A DNA stretch of 64,000 nt from Branchiostoma floridae (taxonomy: Eukaryota; Chordata; Leptocardii; Amphioxiformes; Branchiostomatidae), in assembly GCF_000003815.2 (NCBI RefSeq), contig NC_049990.1, positions 6,136,330-6,200,329 of the forward strand. The letters run 5' to 3'. The stretch's first letter is position 1; each line of letters opens with the position of its first letter. The notes under the pieces are model-generated. The model saw only the letters and a list, made by a program, of their open reading frames with translations. It did no database searches and was not told the DNA's origin. Below are positions 1 through 64,000 of this stretch, piece after piece. A program made the position numbers and the translations under genes.

Positions 1-2
1 TA

Positions 3-407
3 CTAGCCTGGATGCCAGGCTGTTTCTAGGGCCAACAAAGGCTAGCAACTCCCTCCAAAGCAGGGCTGTCTCCAAAACCCGTCCCTCCATCCTGCGACAG
101 AATGTGAAAATGTGTTTTCATATGCTTGAAATGACAGATTTTGCAAGGAAAATCAACAGCACTGGCTCCAAAACAATGACTGAATGAGGGAGACTGGAAA
201 AAATTCAAAGCTGGAGACAGCCCTAGCTCCAAAGCCAATGTTACCCCCAGGAAACTTTACCATAACCCCACTGAGAAAGAACCTGAGCTTTCCTGCATCA
301 TGTGGCCAAACTGTGTGGCTGTGGAAGAGTTTCCGTGGGGGCAAGTTCGTCCTTGACGAGACGATCTGGCATGTGTGAGCCCTAGAAACAGTCTGGCACC
401 CAGGCTA
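3..407. mobile_element. Foldback MITE-like element, about 405 bp
   Basis: The left end TAGCCTGGATGCCAGGCTG is matched by the reverse complement of the right end (381-407) over about 28 bases with two mismatches, both running into TTTCTAGGGC. No transposase frame is present. It shares the TAGCCTGG terminus with the shorter hairpins at 21,083, 22,060 and 32,636. It sits 9 bases beyond the splice donor of the candidate exon at 416-660. Confidence 0.7.
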
Positions 408-415
408 CTGTCTAC

Positions 416-660
416 CTGCCATCATCCACCGAAACAGCCAATGAGACGTTCTCGCTAAGGAGGTTTCCCAGCAGAAGCAGGGTGCCCCGGGCTACTGCAG
501 GAATTTTAACCATCTTGTCCGCCCTATTATACAACAAACTGGCCGGCCTGAAATATGTGGATAATGAGCGCCCGCCACTACCCTCACATCCTTCAGAAAC
601 AACATTTAGAGTGTGAACCTGCTGCGATGGCCCCTCGGCCTCAGCGGAGGTCGTTGCCAT
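416..660 (-). CDS. Candidate first coding exon, unknown protein
   Basis: Reading from ATG at 660 the minus strand stays open for 81 codons and then meets a splice-donor-like GGCAG/GTAGAC at 416/415. The protein starts MATTSAEAEGPSQQ and ends near SENVSLAVSVDDG; I do not recognise it. No signal peptide or membrane helix is obvious. An RFX-type X-box lies immediately upstream (664-677), which is where ciliary genes often carry it. If real, the rest of the gene lies to the left of the window. It may equally be a chance open frame. Confidence 0.3.
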
Positions 661-663
661 GCC

Positions 664-677
664 GTTACCATGGCGAC
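664..677. promoter_or_regulatory. X-box-like site (RFX type)
   Basis: GTTACCATGGCGAC fits the imperfect-palindrome RFX consensus GTNRCC-N(0-3)-RGYAAC with one mismatch in the right half site. A second half site GTTGCC lies at 653-658. It lies just 5' of the candidate minus-strand exon. Confidence 0.4.
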
Positions 678-1206
678 ATAACTCAGGTTCAACAAGTGGG
701 CATGCCCAGGTAGGACCAGATGCCTTGCCTAGGGCGCGAACTTGTCAGTCCTGAAAGCCAGACAGAATGTCGGTGGCTGGGACAAGGCCTAGGAAAAAAA
801 ATGTTGTGTTTCCTGTTTCCCTACCTACCCTAGAAAAACCTGCCAATCTTAGACCTTTTTTGGGTGGAAAAGTGGAGTCACATAGCTTCCAGTTAGAATT
901 TTTATTCAGCCTGCTTCCTTTTGATCAATTGAAGTAAAAACAATGCTTGTCCTATCTAATGAAGGATAAATGTATTATGCACAAAATTACAGTTTGACAT
1001 TGAAATACAAATGACAACATGCATATGTCATTTTGGCCAGCCTAAAAAAATTACCGGAAAAACAAAAAAAGGTAATTCCTACCTTCCGACCCTAATTTTT
1101 TCAGGACTGAAACAGGAAACACAACATTTTTTCCTAGGCCCAAGCATGTGGAAGGAAGAGACAGTCAGAGTGATTTATAGAGGCCGGTTGAACTCTGACC
1201 TCCTGA
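678..1206. other. No feature recognised
   Basis: AT-rich non-coding sequence with short A runs; I see no exon, RNA gene or repeat terminus here. Confidence 0.5.
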
Positions 1207-2195
1207 CTATAGGGCTTATTCACGTGACGTCATCACCCCTTGCTCCCGTGCGCCGCCATCTTGGGGTCCATGCGCTACACAGTACAGCGATGTACAGCGT
1301 GGGTCTCCAAGTGTCCGAAGAAAGTGAAGTGGGTTGCACGATATTTGACTATACAAAGAGTCTACAACCTTAAATCTTATTTTCACTACATAAATCGGGT
1401 GGAAATTACCCATTTTCCCATTATCAGTGAGGGAAAGTTTGACCCACTCCGGGTCCCGCGCCTGAGCACGGCGACAGTGACAGTGGAGTATCAGTTGATA
1501 GTGAATTTTGTGGGTGAGCTGTGACGTTGTTGTTCACAGACACTGTGATAACCATTATTAACGTTAAATGTTGTACTTTTGTTTCATAGAAATTCTTCAC
1601 AGAACCTGGGAATATGTTCTTCCTATCATTTCTTGGTGCGGCTCTATTTTGTCCTTCCTGCTTTAGTGGAGTGTAGCGACGGTCCATGTACATGTATTTA
1701 CGTTGTGCCGGAGTAGGTACCCAGTCCACCGTCGTTGAAAGTTATCTGAAAAATCGTTTACTGTCTTGTTCAGATACAAAATTTGTACTACACACATTCG
1801 TTCTGAAAATTCTACCAGTAAGATGAGCTCTACTTATGGCAGAAACCCAAATTTGTTTCCGAGTCGTAGCACTAGTAACGTTACATGACTTCGTTCCCGT
1901 CCCGGCTTTGCTTGTTTGTTACACGAGAAACGCGAAACAAACTTAACTGTTACCCGATGTGTGTAGGCTTTACCAGTGCTAGACCAACATCCCACCACAA
2001 GATAGCACACCCTGATTATGAACCTAAACGTTTTGAAGGGAAAATGTGCGTTGCATAAGAAATATTTTCAATTTTTACGGAGAGTTGCATGGCGAGCCGC
2101 TGTGAGCCGCGCTCAAAGTGGACCCCAAAATGGCCGACATCGCTCGTTGCCATGGCGTCCGGAGGGTGGATCACGTGACTGAATAAGCCCTATAG
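1207..2195. mobile_element. Non-autonomous DNA transposon, about 1 kb, with promoter-like ends
   Basis: CTATAGGGCTTATTCACGTG at the left end recurs inverted at 2171-2195, and the similarity continues inward with small gaps to GCCATCTTGGGGTCCA (left) against GCCATTTTGGGGTCCA (right, reversed). Total inverted repeat is about 70 bp. No transposase frame is visible. The ends carry an E-box CACGTGA, a CRE-like TGACGTCA (left end only) and a YY1-like GCCATCTTG. Confidence 0.65.
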
Positions 2196-2253
2196 ATAGG
2201 ACAGCAGGCCAGATATCACATCTTACTACATTCATTACTATAAGATCTATAAC

Positions 2254-2480
2254 TGGTATCACATGGCCTTGTGGTTAGGGTAGTTAACCCAGAAACTAGA
2301 GGTGCTGGGTTCAAACCCCTGGCAGGTTTCCATGTGGTGTCTCCATGTTGGGAAAGACAGGAATTTTGTCACTTGACTCAGGTGAAAATGAGACACAAAG
2401 CCAGTGGTGTATGTTTAGCCACACCTTAAGGATTCTAAAAGAACCCACCACACCTGTCCATAAATCAATAAAAGTAAGAT
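2254..2480 (+). mobile_element. tRNA-derived SINE
   Basis: A tRNA-like head holds a box A (TGTGGTTAGGGTAGT) and a box B (GGGTTCAAACCC) about 35 bases apart, followed by an unrelated body ending near AATCAATAAAAG. It is not a real tRNA: no acceptor-stem pairing is found. Confidence 0.65.
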
Positions 2481-3824
2481 GAGAGTCACCTATTATGTCA
2501 ACCCTTTCACAAATGTAAATTATAATAAATAGATAAAACAGGCATCATACGTCCAACCTTTAAGTACTACCTACCTATAATCAAGGATAAACCACTAAGG
2601 ATTATGGGGGAGGGAAGGTTGAAAAAGGTTGAATAAAAATTTCATCATTTCATGCTTCAGTGAAAAATTGAATTAGTGTAGTTGCTTTGCTAACAATAGC
2701 AATTATTGTTTCCGTTGTGCCATTCTATACCCTTTTGTACGAACTAACTCTTTTACATTTCTAGTAGATTTATATTTTCTATGCCCACCCCCACAAGCTG
2801 CCATGGTTTCTCCCAGAAGATCAGCTCTTTACATATTGTATTTCAGTTTACACTGAACCTACTTATCAGTGGTACCCAGGATTAACCCAATTTATCAGTA
2901 AAATACAACCCTGGAGTCTCGTTAGGTACTGAAATGCACTTAAACATTCTGTCAAAATTTCATGGTTACTCTGAAGGACATTTGATGATATAAAACACAT
3001 TGTACAGAATGTAATGGTTTATCGTTAGAACTCAAAATGTCTTGAAATAAAATCACACACATGAATTCTTCAAAAAACACTGTTATAAGTTTTTCTTCAA
3101 TGGTCCTTCCTCATGGTAATTCTTAGGTAATTCTGACTGGTTCACATTGCAGTGCAGCAGAGCATTTTCCCCATTTTCTGGTATCAGTTGATCAAAACCA
3201 GAATATTTCCAACTCACTTACCTCATTAAAATGTTTCAAGCAAAGTCCTTTGGGGAAAACAATCTAATTACAAACAGTCATTGCTGTTTTTTCTTGCAGA
3301 TAATAATCTCAAACTACAGATGTAATCATGTTTACCCACATTCATAGAATCAAATTACAAAATACAGTTCTACTAGTATTCTCAACACAAACCTATTATT
3401 ATACTTCTGTAGGCTTGACAAGCACATTTCCTTGCCTCTCATGCAAGTTGCTTCAAAGACATTATCATAGACAAGAATTGAATTTTATGGATTTCCTACT
3501 TCATTTTTCTTTCTTTTGAAAAAGATAAAAGTACCATTCTGTTTTAATCAAACCCCAAATGCCCTTAACTTTATTTTTGACTATTGAAAAAAAGATACTG
3601 TCCTCTTCACTTAAAAGTAGCTACTACAGTTTTTTTAATTCATCAATGCATCAAATTGTTGCAAACTCATTGCTTGAAATGTCAAGTAGCCAGGTATGCT
3701 TACTGTCTCTTTGTGTTTCTTCAGGGAAAGGAAACATATTGTTTTAGGACTCCCTTTCTTCTTGACCTTTTCTTCTCCTTCTCCTGACAAATTTAAATAG
3801 GTCAATGACCTGAAGTAGACTGCT
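2481..3824. other. No feature recognised
   Basis: AT-rich non-coding DNA. Open frames here are short and lack coding character. Confidence 0.5.
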
Positions 3825-3861
3825 GTTGCCATGGTAACTAGACTGCTGTTGCCATGGTAAC
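3825..3861. promoter_or_regulatory. Two tandem near-perfect RFX X-boxes
   Basis: GTTGCCATGGTAAC occurs twice, at 3825-3838 and 3848-3861, inside a 23-bp tandem repeat. Each copy is a full RFX palindrome. A weaker pair (GTTACCATGGTAAT at 5243-5256 and CTTGGTAAC just after) follows 1.4 kb on. I see no coding exon beside them. Confidence 0.5.
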
Positions 3862-6345
3862 TAATCTACCATATGGTACGTACAGGCAAGTAGCAGGGAG
3901 CATATATGAATGTGATTGAAAAAGAAGTTTTTAGGTTAGCCTATGTGAAAATAAATATTATGTATTTGCTTCTTTTCCATTATTTTTTTTTGGGGGGGGG
4001 GGGCAAAAATCCTACAACCAAGATGTCACTTTGGAACAAACTTGTCCATATTTTCACAAAAAATCTCTTTTCCATAGATAGTACCATACAAACATTCCTT
4101 TTCCATTCCTTTCAACTTGACATTCAAGTTTCTCTGATGATTTTGCTTGCATGAACAGTCACCCAAGCTGAGTATACAAACCGTTTCAATCTGTGTGCTC
4201 AGGTGTTGGTATCCTATCCCCAGAAACCCTCAGTAGCTGCACAGCAAGGCTGATAATATTACCGCATGACTCCTACTAAAAACCCAAGACTGCTGAGATC
4301 TTCCAGCTGGACTTTTCCCCCCTAAAAGCTATTGAAAATGTACATGAATACGGCAGGATCGAATTACATTCCCATCCAAGATTAGCCATTTGGAAAGAAA
4401 GTAGGTGCCTAAGCTCAAAGCAGATGTTAAAGAAGAAAATTTTGACATTTTTCTGGTTCACTGTTTCTGTTATAAATGACCTTCCTGGCTTGTTTGCTTG
4501 TAACAGACATGTGAGCTACAGTTACACAGAAAAATGTCACAATTTTGCCTACCGACATCTGCTTGGAGAGTGGTGGACCTGTTGCTAGTGAAGGCCAGTA
4601 CATTCCAAACAAGATCGCTATGTCCAAAACACTGCCTTTAAGTGTTTCGAAAACCCCCAAGACACTTCAAAGAAGAGGAAAGTACTCGTGATTCCAACTT
4701 AAGATGCAAGATAGATTGTTCACCTGCCACAAGCGTTTTTGGACAAGGCTGACTGGAATTACGTTGTCTTGTTTACAAGTTACCAACAAAAAATGTCCCA
4801 GTGACTGGCCAGGAATGGACATTTTTATCAAAGAAAATTATATAATTCATTTTTAAAAAACTGAAAAGAACATTTAAGAAGGCGGTCTTTGGGTGTTCAT
4901 AAGAATGTTGAAATGAAAACATTAACCACTTGCTGCAATGATCATCAATGATTTAATTGGTATAGTCTAGCCTTCACTAACAACTTCTTATCAATCATAC
5001 TAGTGTATACTGCATTTTGTGTTTATTTATCAACAGGAACCACCCTGCATAAGACTATATACGAACATGCAGGTACCACCAATTAGCAGAATTCTTCTGA
5101 TAGTAATAGTATAAATGGAAGGCAACAGCTTATGTAAGCAAGCGGTTTCCCATTATATAACTCTTGGGCGCTTAGCTACAGGTGGTACCAATATCAGACT
5201 ATCAAGTCATGCAGGATTCTAATGACATGGCTGCTGTTTGCTGTTACCATGGTAATAATCACCTTGGTAACAATGCCAGGGATATACTTGGGATTTCTAT
5301 GTCTACTTGAGTTGAAGCAAGTTACAACTTACATGAAGAGATGTTAAAGAAGTATCAAATAATGTCTATCTATTAAGTTCTATGATAATGTAAAACATAC
5401 TTGCCATTAGAGCTTGTATATATTATAGTGAGTTAAATCTTATTTAAGTTTTAAGATAATTTTAAGATCATCTTGTTAAAGTGTCTGGACAAAATTAAGA
5501 TTTCTGAATGAAAAAGTAGCATTTCATATGCTCTTTTGAATTACTAGTACATTTTACCAAGGCTTCTTTAAAGAAATGGAGGTCATTTTCTATCAAAATA
5601 TAGAAGAAGAAACCAAATGCACATAGTACAAGGTTACAGTACTTGCACTGGCTTGAACACAAATGTACAATTTGTAAACTGTTTATTTCTTACCTGTAGG
5701 GTGTATTCAGCTCCATAGATATAGCAAATGTTAACAGTAAGAAGTTTATTTGCAAGTTCGTGCCCGAGGGCTAACTGCAAGTACTAGTACATTTAACAAC
5801 AAAGCCAAATTCATTCATTCATTCATTCATATTTATATTCTATGAAAGCTTTTGGTAAATATTCCTATGAGAATAGAGTATGTACTCTGCTACACTGAAT
5901 GAACTTTAACCAACTTTTTATTGCTCGACAATTGTCAATGGTACAATGTATAGTAACAACTATCATCAGTATCAAACAAACCGCAATGCTAATCTATCCT
6001 ATATTTAGCACTACAAAGATTCTGACAGCATGTATCCGTGACCATTTAGGCGTCAAAGCCCAGCAAATAACAAAAGCACTCCACAAAAGAAACACAAATC
6101 CCCTGTAACAGTTTTATGAAGTGTTTGTTGATTATCAGGGGGGTGTGAAGTGGTCTATTGTCACCAGGAGGGGGTAAGACAAAGGGCCACGGTTGGGGGT
6201 GTTGACCTTGCAGTTACATGCAAAAACAGGAAAGGCCCAGTGCTGTTTTATGTAAACTTCCCCGGCCTGTCTGTCTTTGATACATACAAGCCGCTTGTAC
6301 AGATATTAGGGCATATTATTACAGCATTTTATTTTACACTGTAAA
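3862..6345. other. Non-coding stretch with minor repeats
   Basis: Contains a G run (3992-4003), a partial copy of the TACTCTCCAAGCAGA element near 4535-4580 (ends in CATCTGCTTGGAGAGTGG), the X-box-like pair at 5243-5275 and an ATTC microsatellite at about 5812-5830. No exon recognised. Confidence 0.5.
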
Positions 6346-6686
6346 TTGTACCATAATGAACGGATTGTGCTTTATGAATATATCAGAAAAGAGTTCCCAT
6401 ATTTTGAACATCTTAATGCAACGGATAAATTTCTATTTTTGATGCGCCTAGACAAACCCTGTATATCAAACATTATATGTTCTTATACCTACACCTGTAC
6501 AAAGAAGCGAGAAGATGTCGACCATCCTGTTAGCTTAGTACCTTCAACTAGTTAAATTGTATCCTGTTGTTTTTTCATATGTTTGTTATTCTGTTATCAG
6601 TCATGTCTGTTATCAGTGACCTGTACCTAGCCCATCGAGGCATGAATGTACAATAAAGGTCTTTCATTCATTCATTATAATAAATG
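6346..6686 (+). mobile_element. 3' end of a non-LTR retrotransposon
   Basis: A frame to 6555 encodes the C-terminal tail of a reverse-transcriptase polyprotein; its key string DKFLFLMRLDKP recurs in the copies at 42,055 and 45,230, followed by TKKRED. It is followed by the typical tail: TGACCTGTACCTAGCCC, a CAATAAAGG signal and short ATTC repeats. Only the last part of the element is present (5' truncation). Confidence 0.7.
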
Positions 6687-8439
6687 AAGACCTCTATTGT
6701 ACTTTTATGCTCTCTAACAAGCTAAGTACTGGTCAAGGTGAATAGAATGCAGTTTCTAAGTACAAATTGTATAATGATGTGATACAAAGCTAAAACTATA
6801 AAGTCTACAGTAGTATAAAGGTTTCTTTCTGTTACCTGCCCTGATACAATTTATTCCGAAACTTTGCCTGCAATTTGAAAACTTTTTCTCTGTAACTTTT
6901 AAGACGAGATTTGTGCATAAGCTCAGAGTAATGTTGTGACAAGAAGTATCCAAAATCAGTACTGACAACAATAACAAAGAAATTGACTCCTAATCCTACT
7001 GATTTCGAAATTATAAATACTAGTAGTAACAAACTCCATGCACTCCCCTTTCTTTATAGTAAATGTGATAAAGTAATAAAATTACAAATAGCCAGGCAAA
7101 GAGTCTGAGATTTTGAACCTTAATATCAAGACAGAAAAATCATCTAATATGAAAAAATAATTATACAGGTTTGACAATAATACTTCTCTTTGTATCTTTT
7201 TCCTTTTAAATTGTACAGAGTTCGGACAAAAGTGTCAGAATGCTTTTCTACCAAATCTTTACCTACTACAATGACCCACACGTACCAAATTGCCCCCCCA
7301 GCCACCTATCATACGATGTTTATTACTTTTGTAACTAAACCATCTGGGTCCCACCTACTACATCGACCTTTCCTACACCACTCTGGAACTGAAAGGTCCT
7401 AATAATAAATACCACACAACCTGTGCTCTTCTACTCTACACTCTGACATTTGGGCATGCTTTGATCAAGCTTAAACCAGGTGAACAAAACAAGAAAGTCT
7501 CTGTGATAAGGGAATATTATTCATGTCAACTCTAAAGTGTTGAATTACCATCTAAACATGGCTGAGAAGTAAGATTACGTTTCTTACTTTCACTTCAAAA
7601 AGAAGAATTTCCTTACGACCTCCCCCTAGAAGATCTGAGATGGTAGAGTCTATGAAAATATCATATTTCATATCAATCTAACTTTCTAAGTACTGGGATA
7701 ATATCTAAGAGCAGCATGTAGTACTTTAAACTAGCAAGGAGCTTTATCGCTGATAAAAGCTCCTTGCTCAAAGTACCAAGTGTTGATCATGTTTTTAGTT
7801 TCCATATGCATTTCAGAATAAGAGATTATTTCTCTACCATGCAACCATATTATGTGACATTATCAATGACTTCAAATATTGATATACATATGTACTTAAT
7901 ACTTTCAATGTTTTCGGAAACAACAAGGGGCTATCTTGAAGCGTCTTCCAGGCACTAACAAATGATCTGACAAAACGGAATGTAAACAAAAATAAGTGTG
8001 ATGGAAGGGCGGGTGTGACCACTAGCTCGGGAGGGGGAGTTTTCCGTAAAATTTCATGAAGCTCATACCATACATACACGAGATTCAGTAGCCAACATTT
8101 CATTTTATAAACTATGTTGACATCAAACACAACTGAGTACTATACATCCTTCACTCTGATGAGAAAGCAATAAATAAAAGAAATGTGATGTCTTCAATAC
8201 TCGACAATACAGTAAAAGACAACATATTTTCTGACATCTTTTTCTGTTCTCCAAGAGGATGTAACGATCTAAGGATTTTGATAAGACCCAGGGTTGCACG
8301 CCTGTTTTTGCTACACCTACAGGGAGGTAGCCCCAAGAAAGCCCGCCTCCCTTAGAGAGAATCATAGAAACACAATCAAAGTATTGTATGTATCTTCTCT
8401 ACTGGAAGAGGAGCTAATGAGTAATGTTAGTAGACACAA
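6687..8439. other. No gene recognised
   Basis: AT-rich non-coding DNA. The only structure noted is a short hairpin near 7733-7770 (AGCAAGGAGCTTT with its inverse). Confidence 0.5.
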
Positions 8440-8660
8440 CTAAAGGTAGTCCCAGGCAGTCCCATAGCCCTTATGATGCTGTAGCAACAGTAGGCTGCTA
8501 TTCACTGTATCTAGGGAGGTATTGGGAGGCAGAGCCCATCCCTCTCCTCCCATCACCTCTTACCTCCCCAACCTCAGATACCCCTTTATACACCTGGGTA
8601 GACTTAAAATAGTTGTGTAAAGTGTCTTTCCCATAGGCACAACATAGGTAGCATAACATT
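8440..8660 (-). mobile_element. tRNA-derived SINE family member, decayed
   Basis: Shares ordered blocks with 23,135-23,350: AGGTAGTCCCA, GGCAGAGCCCA, TTACCTCCCCAACC and AAGTGTCTTTCCCA. The copy at 47,740 carries the same tail plus a tRNA-like head in minus orientation, which sets the strand. Confidence 0.55.
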
Positions 8661-8754
8661 TGTACGGAGGCAACTCAAAAAGGTGTCCGTCAGCTGTTGC
8701 TGCCTCCCTACCATTTTTGTTTCTGTGTATGTTGAAGTTGAAATAAATAAATGA

Positions 8755-10422
8755 ATAGATCGTTTTCACAATGACGTCACAGTCGCGTTCGAACGTTCGA
8801 ACGGCCATGTTGGATGATAAGCGGCTCGATCTCCACACGGCAGTGTGTTGCACGTGGTGGACTCGTACGTGGAAAGAAGCCTTTTTTATTCAGAAACGGA
8901 CTGGATGTTTGTCGTGCTAACTGCGAGTTCCATAAACACAGGATACGGCCTACTCGCCGTTTCTATTCAACAATATTACCTACAGTCCGTCCTCTTTTCA
9001 ATAACTTGATTAAACCACTCTCCTACCAGCCCACCAACAGTAGCCCTGCCGCGGAGTTTGTGCATGCTTTTTTTTTATTTTTTGGGAGAAAGTTGGTTTC
9101 TGGTACAGGGTATGTCATGGACGCATACCATGTTACACGAAAATGTCAGCAAGCTTGTTCTATTTCTTCTTCATAAAACACGGCACATCGCGTCCTGAGC
9201 TGTGAATGATATTTTCACCAGTACTGCCCCCGGTGTTCTGTCGATAATCAAGCAAGGATTAAAAATTGTTTGGCTTGTTCACGAGGAACGAAATTCGAAC
9301 TTTTTTTTACCCACGATTGTGTAGCTGGTAGAACAAAACAAAAATTTCTTCAGTCGCAAACTTTACCTAAGGCAAGACAAAACATATCAATGCGGAACTT
9401 ACACGTGTTAACGGGCACAATACACCCCTCACGCGCATCTCAATCGTTGTGTCAGTTTTACGCTCAGCACGTGTGACGGCACCCTTACACAAAACTTTGA
9501 CAGCCCCTTCCGTATCTCGCACGATTTTAGTATTGAATCGACAAAGTGCGGTGTGTCTTCCAGCGAGCTTTGCACTTGTGGCGAGGGAAGTTTCTACAAG
9601 TCTGGTCGAGTTCTGTCATCTCCATGCCGCGACGGGGACTAAACGCAATTTGGCATCTGACTAAACATGTGCTAAGCATTCTCAGAGTTTGAATTTTCAG
9701 TATTAAATGCAACGTTACGGTCTGTCGCAATAACGTCAGCGCTAGCAGCCCTGATTCGCATGTTTAACGTTAGTTGATCAACTGAATTGTACTTTTGTAA
9801 ACAGACCTTTCTAATACACATGTTGACAAAGCCAAAATACGGAAAAAAGACGCGCGCACGAACTTATCTAATACCACTATCCCGCTGGCCCCCACTATCC
9901 GCTTGCCTCACGGAGTTAGGGTCGGGGAAGCGCTAAATCTTGCCCTTTATTAGGCAAGTGGATATTGAGGGCCAGCTCGTGCACGCATGCGGTGGGGATT
10001 GGTAGCTAGTCCTCTGCACGCCGCCTGTCAGTGAAAGGATATCACCCAGGGAAGCGGGCCTGGTACAGTGAATGATCGCGGTTTTTGTGAGGCCGCTTCA
10101 CCGCGAACTCTAAACCACCGCGAACACTCCATTTCCCGCTATCGCACAAGTAAATCCTCGCGATCGGCACCAGCATTAGATCGTTGAAAAAAGTGCCATT
10201 TTTAAAAGTATGTAGATCAAGACGTATTATTGCAACTTTGTCCTGATATCTAACCTTGGCTACATCACTTAATGATTCACAGAATGGAGACAAAACAGCA
10301 CACTTGAACCCGCAAGTAACTTTGCCGGTGCCGTTCTGTGTTCTAGTCATCCAGGTTATCATCCAACATGGCGCCCACGCGTGATCGAACGGTTTTCGAA
10401 CGTTCTGTGAAAACGATCTATA
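8755..10422. mobile_element. Non-autonomous DNA transposon, about 1.67 kb
   Basis: The outer ATAGATCGTTTTCACA and inner GCCATGTTGGATGAT of the left end (8755-8818) both recur inverted at 10,358-10,422. Between them each end carries a version of the palindrome TTCGAACGTTCGAA. No transposase frame is seen in the interior. A fragment of the GCGGTGG MITE lies near the right end (about 10,069-10,150). Confidence 0.65.
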
Positions 10423-10430
10423 ACAGAACA

Positions 10431-10463
10431 GTAGAATATCACATGGGCCATGTGATATTCTAC
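10431..10463. repeat. Perfect 33-bp palindrome
   Basis: GTAGAATATCACATGG, one central G, then the exact inverse. It directly follows the right end of the 1.67-kb element. Confidence 0.8.
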
Positions 10464-10556
10464 CACAACATACCAAGAAAACAATAACTCCAAACATCTG
10501 CTTGGAAATTGACCCTTTTTGACCATCAGGAGCAGAACGTTCTCACGAACACTGAC

Positions 10557-10820
10557 CTTGCACTTGTTGCATGGAGCCGTCCTCGGTCGCTATAGTGTAC
10601 ATCTGCCCGGGAGCCACATGGAGATAGAAGACCTGGTGAGGCCCCTCAGCCGATCCATTCATACTAGGGTGCATCATGGGGCCATTCAGAGGTGGGCTGG
10701 CCTCCTTGGGCGTTGTGGCCATCATATAGAAGCCCCGGAAGTGTGGAAAAGCGGGCGGCGGCACCAGGAGGGTCTCCAGTCTTGAAACGTGCGGGTTCCC
10801 TTCAGGTCCTCAACTTTGAT
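10557..10820 (-). CDS. Unrecognised internal coding exon
   Basis: Minus-strand exon bounded by TTTTTTCTCAG at 10,821 and a good donor CAAG/GTCAGT at 10,557/10,556. The main frame encodes a Pro/Met-rich stretch (VPPPAFPHFRGFYMM, then QVFYLHVAPGQMYTI near the donor). The first part reads better in another frame: IKVEDLKGTRTFQDWRP, which contains a SUMO-type IKVE motif; the main frame has a stop at 10,810-10,812. So either the true acceptor is AG just before 10,808 or there is a small indel near 10,770. Composition suggests a transcriptional regulator, but I cannot name it. Other exons of the gene were not found; the CpG-rich region at 17,036-17,100 could be its 5' end. Confidence 0.45.
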
Positions 10821-13800
10821 CTGAGAAAAAACATATCAAAACAATGTCAAGAAATGTGATGATGATGATGTCAATTTCGAAATGTTCAAAGTAATTGTAG
10901 TTTGCAAGTTTTGCTCCTAAATTCAAACCTACATACAAGTGACTACCTCTTTATAACTTATCAGGACAATCTTGCAATTGTGATCACTTTCTAGTGATAA
11001 ATATAAAATAGAAAAATAATAAATCTTGACATCAAGACACTAGAAAACCTGCTTCCATCATCACTACTGTACTATAGAATTGTTACAACTCCGAACCTAA
11101 TTTTAAACACAGTGAAAACCTCCTTTCTCTTCTGCTAGTTCCTGTGGAAGTGCATGCATCTACATAACAGCAGCACATTCTTAAAGTAAAATAAAAGACT
11201 GGGTCATTCAAAAAGTTCCCAAACACACAGCATATTATCCGCAGTACCACATCCATCCTATTCTAGCTCCAGGTTGTTCCTCAGCTTCCTTACAAAATAC
11301 TCTGGAATCCGTTCATAACAGAGCAACAGTTGGCATACAACTCCTGTCATGGGTACTCCTCGAATGCCTATCTTTCTACCATACATTTTCAACATCTCCT
11401 CACTACAGAGAGACCAAGACCCCCCTCCACACAATTTACCCAATTGGTCGCACGGACTTGCACTTCTACCTTGCCGTTAATTACACTAAAGTAAAATCCT
11501 GGCTAGAGCCCTGATACTATTACTATTAGTACAAGGGAGGTAGAGGCACACCAAAAGCTGCCGTGACCTCTGTAGCTGCCTTGTAGTCTTCTCAAGGCTA
11601 AGCACAAGATTACTGCCTCCTTCAAGAACATGTCTCCCATTACACAGGAAGTACACATCTTAAACACCACCCTTCCCAGTACAACTCACTACATAGCAAC
11701 AAACCAATGGATTACTCCAATAGAGTACTAGTAACCCTTTTGTTAGGGCATACAAAGTCGTTTGCTTGGTTCTACAACATCTTAAACACCAACCTTCCCA
11801 TTACAACTCACTACAGAGCAACAAACCCATGGATAGACTAGAGTAACCCTTCTGTTGCTGTTAGACCAAATTGGCCAAATAGTCATTCAACACATAGCAA
11901 CCTGTCCTCCTCGGCCGACCAACTCCTCTAGTGTGTTGAATGTCTATATGGCCAATTTCTACTATTTTTCCAGCGACCTGGGGAGCCTGGTAGACGCTAG
12001 TTAGACTATACAAAGTCGTTTGCTTGAAAGCAAAAATTCAGCTAATGCCTACAGATCAAGATGAAAATAGACGACTGGTCTGTTTCTATATGTGTCCAGG
12101 GAGTCCTGAAAAACAGGATGAAGCCTGAGCGATGTAACTCTGGTAAAACAAATAAAATGAAAATGAAATGGGAGGAAAAAACTGTACCTATTCTCTATAA
12201 CTGTGTGGAGCAAGGTACAGATTCACAATCTGATTTGCTAGTTCAGCATTTTTAATATTCTTTCTAAATCTGGGAACCAATAGCCTGGGAACCATACCAT
12301 CGAGGCGCTCGGCGGTGTAGGGGTGACCGCCCGTACAGTTGATTGGTACAGGCCGGGGGAGTTCTTACGGGGTTAGATTAATTTAGTCGCGCCCAATCTA
12401 GTAACAAGTAAATGTATAGTTTAGCAAAGAAAATGGTAATTTGGCAATTCCATACTGTTTGGAGCTGGTTGACAAACACCATAAATAACAGTGTGTACAA
12501 CAAGTAGCTATAAAAGTATAAGTACTATAACTTATCCAGTTCTTTCTGCCACCAAAAGTAAGAAGAATCAATGAATTATGAAGAACAAAAAATATAGTAG
12601 AACCTTGTGCATTTGATCCACATTTGATAACCACACTTCCCCAACTCACATCATCAATATAAAAGGATTTTAGTTTAAAACAGTATTGCTAAACTAACCA
12701 GTGGTACGATGTTGGAACCTTCCATACTCACATGATCACGTAATCTGAAAACAAGCAAACAGCGACCACGTGACAAACCATCGAGCAAAGGTCACTCTAA
12801 GGTAACTCATAACATCCTGACACAGATAGACTGGCTGGCTGGGGACCCCTTAGGTTGGGTAAACACCTCTCAGCTCTCATCATCTCTAAGCAGATGTTGG
12901 GTTAAGCTCAGTGTTTTACAATTGTTTCTTTCACGCCTTTCAGATAGTTCAAGCTTTTACCGTTTTGCCACCTACCTAGGACGGTAGATTACTAGATAGA
13001 CAGAAAACATACATAAAATTCAAACTAACTGAGTCAAACCCTATATAACAGGGATTTCCTAAAATAAAAAACAAACCTCTTTGCCTCCCTCCTACGACTT
13101 GTAGTATAAAGTATAAAGACATAGAAAATGGCTCAAGAACACAACAAAAAACACAGCATACATCATATACATTGTAGAGGTGTCATATCTATCGTGATAT
13201 GTGTCATATCTATCATCAGATATGACTGTTAGTGTATCAGTTGAAGTTAGACAAGTGTACAATTCATACATTTTCAGGTCTACTTTTTCTTGAAGCCAAC
13301 ATTCCACATGTTTTGACACCTTTTTTATGTCCACAAAGGGATTTCGATAAACTTTCAGTTTCTTTGTTTTTTCCAGAACAGAAGCCAGGCATGTGCGACA
13401 AGTTGTAATCCCGGAAACAACAAGGTGGCCCTGGGCTGGGGAAACGTGGATGTGACATCCTTCCATCCAAATGCAAATCTTCCCTTAGGGAACTAGCATG
13501 AATCAGCGTTTCCCAAACCAAGGGCACTTAAACACAATAATTGTTTTTTGATAAGGGCATACAAATTCAACTCCTTGGTTGTCAGCCATTTTACAGTAAG
13601 TATCTAGCAAGAGGGAAAACGTGTATCTGACTTCTGAAAATAATTTCATCAGGTTGGTAGAATATAGGATAAGGTGCCTGAAATACATCGAAACAGAAGT
13701 ATTTTAGTGAGTACAATCTGGTTGTGTAAAAGAATCCTCCTATATCGAATCTGACTGTATCACCTCGAGAAAATGGGAGCTGTGCACATAATGTTTCTAC

Positions 13801-16399
13801 TTTCTACTGATTTTCTAGTTAGAATTTTTGTTCATCACACATTGTGAAAGCTCCAAAACTGTTTTAACTTAAAATTTAAGTCAGTTTCCTAAATCCTTGA
13901 ACCAGCAAATTATATTGGTAAGACCTTCTGGCCTTGTAAGAAAATACTGGGAAGATTTATCATCATACAAAATTGATATTATGTTGAGAAATATTTCCAG
14001 TATGGGGAGGACAGCATTATTCACAGCTTGATATAAACACTACAGAAATACAAATCTGATTCAGAGGTCACACTTCCTCCGAGGTTCTGTATCGGCCCCT
14101 ACTTTTGGAACATCTGCCATTTTGGAATATACCAACTTTTCTCCCGACTGCGACAAGAAGACTTTCCCCTCGACCTCGCAGGAAACTCCGGGCCCCAACC
14201 CAGGAAGCTGTCCTAGCATCCTTATTTATGTACACCAAACTTTAAACAAAGTTTTGACGCCCGGCCAATTCTCTGGGTACCGCCAGGGGTTCTATATGAT
14301 CCTCTTTCACGGGAAACTGGGGTGAAGTTTTTGAAGGATAAAGCTTTCCCCTCGTAAAAAATCGGGTGGTTCTACCCTTGTTAATGTGTCAGGTACCGTA
14401 ACAAATAATAGCAAGACATCTCTCTGATATGTACCATGCACACTGTAAGAATGGGGCTAATTGCCAGCGAACACACGGGTCTGCCTAGATACAATTGCAA
14501 CTTGTGGTCGTGAATAGAACGGGGTCACACGACCTTTGACCCCACACCTGATTGGGGGATTGAACAAAACCTGCAGGTATGCCTGGTATGATCTTATGCA
14601 ATGGTACAGTACCGAGGGTTTCCTCCACAGTTTGCTACTGAAGAGGCACAAACTAGAAGTGAGGCACAGTCCCTCTCAGTTGTGTGACCCTCTTTCTTAT
14701 AGATCTGACACACTGTGTGGCTTTCCCTCTATGGTTCACTGAAAGAGACACAGGATTACAAACAGATACAAGGGTGACGGCAAAGACAAAAGAAGGTGGT
14801 CAGACAAGAACATGATACTTCTGGGTGTAACATTAGTTTTCAAGTGGCCCGCCTTTCATTCATACTCCATGCCATGAAAGAAATACCTCCACATACAAAG
14901 GCATGCCCTGGTCCATGTGTCAAACAAAACTATAGACAATGCACAACAACCCAACGTAAACATTTGCCGAGCAAATAAAACCAGACATGCGTCCTTTACA
15001 TCTACCATATAAACTTTCCATACGAATAATCACTTGAGTCTGACAGAAGAGACACACTGTGGTAACTGTTCTTCACTTCACATGTGACATATGACATGTG
15101 AAATTTGAGCGACCCCTCTGGTATGGTCTGACTGTCTAAACAGTTTGGCAGAGGTATTTATCCTGCAATTGAAAACAGCTCTCATTTCCTGTCAATCAAA
15201 ATTTTTTCACCAATCACTTTACAGGTCATCTGATAACCTTGTGCTTTGTCATCCTGATAACAAATTACAAAACTACAAAAAAAGAGTTCTTTTCTCTTCA
15301 CAAAATCTTTCAACCTATGAGTGAATATAGATTGCAAAAGGCACAAACTAAAATACTTGACAATAGCTTATTGAAAATATCAGAGATGCTGGAATATTTG
15401 GAACATACATAATGAATAATGAGTGGGAAGTTTTGAAGTTGCTGGCAGTGTTTACATTCTTTTTGTCAACAGGATTGTGAATAATGTGAAATCATAAATA
15501 TTCACAGCAGGACAATGCAAATAGCAGCTAGAATGTACAAACAGGGACGTGTTTTTCTTTTACAAAAAGCTATTGCTTCCAAAACTTTATACTACATCAT
15601 CATATATGAGTATTTTGATTGATTAGGACACAATATTTTAATTTTCCACCCAAAAAATCCCCAACTACTTAGAAGTTCTTACATGCCACAGCGGATCTTT
15701 CCACAACAGTCTTGCAAATCAAATGCACATTTTCCCACTTACTATCTCTCCATCTTTCTTCTGAGAAGATGACTAGATAAAAAGAAATACATAAGTTGAG
15801 GAGGGCCAATTCTTTTGTGATATGCATTATCATGTAAAAGTATAAGGGATCCATTCACACACTGTAAATCTCATACAAAGGAGAAGGTTTGGCCTCTGGT
15901 GGAATTGTTTGACCACCAGAGCTGGTTACAATTAGGACGAATGTGCCAGAATTCATAGGGAGATCACAACAGTAGAAATCCCAGAGGTATGGAGTATTAG
16001 GGGGAACTGCAACTCCCTCCATTTGGCTTTCAACAGTGGTGAACTACTTTAAAGCGGTAGCAACCACTGCGGCGAACAATAAGCCTTTCTTTTCCTACAG
16101 TCTTGACATACACTGTTGTGTGTCTGGGGCTAGGGACTGAACTTCGGTGTCGGCCATCATCCAGTTCAATGTAATTATCTACACATACCAATGCACCCCC
16201 GGGGTACCCATTGGTTGCTTCCAGATAAATATCCTTACAAATATTCCCAAGTATATACAGAATGGTATAAACACTTTCACGCTCGAGAGAGCGGTGCACA
16301 CTCCTTTCATGAGAACAAAATCTGGCCTTCTTTCTCCGCGGTAGATGGGAAATTACAGTCGCACCAGGGTCAAGTATGCAGTGTAAATATACAGGAAAG
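10821..16399. other. Non-coding stretch with minor repeats
   Basis: Holds a right-end fragment of the GGAGCCTGGTAGA MITE family at about 11,870-11,998 and duplicated phrases around 11,650 and 11,780 (CATCTTAAACACCA..CCTTCCCA). The rest is AT-rich, with no exon I could support. Confidence 0.5.
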
Positions 16400-17540
16400 A
16401 GAGCGGCGCGGCACTGCTTGGGATATAGCGGGAGACACTGATCTCCCCTGGGCTGCCCCGTCCTTCTAAGACTATCTAACGGTCCCCCTAAGATAGCTAA
16501 GACTTCCCTAAACCCGAGGAAACCCCCAGCCCGACGCCCCTTGAGTGTTTTCAGGAAACTTCCCCGGCCAGACAATGGGTCAAGTCTGACGGAGGAGACC
16601 CCAGACGTTATCCAACACCCCGCCCCAGCTGCCGCCGGGGTTCCCGGGCCCGGATCCAGGCTGGCCCGGGCGCAACCGGCGGCCCCCAGCCCTACCCAAC
16701 CAAGCCGCCAGCTAGACTTCAACCGGGAGAAAGCGGTCGGAAGCCGGGCTGGGGCTTGGCGGGGAAGGGGCTCGGGGCGGGGACAGACATCTGGCGAACT
16801 CCTGGTGAAAATTCTTCAGTCGACTTCATCAGCACCAGTGCCACTCAACTTGAATCCTACCTGTTTTGTTTACCGCCGCCCAAGAATGTCTCCCCCTCGC
16901 GCATCCAACGGACGTCCAGAATCGACAATCAAAACGGAAATCAAGCACAAAACGAACGCATAACAAACTGAGTAAATCTTAGACCTCAAACGTGGCAGAA
17001 ATGTGCTGAAGATCTGGGTTCCATCTGGTGCCTACCTCCAGAGTTTTAAAAGTCCGTCGCCATCTTGACTGCAGTAACTGCACATGCGCGGAGAATGGAC
17101 CAATCAGAGCGCTCGGCGCGCCAAGTGTAAGACGTGACGACTGACCCAGACTGGACTGACCATAGGTGATCAGGAGCACTTCGTGGTCTCCGCCTCAAGA
17201 AAGCTCTAGAAATTCTCTTTTCCAGTCTTATTTTCACCATTTCTTCCCGCACCGCTCTAAGTTAAAGAGATGTGGAGGGTCGGATTGTGTTCAGTGCGAG
17301 TGTGATACATACGGAATACCAAGTCTGACTGTTGATAGCCACGTTGCCGTGTTTACGGGGAAGCAAGGGAGTGCGCTTTTCTCGTCAGTCTTCCACTAGT
17401 GACACCTGAGCGAGGAAGGTAGGACGTGCCTCCGAGCTGCTGCTTTCTTCACACGTGCCTGAGGAACAGCCATGTATATATAGCCCGAAGTCTCCGACCG
17501 TGCTTTGGCAGACACTACCAACGGTGAGGGCGCAGATGTC
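16400..17540. promoter_or_regulatory. CpG-rich, possibly bidirectional promoter region
   Basis: GC- and CpG-rich block in an AT-rich setting. It contains a CCAAT box (ACCAATCAGAG, about 17,099-17,109), a YY1-type AAGATGGCGAC on the minus strand (about 17,056-17,066) followed by a donor CTGGAG/GTAGGC at 17,036/17,035, and on the plus strand a TATA-like TATATATAG (about 17,475) followed by a donor CAACG/GTGAGG at 17,523/17,524. This would make a non-coding first exon in each direction. Transcripts are inferred, not shown. Confidence 0.4.
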
Positions 17541-20103
17541 GAACACCCTGGAATTTAAAACCGTACCCGGCTAGCTCACAGGAGCCAACGTAGCGTCAAG
17601 TGATACTCAGACAAAAAGGTTACGCAAGAATCTGGATAAGTTTTGCAAACGGCCAGACGTTTTAGACAGTGACTGAAACGTCTGACGTTTTTCTGTTACT
17701 CTAGCAGTGAGTATCACATTACCGTATGTGGATGTCTAACCTTAATCGACGTCGCAACGTCAACTGAGCTTCCGAAGATCGCCGTGTTAAAATTCTAGCA
17801 ATTTTTGTTTCGTACTAGTGCTGTCATACCGGCCACGCAGTAGAGATTTTGATGTTTGCTATGAGCAGAGCCATTCATCCGGCAATTTCTCTTGCATTTC
17901 ATAGGCCATCCTATACTTCCTTCCCTGAAAAAAAATCAGTGAAGCTAATATCACACCCAGGCTAATGTTGTGGTTATTCTGAAATTAATTTTTGCGCTCT
18001 AACAGGCTTTCTAATAGTACAGGTCAGTGATTTTATACAAAGTGTCGTTACATGTACTCTGTACGCGTAACAGGTAGTTATTACAAGACGATTTATACGT
18101 GGATTGAACTTCTTCTTTGGATCGACAATTAGCTTGGCAATTTACAATGTATCTATCTTTCCTATGGTCGCTTAATTCTTAGTAATGTTTAAGATATTGG
18201 ATACGATAAGCAATGTACGTTTTGGCGCATTCTTCTCCAGCTAATACAACACCGTATAATCTTTGCCCACGCGGCCGGCAGAACGCCAGAACACACCCTG
18301 TCATTCCAGGAATCCTCCGTTTCCCCAACCTATCTTGGAAAAACAGTTCAAACTCTGCGTACACAGTACTAGTACGTAAAGCAAAGTTTGAACCGTAATT
18401 TCCAGCACAGAAATTGTCCTTGTCCGACACATTGATTTCTAGACTGTGTTTAACGCCAGTCTTTGTCAAGGAATGAGAAACACATCGCTTCTTTGACGTC
18501 GTGTTACTATATGCAAATGAACGAGTGACTCGGTCAGCAGTGGATCATAAGAGAAAATGCAGAAAGTTTATGGCGCCCCCCGTCTCTTTAGTTGTGGCTG
18601 TACGGTCCTGATGTAAATGGTGGCAGTCAAAAATTGTTAAATCTGTGTATAAAATTACGATTCAAACTTCAGAATTATAGATGAACTTTAAAGCTATCAC
18701 TTATTTATTTATACATTTACTACCATGTCTATAGTGCTTTGTGCCCTAGCTTTGAAATTAAACTCTAAACACGCTAAATCGGGTATATCAGATGTTGAAT
18801 TGTATGCGTTGTTATATGACCACGCCAAGTAAATGTATTGGTTTTAGTTTTTTGTACGAAAATATCGGAGTAGGGGCGCAAAATAAGAAGGCCGCACATC
18901 TTGAGTTATGCCCATAGGCTTTAGGCTGGAGCCACAGAGTCCAACTACAAAACAATTATCTTTCAAGTTTTGAAACTGCAACAGCTATAGTATGAAGCAA
19001 CGGACATTCTTCAGCCATTTAGACACAAGGTACAAGCATAATGACGGATTGATTAATATCCTGAACGGTGCATAGATCTTTCCAAGAATCTTTCTGTTTA
19101 TTTTGTGAATCAGAAAAATGATGCTGTGAACCATGAAATTAAGCTGGTGTGGCCTTGTATGCGGATGTAGGCGCCGGTGGTGGGCTCACCAGCTCGCGTA
19201 GGGGATTGGCATGTGGGCGTTATCTTCCAGGAATTCATAATGCGTGTTTTGCTGAGTGGTGTTGACAAACACTTTTGACCTCGGGGTGGCTACTCTTTGG
19301 CTGACGGAGCCTTGGAATGGAAATGGGGCCCAAACTTTCCTTGTACTTATACTTATACTATATTTCTTGGTTCTCAATTATAATATCTTGTCAACTGCTA
19401 TATAGCTAGAGCTCTATTTCATCACTTTTAAACTCAAATCTTGGTTTTTCTTTGCACATTGTATCACAAAAAACGCATGTACTATATACACCAGAGTGTA
19501 TGCATATATATATAGCAGAATGGAACAGTAGTGTGCCTTCACTCTGTAACCCTATGTTAATGATTTTAATGATAAAAGAAATAAAATTTGCGCTTTGTGT
19601 GCGATTTTTTTTCTCTGTCAAGATATGTCAGTATTTGGTAAGAACGTTACAATATTTTGTCATGGTTTAATGCCATTGATATTTTGGCCTTGAACTACCC
19701 ATGCTAGATTCATGTGGTACTTTTAAAAAAGTCTCGGTCTCACCCAGAAAGAAGGAATATAACTCAGATTTCGGAGCATACATGTAGCTGCAAACTATCA
19801 ATCCGTCAATGTCCACCATATGTCTACCAAATCACTGTGATAATTTCATTACGAGGGAACCCTTCAAGTTCAATATCAGTAGAAGAGAGAAAAGTACAGA
19901 CGATTTATAACTCTGGCCAGAGCTGTGTGTCGTTCTGGTGTCAATCTTACCTTCAATGATTGACATTCGTGTGGACATGGATACCAGGCTTTATAGTTTA
20001 CGGTTATGCCCGGAAATAATTTGAGTTGTGCCCCTCCTTTTATGGATGAGGTCACGAACTTTCTGAACGCCCCTCGTACATCTCCTGAACCAGTACTTCA
20101 GAT
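17541..20103. other. No gene recognised
   Basis: Open frames (for example minus 18,179-18,469) are unsupported by splice signals or recognisable motifs. No repeat termini identified. Confidence 0.45.
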
Positions 20104-20230
20104 ACTCTCCAAGCAGAGGTTAGGCTCCGGCTGTTTTTTAGTCGTTTTTATCAGGTTTTGACAATACAAGGTACAACACAAAATAGAAAGCCCGATAAAA
20201 ACGACTAAGAAAACGTTAAAAAAACAAGTT
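20104..20230. mobile_element. Copy of the TACTCTCCAAGCAGAGG element
   Basis: Starts ATACTCTCCAAGCAGAGGTT, as at 25,281; the interior has an inverted pair around TTAGTCGTTTTTATC. The better defined copy is at 47,169-47,269. Confidence 0.5.
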
Positions 20231-20710
20231 TCACTTGAAAAAGTTTAAAGGCTACCGTGATCTTGTTTAAGAGCTGAGTTTAAAACCTATACAAGTGACC
20301 ACCATTACACCAACCATTGGACCTCCTCTACACAAGGACCACTCTGACCGCTTGTTGGTGGTCCTTGAGATAATTTTCCCCATTGACACACGCCATGAAC
20401 ACCTGTCCACATAGACCAGAATTCATCGGTCCGTTGAGTAGTCTTTTTGGACACTGTTAAGATGGGTTCACACATATATTGGACATCACACATATGTTAG
20501 ACAATTCATCTCCCACTGCTTACGGAAAAGAAGTCAAACCCATCAAATAGCTTAAGTATAAATAGATTAAGACTAGCGCCGTTATTCCCTTCTGATTTAT
20601 CTATGAGTATCATTTACCTTCTTTGTTAAGTCTTATTATGTATACCACTACTGCTTTGCTTTGTATGCAATTAGCTCTCGGGCATGAATTTGCAATAAAA
20701 ATTATTATTA

Positions 20711-21024
20711 TATTCAAGTCCTTTCGAGTTTCGTATGGAGTTCTTAGCCTCTGCCAGGCTCCACAGGTCGCTGCAAAAAGAGTTAAAATTGGACAAATAT
20801 AGACCCATAACATGCCAGAGGAGTTAGCTGTCCGAGAAGTGTGGTTTGCAACCGGCTAATTTCGATGGCATGTTATCTCGCAAGAAGAAGAAGAAAAGTT
20901 ATCTCGCTACATTTGTCCTATTTGTATTATTTTCTCTAGTGACCTGTGGAGCCTGGTAGAGGCTATGACTTCCATACAGACCTCATACGAACTTGAATAT
21001 ATACGCACGTGTGTGAACCCACCT
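20711..21024. mobile_element. MITE, about 310 bp, long inverted ends
   Basis: The ends read TATATTCAAGT...CGTATGG...TAGCCTCTGCCAGGCTCC and are inverted at the right (GGAGCCTGGTAGAGGCTA ... CTTGAATATATACG). A second full copy is at 26,004-26,315 and a truncated one at 25,130-25,253. No coding capacity. Confidence 0.7.
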
Positions 21025-21082
21025 TTAACTGTACTCCAGTGTCTAATGATAGTCATATGCGGCATTATCCTACAGTAGATCT

Positions 21083-21193
21083 TAGCCTGGTACCCAGCCG
21101 TAATATCGCTCCCGAGTCTCTTCTCTCTTCGTCGTAATTGCGAAGAGGAGAGAAGAGACTCGGGAGCTATATTACGGCTGGGTACCAGGCTAA
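21083..21193. mobile_element. Near-perfect hairpin MITE, 111 bp
   Basis: Two arms of about 46 bases starting TTAGCCTGGTACCCAGCCG are exact inverses apart from one base, with a loop of about 19 bases. Sister copies lie at 22,060-22,171 and 32,636-32,741. Confidence 0.85.
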
Positions 21194-21416
21194 GTAGATT
21201 TTACTTACTTAGGACTTGTGGTCCTTTGGGGCGACTCCTTTATCCACACCTCATCTCAAGGACGATCCCTCACCGCTCGACATGGCTCACAGACGAACAG
21301 GCGAACCCGATCCTCGTCTCATTTCCTGGTCCCTGGGTTGGGTCATGGTCACGGCCTTAACCACAGTCGGCTCCAATCAGGAGACAACGCCACTGATAGA
21401 GCACTGTCCCAGGATT

Positions 21417-21841
21417 AAAGGTGGTATCTCACTGCACTTGGGTCAGGCTTCAGCGCTGTTGTGTTATTTTCGCTGATTTTTTTTAAAGATTTAGATACTG
21501 TTAATGCAGAAATGTTCGCGGTGGATTAATTTTCGCGGTGACCACTTCACCGCGAATTTAAAACAACCGCGAACATTTTTCTATTATGGTACTAGTATTA
21601 GACTGCAGTCTATGGTGTTACCGCGAACTTAAATCCACCGCGAAAAGTCCCTTTTCCCGCTACCGCGAAATTAAATCCCCCGCGAAGTATTGCGTAATAT
21701 GTTAAAGTATGACTTAGAAGACAACAAAATATGCAAAACGTAAGAAAATTTGTTCTTCATCTCTGAAATTCGTTGAGTAATCTTTTGAATCCCGCAGTGC
21801 CGCACCGGTGCCCCAAGTGCAGTGAGATACCACTTTTATGT
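21417..21841. mobile_element. MITE carrying a nested MITE
   Basis: The ends AAAGGTGGTATCTCACTGCA and its inverse (TGCAGTGAGATACCACTTT) enclose the GCGGTGG element at 21,497-21,690. The right arm contains an uninterrupted CCGCACCG that is the insertion site of another element in the related copy at 47,150-47,308. Confidence 0.65.
21497..21690. mobile_element. GCGGTGG-family MITE, right end truncated
   Basis: Family hallmark: terminal ACTGTAAATGC, here ACTGTTAATGC, and many alternating TTCGCGGTGG / CCACCGCGAA blocks in a foldback of about 210 bp. Other copies: 25,675, 30,235, 39,556 and 62,755. Confidence 0.75.
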
Positions 21842-22059
21842 ACATACCTGGGACTTCGAGTCAGCCTGACTGGTGACTTGTCTGTATTTGAGAGTAAAAT
21901 CATCTTTATTCTGTATTCTGTACAAGATGCATTATATACTTAATACACGTTAAAGTCCCATGGCAACCTTTTATCTCGTGATTCGATATCAACCGTGAGA
22001 AGGGCGCAAGGCAGAAAAGAGACTACAATATACTTGTCTCTATAGGGAAGCGCATTGGT

Positions 22060-22171
22060 AGCCTGGTATCCAGCCGTAGTATAGCTCCCGAGTGTTTTAT
22101 TTTGTGTACGAAAAAACAAAGAGGAGAGAATGGGCTCGGGAGCTATACTACGGCAGGATACCAGGCTAGCG
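22060..22171. mobile_element. Hairpin MITE, TAGCCTGG family
   Basis: Arms TAGCCTGGTATCCAGCCGTA and the inverse, with GCTCCCGAG shared with the copy at 21,083. Confidence 0.8.
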
Positions 22172-23134
22172 CATTGGACATTTAAGGCGTTTTCTATTAA
22201 ATATGAGTATACGTCATATTGGAAGATATTGCGTTTTACAGACGTAAAAACCATGCGTACTTAATCACATCTAGTTTCTATAGGAAAACAGTCCTGAAGT
22301 ATATTCCCTGATCATGTAGGTGTGTTTCTTGCACAGTAAATAGCATAAGATGCAAAAACTGTGCACGTTCGCAATTCTCAATAGTCAGTGGCGTAGATTG
22401 CGATGCTATTACGTACTTGGCAAGGCGTTCTGAGTCCCATAGTTAAGACTGCTGGATTTAGCGGGACCTTGGCATCGATAACACTACAAGTGTTGCGGAA
22501 ATACACATCGAGGTTTCCTAGGTCACTAAGTACTAGTGATATTACATAGCCTGGGTATTAGCTATTTTAGAAGGAGGTGAGTGAACTCTTTGGACTACTC
22601 AGCTGTATATATTACAAAAGCTGCTTTAAAACGAGCAACGATTTCTCCATGGTGAGTAGGTTTATAAAATGTAACACGAAATTACCCACGGTGAGATTCT
22701 GACCATCTAGAAACGAAATGATCCTTCCATTTACAATGTATTGATTATCATCTCTTACCACGATTACAGATTTTCATCGGCCTACGGAACGGTCCACAGT
22801 TTCAGTCAACTAGATTGATAAGGACCAAGTCAAGTCCAATGCGAAAAAAAGAAGGAAAGAAGGGAAGAATGATTTGTAGTCGAAGTATCATGATCATGAG
22901 GCGCCTTTCTACATCTTGTTCGTTTTCAACTTGTGTCGTACTGTGATGTGAAATCTGTATCAAAGACTTGTGTTAGCCCTTCTTGTTATGTCTTATTCTA
23001 TACACCTATTTTGTACTTTGTGTAACAGTCGCTGCCATACTTTGTGCCATGTACAAATGTCGAGCAATAAAGCTCATGTTAATCTATGTGGCCAACGCTT
23101 AACAGTTATTGAGATGGGCTGGGGGTAAAAAGGT
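22172..23134. other. No gene recognised; retrotransposon-type tail near the end
   Basis: Mostly non-coding; around 22,975-23,085 a CTTGTTATGTCTTAT ... CAATAAAGC tail resembles the 3' end of a non-LTR element (a similar tail is at 20,610-20,700). Confidence 0.4.
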
Positions 23135-23350
23135 ACAGGTAGTCCCATATTTGGGCCATAGCGGGCACTGCGGGGTGTAGGTTTCCTCTGTGTCTAAGGA
23201 CGGTACAGGAAGGCAGAGCCCAATCGTTTCCTTTCACCGCTTTTTACCTCCCCAACCGAAGTCAGGTACCCATTTTCAACCCGGGCGGAAGGAGAAAAGT
23301 CGTGTCAAGTGCCTTTCCCATGAGTACAAGATCAGTAGCTTTGTCAGAGG
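23135..23350 (-). mobile_element. tRNA-derived SINE family member
   Basis: Same ordered blocks as 8440-8660 and 28,300-28,437, including AGTCAGGTACCCATTTT and GTGCCTTTCCCATGAGTAC. Confidence 0.6.
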
Positions 23351-24232
23351 ACCGGCAATGCCATAGATAGACAGAAGGGCCAACAAACGCAACTGGTGTT
23401 GGATGAAGGACACAGTCTGGATTAGAAAATCTACACTAGTGATGCTTACGCTTGGGACGGCACGCCCATCTATGCAGCGACACTTAGCTGCAGTGCACAG
23501 TAGGACCGTTAGGAGTTGCCCTTAGGTCTACGTCACATTGCCAAACCGGGACCGGGTCGGGCAGCTTTCGGGAACGAAAGGTTTGCTATAAAAGACGACG
23601 TAAAGAGAATAGTCGCGGGAATTATTTTTGTCTATTCTTACGTATAACCTTACATTTCTATTTTACGTTTGCTTAAACAGCCAGACCGGGCCCCGGTTAG
23701 GACATGTGGCGTTAGCCTTAGTAGGGTGGCAGGACTTCCGAAAAACATATCTTGGGTGTGCTTAAATTTTTTTCTCCATCTTAGTTTCACCAAGGCCACT
23801 GGCTGACATGTTCCGTCCCAGTTTGTCATTAACGTTTCAGCTGATATCCACACCTAACTATGTAGATTCAACTATATATCAGCTTGAAACTTCATCTGTG
23901 TTGATAGTGATAGACATTTCGAACATGGATTTCTGTAGTAGCAACCGCTGGCACAAACCTGAAAAAAAACTAGACTTTTCCGAATTTTCGACCTTGCAAA
24001 TGACAGATTCGGCTGGAGATGCACACTGTCCAGGCTGCTAAAATCAGGAGAAACCAGACTGATGCACATGGCAGAAGAAAGGCGGATCCTGCGGAAAGAG
24101 CTCTGCAACAGACTTGAGTCAGCTTACAGATGGCAGAGACTGTCATTCTCGTATAGGACTGTTTAGCCACAGTCGACGCTGTAGGGCTGATATCAATTAG
24201 GATTTTACCATGGTCAATATTGACCGAAGGAG

Positions 24233-24234
<2 letters not shown>
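23351..24234. other. No feature recognised
   Basis: Non-coding sequence without identifiable exon or repeat ends. Confidence 0.4.

Positions 24235-24270
<36 letters not shown>
24235..24270. repeat. (TA)n microsatellite
   Basis: Uninterrupted TA dinucleotide run. Confidence 0.95.
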
Positions 24271-24273
<3 letters not shown>

Positions 24274-24362
24274 GAAAGCTCTAACTTCATAACGAACCAA
24301 TTCAACAAACGTAAGTAACGCATCAACAGGTGTATGTAAACACCGAAAGGGATGGTGATGAT

Positions 24363-24583
24363 AGTTCACAATTATCCGTGGGGTAACCTAACGTTGTATC
24401 TGTTAGTTTCAAAAACAGGGTCTTCAGGGATATCAAGTCAACGGATGGTGGTTTCAAACTACAATATTTTCAACAATATTGAAGTTTTAAACCATGTATA
24501 TGCAAAATCCGTTGACTTGATATCCCTAAATGCCGGAAACAGTGGATATAGGTCACCCCGCAGATAAAGGTTAACTAGCGTAA
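24363..24583. mobile_element. CACCTTTATCC-family MITE, copy 1
   Basis: Foldback of about 220 bp. The termini have the form ACGCTAGTTCACCTTTATCC, then GGGGTAACCTATATCCGTT; inner arms carry GATATCAAGTC and its inverse. Seven copies are in the window; see 34,913 for the insertion site. Confidence 0.75.
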
Positions 24584-25129
24584 CTAGAGGAGGAAGGAAA
24601 ACATTTGACGTTATAAGAGAGCGCAATTACAGCTACAGTGTTTGTTGTTATTCTTTCCGGTACACTTCGATCAACCTAATTAAATTCTTTTGTCACCCAG
24701 TTACATTCTAAACATTTTCTCCATAGAAGGTAACGTGGCTGTTGTATCAAAGCGAAAAATGTCCCTTTTTTCTACCCACATCACGTCTTTGTGACGCAAT
24801 CATGACGCACTTGTGACGCAAACGGGTTTTCCGTACCAAAGGTCTAGCCGTCGGAGGTGATTCTAAGAATATTAACGCCACGTAGGTGGGTGGTGGGTAA
24901 TTGGAACAACGTCTTTTGTGTCGTCATCCTCAGTTTTCTCCACGGTGAATGGGTCCGTGTGAGGATTTGGATGGGATAGATGTACATGTGACTGCTAACC
25001 CACACATTTCCTATATCCTGTTATTCCGGGTCATCCTAGATTAAGAATTAGAGGTAAAAAATTGCTAAAACAGCCTTCCTCAATAACAGAGCATGATGTT
25101 TCTCTCTAGTAGTGGTGCATTTATTCTAG
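24584..25129. other. No feature recognised
   Basis: Non-coding; a short TGACGCA triplication near 24,790-24,820 is the only pattern seen. Confidence 0.4.
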
Positions 25130-25552
25130 CCTCTACCAGGTTCCACAGGTCGCTGGAAAAATAGTAGAAGTTGGCCAAATATGGCAGAAAAAATACCAGA
25201 GGAGTTAGATGGCTGAGGAGTACTCACGGTTTGCGACCTACGGTTTGCCTGGTAGAGGCTACATTTATTCTCCAAACAGGTCTTCTGGTACTCTCCAAGC
25301 AGAGGTTCGGCTTCGGCTGTGTTTTTTTTTTATATAAACTTTTAGTCGTTTTTATCGGATTTTCTATTTTGCACCGTTTTCTTCATCTTTGGCCGGAGTC
25401 GACGAAGAAAACGGCAAAAAACACAAAGGCGGTAGGTCGATTCGCGATTTTTAACCGGGAATATTATGCCGGGAAAGGAATATACACCGGAAAGCTTGTA
25501 CGGGCTAGACGAAATTTCGTCGGTTCCCGGTTAAAAAACGCGAATCGACTCA
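25130..25552. mobile_element. Cluster of MITE pieces
   Basis: A truncated copy of the TAGCCTCTACCAGG family (25,130-25,253), a TACTCTCCAAGCAGAGG element start (25,281) and a foldback with arms GTCGATTCGCG/CGCGAATCGAC (25,437-25,549) lie side by side. An open frame crossing them is fortuitous. Confidence 0.55.
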
Positions 25553-25674
25553 AAACATTTGTCTTGTAAGTATTCGTGTGTCTTCAACGTTGGCAAGTAC
25601 CCCAAACATTTCATTATAATACTGTGATGATCAATACTACATACAAGTAGCGAGAAGGAACAGAAGACATAGGA

Positions 25675-25766
25675 GAAATGTTCGCGGTGGTTTTGATTTC
25701 GCGGTGAAGCGGGAACCGTGAAAACCGCGAACATAAAACCACCGCGAAAGTTTCTGCATTTACAGT
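25675..25766. mobile_element. GCGGTGG-family MITE, short copy
   Basis: Ends in CTGCATTTACAGT; about half the length of the complete copies. Confidence 0.75.
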
Positions 25767-26003
25767 AATCTGGAAGCGAGCCTAATGGCTAGTCAACACT
25801 CCCCCTCCCGGGTAAATTGAGAGGAGTTACGCAAGACTTCTCAGACAAATTGGCCGCCGGTACTGATTTATGATACCAATAGCCTCAGCCAAGTGGTACG
25901 CTCCACTTCTCAAAGGTTTGAACTATGTCTTACTGTGGAGGTACGATGTGACAACTGCTTCATTGGACTTTTTTTTGCGTACACAGCATACGGCTGTGAA
26001 GGT

Positions 26004-26315
26004 GGGTTCACTCCTTGGTTAACTCGAGCGTATATATTCAAGTCCGTATGAGTTCCGTATGGCAGTCGTCGCTTCTACCAGGCTGCACAGTTCGCTAGAA
26101 AGAAATTGAAATTGGACAAATATAGATGCATAATATGCCGGAGGAGTTAGCTGGCCAAGGAGTATAGTTTGCGACCCAGCTAACTCGTCTGGCATGTTAT
26201 TTGTTTATATTTGTCCTAGTTCTACTATTTTCCCAACGACCTGTGGAGCCTGGTAGAGGCTTAGACTTCCATACATACCTCATACGGACTTGAATTTATA
26301 CGGACATGTGAACCC
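26004..26315. mobile_element. MITE, second full copy of the 20,711 family
   Basis: Inverted ends AGGTGGGTTCAC ... TATATTCAAGTCCGTATGAG; the core shares ATTGGACAAATATAGA and GGAGGAGTTAGCTGG with 20,711-21,024. Confidence 0.7.
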
Positions 26316-26394
26316 CCTATACATACGGCTGTTGGTGCAAGGCGTTTGTTCTCCAGCGGCTAGCTAGTTCAACACCTCGTTATCTTTGGATGAT

Positions 26395-26495
26395 GAATAA
26401 AAAAGGAGCATGTCAGAGGATTCGAACCCAGGACCAATGGGTTTTGTGCCAAACACCCTCAGCCAATACACTACTAATGCCACCACTGTGTCACC
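26395..26495 (-). mobile_element. tRNA-like head (SINE or tRNA pseudogene)
   Basis: On the minus strand a box-A-like TATTGGCTGAGGG and box B GGGTTCGAATCC have tRNA spacing. I cannot form a full acceptor stem, so I do not call a functional tRNA. Confidence 0.45.
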
Positions 26496-26561
26496 AACAT
26501 TCAATATATTTCAGTTGTAACGTATGAATGAGCGAGATATCAAACATAACATTCTACCGAA

Positions 26562-26568
26562 TGATATA

Positions 26569-26602
<34 letters not shown>
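26562..26602. repeat. TA/TATG microsatellite
   Basis: TATATATATG followed by repeated TATG units. Confidence 0.9.
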
Positions 26603-26604
<2 letters not shown>

Positions 26605-26625
26605 CATGTCAACCTACATGTATAA

Positions 26626-26738
26626 ACATCGACTTCCTCTCGCTTCTTGGAAACTGTATAAATGTAGGCAGCTGTATGATCAGTTAGGATCAGTTTATCG
26701 AAAGCTGTAAGGAATATAGATTTCTCTTTACTATTCAA
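26626..26738 (-). mobile_element. Fragment of non-LTR retrotransposon tail
   Basis: The minus strand encodes KSIFLTAFDKLILTD..YTVSKKREEV, matching the reverse-transcriptase C-terminal tail seen at 6346 and 45,230. Confidence 0.5.
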
Positions 26739-28097
26739 GTATCTGAAGTGGGGGAATTGAGTTTAAAATAATGTTTCTTTTTGATATCAATATCACCTCT
26801 ATGGAAAAATGAAAAGAATCATCAAATAAGCAGAACAAGGACAACTACCCATGTAACTATATTTAATTTGTTCAATGGAATATTTGTCATTTGTCAATGA
26901 AAAACTTTAGGTACATTAATTTACCAGTTATCATTTATATTATAACCAACATTGAATTAAAATGTGCAATATATCTTATATAATATAATAACACATACTA
27001 GTAGTATGACCATGATTTTACATCTAAAATTAATCATAAGTTTGTAACCTAAACCTAACTAAATTTTGTTTAAAATATGATATAAATCAGCTTTTAGTCA
27101 TCATATGAAACGTAACAATATCATGTTTCAGAGAATTTACTATTTTGAAACTCTTTCTTATAAATTCCCTGCTACAATAAAAGACCTAGTTTACAAAGAA
27201 TACATGATATGTCAGTTTGATGATTAACATATCCCATCATGAACAATAGCAGGGGCTGTAGATAAAGTTAGTACAAAATATCTACCCTGTGCATCTTTTC
27301 TCTGCAGCCATAAGCCATTCATATCCATAAGCGCAACAAATTATTCATTACCTTAGTTACTTTATCTATAATGCCAGAATCTGTCCAATATATGGCACAT
27401 GTATGGAATGACTATGTAAGCCTTTTGGCACAAAGTTTGTCATGGACCAGGTTAAAAGAAATTCAATCAATTTTTTCTCTTAAAATTAACCAATACACAC
27501 ATTCTCTTAAAATCAACCAATTTAACACATAGAGCACAACTTAAACAACAAACAGAATGTAATTTAAGCAACATTTAGAGTACCATTGACACATGTATCA
27601 AGTTGTGGCTACTTGGAAGACTGACAGACATTCTGTACAATATCACAATCATGTTCCAATAAATTTTTCATTATCCTGTTGTCCATTTCCTACAGATACA
27701 TGTAGGTACCTGACTACATGTATCATACACTATTGTCAGATATTATCTAATACTATATGTATTTGTATCTTGTCTAACTTTCACATAATAACACATGTAG
27801 ACAGAGATCATTAAGTTACTACCTGATTAACGATGTTAATCATTAAAAACCTCATACAAAACATTTATTAGCACTGATCAGTAACATTCATACCAAAGCT
27901 TAAACCTTAATTAGATACTGCATATGGTTTTGGAAACGGTCAGACATTTCAACTACTATTCAGTAGTTTTCGTCAGTGACACTGAAGAGATCTTGTTGGA
28001 GAGGGTTTATATACCCTAACTGTGCACTGATATGTAAAAGAGATCTAGTTGAAGAACAGGTTTATCCTAACTATGAATCAAAATGCAAAAGCAGTGC
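26739..28097. other. AT-rich 3' flank of the monoamine oxidase gene
   Basis: No coding sequence. A minus-strand AATAAA (27,864-27,869) lies about 230 bases past the stop codon and is the nearest poly(A) signal candidate. Confidence 0.45.
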
Positions 28098-31000
28098 TTA
28101 TTTGTTGTACAGGACCCAGCTAGCCCCAACGGCCAACCCCACAATGGCAGTCAGTCCAATGGTGCTCAGTAACCCGGAAATGGATGGAGAATAGGTCTCA
28201 GCAAACGAGTCGACGAACGGAAGTGCTGGTACATCCTAAAGGAAGGGGAAAAAATGGTTGATTAATACATTCTTTCATTCATTCTACAAGTCCAGATCGT
28301 ATTGGAAGGTAAAGCCTGCCCTCTCCATCCAATGCTAAGTTTACTCCCTAACCAAAGTCAGGTACCCATTTTTACACCTAGCATCTAGGGATTGAACCAG
28401 TGACCTCTCAATCTTGTGTCACTAGCCTAGCCACAGGGACATTTGAGGCCCCCCTACCTATTGATTGGACCAGGTATCTATTGAATATCATTGATACCTC
28501 ACAGGGTTGGACAAGTCCACTAGCCCGATTGTCAAGGGCAAGTAAAAGTGCAGATTGGACAAGTGCATGTAGCAAGTAACAGTTGTTAATGAGTGATATT
28601 TTGATAGACTGACGATACTTTTCAGTCATGGCATCAGTCATTGGCTACACAGAAAAATAGAGCTAGTAATAAAAGAATTCCATTGCTGGAAGTGACATAC
28701 GTACTTAGAAAAAATTTCGTTTAAATTTGGGCAAAAGATGGTCTGGGCTAGTAAATTTTTATGTACATGCCAGGCAGGACAAGTGAATTTTAGAAAACTT
28801 GTCCAACCCTGCCCCAAATCATGATGTACTGTACCTCAGACTGAGGAGCATCTTGCCAAACTTCGCCTTCCTTGATTTTTCCCATGGCATGAAGGATCTG
28901 AAAAAGACAGATTATATCATTCTTGTACATAAACACCAAGCTGTTTAAGACTGTTTAAGCTGTTTAATTGTACATCTCCTAGAAAGAGCCTTGCCCTCAG
29001 CCATATAACCACAATACGAACTACAACTTGTTATATCTTATTTATATTGTGTCAACCACACTATGCAGCATAAGGTGCGGGAAGGACTTTGACTTTTATA
29101 ACAAATTTTGTATTTCCCCCTCACCTCCCTCGCTGCCCTCTCCCCGGCCTGGACCGCCCCCTCCATGTAGCCTGACCAATGGGTGGCCGTCTCTGTTCCA
29201 GCAAAGAACACTCTGCCGAATGGCTCTCTCACTATCCTGTATACAATAACAAGGAAAGGAAAGTGATCATGATTCAGTTTTGACTCACTGAAGACTTCCA
29301 CTGGTCGTGACAGAGAGGACAGACGCTATGCACAGGTTCATTGTACTAGGAGAAACCCCTTAGCACTTTTCAACAAGCAAAATGTCCTGTCCTAAGGACT
29401 GCAACCCTTTCCGGTTGCGTGCATGTCTGGTGAGCAACACAGTCAGAATCGAACTCATGGCTTCTAGTTCCAGAGGCAGGGCCATTAACCACTTGACTAT
29501 GCGCAAAGAACAACCTGCCAAAAGGCTCTCGCACAATTCCAACAATTCACATTGAAAGGTTATGATATACAAAAATCTAGATCAATCTTATCATCCAAAT
29601 CAAGAATTGTTTTAGTGCAAACATTTTTTTAAATTTGTATTTGTAATTTAATGGGTGTCAGTGACTGAAATGACTTTACTAGATGACACTACACATGTAT
29701 CATAATATAAACACAATGACCTGCCAAACTGTGTGAGCACACCAGGGGGCAGCGCTGTGGTGTAACATCCTCCCGAGTACGGCTCCTCCAGCCAGTTCTT
29801 CTCCACATAACAGGTGGGCTGGAAGTGACAGTCAATAAAAACAAACCTTAGATACACCTACCCTCTTATCCATACTTCCAGTGGGGCTAACTGTCATTTT
29901 AAGGGGGGGGGGGTGCTGGTTTGCGATTTTCAACGGTCTCTTTTGGCGGGAAAGGGACTTTGCTGTTGAATGGAATTTGCCCCGTCTCGAAGCCTTTTGA
30001 GGCGGGGAAAACTCCCTTCCTCTGCAAACTCCCTTTCCCGGCAAAAGAGAACCTAGCCAACGTTGAAAATCATGAACCACCCCCTTAAATAAAAGCCTGC
30101 CTTGCTCAAATTCTACAGCAAGATACACATAAGAAAACAAACAATGTTGATAAATCAGTTCGAGGTTTTGCCAGGAAAGTTAATAATGATCTGAAATTTG
30201 GTGGATAAAAGACTTCTGAATCATCATAATATATACTGTAAATGCATTTAAGTTTGCGGGGATTTAATTTCGCGGTAGCAGGAAAAGGGACTTTTCGCGG
30301 TGGATTTAAGTTCGCGGTAACACCATAGACTGCAATCTAATACCATTATAGAAAAATGTTCACGGTGGTTTCAATTTCGCGGTCACCGTGGTCACCGCGA
30401 ATACCGCGAACATTAATCCACCGCGAACATTTCTGCATTTACAGTACTTTGTATATAATATGTCCCAACATTAGAGTTGTGTACCTTACTTCTGAGCGAG
30501 GCTGGGAACTTCCACTTTGACATATGTTATGTATAACACAACACACTGCACATGCTCACTTCAAACTGTGAACTAGCTTATTATCAAAAACCACCAGCAC
30601 AACGGAACTGAGATGTAATACTTACATGTAGAAGTTCCTTCAGGCCAAATGTTTTGGCATATCCTTTACATATCAGGTTCCTCCTGCAAATAGATTGGCA
30701 ATAAAGTTCATAAAGATCCAGATAATCACCAAGAAGGTTATACAATCTTGCCAGGTGACTTTTTTCAAATGCCTAAAATTACGATGTACAATGTTGAGTT
30801 TCTGTGCTTATTCCTTGTATTTACAGACAGACCAAGCCAGTTAGAATATAGCCTTGTTGCTAATTTGGAATGCATCAGAATTGAAATTCAACTGTTAAAA
30901 ATTGAAATTCAATTGTTCTTTTCCAAGTCATGGCTTCCCCCTCTCCCTTCTTCCTATTGGGCACCACACCAATTTAATTTGTTTGTTCTCGGTGGATGCT

Positions 31001-34000
31001 CGGTGTCAAGTTCAAATGGCAATATTTAAAAAAAAACGCAGTTTACAGTTTGCAATAACTAGCCATTTACTTACACTAATACCTAAATACACTGTTTTTG
31101 AAAACAACGGATATAGGTTACCCCGCGGATAAAGGTGAACTATCGTTAGGTTGGCAAGTACGAAAATTGAAAGAACTTACCTTTCATCTTCACTGTAGTT
31201 TGAGTACCTCCTGGCTTTGTTGGCGGGGACAAATCTAGGTTTCAAGCAGAAACAAAAATTTAACAATTACAGCTGTATTCTGACAATTACATAATGTCTG
31301 TTAATTTTGTTTTCCCTGCAACCACAAATTTGAACAATTCCAGTCATAGCCATCTAAGCAATGTAAAAGTTTATAATACCAGTAGGTAAAATGTTAGATA
31401 AAATGTGACATAAAATAACAATCGTCACAACTAAACACACTTTTTCAATATACATATGGAACTTCTCCTAAAACTTTAATCTATCAATTGGATCTGTATA
31501 AAACTTAAAGTTAACCTTTGAATTTATCATAATACACTAACTACATGTCATGTACAGGTACTGACCCAATGATGGCAGGGTAGGATCCGTCAGGCTTGGT
31601 GTCATCTAGGGTAAACTCTACAGGACAGTCATCGTCTTCAATCACACCCATCCCTGACATACCTGTAGATAGCATTGAAAACATAATCAATTATCCAATG
31701 ACAGTTTAATTTTGTATATGTTAACTGAATCTTTTCTGCAAGACTTGTTGTGACCTGTACTTAGCCCGGTGTGGCAAAAATGTGCAATAAAGGTTTTCAA
31801 TCAATCAATCAATCAACTAATTGGTCCACTCTCTAATGTGTTTCAATAGCCTGACAAGTTGCTTCACAGTTTGCAGAGAATAAAGGAGAATGAAAGATGA
31901 GAGTCAGACCAATGTTAAGACTAGATATTTTGAATAAACCTATGAAAAACATCAACTGCAATCTTTATCTTTTCAAGAATATCAAAACTTAACTGGAGCT
32001 TAATCAGAGTGTTGACTACTTAAGAGCTAATCTCCAAATTACCATAACTAAGGACAAATGCAATGTACAAAAGATAGTAGAAAAAATACGAGAATAAAAT
32101 ATTATTACACAGAAATACCTACCCTTCTCTGTCCAGTAAGCCTTCTCATAGTACATCATGGTTTTGATGACAGAACCCATGGGCATGCGCTGGATCATCT
32201 GGTTCCTGACTGGGGAGAGGGGAGGGCTGAAGGACAGCCTCAGCTGCAGGGGTGGGGGGATGGCCACAATGGAGTACTCTGCCTGGGAAATAAATCACAA
32301 AACACTGTAAATTCTGTTACAAAGATTTATCAAATAGAGAGCAGCTGTTACTAAATAACTCATAATTCACTGGAAGGCATTTCAGCACTTGGGACAGGAT
32401 GTTATGTTTTTATGATGTATCCTCCATTTTGTGCAGCATTTTATACAATCTACTAGACACTAACCAAAATCTAGAAAAAAACACACTAAAAATTCCGATT
32501 TCAGGAAGGCATGGAAGCAAGCATAGACAATGAATCAAAGATCATTCTCGTAACTTTATGAAATATTCAGTTTTTTTGTTGTGAATTTATTGCTTTGTTT
32601 GTTATTGTGAATTTCCTGCATTTTCTGCGTGGTTCTAGCCGGGTATCCAGCCAAAATGATAGCTCCTACTGAAGAGTCTCTTCTGTCCTCTCCGCAAATA
32701 CGGACTTGTAGAGGCTGGATACCAGGCTAGGGTACATGTGGTTCTGTTCATTTCCCTGACAGACCAGCTTTGAATTTGACTCCAGGTCAAGCTAAACTCC
32801 TATACTCCTAGTCTCTGGTTACACAACTTCTGCCTCACATCTTGTCACTGTAAAATATTTACATAACTAAGGACACACATCAGGACAAACAAACACACGG
32901 ACAAAACAAAAACAAGGCCTCTGGATTATTTTCTTGGAGGCAACTAACGAGGATGGTACCCAGGAACAATGTGATCCACTTTCAGTCTGGATCCTGAAAA
33001 AAATTACCTCAAGGATTAGTCTTCAGTAACTATCGTTACCTGAAAACTGTCTCCGCTCAGCGTATCCACGGTGACGCCTGTCTCAGTTTGTGTAACTTGG
33101 AGACGGAGCTGTTCAGCATCACCCTGTTGCCTAGCAACTCGGCCAGCCGCAGACTGACCTGCTGCGTGCCGCCCACCAACTTCCTCTCCTAAAACAGTAA
33201 TCATTGATTTTAATGAAAATTACTACATTTACTTTAAGCTATTTTGGTTCAGATCCTTCTTATTAAGTCCTGGAAAAGAGTCCAGAAATAGTACAACACA
33301 AAAGCATGGATCTGGCAGCAAATAAAAATTAAAGTGATCAAAGGGTATGAGTTCCTTAAGTACTAGAGGACCAGAAATTAATAATAGCAACAAGGAGTTT
33401 AAAGAGCCTTCAGTTGGCAGCATCGAGTAAATGTGGAGTTGAATGGGGTGTACTGGCAGTGCTCTTTGCTAATTTGCGTGCTAATTTCAGAAAGGCTGCT
33501 TCAGATGTATCTGATGAGCAGGCTGGGTTTGCTTTATGCTAAATTTAGGCACCAATTTTAACTTAAAAGTTTAACGTAGCATGCACCGCATGGGTCTGGC
33601 TTGAATTACAACGCTAGATTACCTTTATCCGTTTGGTAACCTATATCCGTTTTTTTCAAGTACAGGGTATTTAAGGATATCAAGTCAACGACGGTGGTTC
33701 TAAACTGCAATGTTTCAAAAATACAGATTGTGTATTGCAATTTGTTGCCACAGTCCGTCGACTTGATATCCCTAAAATCGTGTTTTTAGAAACAACGAAT
33801 ATAGGTTACCCCGCGGATAAAGGTGAAGTAGCGTTAACAGTGCCTGATTATTTTTTATTTGCCTGATTATACTCTGCTAAAAAGTACATGGTACCGGAAA
33901 TGGGCAGAGTCAAAAATAGCAACGCAAATTCCTAATACTAGTTATTGTGTTGTAATTGGGATAAATTACATGTCTGCTAGGGGACTGACCTGCAATGAAT

Positions 34001-37000
34001 TAGGAGGGGCTTTGTGAAGTATTATTATCATGGTATATGCATAATACATTACATAAATGTCTGTTGTCTATTTTTCTACCAAAGGCTTCAAGCTTAATGA
34101 CTATCACAAAATTCCAAAATCTTTACATGTTTCAAATTCTAAAATCATCTTTCTATTTGAAATGATCTCCTTAGCAGAGGTTAACACTGCAGTACCACAA
34201 TATGTAGATAGGGGGCAATGTAGTCCCCATCTCACCTGGCCACCATTATCAACAGAAAATATTCTCTTCACTCCTAAAGAACAAGGTAGAATAAAGTAAG
34301 GTGTTAGGTTAGAAGTGACTCAGTTCAAAGACACCAAGCTATGAATGAGTGACACCAGCTATAAATGATTGACATGTAAGGGCTATTCCATGTAAAAAGT
34401 GGGGATGTAGAGTCATTTTTTTCCTGTCACTGACATTTTTAAAATCATTTTTCTCCGATCTCGCGAATGCAGTAGTTTTCTTTTCTATTTTTGTTTAGTC
34501 AATTCATCCTCCCAAATATTCCTCCCAATGCAATTATTTCACCCTCAATACATGTGGTATGTCATCGAATTTTACATTTTGTAATCTCCTTTGTGTTACA
34601 GCTAGGATCTTCAAATTTTCAACTTAATTCCACCCATTTTAATGGAATAGCCTTTCTTAAGCATAAAGAGTGAAATTGTTAGTTTTGCATAAAACTTTGT
34701 CAAAGCATAGAATCATGATGGACCATTTTTCCCCAGGATCAGCTGAGCTTCACATCTAATATTTTTCACAACCGAACAAGTCTCTCACTTTAAGTGACCA
34801 AGATTATTTACATGTACCTTAAGTACTAGAGGACCAGAAATTAAGCAACAAGGAGGTTAAAGAACCTTGGCAGCGCAGATGTCGAGTAAATGCGGTGTTG
34901 AATGGGGGTGTAATGCTAGCTCACCTTTATCCGTGGAGCAACCTATATCCGTTGTTTTAAAAGCAGGTTGCTTATGGATATTAAGTCGATGGACAATGGT
35001 TTCAAGTTGCAGTGTTTTCAAAATACAGCATTTTGAAAACAACGGATATAGGTTACCCCGCGGATAAAGGTTAACGAGCATTACTGGCAGTGCTCTTTGC
35101 TAATTTCAGAAAAGTTACCTCTACATATCTGATGAGCAGGCTGGGTTTGCTTTATGCTAAATTCGGGCACCAATTAAACAAACCAACAAACCTTCACTTT
35201 TCACTTTTTACTTTCACTTATTCCTTGTAACATGTGGTCATAATGTATAGACTTTGAAACAAAATACATTCAGTATCTGACAACTTTTTCTTCTTTTCTC
35301 ATCAAGCACAGCAAGCATGACCTTGCTTACAACTATCTCCTGACCATGGTGTGAAGAAGGTCGGTTTGTACTGTAAGATTGCTAAGCCCATCTCCTACAC
35401 AGGGACATAAAATGCCAAAACGGCCTGTCTGGATGTACCCTGCTTTCCCAACTGTCACTCTTAGTTCCTGTGGGCGTTGCCACAAACCAGCTATCAGAGA
35501 ATAGCCTTTCAGTTTCAAAAGGGATCTCGCATATACATAAGGGCAAGCTCATTAATATCTATAAGCAGGGCGGTCAGGAACTAAGGATGACGGTTGAGAA
35601 AGCAGAATACATCGAGTTTTGCCATTGGAGGTCCCTGGGTAGAAGGATGATACGGAATTTCAGGTAAAGATTTGTACTGGAAGATTGCTAAGCCCACCTC
35701 CACACTGCCTGATGTACCACAGGAACCAGAGAGCGGAAATCTCGTGGGGCTCCGACGTCACGTTGATGTGCACAAACATGTCCGCAAATCTCCGCACAGA
35801 GCTGGAATTGCAGGCAAAAAACCGGCTTTTATCAAAAACAGATTTCATTTTCTTAAGAAACATCACTTTGCTATTTGTCACCAGAACACTTTTAATGATG
35901 TCTAGCTGTAAACAGAAAGAAAGAAAGACAATTCAGTCATTTTGTGCTGCAAAGACTTTTTAATGTGAATAAACCACAAACCACTATCTATTAAGAAATG
36001 CACTGGACATACATTTATGTTCATTTATATATTGTTTCCTTGGTTTGTTTATCGTTTAGTTTATCTTATTTCTTTGTTATGCTATTGTGTGTATGTTGTT
36101 TGTACAGGGCACACCTGAAAAGCAGTACCCAAAGTACTGAGTGTGTCCACCCTGTATAAAGAAAACAGAAATAAATAAATAAACTGCAAAGTTTTAGATA
36201 ACAATTGGGGTGGGACATTGAGGGTATGGAGTCTTACTCACCATTTAATGCATTGTATACTTAAAGATATAACTACTTCAGTATGTTTTTGTTTGGCTTA
36301 CCTTGTCCATACCAGTTTATCAAACACATCTTTCATGGTTATTCTGTCCCATTCTTTAGCATGCAGAGCCTGCCACGGTGCCTCGACTGGGATCTGGGGA
36401 CATAGGGATAAATTGAGGAGTGAGTGAGAGAGTGAGTGAATAAATGAGTGAATAAATGAGTGAGTGAGTGAGAGAGTGAGTGAATAAATGAGTGAATAAA
36501 TGAGTGAGTGAGTGAGAGAGTGAGTGAATAAATGAGTGAGTGAGTGAGTGAGTGAGTGAGTACGGGAGTGAGTAAATGAGTGAGTGAGTGAGTGAGTGAG
36601 TAGGGGAGTGAGTAAATGAGTGAGTGAGTGAGTGAGTGAGTAGGAGAGTGAGTAAATGAGTGAGTAAGTGAGTGAGTGAATGAGTGAGTGAGTGAGTGAG
36701 TGAGTGAGAGTGCGTGAGTGAGAGTGCGTGAGTAAGAGAGCAAATGAGTGAGTAATTGATTGAATAAATTAATGCTATTAACCCCCTGGTTTAACTTACA
36801 GTGCTGTGCAGACTACAAAATGACTCCCCTCTTTACTGTCTTGCCCACCCTTTTACTGGCAATGACTCACAAGTACACTTAAGAAGACACTGACCTCAGC
36901 CCCCATCCTGTCCATGGTCCTGAACAGATGTTGTAGGTCCAGTAGACATACGGGATTGGTCACTGCAACCTGTTCTGAGTCAACTGTGAACTTCTTACCC

Positions 37001-40000
37001 TGAAATTGTTAATAAAACTTGGATTCAGTTGCATGTTGAGCTATTTTGTGCACACATGCAATATGTAATACCTATATTTATAGTGTTTTTTTTTCATTTG
37101 TTGCTTTATTCAACACTATTAATTTCTTGAGAAGGACATGTGCTTGTTCCATCGGCACTTTCACTTGCCCAGGACAATATTGGGCTAGTAGCCTTGTCCA
37201 ACCCTGGAGGTAATGATAATAATCATCTGGTGTATTTTGCAAGCCAGTAGGTACCCAAATTATGAGTAATGAGGCTGTTTACGTGGTCGAGGCACCTCCT
37301 CGAGCACGGGACCCCCGTTTTACGTCCCTCCCGGAAAACGATTTCGTGAAAAGCTTCGTGAGGCTACAGCAATCCAAACGTCCTTGGTTGGGGGACTCCC
37401 ATCCAAGAACTGTCCAGACCCCACGTTGCTTAACTTCTGAGATCGCGGGATCGGGAGTACCAACGCTCCACGCGGCCGTAGCTTATTGATGTCTCAGAAA
37501 ATCTCACCTTTCTCCAGACAGCGGAGGTGCCCTCTGTGTTGACCTTGTACATCTGTATTCCCAGGTCTTTCACTAGTTTCAGCATGTGGTTCTGGGTGGG
37601 ACCGATGTAGGCTCCACCCACATCAACATACCCAAACCCTGGGCCCTGCAGTTCAACAGGAACCAGACAGAGGGGGTAAGATTAAACAGTTAACCTTAAC
37701 CGTACATCTCCGTACATCAGTCTGTATTCCCAGCTCCTACCAAGGACGTTCTATCAGAAGGCTTCTGAGTGATAGAACGTCCTTGTACCAATGTAGGCTT
37801 CGCCCACATCAACATAACCAAACCCTGGGCCCTGCAGTTCAACAGGAAGCAGACAGAGGGGGTAAGATTACATTAAACATTGTTGTGGGGACTGGGATTA
37901 TATAGCAAGGTGTCTCAGGGTAATCTCCAGAGCTGGCCAAGGAGTACAGCTGGCAAAAGTGAGTCATCACGCCAGTAGCCAAATGCACTCCTAGGCCGGC
38001 TTCACTCCTCTGGCAGCTTTCGATATATGTACTATCTTATGCTACTGTAGGATCTGCTTGGAGATTAGGGTGAGGGTTAAGTTTTAAAATGTGGCATTGA
38101 AAAATACAGATTTCTTTCAACAACCAACAAGGAATTCAAAGACTGTGCAACTTTTTTTTCCAAAGATGAATTACAACAACTCTAGAGTAAGAAAAAGATA
38201 CAAACAACAAACATCAGAGCTAGAAGACCATAATACATACTCCTTTTGGTGGGGAGGCTGACAGAATGCATATAAGGAAAAAGTCACAATTTTCCCCACC
38301 AACCTTTGCTTGGAGAGTACATAATACGTAGCCATACCTTGATAGTGTGGGTGCGTCCGCCAACGCGATCCCGTGCTTCCAACACAATGGCTTCCACACC
38401 ATGCTCGTTCAAGACTTTTGCAGCGCTGAGGCCTTAAGAATGACACATACAATTTATCTTAAATCATCAATCATTAATATCAATGATGTGTGCATATTTG
38501 TGATATAGATCATGAAAGTGAATAAAAGTGGCCACTATGGACAGGTGGCCCCTCTGTAGAGGTGGCCCCTAATACAGGTTTGACTGTAAAAAACTTTCTC
38601 TGCAAGAACATGTTTTGCCACTTCCACGGAAGCAGAGCATCCTCTATAAATCATAATCCACCTCTTGGGAGGGAGTTCCACACTGAGAGCTTCTTTTCTA
38701 GAACTACATCGTTATGAAATATTAGCTTCTACGGGCTTGCTTCCCTGTGGGGTACAATCTGAAACTTTTCAAGGGTTAACAGACATCTTTCTTCTCAATA
38801 CAGTATTATAACCCAAAACGCTTGAGTGGCTCCATGAGCCTTGTTTTGCGGTGAATTCTAAGTAAATAATTTTAAAAAAGCCCACTGTTAACCTTTAATA
38901 CACATCTATCACCCTGCATACAAAATGAATAGTCCCCTTTCTGAAAGCTTTTCCAGGTTTCATCTCACATGACCTGTTTAAGTTTGAATGTAAACAAGAT
39001 TAGAATTCCTAACATGTACATGTGGTCTTTTTGTTAGAACTTTGCTTCTTAGCTTCACACAGATGCTACTTTATTTGAGTTGTTGAGTTTGTAGCATGAT
39101 AAAAATCAAGATGTGGTGGTTTTGAAACAATAGTAACATCACAATAGAAATGTTTGCTGGTGCCTGTGACCATCAGAGCGTTGATATTGTTTACACAATC
39201 TCTCCCTGGCTGGGGTTAATGACCCTCTCTGCACTTTGTCACGCCGCTAGGAGTGCGATTTAGTTAATCTCCAAGCAGATCCTATGGTAGCATAACATAG
39301 TGTGAAAACCTGCCAGAGGAGTGAAGCCTGGGTCGGCTTCACTTCTCTGGCAGCTTTTGGTTCTATCTTATGCTACCATAGGATCTGCTTGGAGATTACG
39401 ATACAGTCAGGCACAAGTGACTATGAAAACTGTAAAAGAATTTTCTAAAGCAATTAATGACAGAATGGCTAGAACTATAGGGGGAGGCTACCAAGGCCAT
39501 GTCTGTATTCTACATCTTGATAGCAGCCCTGAGTACTTTAACGGCCCCTTGGCATTCTGTAAATGCAGAAACTTTCACGTTGGTTTAATGTTCGTGGTTT
39601 TCGCAGTGGCTGTCTCACCGCAAACTTAAAACCACCGCGAATATTTTTCCATGGCAGCTGTAAGAGACCAAAGTGCATGGTGCTACAGCGAATTTAAAAC
39701 CAGCGCGAAAAGTCGTTTTTCCCGCTAACGCTAATTAAATCCCCGCAAACGTAAATGCATTTACAGTAACACACCAGCCAGGTCAGCTGGATAAACAAAC
39801 CTTTGCTCCCAAATTACTGTGACTCAGACACAACAAAAGTATTCATATGACTACTATGTGAGCTGAAGTTTAAACAGAGTGACTTTTGGCATAGAAGCAA
39901 ACGCTAATGTACTATTTTTACTATTGTCGGTCAGTCTAGCACTATAACGTTACAAACTATGATAATGCTATAGGGAGGAGAAGCTTTGAAAAAGAAAATG

Positions 40001-40453
40001 AATACATTTTCAATGGAAGATTTTATTACCCCATGTCTTACAAGTAATGTTATAGTGTTCAATCTATGCAAACAACAAGCACGGTAGGGTATCGAAAAAT
40101 TGGTTTTCAGAAGAAAAAAATTTGGAAAATTCAAACCTGAAAAAAGAAAGAGCTTTCATTTGCGATTACGTAACCTACATTTACGTCAACAATTTCTTGA
40201 CATTCATGAATGAACAGCAAAATCATAACGTTACTGATATTTTTGGTTCTTGACATTTAGGAACGCTTACAAAATGCTGGGCTTTCCACTTTCCTCATGC
40301 CAGCAACCCCACCCCCTCGTATTGCTGCAACAAGAAACCAAAACACTGACCTACTTCCATAAACCATGCAATTTCCTCGAAGAAGAATATTTTCTTACCG
40401 CTCAAACCTGCTCCGACGATCAGAACCTGCGTTTTTGTTCCCCCTGTCGCCAT
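28098..40453 (-). CDS. MAO: Monoamine oxidase (FAD-dependent, outer mitochondrial membrane)
   Basis: Oxidative deamination of monoamines. Sixteen coding exons (high to low): 40399-40453, 38338-38432, 37508-37645, 36895-36999, 36302-36393, 35698-35801, 34236-34273, 33040-33188, 32123-32282, 31566-31662, 31181-31234, 30626-30683, 29721-29818, 29125-29236, 28835-28897, 28098-28235. Together about 518 aa, the family length. Residues 10-19 [10 protein letters not shown] are the FAD Rossmann motif and [10 protein letters not shown] follows; SGGCYTT holds the covalent-FAD Cys (about 400); [14 protein letters not shown] gives the second aromatic-cage Tyr; residues 494-516 form a C-terminal membrane anchor. 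The start ATG (40,453) has a strong AAAATGG context. All junction phases agree except exon 8, which is 149 rather than 150 nt (one base short, near 33,098). Introns are full of MITEs and SINEs. Confidence 0.95.
28300..28437 (-). mobile_element. tRNA-derived SINE in the last MAO intron
   Basis: The minus strand carries box B GGTTCAATCCC; the body shares AGTCAGGTACCCATTTT with 23,135-23,350. Confidence 0.6.
29897..30087. mobile_element. Foldback MITE in MAO intron
   Basis: Arms TTTTAAGGGGGG..TTTTCAACG..TCTCTTTTGGCGGGAAAGGG pair with the inverse ending CCACCCCCTTAAA. It lies 79 bases from exon 13. Confidence 0.7.
30235..30445. mobile_element. GCGGTGG-family MITE, complete copy
   Basis: Bounded by ACTGTAAATGCA and TGCATTTACAGT (perfect 11-12 bp termini), 211 bp, in a MAO intron. 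Confidence 0.85.
31088..31149. mobile_element. CACCTTTATCC-family MITE, right end only
   Basis: AACAACGGATATAGGTTACC and GGATAAAGGTGAACT; the left arm is missing. Confidence 0.65.
31747..31820 (+). mobile_element. Non-LTR retrotransposon 3' tail
   Basis: TTGTGACCTGTACTTAGCCC, CAATAAAGG and short ATCA repeats, like the tails at 6600 and 45,433. Confidence 0.6.
32636..32741. mobile_element. Hairpin MITE, TAGCCTGG family
   Basis: Arms TAGCCGGGTATCCAGCC and GGCTGGATACCAGGCTA; more diverged inside than the copies at 21,083 and 22,060. Confidence 0.7.
33355..33560. repeat. Segment duplicated at 34,818-35,175
   Basis: CTTAAGTACTAGAGGACCAG through GGCTGGGTTTGCTTTATGC occurs in both places in direct orientation, flanking MAO exon 7. 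This copy lacks the MITE found in the other, so it is a paralogous empty site. Confidence 0.85.
33609..33837. mobile_element. CACCTTTATCC-family MITE, copy 3
   Basis: Starts AACGCTAGATTACCTTTATCC (first base diverged) and ends GGTGAAGTAGCGTT; inner arms carry GATATCAAGTC and its inverse. Confidence 0.75.
34913..35082. mobile_element. CACCTTTATCC-family MITE, copy 4, with empty-site proof
   Basis: Inserted in the second copy of the intron duplication. The empty copy reads GGTGTACTGGCAG at 33,449; the filled one reads GGTGTA / element / TACTGGCAG. This gives a TA target duplication, as for Tc1/mariner-type elements. The element is 170 bp with ATGCTAGCTCACC ends. Confidence 0.85.
36070..36183 (+). 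mobile_element. Retrotransposon-like 3' tail
   Basis: GTACAGGGCACACCTGAAAA, CTGTATAAAGAAAACAG and AAATAAATAAATAAA resemble the 3' end of an RTE-like non-LTR element. Confidence 0.45.
36415..36765. repeat. (GAGT)n array in MAO intron
   Basis: Imperfect GAGT tetranucleotide array of about 350 bp with higher-order units of about 60 bp (GAGTAAATGAGTGAG...GGGAGTGAGTAAATG). It starts about 20 bases beyond MAO exon 5. Frames across it (THSLTHS) are not genes. Confidence 0.9.
37268..37490 (-). mobile_element. 5S rRNA-derived SINE
   Basis: The minus strand from about 37,487 reads TACGGCCGCG, GATCTCAGAAGTTAAGCA and TCTTGGATGGGAG in the order and spacing of 5S rRNA. These include its internal promoter (box A, C box). 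The 3' part diverges from 5S and a body of about 100 bp follows. This is the architecture of a 5S-headed (SINE3-type) element; it lies in a MAO intron. Confidence 0.7.
37785..37872 (-). pseudogene. Partial duplicate of MAO exon 3 and its acceptor
   Basis: Near-identical to 37,595-37,683 (GGGCCCTGCAGTTCAACAGG shared). It encodes the first 15 residues of exon 3 with one change (VGGAYIG becomes VGEAYIG), then stops matching at a 45-bp hairpin (CAAGGACGTTCTATCA and inverse) that separates it from the real exon. Confidence 0.8.
37921..38067. mobile_element. TAATCTCCA-family MITE
   Basis: Ends TAATCTCCAGAGC and GATCTGCTTGGAGATTA; the core has GGCTTCACTCCTCTGGCAGC as in 39,265-39,398. Confidence 0.7.
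39265..39398. mobile_element. TAATCTCCA-family hairpin MITE
   Basis: TAATCTCCAAGCAGATCCTA and a perfect inverse at the right; 134 bp in MAO intron 1. Confidence 0.85.
39556..39767. mobile_element. GCGGTGG-family MITE
   Basis: Ends CTGTAAATGCA and TGCATTTACAGT, 212 bp, in MAO intron 1. Confidence 0.8.
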
Positions 40454-40755
40454 TTTCCACCCGTACGAAGGATTTTGGGATGCTTGGAGCAAGGAGGTTG
40501 CTTGGAGAATGTAGAATAGCAGAAGATTGCTGCGACAGGTCCGGCGAACGTGTGATGTTGCCGTCGGCGGTAAGTGTGTGTGGTAAGCTGTGTAGGGTCA
40601 AGGCGGGGCAAAGGTGAAACAGTCGGGACCGTTCGTTTTTGGTACCCAGCTCTCTCCGAAACATTATGATTGCGTTTTCTCAGGAAAAATCGCTAGGTGG
40701 CAGTTTTGAAGCGTATCACATTTCACACGTTCTCGATAGAATTGAGCACTTGCGT
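40454..40755 (-). promoter_or_regulatory. 5' flank of the MAO gene
   Basis: The sequence just upstream of the start codon is GC-richer than its surroundings. I see no TATA box; the transcription start cannot be fixed from sequence. Confidence 0.35.
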
Positions 40756-40862
40756 GGCGCCCTGTCACCGATATTGTGCCCTTGGGAAAGGCACTTAACA
40801 CGACTTTCCTCACTTCACTCAAGTGAAAAATGCAAGTTGAAGTTGGTTGCCTCAGAATAAGA
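40756..40862 (+). mobile_element. SINE fragment
   Basis: CACCGATATTGTGCCCTTGG and GGCACTTAACACGAC are the reverse complement of the tail of the SINE family at 8440 and 23,135. Confidence 0.5.
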
Positions 40863-41039
40863 AGAAAGAAGCACTTGTACTTGCACTACTAAGGTCACAT
40901 GACTTAATTTCATGGATGATTTCCACGCGAGCATTCATTTTCGCTTGTTCCAAAAAAAAAGAAGAAAAAAAGTATGGTTTCTTTAAGAACTAGAGTTCGG
41001 CGACCTCATACCTCCATAAAATATTTACAGCTTTTATTG

Positions 41040-41690
41040 ATTTAATGCAAATGACTTACACATTAACATGATTTATGCATAGTGTTGTTCATCATTGACT
41101 AACGTACAGTACACATGTCACAAGTATAAAATTTCCATCATTAATCAGTAAGCGGTTTTGCATTTTTGCATCAATTATGCAAATGGTATTCTCATTTGCA
41201 TATTTGATATCTTCTGATTTTCCACCTATCATAATTTACATTTATTACATTTATTGAAGTCCAGTTAATGAAAACAACGGAATTATATAATGTCCTCATT
41301 TTTTATGCAAATTAAGTCCTACTTTGCATAACATGTATATCATTATAAGCATTATGTTAATTCGTCGACCCTTTCTGCAGTTATCCTCTTTGGAATGTGT
41401 TGACAAAAACGCCCCTGCAGTTCTAACATTAAATGTTAGGGGGCTGAAACTTGCTCCACTTTGTCATGACACTGATAGCTATCTACCACCCAAATTTCAA
41501 GACCATATCATGTCTGGGACAAGCGATACATTGAAAAAACTGCTATGATAGAATATTATCACTAGTTATGCAAATGTACTCCTATTTTAAATAATTTGTA
41601 TCTTATCTTGTACAACATTGTCTAAGGTACCTAAATACCAAAAATCATGAAAATCCGTTGTTCCCGTCTTGAGTTATCGTCTTCAGATTA
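41040..41690. repeat. Octamer-rich repeat sequence
   Basis: At least six copies of ATGCAAAT or its inverse in about 550 bp, often in inverted pairs; related to the tandem array at 43,130-43,740. Confidence 0.6.
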
Positions 41691-42035
41691 GTTTCTGACA
41701 AAAATGCCCCTGCTATCCCAAAACTAGCCGCTAGGTGGCCCAAACTTATGTCAGTTATTTCTTAGCACAAGAGCTCTCTAATACTAAAAAATCGTGACCA
41801 TAGCGTGTTCAGAACACGAGATAGCAAAACCAAAATTTGCGCTGCAGTACCAAGGGAAGCCGCTAGGGGACCCAAAATCTAATCATTTCCAGCCTTCATC
41901 ACACCCCACCAACACACTAAGTATGAGACCAATCCACCCAGCCGTTCTTGAGTTATCTTGTTTACACACAAACACACACACAGACAAATAGACAAACGCT
42001 ACTGAAAATATAACCTCCATGACATTTCATGGAGG
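41691..42035 (+). mobile_element. Dispersed element with ACCTCC/GGAGGT hairpin end
   Basis: Contains GCCGCTAGGGGACCC, ACCAATCCACCCAGC..TGAGTTAT, an ACACACAGACA stretch and the terminal hairpin ATAACCTCCATG..CATGGAGGTAATTA. Related copies: 43,740-44,112, 52,590-52,825 and inverted at 55,705-56,030. Confidence 0.6.
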
Positions 42036-42054
42036 TAATTACATAGAAAGTAGA

Positions 42055-42290
42055 TGCCCTCATTTTAGACACATGAGTAGCACTGACAAGTTTATATTCC
42101 TCATGCGTTTTGACAAACCAACCATAGCTAAACCCATACAGTCCTACATTACCAAGAAGCGAGAAGAAGCCGAACCTCTGAATTAGACAAGATTTGTGAT
42201 ACTTTTTGACTTGTTGTGACATGTACTCAGCACGGTTGGGCAAAACTGTACAATAAGGGTCTTCATTCAATCAAAAGGCTAAAATTGACA
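42055..42290 (+). mobile_element. Non-LTR retrotransposon 3' end
   Basis: Encodes SSTDKFIFLMRFDKPTIAKP-like tail, then TTGTGACATGTACTCAGC and CAATAAGGG. Almost identical to 45,270-45,505. Confidence 0.7.
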
Positions 42291-42296
42291 CCACAG

Positions 42297-42677
42297 NNNN
42301 NNNNNNNNNNNNNNNNNNNNNNNNNNNNNNNNNNNNNNNNNNNNNNNNNNNNNNNNNNNNNNNNNNNNNNNNNNNNNNNNNNNNNNNNNNNNNNNNNNNN
42401 NNNNNNNNNNNNNNNNNNNNNNNNNNNNNNNNNNNNNNNNNNNNNNNNNNNNNNNNNNNNNNNNNNNNNNNNNNNNNNNNNNNNNNNNNNNNNNNNNNNN
42501 NNNNNNNNNNNNNNNNNNNNNNNNNNNNNNNNNNNNNNNNNNNNNNNNNNNNNNNNNNNNNNNNNNNNNNNNNNNNNNNNNNNNNNNNNNNNNNNNNNNN
42601 NNNNNNNNNNNNNNNNNNNNNNNNNNNNNNNNNNNNNNNNNNNNNNNNNNNNNNNNNNNNNNNNNNNNNNNNNNNNN
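42297..42677. other. Assembly gap, 381 N
   Basis: Both flanks match the direct duplicate: the left flank ends as at 45,520 and the right flank starts as at 45,902. The interval between those points is exactly 381 bases. Confidence 0.95.
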
Positions 42678-43129
42678 TGCTTTTCATTACTAAGGTGCAG
42701 CTTTGAATGCAAAAAAATAAAGAATTGATACCACCCCTTCCCTAAGGCAGTTCTGCCTCATGTTTACTATAGATGGAATGTTATATAATTACCTAGAGTT
42801 CCACGAACACATACCTTTGCCAAATAAACCAGGTCTGTTATGTAGAATGTGTTACTCATTACATTTTATTTTATATGCCTGGAGTTGGTTCCCATTGCTC
42901 ATACAAATTAGATCCCTATTTACATAATAATATTAAATTGTATCAAGCATCACTTAAGTTATCAGCATACCAAAAATCATGATGATACTTTCATCCTTCT
43001 TGAAACCGGCTCCTGCAGTTCAAGGAAAGAAGTTAGCGGAGCCAAACATACACCTCTTACTCTCTGCCATCTTTTTCAGTTACATATGTGACAAATTTGA
43101 AAGTCCTATCACTGAATGCAGTTGATTTA

Positions 43130-43740
43130 TCAACTTCTGTCATTAATTATGCAAATTAACTGTTAATTTGCATAGCTAGTATCTCATTGTGTAAGTTTTT
43201 ACTTAGGCTATCTACATACCAAAAATCATGACGATCCGTCAACACGTTCATATTTTCCCATTAATTATGCAAATGAGATCATCATCTGCATAATTAATAA
43301 TGTATTGATATTTCTTTCTTTCTCAGCTACAAATGTGACAAGTTTAAAATTCCTATAAAGGAATGCAGTGGATTTACAAACTTTCCTCATTAATTATGCA
43401 AATTAGCTGTCGATTTGCATAATTATAATTCCATCATGTAAGTCTTCCCTTCGGCTATCTACAGACCAAAAATCATGACGATTCGTCAACACGTTCATAT
43501 TTTCTCATCAATTATGCAAATGAGGCCGTCATTTGCATAATTAATATGCATTGATATTTCTCTCTTTCTCATCTATATATGTGACAAGTTTGAAAGTCCT
43601 ATCGTGAAATGCAGTGGAGTTATAAACTTTCCTCATTAATTATGCAAATTAGTTGCTGATTTGCATAATCAGTATTCCATTATGTACATTGTTACCTGGG
43701 CTATCTACATACCAAAAATCATGACGATCCATCAACACGT
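43130..43740. repeat. Tandem repeat, about 240-bp unit, with octamer pairs
   Basis: About two and a half units, each with AATCATGACGATCCGTCAAC, then CATTAATTATGCAAAT and its inverse, then ATGTGACAAGTTTGAAA. Each unit brings two inverted ATGCAAAT/ATTTGCAT pairs. Confidence 0.75.
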
Positions 43741-44112
43741 TCTCCAGTTATTCTCGTCCAAAGTTTGAAAGGAAATCGGTGACTGCAGTTCCAAACAAGC
43801 CGCTAGGGGGTCCAAACTTACGGCACTTACTCTCTGCCCCAAGGGCTATCTACCACTAAAAAATCATAACCACAGCATGTCCAGAACACGAGATATCAAA
43901 AATTGAGGTTCTGCTGCAGTACCTTAGCAAGCCGCTAGGGGGCCCATTATCGAACTTGACCTTCGTTTTCCCGACCCCTACCCACCTACCAAATATAATC
44001 GGGATACATCAAAGGCTTCCTGAGTTATGCTGTTAACAGACACACAGACACACACACAGACAGACTCACAAGCCTAAAACATAACCTTAGCCATTCTGGC
44101 AAAGGTAATTAA
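43741..44112 (+). mobile_element. Element with CCGCTAGGGGG and GGTAATTA end
   Basis: Two CAAGCCGCTAGGGGG blocks, a CAGACACACACACAGAC stretch and the terminal ATAACCTTAGCC..GGCAAAGGTAATTA. Same family as 41,691-42,035. Confidence 0.6.
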
Positions 44113-44117
44113 TTGTA

Positions 44118-44360
44118 TACTCCCAAATAATGTAGGTAAGGCCCATCCTTTGTGATGTCAGGTAGGTCAATGAACCTTCGTCAAATGTTGTCCATATGCG
44201 AACATCTACCAGACTTCAGACTGACAGAAACTAAACGTAGCACATGTATTGGTTATCAAAAGACTAAAAACTGCTTCTCTCAGTCCATTAAAATGAGTAA
44301 AGTGAAATTTCTGATCTAAAATGTAAGGGTAGAATGTTCACAACTTGGCCGGCAAGTACC
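44118..44360. repeat. Duplicated block, copy 1 of 3
   Basis: CTCCCAAATAATGTAGGTAA to TTGGCCGGCAAGTACCTCC recurs at 46,018-46,290 and in part at 46,474-46,660. Confidence 0.85.
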
Positions 44361-44859
44361 TCCATTAATAATATGGCTTAAAGTATTAAAAAAACCTGCA
44401 ACTTTGCAACATGAGCTAAAATTGAGTATAAAGGATTATAAAAATGTTGGTGTCTTGTCAGGTGTGCCCAGAAGTTTGCTTTTCATCAAAAGACTGAAAT
44501 TGTTACTCTCAGTACATGACAATTAAGCTTTGTCTTGTTTACATATAAAATATAGACACTCTCTGTCTCTGATGCGGGTTGTCTACACATGTGCCTTGAC
44601 TGGTGCTGCTCGTATTTGCCTGTTGCACAGAGCCACCGTGATTGTCCCAGACGAGCGAAAAAAGAAATTTACATTATCATGGTGTTATAACCATCCATCC
44701 ATAAACAGAGACTAATCACTTACCAGATCATTTTGACAATCGTCCCTTGACAGCATTTTGCAGTTCGAGACAGAGAAAAATAGAAAGCATCACTGGATTG
44801 TCCTTTACCAACAGAGAACAGGATACCCATGCGCTTTGGATACCCAATTACTTGACATA
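44361..44859. other. No feature recognised
   Basis: AT-rich non-coding sequence between the duplicated block and the next MITE. Confidence 0.4.
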
Positions 44860-45088
44860 TAACACGTTGGTTCACCTTTATTCGCAGGGTAACCTTTCTC
44901 CGTTGTATTTAACACCAGGGTATTTCGGGCTGTCAAGTCGACGGACAGTGGTCTCAAATTTATATCTAAAAAAAATGCAATTTGAAACCTTGCACCTTCC
45001 ATCAACATGATATCCCTAATAGCTAAATATCCTGTTTTTAGGTACAACGGATACAGAATACCACACAAATAAAGGTGAGCAAGCGTTA
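44860..45088. mobile_element. CACCTTTATCC-family MITE, diverged copy
   Basis: TAACACGTTGGTTCACCTTT at the left, AAAGGTGAGCAAGCGTTA at the right; inner GTCGACGGACAG block. Confidence 0.65.
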
Positions 45089-45229
45089 CATATCGGAATC
45101 GATAAGGTCGAGATTCGGTCATATAAACATACGGCAATTACAGACCAATGAAAAGCAGGAGACGCTGTAGTTGTTAGGTGTGTACAGAAGTTTGCTTCTT
45201 ATGAAGTGCACTTTACTGTTGATTGTGAC

Positions 45230-45505
45230 ATGTATGCCAATGATACTATCTAATTACAAAGAAAGTAGATTCCCTCATTTTAGACACATGAGTAGCACTG
45301 ACAAGTTTATATTCCTCATGCGTTTTGACAAACCAACCATAGCTAAACCCATACAGTCCTACATTTTCACCATTACCAAGAAGCGAGAAGAAGCCGAACC
45401 TCAGAATTAGACAAGATTTGTGATACTTTTTGACTTGTTGTGACATGTACTCAGCACGGTTGGGCAAATCTGTACAATAAGGGTCTTCATTCAATCAAAA
45501 GGCTA
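45230..45505 (+). mobile_element. Non-LTR retrotransposon 3' end, second copy
   Basis: Encodes DKFIFLMRFDKPTIAKP and TITKKREEAEPQN, a stop, then the CAATAAGGG tail. Confidence 0.7.
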
Positions 45506-46660
45506 AAATTGACACCACAGGAATTCCAGCCAGACAAAAGCTTAAAGGTGGCATAATTGCCTAGAGTAAGGTGCCATAATTGCCCCCCCCCCCCCGGCAT
45601 GATTGCGATGGATCTGTTATCTTGGGGCCAAAACAGTCCTCACCATGAGAAAAACAGACGAAGACATTAGCACGGACCATGAAATGACCAAAGCACTTCT
45701 GCCCCAACAATAGATGGCATCTTGGTTAGATACTCCCAACGAGTATCACATCAATCGTTTTGTCAGATAGAACAATGGAAGTCTGTCACATGTTGTCTAT
45801 GCGTGAACATCTGTGAATTCAAGTTGTGTTCCTAGACTTAGAAATATATTTGTAGCTTTGAAACACCCAACAATGCCTTAAGGTGTGTGTGTTGGTAACT
45901 TTGCTTTTCATTTACTTAAGGTGCAGCTTTGGAATGCAAAAAAAATAAAGAAATGATACCAACCCTTCCCTAAGGCAGTTCTGCCTCATGTTTACTATAG
46001 ATGGAATGTTAATTGTATACTCCCAAATAATGTAGGTAAGGCCCATCCTTTGTGGTTATGTAGGTCAATGAACCTTCGTCAAATGTTGTCCATATGAGAA
46101 CATCTGGGCCTTTAAGTTTTGTTTCCAGACTTCAGACTGACAGAAACTAAAAGTAGTACATGTATTGGTTATTAAAAGACTAAAAACTGCTTCTGTCAAT
46201 CCATTAAAATGAGTAAAGTGAAATTTCTGATCCAAAATGTAAGGGTAGAATGTTCACAACTTGGCCGGCAAGTACCTCCATTAATAATATTGTGACATGT
46301 ACTCAGCTCCGTTGGGAAAAACTGTACAATAAAGGTCTTCATTCAATCAAAAAGCTAAAATTGACACCACTGGAATTCCAGCCAGACAAAAGCTTAGGGT
46401 AAGGTGGCATAATTGCCTAGAGTAAGGTGCCATAATTGCCCCCCCCCCCGGCATGATTGCGATGGATCTGTTATACTCCCAAATAATGTAGGTAAGGCCC
46501 ATCCTTTGTGAACATCTGGGCCTTTAAGTTTTGTTTCCAGACTTCAGACTGACAGAAACTAAAAGTAGTACATGTAGTCGTTATCAAAAGACTAAAAACT
46601 GCTTCTCTCAGTCCATCAAAATGAGTAAAGTGAAATTTCTGATCCAAAATGTTAGATCAA
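45506..46660. repeat. Direct-repeat complex
   Basis: Holds a poly-C tract with GGCATGATTGCGATGGATCT twice (45,584 and 46,440), the tail GTACAATAAAGGTCTTCATT, and second and third copies of the 44,118 block. Confidence 0.75.
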
Positions 46661-46699
46661 AATTATGTATACTATGGACATGCTGACTTACTACTCATT

Positions 46700-46840
46700 T
46701 ACATAATTGCTGGATATAATAGCTTGAAGCTGGCTCTCCCAGTCGCATAGACAGAATAGCCGTGTGAGAGCGAGTCGTGCCCAGACCAACTCTGTCTCTT
46801 TTTGTCCATACGTCCGTAGCCGACAACCACTTCAACAAGG
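46700..46840 (+). promoter_or_regulatory. Candidate promoter and non-coding first exon
   Basis: TATA-like GGATATAATAG (about 46,713) is followed by a segment ending in the good donor TTCAACAAG/GTAAGAG at about 46,840. A spliced leader exon joining to the AG at 49,890 would serve the small secreted gene. Inferred only. Confidence 0.35.
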
Positions 46841-46878
46841 TAAGAGACTGCAAGTCGTGTAAAGTTGCACTAGTAGCT

Positions 46879-47044
46879 TAATCTCCAATCTTCCTGTGGT
46901 TTAGTACCATAAGCTGGGAAAGGAGTTTAGCCGGCAGAGGAGTTTTATTCCATTCGCGGGGGAATAAATCTCCTCTGCCATGCTAAACTCCTTCCCTAGC
47001 TTATGTTACTATCTTAAACCACTGCAAGATCTGCTTGGAGATTA
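46879..47044. mobile_element. TAATCTCCA-family hairpin MITE
   Basis: Ends TAATCTCCAATC and GATCTGCTTGGAGATTA; the central arms pair around GAATAAA..TTTATTC. Confidence 0.8.
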
Positions 47045-47168
47045 GCCTCTCACTGCCACTTTTCTTCCGTTTTGTATACTTTTACGTATTACGCAATATC
47101 TGAATTATAAAAAATGACGAAAATAACGAAACAGTTCCGCGGTGAACGAACCCCGCAGTGCCGCACCG

Positions 47169-47269
47169 CACTCTCAAAACAGGTTGCTGGGAAAAATCGT
47201 GACCTTTTCCTTTCTTCCGTTTTTTATCGACCAGTGGGACTTTTCCCACCAACCTCTGCCTGGAGAGTA
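47169..47269. mobile_element. 101-bp MITE with 8-bp target duplication
   Basis: Flanked by CCGCACCG at 47,161-47,168 and 47,270-47,277. The related sequence at 21,800-21,807 has the same CCGCACCG once with no insertion. Ends CACTCTC and GAGAGTA are inverted. The 8-bp duplication is hAT-like. Confidence 0.8.
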
Positions 47270-47739
47270 CCGCACCGGTGCCCCAAGTGCAGTGAGAATC
47301 CACCTTTTAGTCAGCGATCCAAATAGAAAGGTTGTGAAGTCCATAAAGCAAACATGTCGGCATGATTATGGGTAGAACATGACTTTCCCTGGATAAGGTC
47401 CCAGTCACATCCATTCTGACATGGTTACTAAGGCGACAACAAATTAAAGTCATTTTGGACAGTTGTAAGTGTATCGTGCACATTTCATATATTTTGTGTT
47501 GGACATGGTTCTCATGAACCCTTGTCAACAGTCGGTTCTTTCAAAGCCTCACGGAAATTCCCACATAATTCCCGCTAATGTGATAGTTGGTGTAGAGAAA
47601 GACATACTAAAGAGTAGCATACTAAAGAGTTTTTGAGATAAAAAATAAAGTTAACAGTTCTTGGTGGGAGACCAATGTGCAGATGTTGGCACAGTGTATT
47701 TCTGGTACACAATTAGACAGATTAGCCCTCAGCCGAAGT

Positions 47740-47885
47740 GGCTCGGTGGGCGTCACTCCACCGTCAGGGAAAGTCGTGTAAAGTGTCTTTCACAAGTGCA
47801 CAACGTCGGGGCATGGTGGGTATCGAACTCGGAACCTTTCGATTCCGAGCCAAACGCTCTACCAGTTGCGACACACTAACGCCAC
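47740..47885 (-). mobile_element. tRNA-derived SINE with clear head
   Basis: The minus strand starts GTGTCGCAACTGGTAGAGCG, then GGCTCGGAATCGAAAGG and box B GAGTTCGATACCC. It lacks a matching acceptor stem. The body matches 8440-8660 (GTGTAAAGTGTCTTTC). Confidence 0.65.
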
Positions 47886-47964
47886 TCAATATCTCAAGTT
47901 TTTGAGATATCGTGCTTAGAATGCCAATGCCTTCATGTCATGTTTAGAGCGTCAGCGAGTGTTT

Positions 47965-48745
47965 GAAAAAAAGGGACTTCAAAAGGTGAGAAGTGACATC
48001 CAAGTGACTACTTTTAAAATTTATGACATACAGTAGGTGGTCTTATGTTTGTCCGGGATAGCGCAATACATGTAACACTGTTAGAATTTGCACCAAGAAA
48101 CAGAAAGCATGAAAACTATGATGTGCGTCAAGAATGGTGTGACTCATGTGAGAACAAAAATCAAGCGAGCTAGCATTGTGCAAGAATGCAGCATAGCCAC
48201 TTTCTCTGTCAATCAAAAATCTTGTTTGTTCGTTTCAATTGATAGCCCCTGCGGCCAACACAGCCCTGTTGTTAACACAACCCATTAGGATAACACCCCC
48301 ACCCCCTTGCGGCCTAGCGGCTGTTGTACTTTTTTGGTCTCGTACAAAGCAAACATCGTTAACACTAATTTTCTAACTTTAGTTTGATACAACGTCAAGA
48401 ATGCTATGACTGAGAACAAAAATCAAGCGACTTAGTTTTACCCAAGAATGCAGAGACGCATTATCTGCGTACAGCAACGCCTCTTTTTTGTGTCAATCAA
48501 AATCGTTCTTTTGTTCGTTTTAAATGATAGCCCCTCCGGTCAACACAGCCCCTGTTGTATCAGTACCAATCATACCATTCTTGACGCACATCATCATCGT
48601 TTTCATGCTTTCTTGACGCACATCATCATCGTTTTAATGCTTTCTGTTTCTTCGCGCAAACTTGCTATCCAGGACAAACATAAGATCACCTGCAGTATAT
48701 CATAATCCTTAAAAGCAGTCACTTCTCATCTTTTGAAGTCCCATT
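47965..48745. mobile_element. Foldback element with long inverted ends, about 780 bp
   Basis: The outer GGGACTTCAAAAGGTGAGAA pairs with TTCTCATCTTTTGAAGTCCC; CTTATGTTTGTCC pairs with GGACAAACATAAG; GAAACAGAAAGCATGAAAAC pairs near 48,630-48,655. The paired region is over 150 bp per side with gaps. The interior repeats GATAGCCCCTGCGG and CAACACAGCCC in direct orientation. No coding frame. Confidence 0.7.
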
Positions 48746-49494
48746 GTTCACTGTCCATTGAGATGTGTTACGGTGAGTTGAAACGTGCCATTGTCTGCAA
48801 CACGCCCATTTTTGCTGTCCGCGATTAAGGAGATGTGCGCGATTAAGGAGAGCCAAAGAAGTGAAAGGAACACTCTACTTGTATCTTTACTACGACACGC
48901 TTGTGAACAGAAATCAAGCAAACTCACGCTCCTCCACAGCGTCCTCTAATTAAATCCACGCCCGGCGGCATAACTCCCCTCTCGGCAATCTAGAAGGGTA
49001 ATCTAAATACCCTCACAGCGCCACCAAATTAGGTACATTTCTAAGTTCCCTTTGATACAACGTATCACCATTTTGGCAACATTTTACCCCCGAAATAGTA
49101 AACGTGCGTCTTCTTTTAGCCCCATTAACTGTAGAAAATACTAGCTAACTAGGTACAGTCACACGTTGTGTAGAAACGCAGCCACTTACGGTTTGCTTTA
49201 ATAGGTAATTGAGACAAACGCAAAACCATATAAAAATGACAGCTGTGGATTCCATGTAGTTTTACTTGTTGGTAGGTAAGCCCAACAATCTAAACCTATG
49301 GCTTCTTCGCGGCGCTGGGTACGAGCGTGAAGCAAAGCTGAAGTATGAGCTGAACTACATGTATACTACAAGTTGTAATGTGAAAATTGTGGCAAATATG
49401 GGTTGCGAAATGCAGATACTGAACGGCCGGGTTACTCAAACATCTAGAGATATGTCAGTACATGTATCTGAATATGCTCATGACTTATTAACGC
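48746..49494. other. No feature recognised
   Basis: Non-coding; a short direct repeat (GATGTGCGCGATTAAGGAGA) is near 48,825-48,850. Confidence 0.4.
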
Positions 49495-49816
49495 TAAGGG
49501 CACAACCCGCCGTACGTGCAAATACGTGCTGTCTACGTGTGAAACGTTGGCAATCTTTTGGGATCCGTATTAAAGTACCGCCTCCGTACGAACCCGTAGG
49601 GAATCCGACGGATATTGGAGCACGCAGACACGCCGTAGAACTTTACGTGCAGGCAAAACTTTGTGTGCCATCGGGCCTTGGATTCGCCCCCGTACGTGCC
49701 AGTACGGGCGACGCGCCTGTCCTGTACAGCCTGAACGTTTTCAGAAATACGTGGCGGACGTGGCCTCCCCAAAAAACGTACGGACAAATTGCACCTACGG
49801 CGGGCTGTGCCCTTAG
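49495..49816. mobile_element. MITE with CTAAGGGCACA ends, CGTACG-rich
   Basis: CTAAGGGCACAACCCGCCGT at the left is inverted at the right over about 30 bp with a few mismatches. The interior is rich in CGTACG/TACGTG. It ends 76 bases upstream of the start codon of the next gene; a long open frame through it is not a gene. Confidence 0.7.
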
Positions 49817-49891
49817 GCTTACCGGAAACACTAATGAAAGTATTACTTGTCCGGTCCAACCCTTAACCCTCTCTGATCTTTCGTCCACAGA

Positions 49892-51195
49892 ATGAGGGTC
49901 TTTTTGCTGATCGCTGCCTTGTTGCTAGCAACAGCTGTCTTGATGACAGAATCAAGCCGGCGGCGCTCTAGCGGCCGTAGGCGTTCTCGCGGCGGCCGTA
50001 GGCGTTCGTGGTACAGAAGGCGCGGTTATGTAGCCGGAGGTACTTGACGTCTGTCTTTTATTTACATTTTACACCGCTATTGTAGCAGAACACAGCTTTT
50101 CTTGTTGCGTACTTACAAGTACGTTGTTTCATGACAGTTCGTATGACTGGCCGCCCCGCCATCCGTGTATCATCTAGAGAGCCAAGATGACTCATCATCA
50201 ATCAGCAATAATGATGGCAGCTGCAAATATGATTTTGAAATGGCTTACAAACACACACTCGCCATTCATCGACAACAAAGACAAAAGAAGTGACGTTGAT
50301 GACAAACCGAATGGACGGTATTCTGATGTAAAGATAGGCTATAACATACCAAAGACCACAAGCAGCCATTCCCAAAACAAGAGAAAGTCATTTCGTATCT
50401 TGTATCTTACTACATGTGTTCTTTGTATCTGCCTACAGATGGGGACTTCGAGAAGAGGAGGGAGGAGAAGCTCCAAAATGCTCGTGACATGCTGGAGAAC
50501 CTTATGAATGATGTGGAGGAAGGAGCATTCCTGGATATGGGAAAAGGACAAGACCAGGAGATGGAAGGGGCTGATGGTGAGTTCTTCACCTTTAAAGTCG
50601 TCCTTTTTTTGTCTTTTCAATCCATTTCCATTTTGTTCTCATTGGTATTCAACTTATAGCATTTTACTCGTGTTCATTTCACAGGAGACACTTTTGAGAA
50701 GAAAATGGCTACCTACCAGGAGACTGAAGATGAGCTGGATGAGGAGAATGATGCAGTGGAGGAAGATGCCGCCTTGGGTCTGATGGAGGAGGAGCTGGAG
50801 GAACTGCAGGAGGAAGTGGAGGAAGTCATCGGCAACCTTGGTGGTGAGGACTGAGTTCAGTGCAATGCACTGTGTTGATTATTACGTTCTTTCGTTTCAT
50901 CATATGATGCAACAAAAGCACAAAATCACAAGACGAACAAAAGTAGACTACGGGTTCTAACAACTAAAGCTGAATAGACTGGATTAAAAGAGATGATGAG
51001 AAAATGAAACTACACGTACTTGAATGCTGAAATCTAATGACAAAGACTTTATGTTAACCAGGTATAACCCTCTTATTTCAAAGCGCATGGACACAAGTAC
51101 ACATACTTTTGCAATGTTGCAATTCATATTTTAACGATTTGCTAGTTGCAATTCAAAGACTTACTAAACTTCTATTTCTTTCAGGGACCAACTAG
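49892..51195 (+). CDS. Small secreted protein: Arg-rich part plus acidic part
   Basis: Four exons: 49892-50039, 50439-50576, 50685-50843, 51185-51195; all introns are phase 1 with good GT/AG sites, giving 151 aa. Residues 1 to about 21 (MRVFLLIAALLLATAVLMTE) are a signal peptide. Residues 24-45 hold 13 Arg in clusters (RRRSSGRRRSRGGRRRSW) with no Cys. From residue 50 the protein is acidic and helical-looking (DVEEGAFLDM; EEELEELQEEVEEVIGNLG). If exon 3 is read through, it ends after GED at 50,854. An acceptor-like AG lies 1 base before the A of ATG, so a leader exon is likely upstream. I do not recognise the family; the layout resembles precursors of cationic peptides with an acidic pro-part. 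Poly(A) signal near 51,705. Confidence 0.65.
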
Positions 51196-51288
51196 ACCCA
51201 GTTGAAGAGTCCCTGCCTGCAGGAAAAGTCCAACCCTTTTCGAAGAGGATTCCCAGGACGTTAGACTAGTCAATTTAAAGTAGAGGTG

Positions 51289-51645
51289 CCCTTTCGTTCA
51301 TAATGAGGTGTAACATTGGTTATAGACAACAATGGTTAAAATACAGCCTAAATGATCGAGGAGTCTTAGATTTTCACATGGCTATTACTCGATGGTGTTT
51401 CTTAATGACGCTTTATGTCCATCAGGAGTCGATGAAGACCTTGACTTGAATCGTTTCTCTTCTTTGCCTTTTCGTTCATATTGAGGTGTAACATAAATTA
51501 TAGACAACAATGGTAAAAATACAGCCTAAATGACCGAGGAGTCTTAGATTTTCACATGGCTATTTGTCGATGGTGTTTCTTAATGACGCTTTTCGTCCAT
51601 CGCGAGTCGATGAAGACCTTGACTTCAATGAATCTCTTCTCTTCT
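51289..51645. repeat. Two tandem copies, about 180 bp, in the 3' region
   Basis: CCTTTTCGTTCATA..TGAGGTGTAACAT through GAGTCGATGAAGACCTTGAC is repeated head to tail with about 90% identity, between the stop codon and the AATAAA near 51,705; it would be in the 3' UTR. Confidence 0.85.
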
Positions 51646-51719
51646 TAATGATCGATGTTTCGAAACATGTATCCTTAATTTCTGTATGCCTGAAGTGGTG
51701 GGGAAAATAAAGGTATAAG

Positions 51720-52589
51720 ACAAAATAATGGTCTGCTGGGTTGATTTTGATTCAGTTGATAGCTTTGGAAGCTGACAGAGACTATTTCATTTAATGTTCT
51801 CCTTCTCCAAAAAAAATCGTTACAGACGCCAGTAAGTAACGTGCATGTGCATGCGTCTCTTAGTATGCGACCATGTCCAGTACGTCTGCAGTTCAAATTC
51901 CAGCTGATATCGCTCTTATTATCTATTCACCATCGGAAAGAATAACTATCGTATTACGGTCAATAGTATTTATAAATCTTTAGACGCTTCCAAATTTTAA
52001 GAAACACATTGTGATGAAACATTTTGTATCTATCGATTTTTCAGAAGAATCTTTAGATGCTTTGAAAAATAGCTTGAGATGCTTTGAAAGGGTCTGGAAA
52101 AAATTTTGAAACCTTTTTAAAGAATCTTGAGACTTAATACAAATATCACAAGATTCTCATGAAAAAAACAATTAAAGATTGACTCGAAATGTCTAAAGAT
52201 TTACCACAAATTCTCAAGATTTTTCGATTTTCAACGAGGCGTGAAGAGATGTCAATATGATCCGTTGAGTACAAGAAACGTTTTTCACAAAATATCAGCT
52301 ACGTGATTTTAAACTGTAAGAGGCTACAAGCATTTGTCCAAAGTACTCTGCCCAGTCCAATAATAATCTGCTCGCTGTTTTGAGAGTTTTAACAGTCCTT
52401 GTAAGCTCCTCTCGATTGAACCCTTTCTGAGAAGAGAGAGTAGTGGGCCCTCGCATGAACAGTACCTTCCTTTGACTACTGTTCATTATTGCTAAAGACA
52501 GAAGAGCAGGCGGGCATCTTTCAGCTGAAACGACTGTTAACGTTTCTAAACAGCATCTACCCCTCTGACGAGTGATACAAAACTCATGG
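51720..52589. other. No gene recognised
   Basis: AT-rich; repeated short phrases (GAATCTT, AGATGCTTTGAAA) near 52,040-52,180. No exon supported. Confidence 0.4.
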
Positions 52590-52825
52590 ACAAGACCACA
52601 GCATGTTTAGGACAAAAGATAAAAAAAAAAAAACAGACGTTTTGCTGCAGTACCAAAGTCAGCTGCCAGAAGACCCAAAATCTACATTGACCTTTGTGTC
52701 GACAATACCCACACACCTACCAAATTTCGTCACAATCCCTCCAGAAGTTTACAAGTTATTGCTCTGATTACACACACACACACAGAGAATATGTAGCCAA
52801 AACTTACATTTGTCTTGGAGGTAAA
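52590..52825 (+). mobile_element. Element of the GGAGGTAA-ended family
   Basis: GACCCAAAATCTACATTGACC, ACCTACCAAATTTCG, an ACACACACAC stretch and the end CTTGGAGGTAAATA match 41,691-42,035 in order. Confidence 0.55.
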
Positions 52826-53277
52826 TAAAATATATGGAGAGAAAAATGAAAAAAAAAAAAAACACAACTATCAATATAATCCAGAAGAAGTTGTTGATAA
52901 AACAATTTGAGTTTAAAAGTCAAATTTATCGTTAAGTGTTGCCAACCGTCCCAAATTTTGGCCGTTATTGCTAGCATTGATGAAACCCGCGGCGTTGAAT
53001 TGGTCAATGGAACTTTAGTGGACCACCGTTGTCTACTGTGCAAATCAAACGATTCTCCCGTCCAACCACATACACGTAACGCCGAGCAAACAGCGTGATT
53101 CGCTGAGCCAACAACTACACGTACGCCTCGCTACGTAAGGTTGTCGACCTTTCTTTTACCTCTACTCAGCAAATGATTCTTGCAAACGATAATTTGAGCA
53201 AACAACGCGCGATTTGCCCAACTCACAACCACGATTCACACGTGTGCCGTGAGACCTTGACCAGCTTATACAGTCAT

Positions 53278-53448
53278 CCAATCAGAGGTTGTGTCAGAAG
53301 GAGTATGGACTCGGTGGGTGGAAAGTTACTCAGTCAGAGAACGTAGTTTGACGTTTCGTCCTAATAAAAGATCACCACATCGACTGAAGGCGGTTCCTGT
53401 ATAGCTCGGTCTGTGCTCTACAACTACAGGTTGTACGAAGAACACACG
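53278..53448 (+). promoter_or_regulatory. Candidate promoter and leader exon for the transporter-transferase gene
   Basis: CCAAT box (53,278), TATA-like TAATAAAAG (about 53,362) and a donor CACACG/GTGAGT at 53,448/53,449. The next acceptor AACAG at 56,440 precedes the start codon at 56,457 by 16 bases. Inference from spacing only. Confidence 0.35.
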
Positions 53449-53612
53449 GTGAGTCAGTCAGTTTCGCATAAGGTTTTATTTTGCTTCTACATGTTCATGT
53501 GTAGTGGTCAAACATTTTGTTAAACACTAAGGGGTCAGCTTGACCAGTGGAGGGACCAAATAAAAGCGACCACCTGTAGTGTGTAAGATAGTAAACACTA
53601 CTTATAGTATTC

Positions 53613-53730
53613 TCTAAGCAGAAGTTTCGGCCGGGGTATAGTAGCAGCCACGATATTTTTTTTTTCATTGAGGCAGGCGAAGCAGATCGCGGCCACCCTA
53701 CCCAAACCTATGCTTAGAGATCAGCAATGG
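53613..53730. mobile_element. TTCTCTAAGCAGAAG element (hAT-like family)
   Basis: ATTCTCTAAGCAGAAGTTTC at the left and CCTATGCTTAGAGAT at the right are inverted; diverged member of the 47,169 family. Confidence 0.45.
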
Positions 53731-53734
53731 TCTT

Positions 53735-55704
53735 GCCAGACACTAGTCACAACTTTTTGTCATGACCTACTTAAGAGTATTTGAATTTGTACAATCTCAC
53801 AGAAGAGCAAACGTAAGTGCTATTTGAAAAAAAAAGAAAATCAAGCCATCATGCGAGAAGGTGTAATGATATAAAGTGGTCATACCACTGTTAATAGCAA
53901 ATCCTTTACAGTTGTCGTGCAATAAAGTTCTATCTTTCTATCTATCTATCTATCTATCATAGACATGTACGCATGTACGGATATATGAATTGCTAGGATA
54001 TGGGGGAATTAAGCAGGTTGTCTTGTCTTTCGTAGAAACAATAAATTTCATTTTCTTGCGTAAACCACTATAAATTCAATATTTTATGTACCATTAACTT
54101 ACTGGGAGAGGGTGATGAACTGCCGATATTGTTATTTTGTAAGGTACTCTGACTTTGCACCATGGTCCATGAAACTGTTATACAACGATATCAAGGCAAA
54201 CGTTGTAAAAAGCATCATTTAGAAACAGTACTATTGATAAGCATCATAGTACACATATGAGATAAAACTAGTATCCTCACTTTCCAGTCAACGTGAAATC
54301 TTAATAACGAATGTTACAATATATTTCTCGCGTAGTTCGTACAGGGCAAACCTGTTTATCGACGGGGAACCGTGGGTTAATGAAAAATCCGAAAACAAAC
54401 ACTTCCACGGTAGTGCATACCATCTGGGACACATATATCTCTATGTCCTATTTCCTACAGCGTTTAACTTCAGAGCGAATTTCATGGTAATGAGAAAGAC
54501 AGAATCTGATGACAAATTTCTCATGTAGATATTGTTTATTCTTTTAAAAGAATAGAGAGAGAGTACGTGTGCGTACTCGAGTCGGTCTGTTGTTTTCTGC
54601 GCTATGCTCGTTGTCGAACACGCGTACGCTGATGCAATGTTAACTGCCTTACGAAAACAATTCCGACCTTTGGAGCCTGAGACCTTAGCATGGCCGGATG
54701 GGGTTTTCTCGTGTACAAACGTTTAACAACGTCCTGTGTGACAAAAATTAGTTCAAAATTTCTAATAAATGGATTAACGCAATCAAAAATTGGACAATTT
54801 TAGGAGAAATGTATGATAGTATTATTGCGCTATTTCTGAACATCGTAGGTTCACCTTTAGTACCATTCATGTCTCTCAGGATGACGTAATATTCAGACGA
54901 CACGTTGCTTGTGATCACGCTTTCGCTGCGTGATCGAGCCGAACGGGGACCCTTACGCTAACAGCTGTTGAGTAAAGGTTACGATAATAATTAGAAAGTT
55001 TATGTCAACTGCAAGTTAGATGTACTCAAGTGATAAGGCAGAATTATTTTAGCTGATGAAATCACCCTCGTAAAATGTCTTTGTCATCAGAAACGTAAGT
55101 ATGCCAAGGATTTGACTGTTTTATATGATTTGTTATTTCTTCTTAAGAGTCATACAAAATATTCTACGGTTATGAATCATCGAGGTTTTCAGCATTAAAC
55201 ACAACCATCTTAATAGGTACAAAACATGATTTTGTTGTGAATAAAAACTGTATAAATGTCTTTCAGCAAACTTTTTTTCCAAAGAGCTCGGACTTTCGTT
55301 GTACAGTACATAATTTATACGTAATACTAGCGTGCACCCATATGGCTTATGTTCTTCAATTTTTGGCGACAATAAAACTTTAAGATGTACATATGCCCGG
55401 TCCGGTCTTAATTTTTGTGCCATTGTGTGACGGGGTGGACGACGAAAAATAACTTGTTATAATCTGAAATTATGCAAAATAATCTCAAGTAAACGCTACA
55501 CTTGAAGCACTGGGAACGCGGAAATGTCTAATAATATTTCATCGATCAATTGAAGACAAATGTTTGCACAAAAATTGAATATACCAATACACACGGCGTA
55601 CAATGGATCCAAAGATAAATATCACAAATTCAGTCCAATATGTGAACAATTTTCCCCCTTATTTTCCCCACTGGGATTCGTTCTGTTGCCTGTTACCTCC
55701 ACCA
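53735..55704. other. No gene recognised
   Basis: Contains a CAATAAAG tail plus TCTA microsatellite (53,920-53,960). The rest, which would be intronic if the leader exon is real, is AT-rich without exons. Confidence 0.4.
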
Positions 55705-56030
55705 AGAAGGTTCTGTTTTCGGAGCCGTTTGTGACGGACTAGCTGCGTGTTTTTATACTATTTGTGTGTGGACAGCATAACACAAGAAGCTGTGAATGGA
55801 TCCGGATTGACATTGTGATATTTAGAATGTGGGTGGGGAAAACGATGGTCAAGTTCGATAATGGGCCTCTTGGCGGCTTTTTACGATATTACAGCGGAAC
55901 TTGCGATTTTATATCTTGTGTTCTAAAATTGATATAATCGTACTTTTTGAATGGTAGATAGCTCTTGATACAGAATGTAAGGATTGGCCCCTATGTGGCT
56001 TTCTTCGGAACTGTAGCGGGCCTTTTATGG
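55705..56030 (-). mobile_element. Inverted copy of the GGAGGTAA-ended family
   Basis: Starts TTACCTCCACCAAGAAGGTT and contains GGGCCTCTTGGCGGCTT, the inverse of AAGCCGCTAGGGGGCCC seen at 43,930. Confidence 0.55.
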
Positions 56031-56130
56031 TTGGAAATTTTAGAAGAGAATTACTCATCTTTACCTTTCTGACCTTTGTATGCGATAGAATTTATTTGGA
56101 TTTGATTTCATCTAAGATCCACCTGGGATA

Positions 56131-56350
56131 TAACGCTGGTTCACCTTTATCCGAGGGTGACCTATATCCGTTGTTTGTAAAAAAAAGCGTATTTAGGGAT
56201 ATGAAGTCGATTGACGGTGGTTTCAAATCGGAACATTTAAAAAATATTGCAAATTTGAAACCACTGCCAGCAGACTTAATACTCCTAGATGTGCTGTTTT
56301 TAAAGACAACGGATAAAGGTCACCCCGTGGATAAAGGTGAACTAGCGTTA
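56131..56350. mobile_element. CACCTTTATCC-family MITE, complete
   Basis: TAACGCTGGTTCACCTTTAT and GATAAAGGTGAACTAGCGTTA; flanking TA at both ends. Just upstream of the coding start exon of the next gene. Confidence 0.85.
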
Positions 56351-56456
56351 ATACATTGTACCGTGTACAATTGTCGTGCAATAAAGTTTTTCTTCATACA
56401 CGTGTATAACAAACTGTGGTATCTTAAATTGTGTCAACAGGAATACCACCATCGAC

Positions 56457-57177
56457 ATGGAGAGAAGGAAGGGAAAACCCTCGGACCCAAGAGGCCTCCT
56501 GGCCAACAAACCAACAACGACTGCAAGGGCACAACCCTCCACCATGATGAGTCTATCGTTCTGTGCTATCTTCATAGCTTCCGAAGTTGCCAAGCAATCC
56601 GTAACATATGCCACAAGACATTTCAACAACGGGGTTTACCCCATATCGTCCTCTGCCATCGTGTGCTGTATTGAGCTCGTCAAGTTGATAATGGTTTTGA
56701 TACCGGTTATGTTTACGACTGGTTTTTCCTCGTTTCGGCCTTCCATCGTGTTTGCCGTGCCCTCTGTTATATACTGCGCGAACAACAACTTGTACCTGTT
56801 CGCCCTGAACTACACCACCCCTCCCACTTGGAATGTGCTGATCCAGTCTCGCGTCATCATGACGGCACTGACCTACAGGATCATCTTTGGCAGACACGTG
56901 AGTGATACGTTCTACGGCAGGCTCTAACAAGTTTTGTACAATTCACCTGTCCTATCGGACGAGTACATAAAGATTTTACTTGCCCAAACCAACTTTCCAA
57001 TTGGCCAAAATTCAAATAACATTTTTCTACGTTTTTTTACTTCCAGCAACTGAATTCTTTCATCACTGGCTCTATTTTTCTGCGTTGAGCAAATGCTTGA
57101 TGCCATGACTGTAAAATGTGACAAGTATATCAAAATCTTACTCAGGAAAAATCCTACTTGCCCGATCGGTCAAAACG

Positions 57178-57252
<75 letters not shown>

Positions 57253-60200
57253 TCTCTAATGTAAATGACCAACATAGTTAAACAAGCGTAAAGCGGGGTA
57301 ACCCTCACGACCTGACATAACTGATGATGGGAGGGGGGGGGGGAGCCATGAGTCAAACCAGATGGACCAAACCAGACTTCCAATTCTGCAAGTATCCTAT
57401 TGTACCATTTTCGCCTTATGCCCTACCACTCGGACACAGCGCGGTCACACACCATGACAAACAAACAAACAAACAAACAAACACATAAACTGAAAACAAT
57501 ATTAATACCTTCATTTTCATGGTGGTGATAGCTAGTGGACCTAGTCTGTGTAACACAAACTATCCGGGCTGTAACTTGGGGTTGGCTAGATGTTGGTCGG
57601 GTCGCTGTAATCGTGATTTAATCAGGTATAGATTGGACCGTGCCACTTTTATGGTTAGCAAGTGTCGAGGAAACACAAACCAAGAAAACAAAACAACAAT
57701 TTCTTATATCTGTTTTCAAAACAAAACAACAATTTCTTATATCTGTTTTTTTAATTCTTATTGTTAAGATCTTCCCATGGTCCGTAGCCATGGACTTTAT
57801 TTTTTATTTACAATGTTACAAAGACGTTACAAGAAACACTCCTCAGTGCACACTCTTGACGTTATTGTTCCAACATACTTTCCGTATTTGTATTTTGAAA
57901 TAGTGTGTTTTCCAATCATTATCAGCATGTTTATATTCTGAAATTTGACAACATTATAGAGCTTATAGCCAACAATGACATGATGCAAGTCTAATGATAA
58001 AGATGTACCATAATTTTCTGTTCTCAAAAGATCTCAGTAGTCCGCTGGGTAGCGCTGCTTCTCCTGATGCTGGGCATCGCGCTGGCGCAGTTGGCCGGGT
58101 CCTCCTCGTCCCCAGCGTCCCCAGACATCTACGTGCTCCCCCAGGCTCTCGGGCTCAGCCTCGTTAGTGCCGCCATCTCCACAGCAGCCTCCATCATCAC
58201 AGAGGTAAGAGGATTTGTTTGTTTGTTTGTTTGTTTGCATACACCTCGTCCCCAGCGTCCCCAGACATCTACGTGCTCCCCCAGGCTCTCGGTCTCAGCC
58301 TCGTCAGTGCCGCCATCTCTACAGCAGCCTCCATCATCGCCGCCTTTGACCATGACTTTATTCAGATCCACATCTAGCATACAACGCCAAATAGGAAAGG
58401 GGAACCACTTGCATTTGCTAGCAAGTTATTTTAATAGTGTTTATAAACATGTATACATGTAACACCAATTCACCTTTATCCGCGGGGTAACCTATATCCG
58501 TTGTTCTTAAAACATGGCATTTAGGGATATCAAGTCGACGGACGGTGGTTTCAAATTGCGATATTTTTTTACAATATTTCGGTTTGAAACCGCTGTCCGT
58601 CGACTTGCTATCACTAAACACCTGTCCGAGTTTGAAAACGACGATTATAGGTTACCCCTCGGATAAAGGTGAACTAGCGTTACAGTGTACTTTGGCCCAC
58701 AGTACTTGTGGGTGGTCATCCATGGAACTGCAGGTAAAACAGGGCGGGGAATCATGAGTACTGGCTACCAAATGTTGGTTTGAAGTGTTTATAGAGCACA
58801 ATGTATGTTTGGTCCACAGTACTTGTTCAAGAACGACAAGCGACCGTTCATGGAACAGCAGGTACAGATGTACGCCTTCGGCTTCCTCATCGCGAGCATC
58901 TGGTCCGCCGTCGCTACCAGGGGTGACGTCTTTAAGATTAGCGGGGAATCTCTAAGGTCCGAAATAGTCTTCCTGTTGGTGGCATCCATTCTACTAGGTG
59001 GCGCCGGAGGACTGGCTGTTGCAGGTATGGCACATTACAAGTCTAAGGACCGATCCCAAAACCCCGCCCCCTGTTCGATCATGGTTTTATTTCGAACACG
59101 TACGTCAAAAATAGCCATTTCTGTCCAATGGGGCAGTTTTCGACGGAGGTGTTCGAAATAGTTTTTATCTGTTCGATATGGCGTTCGACAGGATCGGTCC
59201 ATTCTGAAGTGCGCAGTTATGACATGTAATAACCCCTGCATGGTATACATATAGGAAAATATATTAAAGAATGTCTAGACGCTAGAAATCCCTCCAATGA
59301 TTGTAAAAGACCATTTTCATCCCATACTATGCACGCTTGTATTAAGTAGATTAGCCTTATAGAACTGTAGTTATGTATCAGTAGATGCATGCTTTGTACT
59401 TTGTACAATTTTTGCGCAATAGTTTCCATTAACATCCATGGGAAGGTGACCTTGAGGAAGCAATGCAATTTTTTTTTCAAAATGAATTTGCACTGGAAAA
59501 TGTTGATAATCAATCTGTTCCCAATGCATGCATTTTGGACGATTACAATCTAGTTTGCTTTTTAAAATCCAATATATAACCTCGCTCTAAAATCCCCAGC
59601 CACACTGTTGACGAGCTTCGGCAGTATTTTTTGATCGCCAAAAGGTCGGCCGATTATAGAATCGACCAAGGTTTGAATGTACTTTTTACCTGAAAACCCA
59701 TCCCATGAGACGAGACTTGGGGACGAGCGAGCATCGGCCGATCTGTAAAAATCGAGCGATAATCTCAAGAACACCGGGCCGGGCGTATGACAGCCGAAAG
59801 TGTCATTTCAGAGCTCATAGACTCGTCTGCCGATCAGTTTTCCTGCCCATAACGTATTCTGATGCCCTCTTGTCGCTTACAGCGATCATCAAATCGTTGG
59901 ACAACATCGTGAAGATCTACTCGGCCTCCATCTCCATCCTGATGACCGCCATCGTCTGCAGCTTCCTGTTCCCAGAGAAATTCGTCCTCAACACCGCCTT
60001 TGTCTTCGCCGTGCTCCTGATCCTCGTTTCCTCCGTTCTGTACGACAGGCAGGACCTCAGCAACATCCTCCCGTCAAACGTGCGCGTACCCAGATTCTTC
60101 CTCACCAGAAACTTCTTTCTCTTCGTGGCCTTTCTGACGATGCTGGTGCCGATAGGATACTTCATGGCAACGACTTCCTCGTCAACAGCAGACGTTCACA

Positions 60201-61007
60201 AAAGAGGCCTGAACACAATTAAGGGTGATCCTTTGTACGCAATGGAAGGCAAGGCCGCGAACGGAGAATCTGTAAAAATTCATCTTGATGCAGGCAAGAA
60301 CATCCAAGCGGTTCTGTTCGAGAATGAAGGCGTGGCTTTGAAAGACGAGGATGGGAAACTACAAAGACAGTTTGATGCAATAAAGGAAAGGAAACTGAAG
60401 CAAGAGCAAAGCCAAGTAAAGAGGGATAAGCAAGAAGACGCCAGTGACAAGGAGGTGCCAAAACGGTCAAGAAGGAAAGAAGATGTACAGAAAGATGAGG
60501 ATGACAGAAAACAGGATGCGGAGGCGAAACGCAGGCACGGTAATGATAGTGAAAATCCCCGAAGAGCTCATCCAAAACTGGTGAAAGTAGAAGACAGAAT
60601 ACGGGCCCTTGAAAAAGATCGCGCAGAAAAACTAGACAAAATCATGCACGGAGCTCCGGAAAAGAAACAAGTCATGCACAAAATGCACGGTCATGGCCAG
60701 GAGATGAAAGTACACGGAGAAAAAGAGGACAGCGTTGTTCACGGCAAAGACGGACAAAAAGACGAAGAGCTTTATGATAAAGGACTTGAGGAAGACGTCG
60801 AAAATGTAAGAATCAAAAATCGCCGAAAAAGTTTGAGGAAGGACACCCAACAATTCGCAGACACCAGAGATAAGAACAATGTCGAGGATTTGGTGGCAAA
60901 GTCGGGGACGGAGGTACCAAAAGTGGTCCACTTTGTTTGGGACGGTCGCAGAAATTTTCGGTTCCACGACCTACTCAGTGGAAGAGTGCAAAAAGCATCT
61001 TGAACCA
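56457..61007 (+). CDS. Nucleotide-sugar transporter fused to a glycosyltransferase (partial)
   Basis: Exons 56457-56897, 58031-58204, 58820-59024 and 59883 to the gap at 61,008; phases 0, 0, 1 all fit. Residues 1-334 are an SLC35A-type Golgi nucleotide-sugar transporter: NNLYLFALNYTTPP, IMTALTYRIIFGRH and SLDNIVKIYSASISI line up with the family's conserved blocks. The last exon then adds an eleventh hydrophobic helix (about 345-369), a charged Lys/Glu/His-rich stem (370-610) and VPKVVHFVWDG..FRFHDLLS (from 618), the first strand of a Gly_transf_sug/DXD-type transferase. With transporter termini cytosolic, helix 11 would place the transferase in the Golgi lumen. SLC35A subgroup and sugar unknown. 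At 60,977 the frame shifts: the next frame continues VEECKKHLEP up to the gap. The catalytic part is missing here. Confidence 0.85.
57179..57249. repeat. (AC)n microsatellite
   Basis: About 35 uninterrupted CA units in intron 1 of the fusion gene. The intron also holds an ACAA repeat at 57,462-57,483; nothing else was recognised between 56,898 and 58,030. Confidence 0.95.
58244..58338 (+). pseudogene. Partial copy of fusion-gene exon 2
   Basis: 95 bp repeating 58,104-58,198 at an offset of 140 with only three differences in the aligned core. All three are third-codon-position, silent changes (GGG/GGT, GTT/GTC, TCC/TCT) in the frame of the real exon. A GTTT repeat separates the copies. It lacks the exon's own donor and its frame ends at TAG near 58,376. 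Confidence 0.85.
58460..58682. mobile_element. CACCTTTATCC-family MITE in intron 2
   Basis: TAACACCAATTCACCTTTAT and GGATAAAGGTGAACTAGCGTTA-type ends (TA flanks); inner GTCGACGGACGG and inverse. Confidence 0.85.
58684..58737 (+). pseudogene. Decayed copy of fusion-gene exon 3 start
   Basis: GTGTACTTTGGCCCACAG/TACTTGT and ATGGAACTGCAGGTA parallel the real acceptor and exon start at 58,802-58,865 (GGTCCACAG/TACTTGT, ATGGAACAGCAGGTA), with internal loss. Confidence 0.6.
59047..59200. mobile_element. Short MITE with perfect 10-bp ends
   Basis: GGACCGATCC and GGATCGGTCC bound 154 bp in intron 3; the interior repeats TTCGAACAC/GTTCGAAATA. The remainder of the intron to 59,882 shows nothing recognisable beyond short inverted words. 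Confidence 0.7.
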
Positions 61008-61107
61008 NNNNNNNNNNNNNNNNNNNNNNNNNNNNNNNNNNNNNNNNNNNNNNNNNNNNNNNNNNNNNNNNNNNNNNNNNNNNNNNNNNNNNNNNNNNNN
61101 NNNNNNN
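61008..61107. other. Assembly gap, 100 N
   Basis: Round-number gap (size probably unknown) directly after the start of the glycosyltransferase domain. Confidence 0.95.
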
Positions 61108-61119
61108 TCACTTGCATTA

Positions 61120-61409
61120 AGTTCTAATAGGGGGATCCTAGCAGAAATATACCTCTACTTAGTGCTGAACACCATCCATATTACAGAAATATGCCTGTCC
61201 ATAGTATTGAACACCATCCACAAGGACCACATCAGATGCCTGGCCTTAGTAGTAAATGCCGTTCACCTAACAAAAATACATCTGCCCTTAGTACAGAACA
61301 CCATGCACCTAACAAAGACATATCTGTCCTTAGTACTGAGCACTATTCACCTCACAAAATATGCCTGTCCTTAGTACTGAACACCATCCATAATACAGGG
61401 ATATGCCTG
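61120..61409. repeat. Degenerate tandem repeat, unit about 45 bp
   Basis: About six units built on CTTAGTACTGAACACCATCC, ACA and ATATGCCTGTC, lying between two 100-N gaps. Confidence 0.8.
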
Positions 61410-61509
61410 NNNNNNNNNNNNNNNNNNNNNNNNNNNNNNNNNNNNNNNNNNNNNNNNNNNNNNNNNNNNNNNNNNNNNNNNNNNNNNNNNNNNNNNNNNN
61501 NNNNNNNNN
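61410..61509. other. Assembly gap, 100 N
   Basis: Second round-number gap, bordering the tandem repeat. Confidence 0.95.
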
Positions 61510-61600
61510 AGCTCTGGTACCGCATCTATAAGCAGCGACGCCAATATTTCGGCGGTGCAATGTGGAACAGTTTGACTTGACCTAATTCCTCCCTCCCGTT

Positions 61601-61760
61601 AGGCAAAAATCTATCGGACGACGAGTCTGCGAGCTCTAAATTACGAGGAGGCATGACCCTTCTGCTGACGAAGAAATGGCAGAGTTCCACCTTCCCGTCA
61701 GGGTCATGCCTCCTCATAATTCAGAGCTCGCAGACTCGTCGTCCGATCGATTCCGCCTAA
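61601..61760. mobile_element. Hairpin MITE, about 160 bp
   Basis: Arms AGGC..ATCTATCGGACGACGAG..GGAGGCATGACCCT pair almost perfectly (about 58 bases each) around a loop of about 35 bases. Confidence 0.8.
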
Positions 61761-62084
61761 TGTGAGGGGGGTATAAGGAAGGTGTCAAACGTTCTCTGAA
61801 ACTTCGGCAAAAAATACATCTTTTCTGAAAAAGAGTCTCATTACTCAGTGGCGTACCGATCTGTTGAAGCTATTCCCAAATATGTAAGTCGATACTCTTA
61901 GTTGAATCTGATAATATGACAAAATACATTACCAAATTTTCAAGTTTCTTTCACAAATGGGAACTTTAAACCGCAATGAAACACTCACCAAGTACGTCTT
62001 TGACACAGGTGAACATCGTAGTTGGATCGCAAGATCCCTCAGCTCCTGCGGGCAAAATAGGATTTAAGAAGCTTTATCATATAG

Positions 62085-62195
62085 ATATAGCCAGGCGCCG
62101 TCTGACCAATCAGAAGGCCCCGTTTCATGTTGGTTATGAAGCCGTAACACATAGATTCCGGCCAGCCAGGGTGTATCACTCCTTCTGATTGGTCA
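62085..62195. repeat. Short inverted repeat with CCAAT boxes
   Basis: TCTGACCAATCAGAAGG and CCTTCTGATTGGTCAGA lie about 75 bases apart. Could be a MITE remnant. 61,761-62,084 and 62,196-62,393 hold nothing recognised. Confidence 0.55.
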
Positions 62196-62393
62196 GAATT
62201 TCCATTGATACCAGTTGATGTCGATTTGCATCGACACCAACTTCGTTCACTTGGTGGTTTTATTCGGTGGTTATAGCAAAGGCCCAGGCATTATGACACC
62301 ATATACACCTCGGGTCGGGTCATAAACCCTTAATTGTTTTCCAAAACACCAAACAATAATAACAGAACGGTCCTAATGGATTTTATATTGTAC

Positions 62394-63533
62394 CTGGTAA
62401 GTCGTAAGCTCGACAGCTGCAGTTGCTGACCACGTGTTTGCTTCTGCACTCTAGATAGCAGCCGTTCAGCGTGTAGGTGTCGTAATACTCCAGCTGTAGG
62501 TCCTGGCAGACCCCCCACGGAGGCACGTGGTTCTCGTACTGGGGAGGGGAAATGTTGAATAATGTTACAGTCATAATGTACGTAAAATGATGTGATCGTC
62601 TTAGGATCTCCGTGATCAGTTTCATTCATCGATAATTTACATTGTGGAATACAACTCTTACATTTGGGACAGTACTGTAAACATCGCATTAAATACTAGT
62701 GACCATGTATATTTATCAACAAGCTTTCACATTGTATCCTTATTGCCAAATACGTTGTAAATGCATTTAGGTTTGCGGGGATTTAATTTCGCGGTAGCGG
62801 GAAAAAGGACTTTTCACGGTGGTTTTAATTTCGCGGTAACACCATAGTCTGCAATCTAATACCGTAATAGAAAAATGTTCGCGGTGGATTTAAGTTCGCG
62901 GTAAAGTGGCCCCCGCATCCACCGCGAAAAAAAATCTACCGCGAACATTTCTGCATTTACAGTATGTAATTTACACCTGTTTTTGAAAGACTTGAAACCA
63001 AACTTAAAATATTTCAAAGCTAAAATTGCCAATATGCCAATGATAGATATCCCTTAGATACACCTGTTAATTCAATTACAGATCAATGATCAATGATTGT
63101 TACCCTTCTCTCTTTCACCCAGTTTTGTTATACCTCATGTAAATGTCTTTTTCCATTGTGCTCCAATGATGTACATGTTCGTCTTATTATGTATTANNNN
63201 NNNNNNNNNNNNNNNNNNNNNNNNNNNNNNNNNNNNNNNNNNNNNNNNNNNNNNNNNNNNNNNNNNNNNNNNNNNNNNNNNNNNNNNNNNNNNNNNGGCG
63301 CCTATCCTGCAGTACAATGCAAACCTGTTTTAAGTACCATTACGAAGGTGGCAGACGGTCAGTTAGGTTTGAGGTCCTACCAATGTCTGCTTGACGGCAA
63401 TGAAAGCGCTGTTGCCCGGCGCGAGGGCAATTCCTTGGGTGTCAATCATGGGAGGTTCCCTCGGATCGTGCACCAGGAGTTTCAGTCCGACTTCAGAATT
63501 CCCACCAACGGAAAAACTTTCGGTGTATTGGTC
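62394..63533 (-). CDS. ASIC/degenerin-type sodium channel, two internal exons
   Basis: Exons 63381-63533 (51 codons, phase 0 both ends) and 62394-62538 (48 codons plus 1 base) with good AG/GT borders. The first encodes GLKLLVHDPREPPMIDTQGI and ALAPGNSAFIAVKQT, the palm/beta region of the extracellular domain. The second encodes VPPWGVCQ, TYTLNGCYLECRSKHVVSNC and SCRAYDLPG, the Cys-rich thumb block characteristic of ASIC/ENaC/degenerin trimers. The N-terminal exons lie beyond the right end of the window. The C-terminal exons (second membrane helix) were not found to the left, where gaps and the opposite-strand fusion gene lie. Subtype unknown. Confidence 0.85.
62755..62963. mobile_element. GCGGTGG-family MITE in the channel intron
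   Basis: TGTAAATGCATTTAGGTTTG at the left and CTGCATTTACAGT at the right; 209 bp. Confidence 0.8.
63197..63296. other. Assembly gap, 100 N
   Basis: Round-number gap inside the intron between the two channel exons. Confidence 0.95.
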
Positions 63534-64000
63534 CTGTAAAATTATGATGACCATCAGTACAATGTAGCAGCCAACAGTCTATCTTATGCTGTGATCAAAA
63601 TTCACGCCGGTGCCCGTCGGAGATATGTAGCCCCGGCCCGGCTCTGAAGCTATAAATTTGTCCCAGTGGACTGACGGATATACCGCGGGGGTACCTAACA
63701 GTGTTGTCACGGGTTGGTCACGGTGTCTTTTTATTACCGGGTATCACCGGGTCCCGGATTGATTTTAATTCCAAATTCAAGAACTAGAATCCGGTGCCCG
63801 GCTGCGCCCAATATAACCGGCTAGTCGCAGAGTGTCCGACGGGGCCATGTAGGGACCACGCCCGAAAGTGCAACAAAACAGCGAATGAACGACCCGCTGG
63901 GGCCCCTACTTCCAATTCAAACTCTTGTTTGTTCTATGGAAAGCAACCGCCAATTTCAACTAGAATTGGATGGATTCCAGGAGTAATGATGAACATGACC
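63534..64000. other. No further exon recognised
   Basis: Intronic or flanking sequence of the channel gene, GC-richer than average (CCGGGT, CCCGG words); no exon supported. Confidence 0.4.

Follow-up and report, generated by a model that had tools for sequence, protein, structure and literature searches.

A four-exon locus on the forward strand of the amphioxus (Branchiostoma floridae) window, the whole 64,000-nt stretch of DNA that was analysed, probably encodes a single Golgi membrane protein, in which an SLC35A-type antiporter is followed by a link, an additional membrane helix (helix 11), a stem and a GT32-type domain; a rough probability of 0.55 was assigned to this reading. That the animal carries a covalent fusion of antiporter and luminal glycosyltransferase, coupling donor import and donor use in one chain, is a more tentative proposal.

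Locus and exon structure

Four plus-strand exons with GT-AG ends are joined in phase (Table 1), and the exon structure was confirmed up to position 60976. For exons 1 to 4, splice sites and phases bear out the initial annotation, which had the upstream exons joining in phase. A single contig carries, in one stretch free of stops, helices 9 to 11, the charged stem and the sequence VPKVVHFVWDG. As the frame of exon 4 meets its first stop at 61001, the exon must also encode helix 11, a stem of approximately 248 residues and the VPKVVHFVWDG motif. Exon 4 encodes no methionine between residue 294, in helix 9, and residue 360, in the middle of helix 11. A stand-alone type II transferase starting within exon 4 was rejected, as there is no methionine ahead of helix 11. 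Exon 2 is overlapped by a tandem copy of 140 bases, which may point to merged haplotypes, and the draft assembly has three 100-N gaps near the locus.

Table 1 Features of the candidate transporter-transferase locus, in window coordinates. A slash marks the proposed splice point.
Feature	Position	Strand	Description
Exon 1	56457..56897	+	Start codon, residues 1-147, helices 1-4; donor CAC/GTGAGT, phase 0
Exon 2	58031..58204	+	Residues 148-205, helices 5-6; AG acceptor, donor GAG/GTAAGA, phase 0
Exon 3	58820..59024	+	Residues 206-273, helices 7-8; AG acceptor, donor CAG/GTATGG, phase 1
Exon 4, open frame to stop codon	59883..61003	+	Acceptor TTACAG; first in-frame stop 61001-61003; frame break near 60975, contig ends at 61007
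Helices 9 and 10	59915..60040	+	Residues 285-326; predicted from hydropathy, PF04142 and PDB alignment
Helix 11	60113..60169	+	Residues 351-369; hydropathy peak 2.19, basic flank N-terminal; predicted crossing into lumen
Charged stem	60170..60913	+	Residues 370-617 (248 residues); codon-position bias, open frame beyond shuffles
RSRR, furin-type cleavage motif	60464..60475	+	Residues 468-471, in stem; pattern match RX[KR]R alone
VPKVVHFVWDG	60914..60946	+	Residues 618-628; first-strand motif of GT32/Gly_transf_sug-type transferases
SVEECKKHLEP, alternative frame	60975..61007	+	Open to contig edge; possible post-indel continuation; unsupported by viral profile
Assembly gap	61008..61107	.	100 N, a round figure; expected start of catalytic part

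The transporter part

SLC35A proteins import nucleotide sugars into the Golgi lumen, and Golgi transferases are usually separate type II proteins. Residues 48-327 matched PF04142 (E 1e-29, 104.1 bits with a cut-off of 27) over profile positions 23-314 of 315, and ten hydropathy peaks before residue 327 give ten predicted helices. A PDB search returned the solved relatives 6i1r (E 2.9e-28) and 6oh4 (E 6.7e-15), in alignments that span all three exon joins and extend to residues 326-337; we take 6i1r to be CMP-sialic acid transporter 1 and 6oh2/6oh4 to be the CMP-sialic acid transporter, from maize and mouse. Read off the PDB alignment, Tyr98, Ser188 and Tyr214 of mouse CST are conserved, while Lys124 is replaced by Arg and Asn210 by Gln. 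Lys124, Asn210 and Tyr214 are described as substrate-site residues of mouse CST (PMC6508934). The identification of this part as a complete SLC35A-type nucleotide-sugar transporter is well supported by homology, and its joint to the sequence that follows likewise has good support. A transporter scan of viral contigs gave one locus, L001, which was discarded, its open frame resembling an RNA-phage replicase and not a transporter.

Helix 11 and the stem

Lysine and arginine total 18 in the six cytosolic loops versus 6 in the five luminal loops. This charge distribution, together with hydropathy, fits a luminal position for the tail after helix 11, in agreement with the eleven helices and luminal tail originally proposed. 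Residues 370-638 consist of D, E, K and R to 43%, and a PDB search with the stem gave zero matches. The RSRR motif within it is followed by a lysine, which is not ideal for furin-type cleavage.

The stem behaves as coding DNA. When the 302 codons that follow the transporter were dinucleotide-shuffled 2000 times, every shuffle contained a stop, and the codon-position asymmetry of the stem was 62.5, where 1000 shuffles reached 19.2 at most; a chance open frame was rejected on these figures. With codon usage learned from the transporter, the reading frame was favoured in just one of six segments after residue 337. Third-position GC falls after helix 11 and is still 0.74 through that helix, so the compositional change is not located at the end of the transporter.

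The candidate transferase start motif

VPKVVHFVWDG matches once in the six frames of the window, where 1.4e-4 matches would be expected by chance for a similar loose form of the motif and 1.3e-7 for a tight form. A pattern scan found a DXD glycosyltransferase motif downstream in 25 of 30 viral loci carrying the motif, and all nine motif-bearing viral ORFs tested matched PF04488; the first-strand motif therefore appears specific. In these nine ORFs the stretch matching PF04488 starts 6-48 residues after the motif, so the greater part of an equivalent stretch here would be expected within the gap or beyond it.

Searches of Pfam, PHROGs and NCBIfam with the 38-residue transferase start gave zero profile matches, and a PDB search with the same residues gave seven weak, irrelevant hits (best E 0.19). 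No DXD motif of GT32 type was found in any of the six frames of the window; it should lie approximately 70 residues further on, in or past the gap. When the residues after the motif were compared with a profile of 20 viral sequences, shuffled tails scored at least as high in 1495 of 2000 cases, a weak test, since the profile holds no animal relatives. This viral GT32 profile does pick up the motif itself, but circularly, its loci having been selected by that motif. A pattern joining the motif end to the window's own continuation (FxFH, fixed spacing) matched once in the genome_contigs set, at L032, and not in viral_contigs; the L032 hit was rejected, its 70-residue frame looking like chance. 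The enzyme part is thus provisionally assigned to GT32/Gly_transf_sug from one motif. Of the transferase identity first claimed, the first-strand motif stands; a profile match and a DXD within the window do not accompany it.

The end of exon 4

The donor proposed at 60977/60978 (TCA/GTGGAA) scored -6.54, compared with 4.13, 6.05 and 4.41 for the other three donors on a donor scoring table, and ranked 32nd of the 52 GT sites in exon 4. A splice donor at 60978 was rejected on this score and rank, and the exon end at 60977 given by the initial annotation is unsupported; the frame continues to the stop at 61001-61003. After FHDLL the motif frame reads SGRVQKAS before that stop, nine codons past the last shared residue of the motif region. 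The frame break, near 60975 and approximately 30 bases ahead of the gap, is either a sequence error or a real truncation. Assembly errors are common near contig edges. Beyond the gap lie 42-base tandem repeats, not coding sequence. The initial statement that no gene predictor created the fusion accordingly holds as far as the stem and motif (one exon, one contig, stop-free, no methionine between 294 and 360) and does not extend to a complete enzyme, with no DXD in the window, a poor splice donor and a broken frame.

Discussion

In the single-protein reading, a ten-helix antiporter would end with its C-terminus in the cytosol and continue through a short cytosolic link, helix 11 into the lumen, the stem and a GT32-type domain. 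Because the stem and helix 11, which is flanked by basic residues on its cytosolic side, resemble the anchoring region of conventional type II Golgi transferases, the simplest origin of the gene would be an in-frame joining of a transporter gene and a transferase gene. The transporter part would bring nucleotide sugar into the lumen, where the tethered enzyme, present at a fixed 1:1 ratio in the same cisterna, would use the donor near its exit; the nucleoside monophosphate left after transfer (via a diphosphatase) would drive the next exchange. We infer a complete, active transferase domain, a Golgi location and a local hand-over of donor, and from these one might infer, as initially suggested, a channel within the protein that links import to transfer.

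A real fusion might nevertheless operate without hand-over, if the stem were cut in the late Golgi at RSRR or formed a loose tether, the transporter then anchoring and co-delivering the enzyme at a fixed ratio. The RX[KR]R match and the 248 mostly charged residues of the stem speak for this, but the site is single and carries a lysine after the cut, exposure of the stem to a protease is hypothetical, and we regard such an arrangement as unlikely. A similarly low probability is given to a transferase relic, in which a protein stopping at 61001, or one without a catalytic domain, would comprise the transporter, a helix that crosses the membrane and an extended tail in the lumen. It would account for the early stop of the assembled frame after the motif, the missing DXD and the non-coding repeats beyond the gap; against it, the frame breaks in an error-prone zone some 30 bases from the contig edge, another frame is open to that edge, and the first-strand motif is intact.

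Two genes or transcripts, with the transporter transcript leaving exon 4 through a splice ahead of helix 11 and the enzyme made from an upstream exon of its own spliced into exon 4, would explain why helix 11 and the stem have the layout expected of a stand-alone type II transferase, and would suit the third-position GC drop after helix 11. Exon 4 also has one fair donor, at 60806 (AAT/GTAAGA, 3.32), the others being weaker. This division is nonetheless improbable: the transporter has no in-frame stop in exon 4, no methionine precedes helix 11, just three GT sites (best score -0.62) lie between helices 10 and 11, and the GC change is not at the transporter's end. Exon 4 could also be an assembly chimera of two loci, as the nearby gaps and the tandem copy over exon 2 might suggest, but the join lies inside one contig within a continuous 302-codon stop-free frame, a feature seldom expected to survive random joining, and we consider this very improbable.

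The single-protein reading bears on whether Golgi sugar importers hand their cargo straight to transferases or merely fill the lumen. If a natural fusion is confirmed, the pairing would be fixed, and knowing what either half acts on would give a lead to the substrate of its partner. Severing the linker would be a direct test of hand-over, and a ready-made design for glycan engineering would be available; a hand-over like that suggested for non-covalent assemblies of the Golgi would be gene-encoded.

Comparison with known systems

The transporter part resembles SLC35A transporters (PF04142; 6i1r, 6oh2/6oh4) in its full-length homology, its ten helices and the Tyr98, Ser188 and Tyr214 of mouse CST, whereas SLC35A chains end in the cytosol and the amphioxus chain continues via helix 11 into the lumen. 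With GT32/Gly_transf_sug proteins (PF04488) the part beyond the transporter shares the motif [IV]PK[IV][IV]HF[IV]WxG and a helix and stem like those of a type II Golgi enzyme; unlike in these, a transporter's helix 11 serves as anchor, a DXD region is missing from the window, and the sequence after the motif departs from the viral profile.

No natural transporter-transferase fusion was recognised in searches of the open-licence PMC literature. A plant transporter-epimerase construct, joined via a 2A peptide (PMC4268804), was set aside as not comparable. Non-covalent complexes have been described for SLC35A2, SLC35A3 and SLC35A4 with MGATs and for SLC35A2 with UGT8, B4GalT1 and B4GalT4, and direct transfer of the donor was proposed by their authors (PMC6453868, PMC9368800), who also state that direct proof of hand-over is lacking and that the interaction surfaces must first be found (PMC6453868). 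These complexes count in favour of the single-protein reading; as complexes and direct transfer are already published, novelty would lie in the covalent form. The known assemblies place transporter and transferase functions side by side in the Golgi, as the amphioxus protein would; they consist of separate interacting chains, whereas the amphioxus protein would be one chain, with a transferase of another family.

Gene structure and the transporter portion

The first three exons end at donors GTGAGT, GTAAGA and GTATGG, AG precedes the starts of exons 2 to 4, and exon lengths of 441, 174 and 205 keep the frame across the joins, which agrees with the initial annotation that the upstream exons are joined in phase. 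The start codon lies in GACATGG, a good context by the consensus. The spliced translation to 60976 comprises 638 residues, and residues 48–327 match PF04142 in Pfam (E 1e-29), with the alignment extending to profile position 314 out of 315. The best solved relatives by sequence were 6i1r (CMP-sialic acid transporter 1; E 2.9e-28) and 6oh4 (CMP-sialic acid transporter; E 6.7e-15), presumably the maize and mouse proteins respectively, and both alignments span all three exon joins. In the PDB alignment, Tyr98, Ser188 and Tyr214 of the mouse CMP-sialic acid transporter (CST) are conserved, whereas Lys124 and Asn210 are replaced by Arg132 and Gln219. The mouse CST structural report describes Lys124 as touching the sugar carboxyl or phosphate, and discusses base recognition for Asn210 and Tyr214 (PMC6508934). 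The transporter portion looks intact.

Part of exon 2 is covered by a tandem duplication, which could be genuine or the product of merged haplotypes; its second copy sits in the intron without a matching donor. A short inverted-end element (GGTTCACCTTTATCC...), dispersed in the window and probably a MITE, lies directly 5' of exon 1; another copy is in intron 2, and more occur elsewhere.

Coordinates of the gene and of neighbouring features
Feature	Position	Strand	Details
Exon 1	56457-56897	+	
Exon 2	58031-58204	+	
Exon 3	58820-59024	+	
Exon 4	59883 onward	+	
VPKVVHFVWDG	60914-60946	+	
First gap	61008-61107		
Tandem repeat	61142-61409		42-base unit
Second gap	61410-61509		
Open frame	61510-61582	+	flush with second gap; LWYRIYKQRRQYFGGAMWNSLT, then stop
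Palindrome	61581-61778		imperfect, 77% over about 200 bases
Sodium channel pieces	62383-62625; 63363-63578	-	PF00858, E 2.1e-9 and 1.8e-7
Duplication	58104-58383		140 bases; 95 bases 96.8% identical
Inverted-end element	56131-56350; 58454-58689		
Further copies, near	24365-24581; 31079-31148; 33607-33842; 34905-35084; 44857-45019		

Exon 4 carries the transporter end, an eleventh helix and a charged stem

Exon 4 encodes helices 9 and 10 and is then open until the stop at 61001-61003. Unspliced, it therefore cannot give a ten-helix transporter ending there and must add helix 11 (residues 351–369) and the charged stem; the earlier placement of transporter end, extra helix, stem and motif in one exon is borne out, with no stop before 61001. 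Between residue 294 and residue 360 the exon 4 translation contains no Met; an independent type II enzyme anchored by helix 11 would thus lack an initiation codon within exon 4. The stretch separating helices 10 and 11 has only three GT sites, the best of which, at 60080, scored -0.62 in a simple donor table.

Across the 302 codons that follow the transporter, none of 2000 dinucleotide shuffles was stop-free (mean 11.9 stops) and the other forward frames contain 14 and 18 stops; the codon-position asymmetry of the stem was 62.5 against a shuffle maximum of 19.2 (n = 1000). Counting against this reading, a table of codon frequencies derived from the transporter favoured the reading frame in only one of six segments after residue 337, a test that is weak because the composition is unusual (D, E, K and R make up 43% of residues 370–638). 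Third-position GC was 0.72 in helices 1–10, 0.74 in the link and helix 11, 0.40–0.47 in three parts of the stem and 0.62 over the final 26 residues. The shift is located after helix 11, not at the transporter end, and could reflect a separate origin of the stem or its less constrained evolution.

Hydropathy analysis gave eleven hydrophobic peaks. With the N-terminus taken as cytosolic, the six cytosolic loops contain 18 K and R residues, against 6 in the five luminal loops. Both termini of mouse CST lie on the same side, thought to be cytosolic according to the structural report (PMC6508934); an added eleventh helix is thus predicted to place the tail in the lumen. Within the stem are a single N-glycosylation sequon (residue 494) and a single furin-type motif, RSRR (residues 468–471).

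The transferase motif and its surroundings

VPKVVHFVWDG is the sole transferase evidence in the window. It was found once in the six-frame translation, where chance would give 1.4e-4 occurrences of a comparable loose form and 1.3e-7 of a tight form. A degenerate DNA pattern for PK[IVM][IVM]HF[IVM]W matched 30 loci in a scan of viral contigs, 25 of which carry GGxYxDxD, a DXD glycosyltransferase motif, in frame downstream, ending 69–78 residues after the motif Trp. Two more (L013, L026) are truncated by the contig end and resemble the same family, and three (L003, L017, L031; frames of 17, 9 and 44 residues) resemble chance. PF04488 scored above the Pfam cut-off in all nine tested of the 25. 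Given these associations and its rarity by chance, the motif is a good indicator that a GT32-type domain is present.

The PF04488 stretch starts 6–48 residues after the Trp in those nine loci and the window holds at most 23, so the model had little chance of matching; the C-terminal 38 residues, translated across a frame break, gave no family match in Pfam, PHROGs or NCBIfam and no relevant match in the PDB. A profile built from 20 distinct viral relatives over their first 45 positions detected the motif only (18.2 bits), and against this profile of viral members only, the residues after it did no better than shuffled tails (equal or higher scores in 1495 of 2000). None of the window's reading frames contains a DXD of this type, loose patterns included.

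The broken 3' end

Downstream of FHDLL the sequence continues as SGRVQKAS to the stop at 61001; a neighbouring frame, reading SVEECKKHLEP, is open to the contig edge at 61007. A donor had been placed at 60978, a position that fares poorly: TCA/GTGGAA scored -6.54, ranking 32nd of the 52 GT sites in exon 4, and the other three donors scored 4.13, 6.05 and 4.41 in the same table. An indel near the contig edge is the likelier explanation of the frame break; a real truncation is possible.

Beyond the first gap lie the tandem repeat, the second gap and pieces of an ASC-family amiloride-sensitive sodium channel gene running toward the studied gene, so any remaining transferase exons would have to be within the gaps, in the short segments separating them, or interleaved with the channel gene. 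The open frame beside the second gap, a possible last exon of the transferase, gave no Pfam match. Directly after its stop lies the long palindrome, probably a foldback element.

Comparison with known transporter-transferase pairs

We favour, with a probability of roughly 0.55, a single Golgi protein comprising transporter, crossing helix, stem and luminal transferase. Beyond fusion, one chain might couple import of the sugar to its transfer. A real hand-over of donor from transporter to enzyme, argued from published complexes, is more doubtful; the 248-residue charged stem and its cleavage-like site favour a loosely tethered or releasable enzyme at least as strongly as they favour a tight channel. 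A natural transporter-transferase fusion was not found in open PMC full text among the matches listed; what would be new is the covalent arrangement of two parts that are each known. SLC35A2, A3 and A4 interact with MGATs, and the authors of that work propose that sugar passes directly from transporter to enzyme, with the monophosphate driving the next import (PMC6453868); SLC35A2 also associates with UGT8, B4GalT1 and B4GalT4 (PMC9368800). Those complexes are non-covalent, whereas the gene studied here encodes a putative covalent fusion.
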